A DNA stretch of 29,643 bases, from positions 1 to 29,643 of the IMG/VR virus record IMGVR_UViG_3300043568_002603. One strand, written 5' to 3'. Numbering within the stretch: the stretch's first letter is position 1; each line of letters opens with the position of its first letter. The DNA is from a virus. Position numbers and translations under genes: made by a program. The notes under the pieces are model-generated. The model was not told the origin of the DNA. It made no database searches and was given only the letters and a program-made list of their open reading frames with translations. This document shows positions 1-29,643 of this stretch, one piece after another.

Positions 1-127
1 CACTGTTTGTATGGGCAAAACAAAACACTGAGCAGGTCTACTACATCGTAGAAAGTGGTGGAGCTCTCTACTACTGGTGGGGAAACAAAGGCTCTTCATC
101 TGTAGCAGCATTCTACAATGACTGGGT
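1..127. repeat. Terminal direct repeat, left copy (circularisation overlap)
   Basis: The first 127 bases are identical to the last 127 (29517-29643). An exact overlap of 127 bp is what a de Bruijn assembler with k=127 leaves on a circular contig, so I read it as an assembly overlap and not a biological terminal repeat. The repeat lies inside the nozzle coding sequence, where a true phage terminus would be unexpected, and the reading frame continues across it without a break. Confidence 0.95.
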
Positions 128-2027
128 TCTAATTGCTGATGGAAGACATATTCCAAAGTTAAATGAGCCAGGTACGCAATTTATTCCTTACGCAAACAGA
201 CTCCTAATCATCAACGGTTATGATAAGCCCTTGTGGTTCTACGGTAGAGAGCGCACTAGAGATTTTGGTTTCACACTTCCAACACCACCACCTCAGCCTC
301 TTGATATTCAGCCTGATTATCTCGATGGAACAGATGACCTCAACTTAGGTGTTGCAGCCCCTAACTTTAGCTCAAAATCAGCAATTGGTCTTGGGTTCGC
401 TACTGCTGCGGAACCAAACAACTTCGACTGGAAGATGACATTCATTACCGACACAGGTTCAGAGTCTCCTCTTTCTTCTCCTTCTGGAATTTCTTGGGAA
501 ACTGACTCTTCAGCAACACAAAGAAAGTTTGGCGTTGTCATTAACAATCTTCCTACTGGACCTGCAAGTAACGGAATTGTTGCGAGACGTCTTTACAGAA
601 CAAAGAACCAACGCGTTGATACAGTTGCAGGTGCAGGTGATGCTGTCTATTACCTCGTAAATCAAATCAATGATAACGTATCTGAATTTTATGTTGACAT
701 CATTCCAGATGGTCAGCTTGTTGATACGGCACCTTCGATTGCAGATTCAGCAACTATTCAGAACGGCTTCTCTTTTGGAGCAACTTGGAATAGTTCAATT
801 TGGCTTGGTGGTGGAAGCTCAAACCCAACAAAAATTATCTACTCAAAGCAAGGCTTGCCTGAACAGTTCGGAGCATTCGACTACTTCGACATTGGAAACA
901 CTGCAGGCGGAGCTATTACCGGCATCTCTCCATACTACAACAATCTAATCATCTTCAGACAAAGAGCAATCGATATTGTTCGTATCGGTAATGGCGGAAT
1001 GTACCAAGTTTCTCAGCTCAATCCAGAAATTGGAACGACAGCAGTAAATACAGCAAAACTTGTTCCCGGTATCGGTCTTGTGTTTATGGGTTATGATGGA
1101 ATCTACGCAATTTCTGGTGGTCTTGATGGTGGTTCATCAATCACCGTTCAGCGAATCAGTAATGGTCTTGCTAAAGAAATTCCGCTCATCAATAGAGCTG
1201 CTCTTCCAAGAGCGGTCGCTGTCTACTCATCTAAGGAAAGAGAATATTGGGTTCATTACGTTCCAAACGGTTCAGCCGTTGCAACAAGAGGAATTGTTTA
1301 CCACACAGATAGTGGGCAATATTCTCTCAGACATTCCCTAACAGATGATGAAAGTTACTTGTGGGCCTTTACAGCACTTGCAACTGACACGACAGGTAAC
1401 ATCATCATTGGAACGCAACCTACTTGGACTGCTGACCCGTTTACGCTTAATCTCGAACCAAAAGGTTATCTTGTTGGACTTCATGTCTGGTCAGGCAATC
1501 CTGGATGGGGTAAAGAACTTGAGCTTACTTCAATCACACAATCTTCTTACGTTTATACTGTAACAAATGTTGCAAAACCTGAATGTAGATGGCAGTCTGA
1601 CTGGTTTGATTTTGGTGACAACAGCATTAAGTATCGTGTATTTAACGTTGAAATGGAAATTATCGGGTATGGTGATACTGAACTAAATCTGACATGGCAA
1701 AATGACTACAGCTTTGTAACTTACGATGCTGGTAATCAAAAGATGGCTAAAAGCGAGAAACTATTTACAGTTAATGAAGACCCAGTTGTTGGAGCTGATA
1801 ATGGAGCATCTAAAAACTACTTTGCTCCTGGAAAACAGGCGCTTCAAGAACCAAGAAGAATGAGACTAAGATGGGACGTGAATACTCAACTAGTCGATAC
1901 GTTCAAATTCACAATCTCTTCAGAGACAACATTCCACGTTCTTGGTGTTGACGTAAACTACGAATCATCAGCAACGCTAATCCCGCTAAACCAGAGAATC
2001 AACCTACAAAGAGGGCAGCCACAGTGA
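1..2027 (+). CDS. Tail nozzle / tail tubular protein B-like, C-terminal part (begins at 29282)
   Basis: This is the continuation of the gene starting at 29282; the first complete codon here begins at position 3. An internal ATG at 231 would give a 598-aa protein, but the open frame extends upstream to the window edge and across the circular junction, so 231 is not the start. The visible sequence is beta-rich with repeated aromatic/Gly strands (for example SSIWLGGGSSNPTKIIYSKQ and GLVFMGYDGIYAISGG), consistent with a nozzle beta-propeller and platform. The downstream gene starts on a GTG that overlaps this stop (GTGA, 2024-2027), so translation is probably coupled. In T7-like virions this protein forms the distal tail tube below the adaptor. 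Confidence 0.8.
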   Translation, partial: LFVWAKQNTEQVYYIVESGGALYYWWGNKGSSSVAAFYNDWVLIADGRHIPKLNEPGTQFIPYANRLLIINGYDKPLWFYGRERTRDFGFTLPTPPPQPLDIQPDYLDGTDDLNLGVAAPNFSSKSAIGLGFATAAEPNNFDWKMTFITDTGSESPLSSPSGISWETDSSATQRKFGVVINNLPTGPASNGIVARRLYRTKNQRVDTVAGAGDAVYYLVNQINDNVSEFYVDIIPDGQLVDTAPSIADSATIQNGFSFGATWNSSIWLGGGSSNPTKIIYSKQGLPEQFGAFDYFDIGNTAGGAITGISPYYNNLIIFRQRAIDIVRIGNGGMYQVSQLNPEIGTTAVNTAKLVPGIGLVFMGYDGIYAISGGLDGGSSITVQRISNGLAKEIPLINRAALPRAVAVYSSKEREYWVHYVPNGSAVATRGIVYHTDSGQYSLRHSLTDDESYLWAFTALATDTTGNIIIGTQPTWTADPFTLNLEPKGYLVGLHVWSGNPGWGKELELTSITQSSYVYTVTNVAKPECRWQSDWFDFGDNSIKYRVFNVEMEIIGYGDTELNLTWQNDYSFVTYDAGNQKMAKSEKLFTVNEDPVVGADNGASKNYFAPGKQALQEPRRMRLRWDVNTQLVDTFKFTISSETTFHVLGVDVNYESSATLIPLNQRINLQRGQPQ

Positions 2028-2752
2028 AAGTATTTACTGACCTTCCGCTTCATCAGAATGAGGTAACGAAGCCACAGACATTCAACAACAACATCGAAAA
2101 GGTTATCAATGAATTCAACGGCAATCTGAACGGTAATAACTTTCCCGTGTATGCCGTTCAGACTAATGATATTGCTGACCCTGCTCCATTTACAGGACAG
2201 AGCGGAGCAGTAACAGGATTCGAACAAGACCTCTCTTCTCAAGGTTTTTATCAAATTAGAAGAGCATCTTGGTCTGAGGGTGGTACAGACATTTACACAC
2301 CAATTCTTGTTCTTGACCTAAAGTCGGATGATTGGGGCAAAGGCTGGCAAAATCTCAACTATTTCAGTGGTTTCTCGCAATTTGGACTAAACTTTAATGC
2401 AAGAGAAGGAATGCTTGTAGGTTGCGCAACAATCGATTGGGCACATGGAACAGACACTTTGTCTGCAACTACTGGTGACCCTCCTGTTACTTTCCAAGCA
2501 GTTCGCGGTCATGACTGGGTTTCGCAATGGGGCGTATTCGTAAATGATGTAATGGTTGGTCGAACTGGAGAAATTCCACCAAAGCGCCATACTTCATCAA
2601 TCCCATTCAGTATTCCTTGTGGCTCACAAAATATCAAGATAGATGTTCGATGGATTTCGTCAATCTCTGACTATAACACAACTGGTCGGCCTCATGGTTC
2701 TGTGTTTGAAGTATACTCAGCAACCATCTGGACCAGGAACGTAGTAAGATAG
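2024..2752 (+). CDS. Tail/fibre structural protein, paralogue 1 of 3
   Basis: This 242-aa protein starts on GTG, overlapping the nozzle stop by four bases. Its N-terminus (residues about 5-45: LPLHQNEVTKPQTFNNNIEKV, then a Gly/Asn-rich turn with NGNNFP) shares a pattern with the next two genes: a short proline-containing lead, an N-rich helix, then a GN turn. The rest is beta-rich with many W/Y/G residues. Position directly after the nozzle suggests a tail-tip, spike or fibre-base component. No enzymatic motif is visible and I do not recognise a named family. Confidence 0.6.
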   Translation: MKVFTDLPLHQNEVTKPQTFNNNIEKVINEFNGNLNGNNFPVYAVQTNDIADPAPFTGQSGAVTGFEQDLSSQGFYQIRRASWSEGGTDIYTPILVLDLKSDDWGKGWQNLNYFSGFSQFGLNFNAREGMLVGCATIDWAHGTDTLSATTGDPPVTFQAVRGHDWVSQWGVFVNDVMVGRTGEIPPKRHTSSIPFSIPCGSQNIKIDVRWISSISDYNTTGRPHGSVFEVYSATIWTRNVVR

Positions 2753-2782
2753 ACAGATACCATGGATAATAACCTAAGAGAG
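2753..2782 (+). repeat. Dispersed 30-bp repeat, copy 1 (intergenic)
   Basis: The element starts ACAGATACCATGGATAATAA and continues with a CCTAAGAGAG end. It fills most of the 37-bp gap between two tail genes and its right end supplies the GAGG Shine-Dalgarno for the ATG at 2790. The other two copies lie on the minus strand at 16775-16804 and 17057-17082, both inside a coding sequence. It has a CCATGG palindrome at its centre. Function is unknown; it could be a transcription signal or a small mobile sequence. Confidence 0.85.
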
Positions 2783-2789
2783 GGATACA

Positions 2790-3497
2790 ATGACAATAGT
2801 TTCTAAAAAGACTTTTTCGCCAGGTGATATTCCAACTGCTGCTCAGTTGAATGCACCATATGATGACCTTGCAAGTGCATCAGCGAATATCAAGGGAAAT
2901 AATTCTGCTACAGGTTGGATAACCCATCGTCATCTTGAGACAGATGACACAGGCCAGGCAGTATTCAACACTTGCAAACAATACAATCAACCAACAGGAA
3001 CATCTGATTACAACAACACCGCATATCAGACAATCACATACTTGGGTAGTCCAGCACAAATTACGTTAAACTATACGCCTGATATCGGAGAAGTTGTCCG
3101 ATTTGCAGCAAGCGGAATGACTGGCGAACATGATGTAGCTATTGATTATGACTATGCAGCAATAGCACCTTTTATTGGACCGAACAAAGGCAAACCAAAC
3201 TTCTACGCATTCCGTTTGCTGCTAAATCACACAACTGGTGGCGTAGGTGGTACTATCGTTCTTGGCGAGTGGGGGTATAGTTTCACTACAAAAACGAACG
3301 GAACGCTAACATTTGCTCTTGCAGGTGGGCAGGTAACTGCACAAATTAACTGGCAGCCATTTGCTTTCTCTACCCTCTATCGTCAGGACCAGCTTAGAAC
3401 ACTCAATTCTGTCGAACTTCAGTGCAAGGTGTTTGATGCAACGAACACGCTTCAGATTGAACGTCACCAACTTTACGCTATTAGAGGAAAACGCTAA
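2790..3497 (+). CDS. Tail/fibre structural protein, paralogue 2 of 3
   Basis: This 235-aa protein starts MTIVSKKTFSPGDIPTAAQL. The N-terminal segment up to SANIKGNNSATGWI matches the pattern seen in its neighbours: an F/Y-x-pG-x-x lead, an AxxLN helix, then an IxGNN turn. The remainder is beta-sandwich-like (alternating hydrophobic and Thr/Gly stretches, such as TNGTLTFALAGGQVTAQINW). Its ATG follows a dispersed 30-bp repeat that provides the ribosome binding site. It overlaps the next gene by TAATG. It is probably a virion tail component assembled with the two adjacent paralogues; no receptor specificity can be inferred. Confidence 0.6.
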   Translation: MTIVSKKTFSPGDIPTAAQLNAPYDDLASASANIKGNNSATGWITHRHLETDDTGQAVFNTCKQYNQPTGTSDYNNTAYQTITYLGSPAQITLNYTPDIGEVVRFAASGMTGEHDVAIDYDYAAIAPFIGPNKGKPNFYAFRLLLNHTTGGVGGTIVLGEWGYSFTTKTNGTLTFALAGGQVTAQINWQPFAFSTLYRQDQLRTLNSVELQCKVFDATNTLQIERHQLYAIRGKR

Positions 3498-4264
3498 TGC
3501 CTTATGTGAAGCCTTACACTTATGTTGACGGAACCGTAGTTACATCAACAAACCAAAATGCTAATGATAGTTCTGCACAGATTTATATCAATCAAGACAT
3601 AGTTCAAGCTGACTATGATGATGGCGTTTTTGACACAAGCGATATTCAGCGTGGAGAACTTGACCCAATCACTAACCATCACCAATTTGTAAGTGGAGAT
3701 GTTTGGGGTCGTTTTAACGATTCAATTCCACGTGACAGAGCATACTGGACCGCTCATACCAAAACAAACAACCTGACACAGATTTCAGCAACTTCTCAGC
3801 AGTATCAGTCTCTATATGAATGTGGCGACACCGTTGTAATGGAGCATGATGGTTCCATTTTCTTCACATTTGGTGCAAATCTTGTTTCATCTTCAAATGA
3901 CCAGAACACTAAAGGAAAATGGGACAGTCGAGTCTATCTTATGTACGCAACTGAATCGCAACCTCAGCCGCAGTTTATTCAAGGGACACGATGCTATTCT
4001 TATGAGGAGACAACAGCAGTTGCATCGGCTGGTTCAACAGACCCAGGTTCTGACAACTACACAACTGGAACACCTGCAGCTAAGAATGCGTTCAACCAGA
4101 ACAGAAGATGGTGTCAGTTTCAGTGGATGGTGCAGAATTTGCCCGCAGGAACTTATCAATTCTTTGTAGCTGTCAACCCTAAAGTTGAGATTGGATTTGC
4201 AAGTGCCCGCCAATTTACACTTGAAGTCTTCTATGACGAAAAATACCAAGTTGAAGAAGGCTGA
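3497..4264 (+). CDS. Tail/fibre structural protein, paralogue 3 of 3
   Basis: This 255-aa protein starts MPYVKPYTYVDGTVVTSTNQ with an N-rich helix (NQNANDSSAQIYINQDI) equivalent to those in the two preceding genes. The C-terminal half contains CQFQWMVQNLPAGTYQFFVAV, a strand-turn-strand pattern typical of a beta-sandwich head domain. The ATG overlaps the previous stop (TAATG). Context and composition point to a tail spike or fibre subunit. Function is inferred from neighbours only. Confidence 0.6.
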   Translation: MPYVKPYTYVDGTVVTSTNQNANDSSAQIYINQDIVQADYDDGVFDTSDIQRGELDPITNHHQFVSGDVWGRFNDSIPRDRAYWTAHTKTNNLTQISATSQQYQSLYECGDTVVMEHDGSIFFTFGANLVSSSNDQNTKGKWDSRVYLMYATESQPQPQFIQGTRCYSYEETTAVASAGSTDPGSDNYTTGTPAAKNAFNQNRRWCQFQWMVQNLPAGTYQFFVAVNPKVEIGFASARQFTLEVFYDEKYQVEEG

Positions 4265-4300
4265 GAACGAATGAATACTTATCTAAGAGGAGCTTGATTT

Positions 4301-4966
4301 ATGGACCCAATTACGTTAGCAATTCTAGCTGGTACGGCAGGAACAGCCGCAGGTCAGCTGCCTCAACTAATTCCATCGAAGTTTGAGAGGCAAAACAAGG
4401 CTCGACTCGAAGCTCTTCAGCGTCAGCAACGAGCAGGAACTCTTGGGCTAACAGGTGGAGAAGAAGCGCTAATGGAAAGGCAGCTTGCAGGTCGTTCTCA
4501 AGCTGCTGCTCAAGCTGCCGAAGCTGAAAGAAACAGATTGCTTGCTGGCAGTGGTGGAGCAACCGCTGGTGGAGCACTTCTTGGAGCACAACTTGCAGAA
4601 GAAGAGCGTCAAAGAGCTGAAGAAAGAATCTCCACTGATATTATGTCAGCTGACCTTCAGCGCAAGCGTCAACAAGAAGAAGAAATTAGAGCACTTCAGG
4701 CTGCTGAAGGACAACGTCAAGCAGAAGCTCAGGCAGCAGCTGGTGCCATTATTGGAGCTGGTGTAGAAGCTGGTGTTACAACTGCTGCACAAGAGAGACT
4801 TTTTGCTGGTGCAAGGTCTCCTTCTACACAAACGGTTCAGGCTCTATCTCAATCACTTGGTGTTTCACCTGATGAAGCAAGAGGATATATTGAACTTTCA
4901 ATTACAAATCCTGAAGTGTTCAAGTATTTGACAGCCGTTCAAGGCGGCAAGATGGGAGGTCAATAA
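4301..4966 (+). CDS. Probable internal virion / ejection protein, small (T7 gp14-like position)
   Basis: This 221-aa protein is very rich in Ala, Gln, Glu and Arg. Residues 3-20 (PITLAILAGTAGTAAGQLPQ) form a short hydrophobic Gly/Ala stretch. Residues about 30-145 are a long charged helix/coiled coil (QRQQRAGTLGL, RQQEEEIRALQAAEGQRQAEAQA) with a Gly/Ala hinge at about 75-95. A second Gly/Ala-rich stretch follows (AAAGAIIGAGVEAGVTTAA). A hydrophobic N-terminus followed by a helical body is common in podovirus ejection proteins, and two very large probable internal virion proteins follow directly. The ribosome binding site is AGAGGAG, 9 bp upstream of the ATG. Confidence 0.55.
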   Translation: MDPITLAILAGTAGTAAGQLPQLIPSKFERQNKARLEALQRQQRAGTLGLTGGEEALMERQLAGRSQAAAQAAEAERNRLLAGSGGATAGGALLGAQLAEEERQRAEERISTDIMSADLQRKRQQEEEIRALQAAEGQRQAEAQAAAGAIIGAGVEAGVTTAAQERLFAGARSPSTQTVQALSQSLGVSPDEARGYIELSITNPEVFKYLTAVQGGKMGGQ

Positions 4967-4967
4967 A

Positions 4968-7148
4968 ATGGCGATTAGACAAGTTGGTGGTGTCCCAGTC
5001 TACGTAGTAGAAGTAGACGTTCCCAAAGTAACAGACTCACGAGGCAAGGGATACGGCCTTCTTGTCTCAGACCTCCGATGGAAGCTTTGGGAAGAAACAC
5101 AAAATTCTCAACTTCAGCAAATGAAGTTTGAACAGATGTCAAAGCAAGCTCAGCTCGATGTTCTTGAGCAAAAGCAAAGAGACATCTCTCGTGCAATTCG
5201 TGATGCAAGAGAGCTTCAGTCAAAAGTAAAGCTGGGTGGAACTTCTGCATCAGAAGCAGCACGTGTAAATCTTTCAATTGCGAAAGCAACACAAGGCAAA
5301 ACTGTTACAAGAACTTCTCCTGCACTTGACCCATTTACTGGTGAACTTATTCCAGGAGAAACAGTTCAGGTTGTTACCAGAACGCAGCCTGATGTTATCA
5401 AAGTTTCGCCTCTCGCTGCTCCATCAGTCGAAAGTGAACTTGCTTCTGATAAAACAAGAAGTGAAGCATTTGACAGACAAATGGATGAACTCGACAAGTA
5501 CATCTCTGATTTAGAAGCAGAACAGTCTCGAACTGGCGAAGAATTTGCAAAGTTTGCAGGAGGTCTTGCAGGTTCACAAGATATACTTTCAAGAACTCGT
5601 GAAGCTTTCCAATCACAAATTGGTGAGGGCGGTTTCGGTATTGGACGTCGTCCACTCCGTCAGCTTCCTCGATTTGATGAAGCCGGAGCTGCAGGCAGAA
5701 TTAACGAAACAATGGCAAGAGAAGAAGCTGCTCTTCTTCAAGAAGCGACCCGACGCAAATCACAAAATGCAGCAAAAAGAATTGCTGAATTTGAGGCAGC
5801 TGGCGGACTAAGGTCAGATGACCCAGAAGCTTTTGCAAAATTCGAAAGTGAACGTGACAATCCATCTCTTACACTTGACGAAGAACGCAAGGTAAGAGAC
5901 CTTGCAAGAGAAAGACTTGCTCAAGGAATGACTGCTGCTGGTGCGACACCAGCTTCAAAAGCCGGCTTTCTAATGAAGGATTTTCCTCCCGGTTCAGCTC
6001 TTCTGCCAAGAGAAGAAACTCGTTTTCCAACCGGAAGAATGCGTGATGACTTTGCTGTAGCAAGCGAGGCAGAAGCGCTTGATAGAGAAACAGTTGTTAG
6101 AGGAGAGCTTGACCGTGTTGGTCTTGGCAGTCCTGAGGCTGAAGGCTTACTTATGGAGCTTGAGGACATTCGCAGGACTAAACGAGCACCCCTAAATGCG
6201 CCAAGTTCAATTCCTGAAGCTCAGCGTCGCGCGATTGAGCTTGACGCTCTTGGTGTTAGTGCTGAGGAGGCTCAAACACGCGGATTTATGCCTCGTGATA
6301 GAGGGTTTAGTCTTCCTGTCGAAAGAATGGGAGAAGGCTTTGGTCAAACTACAACCTTTGGAACTCCAGGTGGTGGCCTTGATAGACTCAACGTAGCCAC
6401 TCGGAAGTCACCAGAAGCTCTCAGTCCTTCTCCAGTAAGAAGTCCAATGGAATCCCCTACACCTTTACCTGGTGCTACCACAAATCCTTCAGTGATTCCA
6501 GAGGAAGAGATTAGTTTCGGAGGTGGTGTCGTTCCTCCAATTCGGATGGAACCTACTCCTCCAGAAATTGTGCCAGATTTTGAAGAAGCCGAAGACCTTG
6601 TAAAAGTTGGTGGAAGAAAACCACTTCCTGGAGAAGGCGCTAAAGAACTCTATCAGTTCTACGCTCCTATCACTAAAGACTCTCGTGGTAAAGATGTCCT
6701 TCTTCCACTTTCTGACAAAGAAAAGAAGGAAGTCCACAAAATGTGGACAGATGAATCAGAAACAACCTCAGGTCTAAGCGAAGAAGAAGCACGTGCTTGG
6801 TACGAAGGTGCTGTTCAAAAAGTTCAGACACCACGCTCTGGTAAAACAATTCCTCAGAGGAGAGAGCTCTATGCAATGAAGATTGCAACAGAAGGAGCCA
6901 AACTTGCTGATAAACCAAAGCAGTTTGCCAGACTTGCAAAAACTACTTCACCTGATTCAGCTCCTGACTATGTGAAACTTGTCAATCAGATTTATGAACT
7001 AAACTCAACAAAGGGTGATAAATTCAAGCTAACGTTTGACGAAATTGCAAAATTCTACAAAGATGAACCAAAAGTAAGAGAAAGGGCTCATGCATACTTA
7101 GTAGCAAAGGACATGCTCGAAAGCGGTCTTACAAAGCCACAGGCATAA
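4968..7148 (+). CDS. Probable internal virion / ejection protein, 726 aa
   Basis: The ATG lies one base after the preceding stop. The N-terminal 60 residues include LLVSDLRWKLWEETQNSQLQ, followed by a long predicted coiled coil (residues about 50-100, QLDVLEQKQRDISRAIRDAR) and a second helical stretch near 170-200 (FDRQMDELDKYISDLEAEQS). The centre (about 440-540) is low-complexity and Pro/Ser-rich, suggesting a flexible linker. The C-terminal 150 residues are again helical and charged. No lysozyme or transglycosylase catalytic motif is visible. Its place between the 221-aa and 1808-aa genes fits an ejectosome-type set of internal proteins; this role is inferred from order and composition. 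Confidence 0.5.
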   Translation: MAIRQVGGVPVYVVEVDVPKVTDSRGKGYGLLVSDLRWKLWEETQNSQLQQMKFEQMSKQAQLDVLEQKQRDISRAIRDARELQSKVKLGGTSASEAARVNLSIAKATQGKTVTRTSPALDPFTGELIPGETVQVVTRTQPDVIKVSPLAAPSVESELASDKTRSEAFDRQMDELDKYISDLEAEQSRTGEEFAKFAGGLAGSQDILSRTREAFQSQIGEGGFGIGRRPLRQLPRFDEAGAAGRINETMAREEAALLQEATRRKSQNAAKRIAEFEAAGGLRSDDPEAFAKFESERDNPSLTLDEERKVRDLARERLAQGMTAAGATPASKAGFLMKDFPPGSALLPREETRFPTGRMRDDFAVASEAEALDRETVVRGELDRVGLGSPEAEGLLMELEDIRRTKRAPLNAPSSIPEAQRRAIELDALGVSAEEAQTRGFMPRDRGFSLPVERMGEGFGQTTTFGTPGGGLDRLNVATRKSPEALSPSPVRSPMESPTPLPGATTNPSVIPEEEISFGGGVVPPIRMEPTPPEIVPDFEEAEDLVKVGGRKPLPGEGAKELYQFYAPITKDSRGKDVLLPLSDKEKKEVHKMWTDESETTSGLSEEEARAWYEGAVQKVQTPRSGKTIPQRRELYAMKIATEGAKLADKPKQFARLAKTTSPDSAPDYVKLVNQIYELNSTKGDKFKLTFDEIAKFYKDEPKVRERAHAYLVAKDMLESGLTKPQA

Positions 7149-7158
7149 GGATTACAAA

Positions 7159-10100
7159 TTGGCACCTCAAACCAAATCTCAAGACACATCTGTATCACTT
7201 GATGATATCAAAATCACTGGAACTCAAGTCCCAAAAGGACGTGAAGGTCTTGGGCCTGGAGAACTTGTAAGACGAGCTAAAATTAAAGCAAGAGCGCAAG
7301 AACTAATTGCTGGAGGTATGCCAATGGCTCAGGCAGCTCAGCAAGCATTTGGTGAAATTGGCGTCGGCATTCTTACGTCAGAAGAAAAGAAACAAAAAGC
7401 AATTGACGATGCAGCACTTGCTAGTAGACAAGCAACGCAAAAACTAGAAAACACAAGAGCTGCTTATGTTGACCAAAGAACAGAAGTTCTAAAAGAAAGT
7501 GGCATCACTGAACCTGTTGCTAGAAGCCAAGCAGAACAGGAATTTGAAAAAGACTACCTCTCTCCAGTTACGTCTCCATATGGTGAACTTTCTGAACGTC
7601 AGGTTGGTGGCGCGGTTCTTGGTGCTGGAAAAATAAAAGCAGCTCCTCCAACAGCTGTCAGTCGTCAACCTGCAACTCTTGGAACTGCGCTTCGTCCACA
7701 AACTGTCATTCCAGAAAGTGCAGTACAAACTGAGAGGGCAAGAGCGCTTGAACCTGGCTATGCTGGCATCATTGGAGCTGGTCCTGATTACACAAAAATC
7801 AACGAACAACTTCTTGATGATGGTCTAACACCAGGAGATGCAGCATCACAAATTGCTGCACTTCAATCTGCATACAACACGAATCTTATTAGAGCAAAAT
7901 CAGAAGCACAAAGAAACAAGCAAGCACTCTCACCTGATTTCCTTCAGCAAATCTGGACACAAACAGTAGAAGAAATTAAGGATGTTCCACGCGTTCTTGG
8001 AAACAAGGAAGGGTATGTAAAAGACTACAAGCCAGAAGGTCCTCAGGACCCTCTCTTCCTTGCATTCTCTAAGCAGGTAAAGGCTGGAGAAGGCGTTCCT
8101 TCAGTTACACCAGGACAAGGAAAGTATATCGCAACGCTTGCAGCTGCTGATAGAAGAGAAGCAGAAAAGAGAATCAGAGATGAATACAAAGACAAGCCTT
8201 TGGTTGTCACTGAAACTGAGGCTGTTGAAGGAATTCGTGGCGCTCGTCCTCTTACTACTACTCGCGAACTTTCTGGTGCAGATAAAGATGCGGAAATTGC
8301 ACGTATGGCTGCTGCTCAGGTACAAACTCCTTGGTGGACAAATCCTGCAGAAGTCGAAAAAAGACTAGCTAGCCCTGACCGCTTTACAACGCCAGGCGTC
8401 TTTAGTGAAGAAACTGCGTTTGGTACTCAGCGTGAATCTTCTGTTGGATATGCACTTCGTTCTGCAATGGCGCCTCTTAACGCAATCGCAGGCGCAGTAT
8501 TCCCAGAGCTATTTATTGGAACCGGTGAAACAAAAGAGGCTGTAGAGGAAGCCCGACGTAGAGCTCGTCCTCAGGCTTACAAAGATTCACCAATTCTTCT
8601 TAACATTGCTGAGGGTCGTGGTTTCGTAGGCGAAGCTTCAGACGTAGCAAATATAACTGGATTGAACACAGACAAAGTTCTTGGCTCTATTACTCTTGGT
8701 GATATCTACAAAGCAGGAGCGTTTGCAGCAGACCTACTTGACCCATCACTTGACGTTCTTATCGCTGCAAATAGAGGAAGAGCTGTTGGAATGGGAGCAG
8801 CAGCTGCTGCAAAGGCTGCAGGAATCAAACAGCCGCTATCATTTGCTACGTCACAAGGACTTAAAGAAGCTGGTAAAGCAGTTGTATTCGAAAATCCAGC
8901 GCTAAGCACACTTAATGAGCTTGCATCTTTTGCAAAGATTCCAAAGCTAGAGCCTGGTGATATTCGAATTGCAATCTCAGAAAAACTTGCTGATGAGGCA
9001 ACAAGCGTTCTTGGAGCCGGTCGTGCAAGAACTCCTAACGTTGCGAGAATCTCAGAATCGTCAGTCCTAAAAGCTGCAGATGCAAAGCTTCAAGCACTTG
9101 ATGATGCGATTAGCGGAACTGCAAGTGGTAGACCTGGACTAACTCGTGAAGATATTCGTAGCGCAGTTGGCGAAGCTCTAACAAGAAACCCATCGATTGT
9201 AGTTTCTGATATCAGAGGATTCAAGATTCTTGATGAGCTAAAAACAAACGATGCTCTCTACAACGCTACTCAGAAGGCACTTTCTGACAATGCTATTCGT
9301 AGAGGCGTATTTGAAGCAACCAAAGACTCAGTGCTAAAAAGTGGAATCATTTCTGTTACTCCAAAAGTATTCGCAACACGTGACCAAGCGAAAAAAATAA
9401 TTGCTGACTATCGTTCTACTCCTTTTGCAAAAGAAGTTGGAAAGATTACAAGCTCACAAAATTATCGCTTTGGAAGACAGCAGCTTCCAAACCGCCCAGG
9501 TGATACCGTTGCGCCAACAGTCGTTAGACAAGGTTTCAATGTTACTGACCCAACAGTAATTTCAAGTGAACTACGTAGGTTGTCAACAAAAGGTCTTCTT
9601 AGTCCTGAAAGAAGTGCTGAGATTAGCGGAAGACTCTCAAACAACTTTATCAGCTCAACAGACCTTAGAGCACTTATTGACGCTGGTATTGAAGAATCAG
9701 CTGCAAAATTCAAAGTTGTAAAAGGCGCAGACATTGCTGAGCTCAACCCTATCGTATCAAAAGAACTTGCAAAGCCAATTGAAGTTAGAGACCTTTCAGC
9801 TCCACAATTTCGCAACTGGATTGCAAAAAGAGGTGGGCTAGATATTCCAAAAGAAGTCTTAACAGCGTCTCAGCAAGGATTCGTTGACGAAGTTATTGGA
9901 ACCGTCTCAAACCTTGATAAAAGACTGCGTGGTGATTTAGAAAAAATTCTAAAAGACCCAACCTTCAGAAGCGCATATAACGTTCCTGAAGGTGTTTCTT
10001 TGACTAGAGAAGAAGCGATTGGATATCTTATCGCTGGTCCTAAAGGATTCAACAGAGACGAAATCGCAAATACACTGAAGCTTGCTGTTGATAAAAACTT

Positions 10101-12585
10101 CTTCCAAGAAGCTTATGTCAATGATATTTTTGATGTCCTAAAAGGCGTTAAGCTCAGTGAATCAACTGATGTGTGGTCGCAGGTTGGTCGTGATAGACTC
10201 AAGCAGCTTGCAAGAATTGCATCATCTCGTGTAGCAGACAACCCAGCTACTTTCTATCGTGAAATGAACGAGCTTGTTAAAGATGCAAAAGACTTGCTTG
10301 GTGACGCGGCAAACTTAAAAGTTCCAGCATCACAGATTAAATCTCCAAAAGGAGATTCTACGTCACAAACTCTAGTTGCATCTTACTATGAGGCAGAATC
10401 TGCAAAAGCAATTAGAGAATCCTTAAATAAAATAGTAAATAGCGATGGAGAATCAGTATATAGCGCAGGGTTATTTAGCGCAGTTGATGATATTTTAGGA
10501 CCAATGCCAGTTCCTGTTGATGAAGCAGACCTTCAAAGAATTTTAAGAACTCGTAGTCCTGGTGCATTTTTGCAAAAGTTTATGCCTGATTACGTTCATG
10601 CGCTATTGACTGACCCAGTATTTGATACGCTTACTGCAATTGAACGTTTCAACAGAATCGCTCCTGGAAGAAGTGCAAGTCCCGAAGCTGTGTCTAAACT
10701 TATTGCTGAAGCTGATGGCGCAGCAAGAAAGATTATGCGCAACAACCGCTTTGACCCAATCAGAAACCCAGTTGATGATGTCACTAGTATTGTTAGAAAA
10801 GCATTTGAAGACGAATCACTTGCTGCAAACGTTGATGCTCTTGTCGGCAAAGAAGTAGCTAACCAGATTAGGTCTTCACTAAATTCTGGAAGCTCTAATT
10901 CCATTCAGGCTCAGCTATCAAGACTAATCAGTGAAAGTCACAAAGACCCTACTGCAATGTCTGTACTTGGCTCGATTTATGACGCTATGATATCTTCGTT
11001 CTACACTCTCGTTCTAACTGCTGCACCAAGATTCCACGGCGCAAACATTATCGGAGCTCCAGGACTTATCTACTCAACAACTGGAAGAATTCTTGACCCG
11101 CTTTCTTTTATCGATTCGTTGAAAGTAACAAGACTTGCTGATACAGCAAGAGGCGGAACAACAATCGTTACAGACCCTGCTGGCAGAAAGTACTCTGCAA
11201 ACGAACTCTACAGAATCATAGGAGAAAGAGGTGGTCAGTCTGTGTTTAAAGCAGACCTTCCCTCACTACAAGCAAGGACTGCAATGGCTTCAGTTGCTGA
11301 AGGAAGGTCTGGTTCTTTAAAAAGAGCAATTGATTGGGCTCTTTCTACGCCTGAAAAGGAAGACGCAGTTTTCAGAACTGCAGTTGCCATTAGCGCACTA
11401 AAAGAAGGTAGAACAATCGACGATGCAGCTAAGCTTGCACGTGAAAGCATGTATGACAAAGGACTTATCACAGATTCAGAAGCTCAGCTTCAAAAGCTAC
11501 TTCTGTTCTACTCGTTCACACGTGGCAACATGGTAAACCTTCTGAAGAATCTTTCCACTCCTAATGGATGGAAGAGAATCGTTAACACTGCTAAATTTAA
11601 GCGCGGTGTTGAAGAGATGCTTGTTGACCCAAATGAGCGTAAGTGGGCTCCAGAAACTGCTGCAACAAGGGTTATGCTTGGTAGGCTCGGAACTAAAGAC
11701 GTAGGTGAAAAAGGCGTAATGCTTGCATCTCCTCCAGATTCAACCTTGTCTGCAATCGAAATGCTTATCAACCTTGTTGGTGGAGATATTGCTGGTGTTG
11801 CATCTGGCATGATGAAGCCAGGTCAGTCAATGTTGTTCAAAGAATCTGCAGATACAGAAATGGATAAAATTCCTGCTGAACACATTTTCATCTATGACAA
11901 GCTTGCAGACATCACTGGAAGCTCAGTGTCTGATATTCTTGAAGCCATTACTGGCGAACAAATTACTCCTGTAAGAAGCAAAGACCCTGACGCTATCGAT
12001 GGTTACATCTATCCAATGCTTAGTAAGGAATCAAGAAGCAGATATAAATTGATGATGAACATGACTGGCTACGTAGGTCTTGGAAGAATCATGACTGATT
12101 ATCCAAACATCATTGGTGCAGAAGGTGGCAAAGCAGCAACATCATTTGCCCCTGGGCCTACTGGTGAATTAGCAAAACTTGCATACAAAATTGGATTTGC
12201 ATCTCCAATTAAAACGCTTTCTGGAGAACAGCAGCGTTTAAAGAATCTTATCACTCAGGATGCAGAAGGTCGTAAGCTTGTTAAAGACATTGACGGCATC
12301 ATGCTAGAAGGAAAAATCGCTCCTAAGCCAGGTGACATCGAAGGTTACGCAGAAAGAATTGAGAGTGGTAAAGAAAGAAGGGTTGAAGGTCGTCTCGGAA
12401 TCGAACAACTTAATCGTGAGAAATTACGTCTTAAAGCAGAGATTGACGGTATCAGAGCTAAAATCATGGCAGACCCAGCACGTGAAAGGCGCAGAATCTA
12501 TCTCGATGAGATTTACAAGCGTCGTGACAGAATCGATGAAATCAGAAAGCTTGAGAAAGAAGGTCAAAAGCAAGAGCCTAAATAA
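7159..12585 (+). CDS. Giant internal virion / ejection protein, 1808 aa, with LPD38-like C-terminal region
   Basis: This is the largest gene, 18% of the genome. The open frame begins at a TTG (7159) with AGGA seven bases upstream, overlapping the previous stop; no better-placed ATG is seen. The protein is mostly helical, with a proximal segment ELIAGGMPMAQAAQQAFGEI and long Ala/Lys/Glu-rich stretches. Residues about 1278-1315 (FYTLVLTAAPRFHGANIIGA) are followed at about 1390-1470 by RTAVAISALKEGRTIDDAAK and a LLFYSFTRGN motif. This resembles the LPD38 domain of large polyvalent phage proteins (family recalled, not searched). The C-terminus is a charged coiled coil. A DNA-ejection or tail-channel role is inferred from size and position, as for T7 gp16-like proteins. 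No peptidase or transglycosylase motif was recognised. Confidence 0.55.
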   Translation: MAPQTKSQDTSVSLDDIKITGTQVPKGREGLGPGELVRRAKIKARAQELIAGGMPMAQAAQQAFGEIGVGILTSEEKKQKAIDDAALASRQATQKLENTRAAYVDQRTEVLKESGITEPVARSQAEQEFEKDYLSPVTSPYGELSERQVGGAVLGAGKIKAAPPTAVSRQPATLGTALRPQTVIPESAVQTERARALEPGYAGIIGAGPDYTKINEQLLDDGLTPGDAASQIAALQSAYNTNLIRAKSEAQRNKQALSPDFLQQIWTQTVEEIKDVPRVLGNKEGYVKDYKPEGPQDPLFLAFSKQVKAGEGVPSVTPGQGKYIATLAAADRREAEKRIRDEYKDKPLVVTETEAVEGIRGARPLTTTRELSGADKDAEIARMAAAQVQTPWWTNPAEVEKRLASPDRFTTPGVFSEETAFGTQRESSVGYALRSAMAPLNAIAGAVFPELFIGTGETKEAVEEARRRARPQAYKDSPILLNIAEGRGFVGEASDVANITGLNTDKVLGSITLGDIYKAGAFAADLLDPSLDVLIAANRGRAVGMGAAAAAKAAGIKQPLSFATSQGLKEAGKAVVFENPALSTLNELASFAKIPKLEPGDIRIAISEKLADEATSVLGAGRARTPNVARISESSVLKAADAKLQALDDAISGTASGRPGLTREDIRSAVGEALTRNPSIVVSDIRGFKILDELKTNDALYNATQKALSDNAIRRGVFEATKDSVLKSGIISVTPKVFATRDQAKKIIADYRSTPFAKEVGKITSSQNYRFGRQQLPNRPGDTVAPTVVRQGFNVTDPTVISSELRRLSTKGLLSPERSAEISGRLSNNFISSTDLRALIDAGIEESAAKFKVVKGADIAELNPIVSKELAKPIEVRDLSAPQFRNWIAKRGGLDIPKEVLTASQQGFVDEVIGTVSNLDKRLRGDLEKILKDPTFRSAYNVPEGVSLTREEAIGYLIAGPKGFNRDEIANTLKLAVDKNFFQEAYVNDIFDVLKGVKLSESTDVWSQVGRDRLKQLARIASSRVADNPATFYREMNELVKDAKDLLGDAANLKVPASQIKSPKGDSTSQTLVASYYEAESAKAIRESLNKIVNSDGESVYSAGLFSAVDDILGPMPVPVDEADLQRILRTRSPGAFLQKFMPDYVHALLTDPVFDTLTAIERFNRIAPGRSASPEAVSKLIAEADGAARKIMRNNRFDPIRNPVDDVTSIVRKAFEDESLAANVDALVGKEVANQIRSSLNSGSSNSIQAQLSRLISESHKDPTAMSVLGSIYDAMISSFYTLVLTAAPRFHGANIIGAPGLIYSTTGRILDPLSFIDSLKVTRLADTARGGTTIVTDPAGRKYSANELYRIIGERGGQSVFKADLPSLQARTAMASVAEGRSGSLKRAIDWALSTPEKEDAVFRTAVAISALKEGRTIDDAAKLARESMYDKGLITDSEAQLQKLLLFYSFTRGNMVNLLKNLSTPNGWKRIVNTAKFKRGVEEMLVDPNERKWAPETAATRVMLGRLGTKDVGEKGVMLASPPDSTLSAIEMLINLVGGDIAGVASGMMKPGQSMLFKESADTEMDKIPAEHIFIYDKLADITGSSVSDILEAITGEQITPVRSKDPDAIDGYIYPMLSKESRSRYKLMMNMTGYVGLGRIMTDYPNIIGAEGGKAATSFAPGPTGELAKLAYKIGFASPIKTLSGEQQRLKNLITQDAEGRKLVKDIDGIMLEGKIAPKPGDIEGYAERIESGKERRVEGRLGIEQLNREKLRLKAEIDGIRAKIMADPARERRRIYLDEIYKRRDRIDEIRKLEKEGQKQEPK

Positions 12586-12616
12586 AACATCTACGCCTAA
12601 GTAGAAGGAGAAGAAA

Positions 12617-13057
12617 ATGGCGAAATCAGGAAAATTTGTTCACAACAGCGCACACACAGTCAACATCGCAGCAACAACTGCTTATGATGTCGCTCGGTCG
12701 CATAACCTCACTAATCTTGGCGGAGGAACCGGTGGACTAATCGGTCCTCAACGAGGTTACTTCCTCAGGACACTTTACATCAAACTTGATACGCTCGCTG
12801 GTCTATCTGCAAAACCTACACTTACAGTTCGTCTTTGCAGAGATGCAACAGGTAATGAAACTGTTGTTGGCGATGTAACAGCTTCTATTTCTGTAGGCAT
12901 AACTACAGCAACTGAAGGCAACATTACTGTTGCAATTGACTTCCTCTACAGTCATAATGACGTAAATGATATAACTGTGGACAACCTGCACTTGTTCTGG
13001 AAGCTTGACCAAGGCACAGCAAACGTTCGTCGCCTTGAACTAACTACCGAGGAATAA
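12617..13057 (+). CDS. Small beta-rich virion protein, 146 aa
   Basis: The start is fixed by a perfect AAGGAG eight bases before the ATG. The protein has a short basic N-terminus (MAKSGKFVHNSAHTVNIAAT), then alternating hydrophobic/Thr strands (YFLRTLYIKLDTL, KPTLTVRLCRDATG) and ends in charged residues. There are no enzymatic motifs. It begins the appendage cassette after the giant ejection protein and is one base from the next ATG. It probably forms a fibre or base-of-tail trimer component, but no family is recognised. Confidence 0.5.
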   Translation: MAKSGKFVHNSAHTVNIAATTAYDVARSHNLTNLGGGTGGLIGPQRGYFLRTLYIKLDTLAGLSAKPTLTVRLCRDATGNETVVGDVTASISVGITTATEGNITVAIDFLYSHNDVNDITVDNLHLFWKLDQGTANVRRLELTTEE

Positions 13058-13058
13058 C

Positions 13059-13844
13059 ATGCCTGAATCTAACAACGCATGGGCCGGTTCAGGCAATGCA
13101 AATACAAGCTCTAATAACGTCTCAGCTGCTCCAACAATCGTTAGCGGGGGCGCTGCAGTAAACCCTCTAAGAAGTGTCGGTGACCTGAGCTCTGGTTACA
13201 CATTCACCGACACTGCTGCCTTGCAAAACAGTTACAGCTACAACAGCGGAACAGATGTTCATACGTTTGACCTTGTAACGATTGGGGTTGGTGCTGAAAC
13301 AAACAGCTTTCTTTCAGGCGCTAACTTTACTGGTCCAAAGTACAGAGCAGGTCTTACTTACGCTGATGGTACAGCAGTTTTAGCAGGCGACGCATTCTCG
13401 ATGACAGTGTATGTAGAGAACTTGACACCTGGTCTTGTTCGTTCGTACTGTATCGCTGTTGGCATAGCTCAGACACCTTCATCGACAGTCTTAGGAACAA
13501 TGAGAGGTTCAGGAATCTACGCTATCACATCGGCTGTAGGAACGCCTGGCGTCGGTGGTTGGGAAGAAAATCTTGGAACTGCAGTAACTGTTGCATCTAT
13601 GACAAAAGGTATTGGTACCTGTAGTTTTAGTGGCACACCGCAGAAGTTTAGAAATGGTTCAAGCTTTGGCGTAATGTCTGCAACGACTGGTAACGTATCA
13701 AACAGACTGGGAGGTGGTACATGGAACGTTGCCGATGGTGCTCAGCTTGGTCTTGTAGTTCTAGTTGGCAGTAACGGCACAGTTGCAACCACAGGTGGAA
13801 GCATCTCAGTACGTCTTCGTTATGCTCTTACCAAACTATCTTAA
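13059..13844 (+). CDS. Virion-associated protein, 261 aa, beta-rich
   Basis: The ATG is one base after the previous stop. The N-terminal 40 residues are Ser/Asn/Gly/Ala-rich and probably flexible (NAWAGSGNANTSSNNVSAAP). The body looks like beta-sandwich (DAFSMTVYVENLTPGLVRSY, AQLGLVVLVGSNGTV) and ends with a strand containing SVRLRYALTKL. Such composition is typical of phage appendage and receptor-binding domains; specificity cannot be inferred. The GGAG for the next gene follows its stop directly. Confidence 0.5.
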   Translation: MPESNNAWAGSGNANTSSNNVSAAPTIVSGGAAVNPLRSVGDLSSGYTFTDTAALQNSYSYNSGTDVHTFDLVTIGVGAETNSFLSGANFTGPKYRAGLTYADGTAVLAGDAFSMTVYVENLTPGLVRSYCIAVGIAQTPSSTVLGTMRGSGIYAITSAVGTPGVGGWEENLGTAVTVASMTKGIGTCSFSGTPQKFRNGSSFGVMSATTGNVSNRLGGGTWNVADGAQLGLVVLVGSNGTVATTGGSISVRLRYALTKLS

Positions 13845-13855
13845 GGAGAATACAA

Positions 13856-14059
13856 ATGTTAGTTGCATCAGTTGCAAAAGGCGCAGAGGTTCCAAACCCA
13901 GACGACAGCTATTCTTCTGGATTGGTTGTTACGATTTGTTACACTGACGAAGAGGTCGAAGCACTACTAGCTGGGTATGATGAAAGCTCTGCGACATCAC
14001 CTGCAGCGACTGTATGTCGTCCTACCCTTCGAGCAATCCTGAACGCTGTGAAGGCGTAA
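13856..14059 (+). CDS. Hypothetical 67-aa protein
   Basis: The ATG is preceded by AAGGAG eight bases upstream, and the stop TAA abuts the ATG of the next gene. The protein (MLVASVAKGAEVPNPDDSYS..., ending RAILNAVKA) has no signal peptide, membrane segment or known motif. Its good ribosome binding site and tight packing between two structural genes support it being real. It may be an assembly chaperone or small accessory of the following coiled-coil protein, but this is speculation. Confidence 0.55.
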   Translation: MLVASVAKGAEVPNPDDSYSSGLVVTICYTDEEVEALLAGYDESSATSPAATVCRPTLRAILNAVKA

Positions 14060-14551
14060 ATGACACTGAGGGGAATTCCATCTCCTCCTGGAAGAGGCTC
14101 TGCACCTGAGAGGACTAACAATCTTCCATCGGTTGTTGTGTCAACAGTCCAAAAAACTGTTGACCTCACTGATTACGCGTTGGTCGCTTCTCTTCAGTCT
14201 CAATTGACTCAGGCTCAATCAGACTTGGCTCAAACGGAGGCTGAGCTTCTCATTGTGCAAGGTGACTTAACAATTGCTCAGGCACAGATTCTTCAATTAG
14301 AGCTTGACGTAATAGCTCTGAATGCGCAGATTGGACTGCTCGAAATTCAAATCACTGCCTTAGAAGCTCAACTTGCTGCCGCAGGTGGAGGAGCATTCGC
14401 TATCAAAGTCGTCTCATCATACACCGCTGATGCTGGTGGAATTTATGTTCCACCTTCTTACGTAGATGAGACAGTAAGTTACACATCTATTTTCAAACCA
14501 AAAGTCAAAACACTGTCGCTATATACTACAACTGGAGGCGGGTATCCCTGA
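14060..14551 (+). CDS. Coiled-coil fibre/stalk protein, 163 aa
   Basis: Residues about 36-110 form an uninterrupted heptad-like coiled coil (LVASLQSQLTQAQSDLAQTE, then repeats of L/I at a/d positions through LEIQITALEAQLAAAG). The N-terminus is Pro/Gly-rich and the C-terminal 50 residues are a small beta domain (AFAIKVVSSYTADAGGIYVP). This organisation suits a trimeric fibre shaft. There is no spacer after the previous stop, and its TGA overlaps the next ATG (TGATG), so it is probably co-translated with the 340-aa protein that follows. Confidence 0.6.
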   Translation: MTLRGIPSPPGRGSAPERTNNLPSVVVSTVQKTVDLTDYALVASLQSQLTQAQSDLAQTEAELLIVQGDLTIAQAQILQLELDVIALNAQIGLLEIQITALEAQLAAAGGGAFAIKVVSSYTADAGGIYVPPSYVDETVSYTSIFKPKVKTLSLYTTTGGGYP

Positions 14552-15573
14552 TGCCAAACATTAGTAGCCCATGCACTTGGGAAATGTCAGCAGCTCAAAT
14601 CATCTCACCAACAACTTCTCAGGTTGCGCTTGTTAATGCCCTTCAGGCTTCTGTGGTTGCATCTACAAACTGGGTTGTTAATGCGACTGGAACATCTGCT
14701 GCTGGATTTAAGTACGTAGAGATTAAACCTGCTAATACGCAAAGTTTGTACAAAGATTACAGAATTCTGATTGTTGAAAGGGTAAACACAGCTACAAACA
14801 AAACTTTTCCAACAAGCGACGGTGGCTCTTTTAATAGCACTGGATTTGTGTATCTGCTCTTTAGTCCTGACGGTGGTTCGGCTCATGTAACACCGACATT
14901 CTCCAACATTGAAACCTCCTCAGACGTCTATGTTGGTTCTCGCTATAAGAGCGGAACGTCTTCAGTTTGGCTCACACTGCCTGTTCCTTGCACTGCTACT
15001 TGGCTTTACCTATGTGATGGAGCACTTTGGATTGTTGACCGTGTTGGAGCATCTTCTCATACGCTCCTCGGCGTTGGTCAAGTACAAACACTCACTGGTT
15101 TCACTGACTACAATACTGGAGGTGCTGAGGTTGGTGTTCCAACTTTCTTTAAAAGAGCAGGTCTTACTTCAGTAACAATGATTACGCAAGTAATGAACAC
15201 TGGAGCTCAGGCTTTTTGGCACGGAAGTGGAAGTACTTCTCGTACGTTTGTAACCATGACAGGTGGAAGCAATGCACGTCTTTTTGGAACTGACAGCAAC
15301 GCATCATCGAACTACTATCTGAGCGCAACAGCACTACCAGCTACAGGCGCAAACATCTCAGCGATGAGCTTTCCTCCTGTAGCTTACTGGTACAACTGGT
15401 CTGCTGGAAGTGGAGGTCAGTCTGTTGTTGTCCTAAGAGGCGTTCATTTCGGGTTTGGACAAAAAACACGTACAACTATTCAGTCTGGTGGGTCAACTGC
15501 TGGCTTCACATTCTATCCTGATGATGCTGCAAGTGGCAGCGCTCTTGCAACTTTTTGCTTTATGAATACCTGA
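14551..15573 (+). CDS. Beta-rich appendage protein, 340 aa (possible receptor-binding protein)
   Basis: The protein starts MPNISSPCTWEMSAAQIISP and is rich in Ser, Thr, Gly, Trp and Tyr, with many short strands (FKYVEIKPA, FVYLLFSPDGGSAHVTPTFS, TATWLYLCDGALWIVDRVGA). Five cysteines are scattered through the chain. This looks like a beta-propeller or beta-sandwich virion surface protein rather than an enzyme. The upstream gene encodes a coiled-coil shaft whose stop overlaps this start, so the pair may form shaft and tip of one appendage. No named family is recognised. Confidence 0.5.
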   Translation: MPNISSPCTWEMSAAQIISPTTSQVALVNALQASVVASTNWVVNATGTSAAGFKYVEIKPANTQSLYKDYRILIVERVNTATNKTFPTSDGGSFNSTGFVYLLFSPDGGSAHVTPTFSNIETSSDVYVGSRYKSGTSSVWLTLPVPCTATWLYLCDGALWIVDRVGASSHTLLGVGQVQTLTGFTDYNTGGAEVGVPTFFKRAGLTSVTMITQVMNTGAQAFWHGSGSTSRTFVTMTGGSNARLFGTDSNASSNYYLSATALPATGANISAMSFPPVAYWYNWSAGSGGQSVVVLRGVHFGFGQKTRTTIQSGGSTAGFTFYPDDAASGSALATFCFMNT

Positions 15574-15581
15574 GGATTACG

Positions 15582-15788
15582 ATGACAACTTACAGAATGA
15601 CAATTACACCCGTAGGAAGTGGGACCCCTCATTGGGTTTTACGCTACAGTCCAGATTCAGTCGTGCCTTTCGTTACGATTGAAGGCACCGAGGAAATTTG
15701 GGTCTGGGACTTCGTCGGAGGAGCGCTGATGAAGGGTGGAGAAGTCCTGATGGAACATACGATTACAATCGGTATTTGGGAGGACTGA
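15582..15788 (+). CDS. Hypothetical 68-aa protein
   Basis: An upstream in-frame ATG at 15555 lies inside the preceding gene. I choose the ATG at 15582 because GAGG sits at 15572-15575, seven bases before it. The protein (MTTYRMTITPVGSGTPHWVL...) looks like a small all-beta fold with Trp-rich strands (EEIWVWDFVGG). No function is recognised. Its TGA overlaps the ATG of the following membrane protein (TGATG). A lysis-cassette or tail-accessory role is possible from position only. Confidence 0.5.
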   Translation: MTTYRMTITPVGSGTPHWVLRYSPDSVVPFVTIEGTEEIWVWDFVGGALMKGGEVLMEHTITIGIWED

Positions 15789-16066
15789 TGGAAACTGAAA
15801 CTCTAACACTCATCTCTAATGCAATAGCAGGACCAGCAAGTGGCGTAGCTGTCTCCCTAATTTGCTTAGGAGCTTTTCTTTGGTTTCTTGTGAAACATCT
15901 TCTCCCTCAGCAAGAAAGAAGTTTAGGAAAAATTTTAGAATCACACGCTGATGATAGAAAGTCTTTTGAAAAGAGCATCATAACTATGTCGAAGAGGATA
16001 GACCGTGTCGAAGATTCAATCGAAGAAGTTGCGAAAAACGTCTCATTTATCAGAGACAGAATGTGA
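15788..16066 (+). CDS. One-TM coiled-coil membrane protein, 92 aa; candidate holin or spanin-like protein
   Basis: The start is the ATG overlapping the previous TGA; longer readings start inside the upstream gene. Residues about 17-37 (VAVSLICLGAFLWFLVKHLL) are a clear transmembrane helix. A charged amphipathic helix follows (residues 42-90, including FEKSIITMSKRIDRVEDSIE). One N-terminal TM plus a coiled coil is a common layout for XhlA-like holin accessories and for inner-membrane spanins. It is at the end of the structural operon, where lysis genes are often found, but no endolysin is recognisable beside it, so the lysis role is a hypothesis. Confidence 0.55.
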   Translation: METETLTLISNAIAGPASGVAVSLICLGAFLWFLVKHLLPQQERSLGKILESHADDRKSFEKSIITMSKRIDRVEDSIEEVAKNVSFIRDRM

Positions 16067-16166
16067 GACTAAAGAGAAGTGGATTCAAAATCTGATTCAG
16101 CATTCTCACCTTGATAATGAGAATGCTCTTCAGTTGTGGGAGCTATTTCAGATTTTAGAATCGTAG
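16005..16166 (+). CDS. Possible small protein, 53 aa, GTG start
   Basis: This frame opens at a GTG inside the 3' end of the 92-aa membrane-protein gene and runs to TAG at 16164-16166, just before the convergent gene. AGAGGA lies about six bases upstream of the GTG. The peptide begins with a basic stretch (SKIQSKKLRKTSHLSE) and ends in a predicted helix (NENALQLWELFQILES). An embedded overlapping gene next to a one-TM protein recalls Rz/Rz1 layouts, but no lipobox is present. A 10-bp hairpin (16099-16127) lies inside the frame. It may simply be an open gap. Confidence 0.35.
   Translation: MSKIQSKKLRKTSHLSETECETKEKWIQNLIQHSHLDNENALQLWELFQILES
16099..16127. terminator. Hairpin between convergent genes (possible terminator)
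   Basis: A perfect 10-bp inverted repeat, AGCATTCTCA / TGAGAATGCT with a 9-base loop, lies between the rightward structural operon and the leftward 348-aa gene. No strong T-run follows on either strand, so intrinsic termination is uncertain; the position between convergent units is the main support. It also falls inside a possible 53-aa ORF. Confidence 0.4.
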
Positions 16167-16169
16167 AAA

Positions 16170-17216
16170 CTACCACTGTTCTACTTTTAGAAGATGTGGA
16201 TGAGCTGCTTTCTTTAATTCATCCACATCTGTCTTCCAGTAAATGACACCGTCATGCATAAGAAGAGCTTCATCTCCTACAGTTCTCATTCGTTCGATTA
16301 CAATTCCTTCAAGGTGTGTAAAGACGCGGTGGCAGTTTGTCTCTTCAAATTTCCAACCCATTGTTAGCAATCCAAATTTAAGACAATCTGATTGAACACC
16401 TTGACGTAGGATGTCAAACCAAGCATGACCACTTGAAGTAGGATATCCATTACGATAATCACTACAAAGCATTTGACGCATTGTCTTTATATCTTCCTCC
16501 ACTTCAATACAAAAATCATTCGCAATTTTTGAATGAAGGTCAGCTTTTAAAAGTGGGTTAAGAAGATATGCAAATGGAAGCGTGCAATCTTTTCCACCAA
16601 GTTCATGCCACCAAAGCGATTGAAAACAAGAAACAATATCCACGTTGATACATCCTTTGAAAAGAGTCTTTTTCTCTTCTGTTTTAAGAGACTGAAGGTA
16701 ATGATAGCGACGATGAGGAGAACGAACTGTTGAATGATAAAATGGACGACACCATTTTTCCCAAACCGGCTTCTCTCTTAGGTTATTATCCATGGTATCT
16801 GTTATTCTTGTTATGTTTGGGAAGTCCTCGGTTGCAAAGAAGAACTTTCTATGTAAGTCTAAAGGAATAGAGACTCCTTTGCAGAAGGAACCAAAGAAAC
16901 TATGAGCTGCTTCGGTCCACTCTCCGTCTCTCATTCTACCGCTTAGTGAATTCCAGCTGCTGTTGGTAAAACGGATAAATGCATTGAAGTAAGGCTCATA
17001 GACTTTTTTGTTCGTGAGACCAAGCTTTTGCTGAAGAATAGAAGTGCATGGGACCCTTAGGTTATTATCCATGGTATCTGTCTTGGTTTCCCTGTAGATG
17101 TGCAGGAAGTAGTATGCTGTTGTAAGGTCTCTTGGAAGACGAGACATGCTCAAGACCTTTTTAATCTCGGTCTTGAGCATGTCTGACGTTGAAATGTTGG
17201 CAACTGGGAATGACAT
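16170..17216 (-). CDS. Candidate replication protein, 348 aa, with weak palm-polymerase-like motifs
   Basis: This is the only large leftward gene, with its own promoter and a structured leader. The ATG at 17216 has GGAG five bases upstream. Residues 190-201 (INVDIVSCFQSL) resemble polymerase motif A (D193). Residues 318-327 (LLMHDGVIYW) resemble motif C of family A/T7-type enzymes (H321-D322), and 242-257 (DIKTMRQMLCSDYRNG) could be a motif-B equivalent. At 348 aa it is far smaller than a normal DNA polymerase. Residues 46-54 and 139-147 are identical (TDTMDNNLR), encoded by two copies of a dispersed DNA repeat. No other replication gene is visible, so I infer an initiator, primer-synthesising or polymerase-like role. 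It could be a plasmid-type Rep protein of another fold. Confidence 0.4.
   Translation of the reverse strand: MSFPVANISTSDMLKTEIKKVLSMSRLPRDLTTAYYFLHIYRETKTDTMDNNLRVPCTSILQQKLGLTNKKVYEPYFNAFIRFTNSSWNSLSGRMRDGEWTEAAHSFFGSFCKGVSIPLDLHRKFFFATEDFPNITRITDTMDNNLREKPVWEKWCRPFYHSTVRSPHRRYHYLQSLKTEEKKTLFKGCINVDIVSCFQSLWWHELGGKDCTLPFAYLLNPLLKADLHSKIANDFCIEVEEDIKTMRQMLCSDYRNGYPTSSGHAWFDILRQGVQSDCLKFGLLTMGWKFEETNCHRVFTHLEGIVIERMRTVGDEALLMHDGVIYWKTDVDELKKAAHPHLLKVEQW
16775..16804 (-). repeat. Dispersed 30-bp repeat, copy 2 (inside the 348-aa gene)
   Basis: On the minus strand this is a base-for-base match to 2753-2782 over 30 bp, beginning ACAGATACCATGGATAATAA. It encodes residues TDTMDNNLRE (139-148) in frame. 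Flanking bases differ from the other copies, so this is not a larger duplication. Confidence 0.85.
17057..17082 (-). repeat. Dispersed 26-bp repeat, copy 3 (inside the 348-aa gene)
   Basis: On the minus strand it matches copy 1 over 26 bp from ACAGATACCATGGATAATAA to CCTAAG. Two further bases upstream (AG) are also shared with copy 1. It encodes TDTMDNNLR (46-54), in frame and 279 bp upstream of copy 2 in the same gene. Confidence 0.85.
17142..17184 (-). promoter_or_regulatory. Perfect 16-bp inverted repeat in codons 11-25 of the 348-aa gene
   Basis: AGACATGCTCAAGACC (17142-17157) and its exact reverse complement (17169-17184) flank an 11-base loop. In mRNA this forms a very stable hairpin just after the start codon; in DNA it could form a cruciform. 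It encodes SDMLKTEIKKVLSMS. No T-run follows, so it is not a classical terminator. Possible roles are an RNase III site, a translation brake or a replication-related structure. Confidence 0.8.
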
Positions 17217-17275
17217 GAAATCTCCGGGAGGGAAAGTGGTTAAAGCTCCCGGAAATCACCACTTTCCCAGTTGCC
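17199..17275 (-). promoter_or_regulatory. Structured leader with competing hairpins controlling the 348-aa gene
   Basis: On the minus-strand transcript three pairings are possible. Pairing A joins 17275-17264 to 17210-17199 (12 bp, GGCAACTGGGAA with codons 3-6), closing a loop that contains the ribosome binding site and ATG. Pairing B joins 17268-17258 to 17240-17230 (11 bp, GGGAAAGTGGT). Pairing C joins 17253-17246 to 17230-17223 (8 bp, TCCGGGAG) and buries GGA of the Shine-Dalgarno. A and C are compatible and hide the start region. B shares bases with both and leaves the Shine-Dalgarno free. This is the arrangement of a two-state translational switch. The ligand or trans factor, if any, is unknown. 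Confidence 0.65.
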
Positions 17276-17285
17276 TTACTACTAT

Positions 17286-17314
17286 ATATTACGCTCAATT
17301 GTGATTTGTATCAA
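17286..17314 (-). promoter_or_regulatory. Sigma70-like promoter for the 348-aa gene
   Basis: On the minus strand, TTGATA (17314-17309) is followed by a 17-base spacer and TAATAT (17291-17286). Transcription would start near 17279, giving a leader of about 60 nt that begins just before the first arm of the competing hairpins. Spacing and both hexamers are close to consensus. Confidence 0.65.
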
Positions 17315-17332
17315 TATCAGCATTTTTGTTGC

Positions 17333-17369
17333 AAAAAAAAGCTCCACCCTGTTCATTCCAGAGGGAGCT
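17333..17369 (-). terminator. Leftward intrinsic terminator-like hairpin
   Basis: On the minus strand, AGCTCC (17369-17364) pairs with GGAGCT (17345-17340), with partial pairing further in, followed by a run of eight T (17340-17333). It sits just upstream of the promoter of the 348-aa gene and would shield that promoter from leftward read-through. Confidence 0.55.
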
Positions 17370-17405
17370 CATTTCTCTTCAACGCATTACAGGATGACAG
17401 TGACA

Positions 17406-17450
17406 GTGTGAGGCATTCACACATCTAAACCAGACCACCCGATTTAGATG
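17406..17450. promoter_or_regulatory. Two adjoining palindromes (possible operator)
   Basis: GTGTGA ggcat TCACAC (17406-17422) abuts CATCTAAA / TTTAGATG with a 13-base loop (17422-17450). Both are perfect. They lie upstream of the nuclease gene and could bind a dimeric regulator, possibly the HTH protein encoded at 18762. The first resembles a CRP site but has a 5-base instead of a 6-base spacer. Confidence 0.4.
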
Positions 17451-17491
17451 AAGAGATATTATTTTGAAGTTTTTGTTTGTATAAGTAAATG

Positions 17492-17525
17492 AGCGCTTTC
17501 TTCGAGATATTTATCTTTAAGGAGC
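17492..17525 (+). promoter_or_regulatory. Repeated upstream element, copy 1
   Basis: This 34-bp stretch, starting GAGCGCTTTCTTCGAGATAT and ending AAGGAG, matches 18397-18430 at 25 of 34 positions without gaps. Both copies precede a rightward gene in the accessory block and end at the Shine-Dalgarno. It contains an AGATA/TATCT palindrome. It may be a phage-specific early promoter or a shared mRNA leader. Confidence 0.5.
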
Positions 17526-17534
17526 GCTATACAA

Positions 17535-18086
17535 ATGAATCGTCAAGACTATTACGACCTCGGCAATGACACTGAAAGATGGTGGCGTGAACATGTTAAG
17601 AGCATCATGCCACACCTCAGACACACCCCACGTTGCAGAGGATACGACTTCAAAGGAGAATTTGAAGGCTCTACAGTCTACATCGATGTGAAGTTTTGCC
17701 GTTCACTCTATCGTCAGCAAGGATGGATGGAAGTGAAAACATGGGGGAAACTGACAGGAATCATCGAGACTGCAAAAGAGCATTACAACAATCCTCGTGT
17801 AGACGTGATGATGGTCGTACTTCATTGCGGAAAGTTTCATCTCGTCGACGTAAAAGAAATCCTTCGTTCTTGGCAGAAGGGAGAGCTTGAGCTTCTGAAG
17901 GGGACATCAACTGACGACAACGGAGAGAGGACCGAAAACAGATACTTCAGACTGAACGGTTTCGATGACCCACGCTTTCAGATTATCGAGGGAGCGATGA
18001 AGCCCGAACTGTGGAAGCCTACGACCTCGATTGGAAAGAAGGTCGATATCGGACTCTGGATGAAGGGCGAATGGAGCGAAGACTAA
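17535..18086 (+). CDS. PD-(D/E)XK-like nuclease, 183 aa
   Basis: The ATG follows GGAG in a shared upstream element. Residues 36-54 read GYDFKGEFEGSTVYIDVKF, giving D38 and D51-x-K53. An acidic residue, a beta-hairpin and then D/E-x-K on a strand is the pattern of PD-(D/E)XK nucleases such as phage recombination exonucleases and resolvases. A helix with conserved-looking charged residues follows (EVKTWGKLTGIIETAKEHYN). A later strand (VDVMMVVLHCGKFHLVDVKE) suits the core sheet. A role in DNA recombination, end processing or host DNA degradation is inferred. Without alignment the subfamily is open. The gene faces the leftward small membrane protein across a short hairpin. Confidence 0.5.
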   Translation: MNRQDYYDLGNDTERWWREHVKSIMPHLRHTPRCRGYDFKGEFEGSTVYIDVKFCRSLYRQQGWMEVKTWGKLTGIIETAKEHYNNPRVDVMMVVLHCGKFHLVDVKEILRSWQKGELELLKGTSTDDNGERTENRYFRLNGFDDPRFQIIEGAMKPELWKPTTSIGKKVDIGLWMKGEWSED

Positions 18087-18089
18087 TCG

Positions 18090-18112
18090 CATCATTTACG
18101 AAACAAATGATG
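18090..18112. terminator. Hairpin at convergent gene ends (possible bidirectional terminator)
   Basis: CATCATTT acgaaac AAATGATG is a perfect 8-bp stem with a 7-base loop. It starts 4 bp after the nuclease stop codon and covers the last codons of the convergent membrane-protein gene. T-runs after it are weak, so efficiency is uncertain. Confidence 0.4.
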
Positions 18113-18283
18113 AAGCCCACTCATTGCAAAAAGAACTGCGAGTGGAGTAACACAAGGACCTAAAGCCTCGTAAGTAGCCCACAGACCTAATCCGATAAGG
18201 ACAAGCCAGACAGCATTTTCAAGAATAAAACCAAAGACGCCAAACACCAAGAAAAACAAAAACTCGCCAATCTTGTCAAGCAT
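18092..18283 (-). CDS. Small membrane protein, 63 aa
   Basis: Three consecutive possible starts exist (TTG 18289, ATG 18286, ATG 18283). I choose 18283 because AAGGAG (18295-18290) is then six bases away. The protein is strongly hydrophobic, with predicted TM segments at about residues 7-36 (FLFFLVFGVFGFILENAVWL and LVLIGLGLWA) and a third hydrophobic stretch at about 42-58 (VTPLAVLFAMSG), ending HHLFRK. It is transcribed leftward between two rightward genes. It could be a holin, a superinfection-exclusion protein or another membrane effector; nothing in the sequence decides. Confidence 0.55.
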   Translation of the reverse strand: MLDKIGEFLFFLVFGVFGFILENAVWLVLIGLGLWATYEALGPCVTPLAVLFAMSGLHHLFRK

Positions 18284-18396
18284 CATCAACTCCTTGGTTG
18301 ATTATACCGCCACACATGGACTTAATAATTCGGTGAGAAGGAAAAAGGAAGGAAACGGGGTCAAGTTTTTTTGAACTATTTTCCGTTCTCTAAAAA

Positions 18397-18430
18397 CGAG
18401 CACTTTCTCGAAGATACTTAGTCTTATGGA
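18397..18430 (+). promoter_or_regulatory. Repeated upstream element, copy 2
   Basis: Matches 17492-17525 at 25 of 34 aligned positions, starting GAGCACTTTCTCGAAGATAC and ending at the GGAG that serves the 14-codon ORF at 18438. The conserved blocks are GAGC-CTTTCT, AGATA-TTA and CTTA-GGAG. Confidence 0.5.
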
Positions 18431-18437
18431 GGCTCTC

Positions 18438-18482
18438 ATGGGCGACTACTTCTACCACACAACTCAATGGAGCGGACGATGA
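18438..18482 (+). CDS. Very short upstream ORF, 14 aa, possibly a leader peptide
   Basis: ATG at 18438 has a good GGAGG six bases upstream and encodes MGDYFYHTTQWSGR. Its TGA overlaps the ATG at 18479 (ATGA), so ribosomes finishing here could restart on the Cys-rich gene. The strong ribosome binding site belongs to this ORF and not to the next start. Its role could be translational coupling alone. The high aromatic content is notable but no regulatory pairing is visible. Confidence 0.4.
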   Translation: MGDYFYHTTQWSGR

Positions 18483-18772
18483 CAGGAATCTTTAGGACTT
18501 GTAAAACCTGCGGGGCTGTACACCCACTCTGGCATTTCAACCATCTCTACGTGCCTCGCACTCCTGAAGAGAAAGGGTGGCTCTGTAAGCAGTGTCCAAA
18601 GTGCTTCTCTGAAGGTGGTGCACTTGGTGAGACAGATTTTATTGAGGCGAAGATAGCCGAAAAGAAAGAAGCGATGGGGACACTCAAAGAAGAAATCCAT
18701 GAGCTTACATCGATTCTCAGACACATCAACCGCAAAACAATCGCGATTGGAGACAACTCAAATGAACCCTAA
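18479..18772 (+). CDS. Cys-rich, probably zinc-binding protein, 97 aa
   Basis: An in-frame ATG at 18467 gives 101 aa, but the ATG at 18479 overlaps the stop of the upstream 14-codon ORF and is the better coupled start. Cysteines fall at C8-x2-C11 (FRTCKTCGAVH) and C36-x2-C39-x2-C42 (LCKQCPKCF), consistent with a zinc-ribbon or knuckle. A coiled-coil helix follows (residues 57-88, IAEKKEAMGTLKEEIHELTS). Similar small zinc proteins in phages often bind nucleic acid or modulate host enzymes. No named family is recognised. It overlaps the HTH gene by 11 bp. Confidence 0.55.
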   Translation: MTGIFRTCKTCGAVHPLWHFNHLYVPRTPEEKGWLCKQCPKCFSEGGALGETDFIEAKIAEKKEAMGTLKEEIHELTSILRHINRKTIAIGDNSNEP

Positions 18773-19085
18773 GAGAAATAAAAGAGCATACGTCACCGAT
18801 ATCCCAGGCAAGCAAATCAATGAGATAGCCGATGAGATGAACGCATCGGTAGGATGGGTTACGAAAGTCATCTCTTCTTTTCTCACAACAACGGCATCTC
18901 AGGTCCTTAGAACTTATGACCAGCCACTTACGAACGACCGGGTAAATCATTTAGCATTCAATCCAGCCTTTTACGAGATTATCTCAGGGGTACTCAGAGA
19001 CACTCCGGTTAAAGAGCCAATAGATTCCATTACAATCTTAAATGGAAGTCACTCAGTCAAATCTCGTGAATCGGAGGGATACTGA
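18762..19085 (+). CDS. Helix-turn-helix DNA-binding protein, 107 aa
   Basis: I choose the ATG at 18762, with a GGAG about ten bases upstream, over an in-frame ATG at 18699 that would lie deep inside the previous gene. Residues 16-40 (GKQINEIADEMNASVGWVTK) show the spacing of an HTH: helix with INEIADEM, a turn at NAS, and recognition helix VGWVTKVISSF. The N-terminus is basic (NPKRNKR). It is probably a transcriptional regulator or an origin/terminase-site binding protein. Its targets could be the palindromes at 17406-17450 or the iterons at 19600-20214, both of which are nearby; this link is inferred. Confidence 0.5.
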   Translation: MNPKRNKRAYVTDIPGKQINEIADEMNASVGWVTKVISSFLTTTASQVLRTYDQPLTNDRVNHLAFNPAFYEIISGVLRDTPVKEPIDSITILNGSHSVKSRESEGY

Positions 19086-19087
19086 AA

Positions 19088-19414
19088 ATGTCAGGCGTAA
19101 GATTCAAAGAGAGCGACTATAACAAAATAAATTATAGGTGGCCTAAGAAGGGGGAAGTAATCTCGTGGACATCTACGCAAGGGGGAAAGCGTGTCAGTCT
19201 TGTTGTAGATGACTACCCAGACCTAAAGACACCAGATAATGAACCACTCAGATTCCAAAGTTCTCTACCATCGGCAAGTTATTACCTGTACTCTACTACA
19301 ACACCGTCTGAAGCACTATATGTAATGACAGGTCACGAGCTTCACTATCTTTGGTCTCGTCCCTCTGACTTAGAGATAATCGGTCATTATGCAGCACCTC
19401 CTGTAGACGGCTAA
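19088..19414 (+). CDS. Hypothetical protein, 108 aa
   Basis: Its ATG lies just after the HTH stop, with GGAGGG nine bases upstream. The protein (MSGVRFKESDYNKINYRWPK...) is hydrophilic, Tyr/Ser/Pro-rich, without TM segments or a recognised motif; strand-like segments such as KRVSLVVDDY and EALYVMTGHELHYL suggest a small mixed fold. It is the last gene before the 966-bp gene-free region. Confidence 0.5.
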   Translation: MSGVRFKESDYNKINYRWPKKGEVISWTSTQGGKRVSLVVDDYPDLKTPDNEPLRFQSSLPSASYYLYSTTTPSEALYVMTGHELHYLWSRPSDLEIIGHYAAPPVDG

Positions 19415-19575
19415 AAAAGTTCTCTACATACTGTTCCCCAATTCCAATCCCTCAGTCTCACAGTCTACAGTAAAATGTATGGCAGTGGTCACTGGGGGAT
19501 AGTTTTTATCTCAACGGTGTCTCTGGATGTCTCGGTAGACCTGGCGCCCGCCGCTAAATGTAAACAAGAAAATAG

Positions 19576-19600
19576 TGATTTAGTGTGACATGTGATTTAG
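19576..19600 (+). repeat. Direct repeat TGATTTAG, two copies 17 bp apart
   Basis: TGATTTAG occurs at 19576-19583 and 19593-19600. The second copy also forms part of the inverted repeat ATTTAGCGG with 19551-19559. It lies at the left border of the iteron region. Confidence 0.5.
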
Positions 19601-19634
19601 CGGGTCACTGTTACTCGTTGATTGTGTATAGAGG

Positions 19635-19726
19635 CTCGTGTTCTCGGAGAAACTAGTACTCAAAAAATAACAGTGACTATTCATTTACTCGTGTTACTCG
19701 ATGTGTTTGGTGACTCGTGTTACTGC
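19635..19726 (+). repeat. CTCGTGTT-type iterons, left cluster
   Basis: Three copies occur in one orientation: CTCGTGTTCTCG (19635-19646), CTCGTGTTACTCG (19688-19700) and CTCGTGTTACTGC (19714-19726). The last is present exactly, in inverse orientation, at 20052-20064. A related CACTGTTACTCG lies just upstream at 19606-19617. Confidence 0.65.
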
Positions 19727-19982
19727 TTGTATTTGGAGAACTTAATGCCGAGAACAGGTTCGGTCGCCGTCATCATGTACATCGCTCTCACCCATAGGCG
19801 CAGAAAGTAGTCACAATCCCCTCAGTCACAAAAAAATTGGGTCACTGGTCACTGCGTTCAATCATGACCTCGCCATGCCGCGTTCGACGTGTGCGGCCGG
19901 CAATCAATGATTTATCGCGGGACCAGCCCTTAGAGAAAGCCGTCACATCGTGAGACATGTATTTTTTTTAGCACCCACTAAG

Positions 19983-20028
19983 TTCCTGTTACTGCTAAAG
20001 TTCCTGTTACTCATGTGTTCCTGTTCTC
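19983..20028 (+). repeat. Tandem TTCCTGTTACT iterons, three copies
   Basis: TTCCTGTTACT at 19983-19993 and 20001-20011, and TTCCTGTTCTC at 20018-20028, are spaced 18 and 17 bp apart. The preceding base pairs are also similar (AAG or TG). The spacing is under two helical turns and resembles plasmid iterons in size (17-22 bp). Confidence 0.65.
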
Positions 20029-20051
20029 CGTTAAATAGATATTTGTATTTA

Positions 20052-20064
20052 GCAGTAACACGAG
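20052..20064 (-). repeat. Inverted copy of the 13-bp iteron
   Basis: GCAGTAACACGAG is the exact reverse complement of CTCGTGTTACTGC at 19714-19726, 326 bp away. A further inverse partial copy, AGTAACACGC, lies at 20205-20214. Confidence 0.6.
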
Positions 20065-20380
20065 TATTTAAGGAGGCGGAGCGCGCTGTGTTCTTTGTAA
20101 CAGTCAAATTTACCGCCGTCCTCCAATAGTCACTGTTACGGCTTTAGTTTCTATGTTACTGTTACTTTTTTAATTTCGGTAGGCCTTCACTCTTAAGTTC
20201 TGGTAGTAACACGCTTGGTCCCCCGAATATCTCACCGACTTTTTAGGAATCTGAGGGAGACCTCTCTACAGGCGACAAAAGCCCTCACAGGAAAAAGGAA
20301 GGCTCAAAAATTTCCCGCGCTCGTAGAGAAATTAGAGTCGGGGTGGGAACAATGTGTATATTTATTTGCATGGAGGGAAC

Positions 20381-20680
20381 ATGCCACGCAGAGAAACAGT
20401 TGGTATTGCCGCAAGAAGAGCTTACCGTAACCGTGACGTTCACCAGTTTGTCTGGTCAATGCTAAAGCTTACTGAGGAAGAAATTGAAAAGGGTGTGCCA
20501 GGTAAGTCAAGAACATTCTCAGGCCGAGACATTGTGGGCTTCGTAAATACGCTCGTCAATCTTGAGAGGGTGCGAAAAGAAATTGCTCCAGAAGGCGGAG
20601 ACGGTGATGAAGATTACGGTAGCTGGGGAAAACCTCCTCCCCTCCAAGTTGTTGATGATGAAGAAGAAGAGGATGAATAA
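20381..20680 (+). CDS. Candidate small terminase subunit, 99 aa
   Basis: The ATG at 20381 has GGAGG five bases upstream; an in-frame ATG 27 bp earlier lacks one. The N-terminus is basic (MPRRETVGIAARRAYRNRDV), the centre helical, and the C-terminus strongly acidic (EGGDGDEDYGSW... ending in a Glu/Asp run). It lies immediately before the large terminase gene and overlaps it (TAATG). Position, size and a basic-to-acidic layout fit a small terminase that recognises packaging sites in the adjoining iteron region. No HTH is obvious, so the call rests mainly on context. Confidence 0.6.
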   Translation: MPRRETVGIAARRAYRNRDVHQFVWSMLKLTEEEIEKGVPGKSRTFSGRDIVGFVNTLVNLERVRKEIAPEGGDGDEDYGSWGKPPPLQVVDDEEEEDE

Positions 20681-22263
20681 TGGCTGGTCCCCAAAGTGGT
20701 CGGTCGGGCGGTGTCCCTCTACGTAAGTTACTCAGCGGGCCATGGAGAGACACGCTTCTCGACCCTATCAAGTTTATTTCCAAACTTGGAATTGTAGATA
20801 AGAAGGGACACAGAGTCCCTCTTCTTCCAAATGATGAGCAGATAGAAATTGTGAAGGCTCTCGAAGGCGAAGGCGATGTCCTTGTTCTCAAAGGTCGACA
20901 GATTGGCTCGTCTACGATTATCGTTGCTTGGCTCTTCCAGAAGGCATTCGTCTCTCTAGAGCCCCTTACCCTCGCAACAATGAGCCACAAAGCCTCCTCA
21001 GCTAGACACCTTCTTCAAATCATAAAGAGGATGAATGACTCTCTTCCTCCTGCTCTTCAGCGTCCAATTTCTGTTGACAACGGTAACGAACTTCGATTTG
21101 CTGATACAGGTGCAGGTGTCATTGCTGTTTCTGCTGAAGGTAAAGGTGGTCTTCGTTCATTCTCTTGTAACGCTCTCCACATTTCAGAATTTGCATTTGC
21201 TGACAACAGTGAAGAATTAAAAGCAACAGCAATTGCAGCACTGAACGGTGGTAAGATGATAATGGAATCAACTGCCAACCGTTGGGGTGATGGTCTTCAT
21301 AAAGAATGGATGAGGGCTGAACGTGGAGAAGCTGATTGGAATCGACTCTTCTTCCCTTGGTGGGGTCACAAGGCCTACAAGATGTCGTTACCACTTGAAG
21401 AAGACGGCTCACCGATTCCCCTCAGTTGGCGTCCTGATGAAGAAGAACTACGTGACAAGTACGAACTTTCAGAAGAACAGCTTCTTTGGCGACGTTCAAC
21501 AATCGGAAAATTAGGCATAGAGAAATTTAGAAGAGAATATCCTGCTTCAGCCGAAGAAGCCTATCTCGTAACAGGAGCTACATACTTCAAGGAAGAAGAC
21601 TTTAAAGATGTTGATGTCCTGACAATTGACGACCCATCCTGGTCAGTCTTTGAAGAGCCAAAAGAGAATGATGCATATGCGATTGGCGTTGACGTTGCAG
21701 CTGGTGTAGGTCGAGACTACTCAGTAATTTTCGTCATCTCTAAAATGACAGGTTCACCAGTTGCAGTATGGAGAAGTAACACTGTTGAGCCGACAAACTT
21801 GTCTGAGGTTGTTATTGACATTGCAACAGACTACAAGAACGCTCTTGTCTTAGTAGAAGCAAACAACTTTGGTGGCATTGTTCTTAACCAGATGCGCCAT
21901 GAGAGCTGGGGCAAATTTTGGAAAGGTCCTGACGGAAAGGATTGGGTGACATCTGCTAAATCAAAAGCTCTCGCATTCGAAAAGTTAAAATCTGTGATAC
22001 AATCTGGTGAGATGCGCCATATTGATAAATTAACGTATGAAGAACTGCGTTCAATTACAGTTTCTGAACGTGGTACTATTGAACTTCCAAGAGAAGCAGG
22101 AAGCCACTCAGACTCTGCTGTAGCCCTTGCACTTGCTTCAGTCTGTTTAGACAAAGTCAGATTGCCAGACATACATATTTTGCCAGATTGGATTAAACAG
22201 AGGCGTGTCCAGAAAATAGTTCTAAACCACGGCGCGGGTTGCGGCCCAACTAGGAGATATTAG
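20680..22263 (+). CDS. terL: Large terminase subunit (DNA packaging ATPase/nuclease)
   Basis: This 527-aa protein has the full terminase order. The Walker A variant is GRQIGSST (72-79), the Walker B region NALHISEFAF (164-173, catalytic E170 likely), and the coupling motif MIMESTAN (193-200). The nuclease half carries GVDVAAGVGRDYS (D338, D346), VEANNFG (E393) and HSDSAVALAL (D478), the acidic triad of RNase H-like terminase nucleases. It pumps phage DNA into the prohead through the portal and cuts the concatemer. Length is normal for the family. Its ATG overlaps the small subunit stop, and its TAG overlaps the GTG of the portal gene. Confidence 0.93.
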   Translation: MAGPQSGRSGGVPLRKLLSGPWRDTLLDPIKFISKLGIVDKKGHRVPLLPNDEQIEIVKALEGEGDVLVLKGRQIGSSTIIVAWLFQKAFVSLEPLTLATMSHKASSARHLLQIIKRMNDSLPPALQRPISVDNGNELRFADTGAGVIAVSAEGKGGLRSFSCNALHISEFAFADNSEELKATAIAALNGGKMIMESTANRWGDGLHKEWMRAERGEADWNRLFFPWWGHKAYKMSLPLEEDGSPIPLSWRPDEEELRDKYELSEEQLLWRRSTIGKLGIEKFRREYPASAEEAYLVTGATYFKEEDFKDVDVLTIDDPSWSVFEEPKENDAYAIGVDVAAGVGRDYSVIFVISKMTGSPVAVWRSNTVEPTNLSEVVIDIATDYKNALVLVEANNFGGIVLNQMRHESWGKFWKGPDGKDWVTSAKSKALAFEKLKSVIQSGEMRHIDKLTYEELRSITVSERGTIELPREAGSHSDSAVALALASVCLDKVRLPDIHILPDWIKQRRVQKIVLNHGAGCGPTRRY

Positions 22264-23930
22264 TGAACAAAGAAGATACCATCAAGCTCATCAGAATCAT
22301 CAAAAACGAACATGATGACTATTGGCAGCAAAAATCCTCAGAGATGAGGAAGTATCGTGACGTTTATGAAACGAAATTTTGGCGCACACTTCAAGCTGAT
22401 GACACGATGATTCGTGTTGAAACTCCAGATGCTTACACCTACATCGAATCCTACATTGCAAGTCTTTTCACAAGGGCTCCTGCAGTTGTGGTCGGTAAGG
22501 ATATTGCTGCAACTGGAACTGGTGTCGCAAATCCTGAAGCTGCTCAGGCAATTGCAAACAGGTGGCTCTACCAGAAAAGAGAGCAGATTGAGAATGCATC
22601 TCGACTTGCGCTAATTTACGACTTCTCAGCACTAAAGCTAATCCCTCAGAAGACTGAAAAGATGCTTGACAAGTCTGAAGTCGTTGCAGTTCCGCCTTGG
22701 GAAGTAATTGTAGACCGTGATGCAGGCTCTCCTATTCAGCAACGCTACATTGGTCACACATATTACCTGAATGTGACTGAAGCAAAAGAACGCTATGGAG
22801 CCAAGAAGTTCACAGCAATTCCAAAGATGGACTACTTTGACGAATACGGTCAGGATGGAAGCAAGCCTCGTTACAATGGTCAGGCACGTCGTTCAATCGA
22901 TGACCTACCTGATTCATACCTCTATATCGAAGTTGTAGAGCTTTACGACCTTGTTAGGGACCGTGTTTACTTCTGGTCTCCTCAGTGGCAAAATGGTGAA
23001 TCTCTTCTAGAGGATGCTGAAATCCCTCTCAGAACATACGACAATCAGCCACTGCCTCCAATCAAAACTCTCTACTACAGCAGAATCCCAGACTCTCCTA
23101 TGGAAGGCATTTCTGCTATGGGTCGTGTTTACGACCAGTTCTACGAAAAGAACATCCTCAGAACCTACTGGGCAAACTCTGTTCGTCGTGACTCTCGTCA
23201 GTACATCTACAAAGAGGGCTCAATGGATGAAGAAGCTCTCGCAAAGATTACAGCTGGTGTTGATGGTGCTATGATTGCAGTAGATAATGACTCACTTGAT
23301 GGCGTCATTAGAGAAGTTGGGGTGACCCCAATCTCATCAAACTTTGACCGTTACCAAGCTTACATCGAGTCTGATATCACAAGAGGTTCAGTTATTCAAG
23401 CATTCGCTGGTCAACCCACTAAAGCTTCAGCAACTGAAATTACTGCTATTGCATCATACGCAGCTTCTGAAATGGGCAAACTTGCAAGAGAGCGTGACAA
23501 CCTTATCGAAGGTATTACAGAATGCTACTTGCGCTTTGTTCACCTACTTTCGCAAGAAGGTGACCGTGCAGTTGTTGAAGCTGGTGGTCGAGCAGTGGTC
23601 ATTACACCTACAGACATTGATTCGCAATTCAAAATTGCAGCTCTTGACCAAGGCTCACAGCCACTTGCAGATGCACTGAAGAAGCAGAATCTTGTTGCTC
23701 TACTTCCAACTCTTCAGTCTCTTGGTGTTCCAAGTAACTTGCTTCTAGATGAAATCGTCAGAGCTTACGAGCTTCCAAAAACATTTACTGATGCAGCTGC
23801 ACAAGCAATCGCAGCTGCAAGGGCTCCAACAGGTGCTGTAAAGGCTCCAACCGGCGCTGCTGCAAGTAGATTAGAAGCTGGTCCGACCGAACAAATGAAT
23901 TCAGCTGCACAAATCGTCAATAAACTTTAA
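22263..23930 (+). CDS. Portal protein
   Basis: This 555-aa protein starts on GTG, overlapping the terL stop (TAGTG). It is helical and charged, with a typical N-terminus (KLIRIIKNEHDDYWQQKSSE) followed by YIESYIASLFTRAPAVVVGK and a central region including DSPMEGISAMGRVYDQFYEK that fits the clip/stem/wing architecture of podovirus portals. The C-terminal 60 residues are Ala/Pro-rich (barrel or crown). It forms the dodecameric DNA gateway at one vertex and contacts terminase and the adaptor. The call rests on position after terL, length and these features. Confidence 0.85.
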   Translation: MNKEDTIKLIRIIKNEHDDYWQQKSSEMRKYRDVYETKFWRTLQADDTMIRVETPDAYTYIESYIASLFTRAPAVVVGKDIAATGTGVANPEAAQAIANRWLYQKREQIENASRLALIYDFSALKLIPQKTEKMLDKSEVVAVPPWEVIVDRDAGSPIQQRYIGHTYYLNVTEAKERYGAKKFTAIPKMDYFDEYGQDGSKPRYNGQARRSIDDLPDSYLYIEVVELYDLVRDRVYFWSPQWQNGESLLEDAEIPLRTYDNQPLPPIKTLYYSRIPDSPMEGISAMGRVYDQFYEKNILRTYWANSVRRDSRQYIYKEGSMDEEALAKITAGVDGAMIAVDNDSLDGVIREVGVTPISSNFDRYQAYIESDITRGSVIQAFAGQPTKASATEITAIASYAASEMGKLARERDNLIEGITECYLRFVHLLSQEGDRAVVEAGGRAVVITPTDIDSQFKIAALDQGSQPLADALKKQNLVALLPTLQSLGVPSNLLLDEIVRAYELPKTFTDAAAQAIAAARAPTGAVKAPTGAAASRLEAGPTEQMNSAAQIVNKL

Positions 23931-23940
23931 GAGGTAAACT

Positions 23941-24432
23941 GTGCCACTATTTGATTTTAGAATCTACACGAAAGAAGGCATTCCTACAGAAGATGTTTTT
24001 GAGAAATTCTTCAAAAGCAATGTAGATGTGCCAAAGAAACTTATCGGAGAAGATGGAACTTACGCACTCAGAATTCCTTCGCTTCCAGCAAAGACTCCAG
24101 GACTTTGGCATGGAGGCTGGTCGAATGGTCTTGACGGTGGTCAGTGGTCATCAGCTCTTGGACGTAAGGTTGCAAACACACATGAAGAAGCAAAGGCGAT
24201 GAAGGCAAAAGGTTTCATCGCAGAATCTGACCTTGGTCATGGATGGATTGAATCCACACAAAACAAACTTGCAAGTAAATGGGAAGCACAGGCAAATTAC
24301 GCAAACAAATATCAGGAAAATCTGAAGACTATGAAACCTGAAGATGCAGTTGCTGCAACTTGGAGTGCTGAGGATTGTCTCAGTGGCCGAGTAGACGATA
24401 TCTATAACACTGAGGAGGCGATTGTAAGATGA
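23941..24432 (+). CDS. FmdB-like zinc-ribbon protein lacking its cysteines, 163 aa
   Basis: It starts on GTG with GAGG seven bases upstream. The N-terminus, MPLFDFRIYTKEGIPTEDVF, then RIPSLPAKTPGLWHGGW at about residue 44-60, resembles the FmdB/CxxC-CxxC ribbon (MP-Y-F/Y...F...hGGW). The CxxC pairs are absent: the expected Cys positions hold residues such as Thr/Lys and Val/Pro. The C-terminal 100 residues are helical. Phages often carry FmdB-like genes near the portal, where their role is unknown. The stop overlaps the next ATG (ATGA). Confidence 0.45.
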   Translation: MPLFDFRIYTKEGIPTEDVFEKFFKSNVDVPKKLIGEDGTYALRIPSLPAKTPGLWHGGWSNGLDGGQWSSALGRKVANTHEEAKAMKAKGFIAESDLGHGWIESTQNKLASKWEAQANYANKYQENLKTMKPEDAVAATWSAEDCLSGRVDDIYNTEEAIVR

Positions 24433-24971
24433 TGAAAATGATGAAGGGCGACAAGATGAAGAAGATGCCAAAAGTAGAAATCGAAGTAGAGATGGAAGGC
24501 CCAGCTTCTGGTATGGGTGATGCTGCCACAGAAGCAGACGATGAGACCTACGCAACAATCGCACCAAAAGGCAAGTTTACGCCTAAGGGACTCCGTCCGC
24601 TTGTAAAAGCTACCAACGTACTTCTTCCTCTATTTGGTCAGTCTCCTGACTACCCAGAAATCACAGAAAATATCACAGAGCTTCCTACAGATTTTGTAAG
24701 GGTTCTTTCAATGTTTATTGCAGCAGTTGATGATGCAATTGCGGCAGACATGCTTGATGAAAGCATGGCACTTTCTTTTGACGGAATTACTGATGACAGG
24801 GCTCTTATGCTCATGGCAGCAAAGCTTGGTCAGATTGCAAAGTCAATGGAATTTAAAAGATTCCTAAAAGAGCCAAAGCCTGAAGAGGAAGAGACCGTTG
24901 ATGAAGAGCGCACCCCTATGCCAGAAATGGCTGATGAGGCTGCCGATTCACTAATGATGGGCAGAATGTAA
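24429..24971 (+). CDS. Acidic head-module protein, 180 aa
   Basis: The ATG overlaps the previous stop. The first 20 residues are Met/Lys-rich (MMKMMKGDKMKKMPKVEIEV), followed by an acidic linker, a helical core (residues 55-140, with LPTDFVRVLSMFIAAVDDAI) and an acidic tail (PEEEETVDEERTPM). It lies between portal and scaffold. It may be a scaffold accessory or head-completion protein, but I recognise no family. Confidence 0.5.
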   Translation: MMKMMKGDKMKKMPKVEIEVEMEGPASGMGDAATEADDETYATIAPKGKFTPKGLRPLVKATNVLLPLFGQSPDYPEITENITELPTDFVRVLSMFIAAVDDAIAADMLDESMALSFDGITDDRALMLMAAKLGQIAKSMEFKRFLKEPKPEEEETVDEERTPMPEMADEAADSLMMGRM

Positions 24972-25135
24972 TGAAAGACAAAGTTAAAATTCCGTGGTCA
25001 CTTGTTGGTATTCTTATTGGAGAACTTGTTCGTTCAGCCAGAGGCGGAATTAGTAAGGAAGAAGCTGAGGAACTACTTGGTCACCTTGCAGATATCATAG
25101 CAGACGTTTCGATACAAATTGGCGCACAATACTAA
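24971..25135 (+). CDS. Small helical protein, 54 aa
   Basis: The ATG overlaps the previous stop (TAATG). The peptide starts MKDKVKIPWSLVGILIGELV and continues with a helix containing SKEEAEELLGHLADIIADVS. The frame fills the space up to the scaffold gene and codes without a break, which supports a real gene. It has no TM of full length. The function is unknown. Confidence 0.6.
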   Translation: MKDKVKIPWSLVGILIGELVRSARGGISKEEAEELLGHLADIIADVSIQIGAQY

Positions 25136-25147
25136 CCGGAGAAAAAA

Positions 25148-25930
25148 ATGTTTGATGAAGGAACTGAGACCGTCGTCGACGATACCTCAGTAGAGACAGT
25201 TAGCGACGAACTTGACATCACTATTGACGAAATCATGGGTCTTACACAAGAAGACTACCCAGAATTGACTGATGACGCAAATCACAAAGGAATGAAGCCG
25301 CTTGCACATTGGATGGCACACGTTCCTGAGGATGTAAGAAAGCACATTGCAAATCTGAGGGCTGACTACAGCAGAAAAACTGGTGCACTTTCGCAAGAAA
25401 GAAGGGAGATTGAGCGTCTTCGCCAAGAATTAACGAACACAAAATCTGGCGTTCTTGATGGTCCTCTTGCAAAAATGGTCAAAGAAGTAGACACAGAAGC
25501 AGAACATGACCTCTATGACCCAGAAGGAATGAAGAAAGAAATTAAGAGACAGGCTACGCTAATGCTTCAGGAAATGCTTCGTCCTGCACAAGAGCAGGTT
25601 CAGGCAGAACAAAGAAAGCTTGCTCTTGAAAATTTCAAAAGAGAGAACCCTGAACTTACTCAGCCAGAATTCCGTGCACCAATTCTTCAGATGTTGCAAG
25701 AGCGTCCAGAGCTTAAACTTGAAGATGCTTTTTACATCGTAAAGGCAAAGATTGATTCATCACGACTTGCTGAGGAAAGAAAGCGTATTGCAGAGCAAAA
25801 GAACTCAAGAGCGCAAACACTTCAGAAAGTTGGCGGTGGTTCAGCAGCTACTCCAAAAGGAACTCCAGCATTTAAGAATGCATATGATGCATATCTCTAC
25901 CACAAATCGATGTCTGAAAATAAAAGATGA
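25148..25930 (+). CDS. Scaffolding protein
   Basis: This 260-aa protein directly precedes the capsid gene region. It has an acidic N-terminus (residues 1-40, rich in D/E/T), a long charged coiled coil (about 75-200, including LSQERREIERLRQELTNTKS and MLQEMLRPAQEQVQAEQRKL) and a basic C-terminus (ending YLYHKSMSENKR) suited to binding capsid. This layout and position are typical of podovirus scaffolds, which guide prohead assembly and leave before DNA packaging. The stop is overlapped by the ATG of a 36-codon frame. Confidence 0.8.
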   Translation: MFDEGTETVVDDTSVETVSDELDITIDEIMGLTQEDYPELTDDANHKGMKPLAHWMAHVPEDVRKHIANLRADYSRKTGALSQERREIERLRQELTNTKSGVLDGPLAKMVKEVDTEAEHDLYDPEGMKKEIKRQATLMLQEMLRPAQEQVQAEQRKLALENFKRENPELTQPEFRAPILQMLQERPELKLEDAFYIVKAKIDSSRLAEERKRIAEQKNSRAQTLQKVGGGSAATPKGTPAFKNAYDAYLYHKSMSENKR

Positions 25931-26037
25931 ATAGTCGAAAGTGGTGTAATACATACGAATATAAGCCGCAACCTTTCCCGGGCTACAGAAGCAACCCATC
26001 AGGACACTGCTTCGACAATTGGGGAGGAGGTCTCTAA
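25927..26037 (+). CDS. Possible 36-aa protein between scaffold and capsid
   Basis: The ATG overlaps the scaffold stop (ATGA). The peptide begins MNSRKWCNTYEYKPQPFPGY and ends SGHCFDNWGGGL, rich in aromatic residues, Gly and Pro with two Cys. The tight overlap supports translation, but the length is small and no family is known. If real it could be a minor head protein. Confidence 0.4.
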   Translation: MNSRKWCNTYEYKPQPFPGYRSNPSGHCFDNWGGGL

Positions 26038-26049
26038 CAGGAACCCGAA

Positions 26050-26078
26050 TTGGTCGGATAATCCACAAACTTTAGAAT
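26050..26078 (+). promoter_or_regulatory. Possible sigma70-like promoter upstream of the capsid gene
   Basis: TTGGTC (26050-26055), a 17-base spacer and TAGAAT (26073-26078) lie in the 69-bp gap before the capsid gene. Transcription from here would start near 26085 and give extra capsid mRNA, which would fit the need for hundreds of copies. The -35 box is imperfect. Confidence 0.4.
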
Positions 26079-26106
26079 GCACAAATTTAACTAACAGAGG
26101 TATAAC

Positions 26107-27126
26107 ATGGCTATCAGTAATGACCTCCTCTCCTCAACCCTATACAGCATCAGGGACGGAGAGGTTGACGAACTCTACAAGAAAGTTGCTCTTCTCGATG
26201 GTATCCGCAAGAACGGTGGTATCGAGACTGAAGACGGCGGTATCAAAATCCAGCGTCCACTTGCTCTCGCTGAGCACTCCACAATCACTCAGCTCGCTAC
26301 CGGTTATGAGCCCGTCTCACTAGCCGTTAACGACATTCTTCGTCCTGCTGTTTACGACTGGTGCGATTTCACCGCTCCTATCGTAGTCACCAAGAAGGAA
26401 GAGCTCGAGAACAGCGGCGACAAGGCAGTCGTTAAGATTGTCGAAGCACGTATGCGTTCAGTAATGGGCATGCTTCGTCGAGAAATGAACAAGCAGATGC
26501 TTCAAGGTAACTCCACAGTTCTTACAGCTCTAAACACCCTCAACGGTGATACAGCTGGTGGTGCTGGTTTCATCGAGCCTGAACTTCCAGCTGCTCAGAC
26601 CAACGTTGTTGGTGGTATCTCCAAGGTCACCTTCCCTGTCTCAGGCTGGCAGAACCAGTTCTTCGACGTTGCTGGTAACTTTGCTACCAACGGTCTTCGT
26701 GGTCTCACCGAGCTTGGTGTTTCTGCTTCGACTGTTGCTCCTATGGGCGATATCAAGCACGTTATTATGAGCCAGAAGGCATTCTCACTCTACCGCGAGA
26801 GCCTCCGTGCTCAGGAGCGTTACGTTGATGAGAAGACTCTCGATGGTGGACGTCTAGCTCTCGCTTGGGCCGGTGCCCTTGTTGAAGCTGACCCTGTAAT
26901 GGGTTTCGCTGCTAACTCATCTTCAGCTGGTGCAGGTTTCTACTCTGCTTACCTCCTGAACTACGATGGCGTAAAGCTTGTCTTCCACAAAGATGCAGAC
27001 TTCGCAGTCTCTCCTTTCGAATACATTTCGGGGACCACTGCTCGTGCAGCTCAACTCTATGTTAAAGCTCAGCTTATCGCTGACTTCCTCGGTGGACAGG
27101 GCCTCCTGTTCGACGCCGAGAGCTAA
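26107..27126 (+). CDS. Major capsid protein (HK97-fold, podovirus type)
   Basis: This 339-aa protein starts after AGAGG seven bases upstream of the ATG. It lacks an N-terminal scaffold domain, consistent with the separate scaffold gene. Elements fitting an HK97-fold capsid are the N-arm (MAISNDLLSSTLYSIRDGEV), an E-loop-like beta region (DGGIKIQRPLALAEHSTITQ) and a spine-helix stretch (EARMRSVMGMLRREMNKQML). The A-domain end includes AQLYVKAQLIADFLGGQGLL. Its codons end in C more often than those of its neighbours (for example runs of CTC, ATC and GGT), as in highly expressed genes. A decoration-protein gene follows. Confidence 0.85.
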   Translation: MAISNDLLSSTLYSIRDGEVDELYKKVALLDGIRKNGGIETEDGGIKIQRPLALAEHSTITQLATGYEPVSLAVNDILRPAVYDWCDFTAPIVVTKKEELENSGDKAVVKIVEARMRSVMGMLRREMNKQMLQGNSTVLTALNTLNGDTAGGAGFIEPELPAAQTNVVGGISKVTFPVSGWQNQFFDVAGNFATNGLRGLTELGVSASTVAPMGDIKHVIMSQKAFSLYRESLRAQERYVDEKTLDGGRLALAWAGALVEADPVMGFAANSSSAGAGFYSAYLLNYDGVKLVFHKDADFAVSPFEYISGTTARAAQLYVKAQLIADFLGGQGLLFDAES

Positions 27127-27153
27127 GATTAAGGTCTAAAAGGAGAATAAAAA

Positions 27154-27654
27154 ATGGCTACTTCAAATCTCATTCAGAAACTAGACGGTACTGCGTTTGT
27201 TTCTAACATCACTGGTTCTCCAGGTTCTTACACATCAGTTGCAATTCCAGATGTTTCAAACCGTAGAACGGTTGAGACTTTCATCGCAGGCGCAACTGTA
27301 GTTGTAGGTGACTGGCTCCAGTTCGACACAAGTAAGACTGGCGCTGAACGCGTTCTGACTGTTATCCAGGCAACTAACGTTGCACTTGGTAACTCTCTCG
27401 TAGTTGGTGTTTGCCTTGGTTCAGCTGATTCTGACGGTTCTCTAACTGCCGGAAGCAAAATCAACGTAATCACTGGCGGATACGCTGAGAAAGTTAACGT
27501 CGACGGTGCCGTAGTTGCTGGTGACCCTCTGGTCGTCGATACCACTGCAGGTCGCGCCCACGTTGGCGTAACTGGTGATATTGGCTTCTGTGGTGTTGCT
27601 CTAGCAGCCGACGTTGCCAACGTTGCTCCAGTCTGGGTATACAAGAAGTTCTAA
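27154..27654 (+). CDS. Capsid decoration / head-fibre-like protein, 166 aa
   Basis: The start is fixed by AAGGAG nine bases before the ATG. The protein is Gly/Val/Ala-rich and beta-structured. KINVITGGYAEKVNVDGAVV and AGDPLVVDTTAGRAHV recall the Ala-Gly-Asp-Pro-Leu motif of DUF2190-type capsid decoration proteins (recalled, not searched). Its position between capsid gene and a strong terminator fits a highly expressed surface protein that stabilises the shell. Confidence 0.65.
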   Translation: MATSNLIQKLDGTAFVSNITGSPGSYTSVAIPDVSNRRTVETFIAGATVVVGDWLQFDTSKTGAERVLTVIQATNVALGNSLVVGVCLGSADSDGSLTAGSKINVITGGYAEKVNVDGAVVAGDPLVVDTTAGRAHVGVTGDIGFCGVALAADVANVAPVWVYKKF

Positions 27655-27672
27655 TCGCTGATTAGACTCTCC

Positions 27673-27710
27673 GCTGCCTCACTCTTTCGGGGGTGAGGCA
27701 GCTTTGTATT
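27673..27710 (+). terminator. Rho-independent terminator after the capsid/decoration genes
   Basis: GCTGCCTCAC (27673-27682) pairs perfectly with GTGAGGCAGC (27693-27702) across a 10-base loop and is followed by TTTGTATT. It separates head from tail transcription and would allow high capsid expression without equal tail expression. Confidence 0.85.
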
Positions 27711-27739
27711 TGATACTCACAACGTGTTACATATATAAT
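27710..27739 (+). promoter_or_regulatory. Sigma70-like promoter for the tail operon
   Basis: TTGATA (27710-27715), 18-base spacer, TATAAT (27734-27739, perfect -10). It starts inside the T-tract of the preceding terminator and lies 25 bp before the adaptor ATG, whose ribosome binding site is GGGGAGAA. Use of host RNA polymerase is implied. Confidence 0.75.
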
Positions 27740-27764
27740 TGAGACAACGGGGAGAATTTACAAA

Positions 27765-29282
27765 ATGAATTTGACAGCTCTCAGAGAAAAAGTCAAAAAC
27801 ACTCTTGACTACAGCCCTGACCTTCAGGGATTTAATGACCAGCTTGACCAGTTACTAAATGACGCATACCTGAACATCTGGTCGCTGAAGCGCTGGACGT
27901 TTTCTCAGAAACTTAAGCAGTTCAAATTTCTTCCAGATATTCTTCCAACTCGTGACACTACTTCAGGAACTCCTGTCAATGCTTCAGTCATAAAAGGTAG
28001 CAGACGCGTTACTTTTTCTGCTGTCATGGATAGATTGACTCCTGACGACTGGGAAGGCGCTATCTTTGATTTGGACAACTACGAATACACTATCTCTAAA
28101 GTTGTAAGCGGTAGTGAAATTCTTCTTGACCAGGTTTTTGTTGGTACTACTGACACTGATTCCCTTTCTTGGGTAATCAAGAAGCGTTATTACGCTCTTC
28201 CTAATGACACTTTAGAGCTCCTCTCTCTAGCTCATAGAGACAATCCTTCGAACGTGGGCTCGGGTGCATTACCTCCCTACGGTAAACTAAAAGCAATCTT
28301 GCCGCGAAGAGATGAGGAGCTCAACCTTAGAACAGACTACAAGGCAGCTTATGCTGAGGCTTTCGTTTGGACACCACCTCAGTTTATTCCTCCTGGAGAA
28401 ACGCTGTCTCTTGACTTCGCACCTCTTGAAAATAACGAAGGATTCTTAAATAACACTTATCTCGAAGTGTGTTGGGCATTTATCAAAGACGGACAAATTG
28501 GAGCTCTTTCAGAGCCAAAGACTGTCAAATTCACTTCTGGTCAACCTCCTCTTAGTTACAGTTTGACTATCAAATTTTTATCTTGGGATAACCAAGAAAT
28601 CATTGCTGATACATTCCAGACAAAAGATACCGTTCCAACTCAGTGGGAAGGTTACAAGAAGATTGTGTTCTGGAATGAGAACTTTAACCGCTCAACTGGC
28701 GAAAGACTTGGTTTGCCAGCATGGAAAACATTCAATAACCCAGGAATGTCATCAACAAGAAACGTTCCAAACTACCTCTTTCCAATTGTAACTGTTGACA
28801 CACTGTCAAGCGTAACAGTTACAAAATTCACTTGTATTGACAACGGAAACTCTCGCTACATTGAGATTGATGGACAACACCTGAGGATTCGTCCTTATCC
28901 TCGTGTTGATGCTTGGGATGTAACAGTCACTAGACTTGCTGCTGACGAAGATTATTCAAAAGTCGACCAGAACTTCATTCGTATTGGAGAAATGAGATAC
29001 GTCTACAAACCACCTCTTCTTGCTGAGGCAACTGATACTCCTCAGATGCCATACGAATTTCATCAGCTGCTTGTCTACAAAGCTCTAGAAGAAATCTATC
29101 TGAAGCTTGGTAACATGTCAATGTCGGATACATACCGTCGCAGAATTGATAAAGACGTTAAATCTCTTGAAAAGAGATACTGCGACCATATCGATAGTAA
29201 CATTGTCAGAGGCAGATTCAATATCGGTGGCGGTAACGGATTTGCTCCTTATGACAACACAAGCCTCAGGAGACTTAACTAA
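27765..29282 (+). CDS. Head-tail adaptor (tail tubular protein A-like) with large insertion, 505 aa
   Basis: The N-terminus (MNLTALREKVKNTLDYSPDL, then QLDQLLNDAYLNIWSLKRWT) and the C-terminus (TPQMPYEFHQLLVYKALEEI, then a helix ending YRRRIDKDVKSLEKRYCDHI) together fit the helical bundle of T7 gp11-like adaptors. The roughly 370 residues between them are beta-rich (for example YLEVCWAFIKDGQIGALSEP, Ig/FN3-like), an insertion absent from the about 200-aa T7 protein. It bridges portal and nozzle in short-tailed phages. It stands first in a new transcription unit and overlaps the nozzle gene by TAATG. Confidence 0.75.
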   Translation: MNLTALREKVKNTLDYSPDLQGFNDQLDQLLNDAYLNIWSLKRWTFSQKLKQFKFLPDILPTRDTTSGTPVNASVIKGSRRVTFSAVMDRLTPDDWEGAIFDLDNYEYTISKVVSGSEILLDQVFVGTTDTDSLSWVIKKRYYALPNDTLELLSLAHRDNPSNVGSGALPPYGKLKAILPRRDEELNLRTDYKAAYAEAFVWTPPQFIPPGETLSLDFAPLENNEGFLNNTYLEVCWAFIKDGQIGALSEPKTVKFTSGQPPLSYSLTIKFLSWDNQEIIADTFQTKDTVPTQWEGYKKIVFWNENFNRSTGERLGLPAWKTFNNPGMSSTRNVPNYLFPIVTVDTLSSVTVTKFTCIDNGNSRYIEIDGQHLRIRPYPRVDAWDVTVTRLAADEDYSKVDQNFIRIGEMRYVYKPPLLAEATDTPQMPYEFHQLLVYKALEEIYLKLGNMSMSDTYRRRIDKDVKSLEKRYCDHIDSNIVRGRFNIGGGNGFAPYDNTSLRRLN

Positions 29283-29643
29283 TGGCAGCTCAGGGAAAAC
29301 AACGTATTAGCTTCAATAACTTAGCAGGTATTGAACAGCGTTGGCAAGCACCAACTCAGAATGCTGCTGATGATGTTACTGCTGCAAGGGTTGACCCTCT
29401 TGGTGGTGGATGGCTTTTTGACAGAGGGATAGAACCCTGGTGGAATCCAGAAGCGTCTTTCACACCAGGACTCGATACAGCAAAATTTAAGAAGTTGTTT
29501 GTCAGCAAAGTCGATGCACTGTTTGTATGGGCAAAACAAAACACTGAGCAGGTCTACTACATCGTAGAAAGTGGTGGAGCTCTCTACTACTGGTGGGGAA
29601 ACAAAGGCTCTTCATCTGTAGCAGCATTCTACAATGACTGGGT
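29282..29643 (+). CDS. Tail nozzle / tail tubular protein B-like, N-terminal part (continues at position 1)
   Basis: The ATG at 29282 overlaps the stop of the adaptor gene (TAATG). The frame runs to the end of the window and rejoins the frame ending at 2027: the first base of the window is the second base of the GCA codon beginning at 29516. The rejoined protein is 753 aa and begins MAAQGKQRISFNNLAGIEQR. The stretch with KLFVSKVDALFVWAK and VYYIVESGGALYYWWG looks like the beta-strand-rich propeller of T7 gp12-type nozzle proteins. It lies directly after the adaptor gene, as in T7-like phages (gp11-gp12). The family assignment rests on gene order, length (T7 gp12 is about 790 aa) and character; I see no single diagnostic motif. 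Confidence 0.8.
   Translation, partial: MAAQGKQRISFNNLAGIEQRWQAPTQNAADDVTAARVDPLGGGWLFDRGIEPWWNPEASFTPGLDTAKFKKLFVSKVDALFVWAKQNTEQVYYIVESGGALYYWWGNKGSSSVAAFYNDW
29517..29643. repeat. Terminal direct repeat, right copy (circularisation overlap)
   Basis: Exact copy of positions 1-127. Removing one copy gives a closed circle of 29,516 bp. The native molecule could be circularly permuted (headful packaging) or have short defined ends that the assembly closed; the sequence alone does not decide. Confidence 0.95.

Follow-up and report, generated by a model that had tools for sequence, protein, structure and literature searches.

Alternative RNA folds limit the initiator in the IncB/I/K repZ-type plasmid leaders, which make use of a pseudoknot, a leader peptide and an antisense RNA. 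Few natural cases (MS2, hok, AapA) are known in which timed folding of nascent RNA limits translation. In the leader of the MS2 maturation gene, folding is delayed: the stable fold hides the ribosome site, and a small local 5' hairpin forms first and postpones it, giving a short translation time (PMC6582335, citing Poot 1997 and van Meerten 2001). In the type I toxin mRNAs hok and AapA3, metastable and mutually exclusive hairpins form successively around the Shine-Dalgarno sequence during transcription and the full-length fold is inert, with covariation as support; these metastable hairpins block translation, a long-distance 5'-3' fold locks the RNA until 3' processing, and an antisense RNA belongs to the system (PMC6733600, PMC6582335). 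The gene 43 operator of T4/RB69 likewise controls a phage replication protein through a hairpin and the ribosome site, as a single hairpin bound by the polymerase itself with no competing fold (PMC3014915).

The window analysed here, an entire IMG/VR virus record of 29,643 bases, is the genome of a small uncultured phage. It codes for a terminase, a weak SU10-type portal match and a major head protein, and its exact terminal repeat (127 bases, at both ends) makes a circular or circularly permuted genome of about 29.5 kb probable. A leftward gene oriented against the structural genes is preceded by the leader whose features are collected in Table 1. About 80 related loci were collected by terminase searches, and bacterial genomes were searched with the terminase as the sole query. 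One contig (L002) is 99.98% identical to the window across 17162-22786, which argues against an assembly error in helices A, B and C. A close relative, L006, is about 90% identical in DNA around the leftward gene, the body of which diverges abruptly immediately past arm A, with a protein identity of just 26-29%; the distant homolog L036 encodes a more similar protein (about 40% identity), and its leader helices consist mostly of other letters. Between the window and L006 a stretch (15805-17199) comprising most of the leftward gene and a small rightward gene (15788-16066) has been replaced, one breakpoint being the exact end of arm A.

Table 1. Features of the leftward gene, its leader and neighbouring elements in the window
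Feature	Position	Strand	Remarks
Sigma-70-like promoter TTGATA-17-TAATAT	17286..17314	-	Start expected at about 17280; TAATATATAGTA kept in L006 and divergent L036
Helix A, 5' arm	17264..17275	-	Repeat search, folding, covariance model; first 7 nt unpaired when B is formed, a possible toehold
Helix A, 3' arm	17199..17210	-	In codons 3-6; 12-bp helix
Helix B (putative transient hairpin), 5' arm	17258..17268	-	Overlaps 5' arm of A
Helix B, 3' arm	17230..17240	-	11-bp helix; tip GTGGT/ACCAC and loop end CTTT kept in L036
Helix C, 5' arm	17246..17253	-	Within loop of B
Helix C, 3' arm	17223..17230	-	Over GGA of Shine-Dalgarno
Shine-Dalgarno GGAG	17222..17225	-	From sequence
Hairpin D, 5' arm	17169..17184	-	Begins at +33 of reading frame
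Hairpin D, 3' arm	17142..17157	-	16-bp helix; D region beats synonymous-codon shuffles in 3 of 3 homologs
Controlled gene (putative)	16170..17216	-	348 aa, ATG start at 17216; no family match; DIVSCF and MHDG polymerase-like by eye only
26-nt repeat, copy 1	17056..17081	-	In gene, codons 46-54
26-nt repeat, copy 2	16777..16802	-	In gene, codons 139-147; 279 bp from copy 1
26-nt repeat, intergenic copy	2753..2778	+	Within clean 38-nt insertion relative to L006 genome (G001)
Possible separate structured small RNA	17335..17456	-	Upstream; ends in intrinsic-terminator-like hairpin (stem 17341-17370, T run 17333-17340)

An earlier note on this DNA, made from the letters alone, had described four perfect inverted repeats here, and a repeat search recovered all of them in place (A, 12 bp; B, 11 bp; C, 8 bp, extendable to 11 at 91%; D, 16 bp). 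The 141 nt of leader and first codons (17142-17282, minus strand) fold at -70.6 kcal/mol, compared with -32.9 +/- 3.8 kcal/mol for dinucleotide shuffles (z about -10; none of 200 as good). Overlapping A and B together with D occurred in none of 20,000 shuffles of the leader of either the window or L036, and among 1338 ORF starts from related loci (the window's own start left out) just those of L036 and L006 have the overlapping A/B layout. In the predicted fold A and C combine into a single rod burying the Shine-Dalgarno sequence, the unpaired probability of which is near 0 in that state, as the note had proposed, and D stands apart as a separate hairpin.

The note's idea of a two-state switch stood in so far as conserved competing folds do lie on the leader, and fell as regards a reversible switch between nearly equal states. 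In the window the A+C fold has an energy of -42.2 kcal/mol and B alone one of -18.3 kcal/mol; with A+C ahead by 24 (window) and 13 kcal/mol, an equilibrium switch is ruled out. Exclusion of A by B is incomplete, as B can form together with 7 bp remaining of A, at -30.0 kcal/mol. An H-type pseudoknot of B and C, which would recall the repZ-type leaders, is impossible because the two 3' arms share one base and leave no spacer; neither an antisense RNA nor a translated leader peptide of the kind used there was found at this locus. The leader matched no Rfam family at the gathering score, neither a ligand riboswitch nor any other curated RNA (sub-threshold matches were animal microRNA hairpins only).

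The L036 leader keeps the window's order of A, B, C and D, at nearly the same spacing. Helix A (AGAAACAGAGC/GCTCTGTTTCT) spans 77 nt in both phages and its 3' arm again falls within the first codons (GCTCTGTTTCT being in L036 codons 2-5), while helix C (CCTGTTTGT/ACAAACAAGG, with one bulge) again lies over the Shine-Dalgarno, here AAGG of the ribosome site. Besides A and C, helix B is kept too (GAGCCGTGGT/ACCACGGCTC), with its GTGGT/ACCAC tip, its loop of 17 nt and its offset of 7 nt from A the same in the window and L036; hairpin D is AAGATATCAAGGCTC/GAGCCTTGATATCTT. Between these two leaders 17 of the 29 pairs of A, B and C have a change in both partners, and no pair has a change in one partner alone (both changed: A, 5 of 11; B, 4 of 10; C, 8 of 8), as counted by structure comparison, a MAFFT alignment of the three leaders having been left out because a misplaced gap breaks the pairing. 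The compensatory change is seen in this one divergent comparison, the A-C leader of L006 being nearly identical to that of the window: over the 77-nt span of A the single difference is a C to T change in arm C, by which a G-C pair becomes G-U.

A covariance model of A and C built from the window and L006 and run with filters off found the L036 leader (L036:6803-6879) at full length on the sense strand with an E value of 0.0024, its best match within the L036 locus. The structure model was run with filters on and off and a sequence-only model with default filters; with default filters, in a search of 46 sources, neither model reported the L036 leader. The outcomes that the note had named as fatal, relatives lacking the arms or free of compensatory change, did not materialize, the arms being present in both L006 and L036. 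There is good support for a leader RNA whose two competing folds are positioned to affect translation, because layout and pairing are kept in a divergent relative with changed sequence. Selection on the fold itself is suggested by L036, which retains the folding plan although its letters are largely different.

The pairing changes noted in helices C and D of L006 are G-U on the sense strand (the other strand would read A-C), which points to RNA. They speak against a second interpretation, which we consider quite unlikely: that the repeats are replication-origin or recombination sites, or single-strand hairpins, at the head of the gene, and that RNA folding is a by-product. This would suit the abrupt divergence of the window and L006 gene bodies at the end of arm A (17199), as if exchange had occurred there, and the presence of a phage-specific 26-nt repeat within the same gene, but the places of the arms relative to the Shine-Dalgarno and start codon are kept though most letters have changed, it is not evident what use double-stranded DNA would have for arms that exclude each other, and the structure model scores best on the sense strand in L036.

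Hairpin D is also kept in place, starting at +33, +38 and +32 in the three homologs. Its sequences differ among them, that of L006 enclosing an extra hairpin and having one G-U pair. The most stable 120-nt window of each homolog's gene begins at +16 or +31, in the region of D, and against synonymous-codon shuffles the D region has z scores of -3.5 to -6.0. The near-fixed distance of D lies beyond the footprint of an initiating ribosome and suggests a role in translation. The L002 contig, near-identical otherwise, begins at window position 17162, so that its end falls within the loop of D, and the L035 contig likewise begins within the homologous gene.

When folds of the growing RNA were predicted, B was present at lengths of about 55-60 nt and A+C at 80 nt and beyond, in the window and L036 alike, and in both phages the 5' arm of A has 7 nt free beside B. 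The early place of B in these folds, together with the 7-nt toehold, favours one-way timing, and the best reading, to which we give somewhat better than even confidence, is that of a cis-acting leader with one-way kinetic control, which would limit translation of the leftward gene by ordered co-transcriptional folding. Hairpin B would form once about 52 nt had been transcribed and would keep the 5' arm of C in its loop and part of the 5' arm of A in its stem, so that the Shine-Dalgarno would come out free. As codons 3-6 emerged, the 3' arm of A would bind the 7-nt toehold on its 5' arm and displace B, after which C would close on the Shine-Dalgarno. With this order of closing, ribosomes would load on the nascent RNA only, and the finished mRNA would be locked and silent. 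Hairpin D, 32-38 nt past the start codon, would probably slow or space the first ribosome or insulate the leader fold. Against one-way timing, B and the C-containing folds of the window are already tied at 65-75 nt, and a weak local hairpin pairs part of the Shine-Dalgarno in the window's B state. The predicted barriers from B to A+C are small (6.0 and 8.2 kcal/mol), so B may be too short-lived to matter.

With the MS2 maturation leader the locus shares two traits: the stable fold pairs the Shine-Dalgarno with an upstream complement in the window, L006 and L036, and the competing local 5' hairpin, B, comes first in the predicted growing-RNA folds and is conserved in L036. It differs in that the leader here is that of a DNA-phage mRNA, the putative transient helix is a long one with perfect pairing, the strand that closes the fold is part of the first codons and hairpin D follows at a near-fixed distance; there is no sequence relation. 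The earlier statement that no example had been described is thus correct only in part, as the layout follows the principle of delayed folding already described in MS2. Successive, mutually exclusive hairpins and an inert full-length fold, both predicted here, are shared with hok and AapA3, whereas none of the three distinguishing features of those mRNAs (translation-blocking metastable hairpins, a long-distance lock released by 3' processing, an antisense RNA) is seen here. A type I toxin-antitoxin mRNA was ruled out, the product being a protein of 348 aa and a consensus scan of the leader region having found no antisense promoter. Read as above, the locus is a kinetically controlled translation leader in a new form, which joins no named family.

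Apart from the -10 region, no sequence is retained more clearly between the divergent leaders than the tip of B with its loop end, which is what a protein site would lead one to expect. This favours another explanation, modelled on T4 DNA polymerase gp43 at the gene 43 leader: translation would be repressed or activated when the structured leader is bound, either by the encoded protein or by a host factor, the alternative folds being the bound and unbound states and the site perhaps the B tip (GTGGT...CTTT-ACCAC). A hairpin joined to a ribosome site is also the kind of operator known from gene 43 (PMC3014915). An autogenous operator of this sort nevertheless appears unlikely, as no RNA-binding domain is recognisable in the protein, which has no known relatives, and A+C already hides the start site without a protein.

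The candidate small RNA upstream (Table 1) has a closing stem CTCTTCA/TGAAGAG and two hairpins, and its terminator-like stem stays paired through changes in L006. Should a small RNA, possibly this one, pair with the leader, it could open or lock it in trans, which we judge very unlikely. In favour, this stretch is folded, has a terminator-like hairpin of its own, sits immediately upstream on the strand of the leader and is almost unchanged in L006, and the loop of C exposes ACCACTTTCC in the A+C state; however, the complementarity noticed is just about 5 bases, adjacent coding DNA is about as similar between the window and L006 as 17335-17456 is, and L036 has the same leader with no visible counterpart of the upstream RNA or terminator.

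The promoter proposed in the note is present as described (Table 1), but the region shows no excess of promoter-like matches over shuffles (2 found, 3.7 expected), and the lack of an evident -35 box in the L036 leader counts against the ordered-folding explanation favoured here. A gene start downstream of the structure, which the note had offered as a refutation, was ruled out, as the alignment of the homologous proteins opens at the same start region and backs the annotated one.

The gene had been called replication-like, and this is a guess from the sequence. The motifs DIV[SG]CF and MHDG[VFI]I resemble by eye motifs A and C of a right-hand polymerase, and the family matches nothing in the libraries searched. 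Pfam and PHROGs gave no family above chance (a Drt5 reverse transcriptase at E 0.054 only), no significant match was found in NCBIfam, in PDB sequences or by tblastn in phages and plasmids, and hhalign comparisons with T7 RNA and DNA polymerase were not significant, although the best T7 RNA polymerase segment covers the HD motif (probability 0.2%). Two AlphaFold models (pLDDT 37 and 41) were too poor for a fold search. Identification as a polymerase or replication initiator was accordingly set aside, since neither profiles nor families nor structure pointed to a polymerase or Rep.

Three copies of ACAGATACCATGGATAATAACCTAAG, two of them in frame in the leftward gene, are the sole exact repeats of at least 17 nt in the window genome, the terminal repeat aside. 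The L036 contig has four copies of a different sequence of 22-26 nt as its sole such repeats (at 7063, 7348 and 14297 on the plus strand and 1478 on the minus strand), two at the corresponding in-frame places in the gene and two intergenic. The sites of the window and L036 agree at 15 of 26 bases, an agreement reached by 85 of 200,000 shuffles. The L006 genome lacks both the repeats and this version of the gene, and in place of the site at 2753 it has a clean 38-nt gap. The 26-nt repeat did not pair with the leader clearly better than shuffles did. A natural guess is that the repeat is a putative recognition site of the encoded protein (an origin, promoter or similar).

Taken further, and with rather little confidence, the locus could be a new self-timing module for an early gene of this small-phage group, in which a one-way lock (B, then A+C) and a hairpin D that meters the first ribosome are joined to a polymerase-like protein, the gene carries two of the phage-specific 26-nt sites that recur elsewhere, and leader, protein and sites co-evolve as the parts of a replication or transcription system not recognised so far. 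A compact DNA-phage version of timed folding with compensatory change of whole helices would, if true, be a clean natural test of whether the transient helix is itself selected, and it may reveal how the dose of an early regulator is set in small phages that have no recognisable polymerase.

A search of the viral contigs for the pattern of the B tip returned the known homologs plus one unrelated conserved hairpin, GTGGT...ACGCTAGCTTTCACCAC, read on the opposite strand, at the start of a small gene for MNSKEFSLKIEAMVKEK-like proteins in other phage contigs (L123, L129, L137, L143, L144, L162, L179, L180 and L182); in the L144 version the stem is changed and pairing is kept. In L036 three further perfect inverted repeats are clustered at 5807-5971, at and inside the 3' end of a small leftward zinc-finger-like gene.
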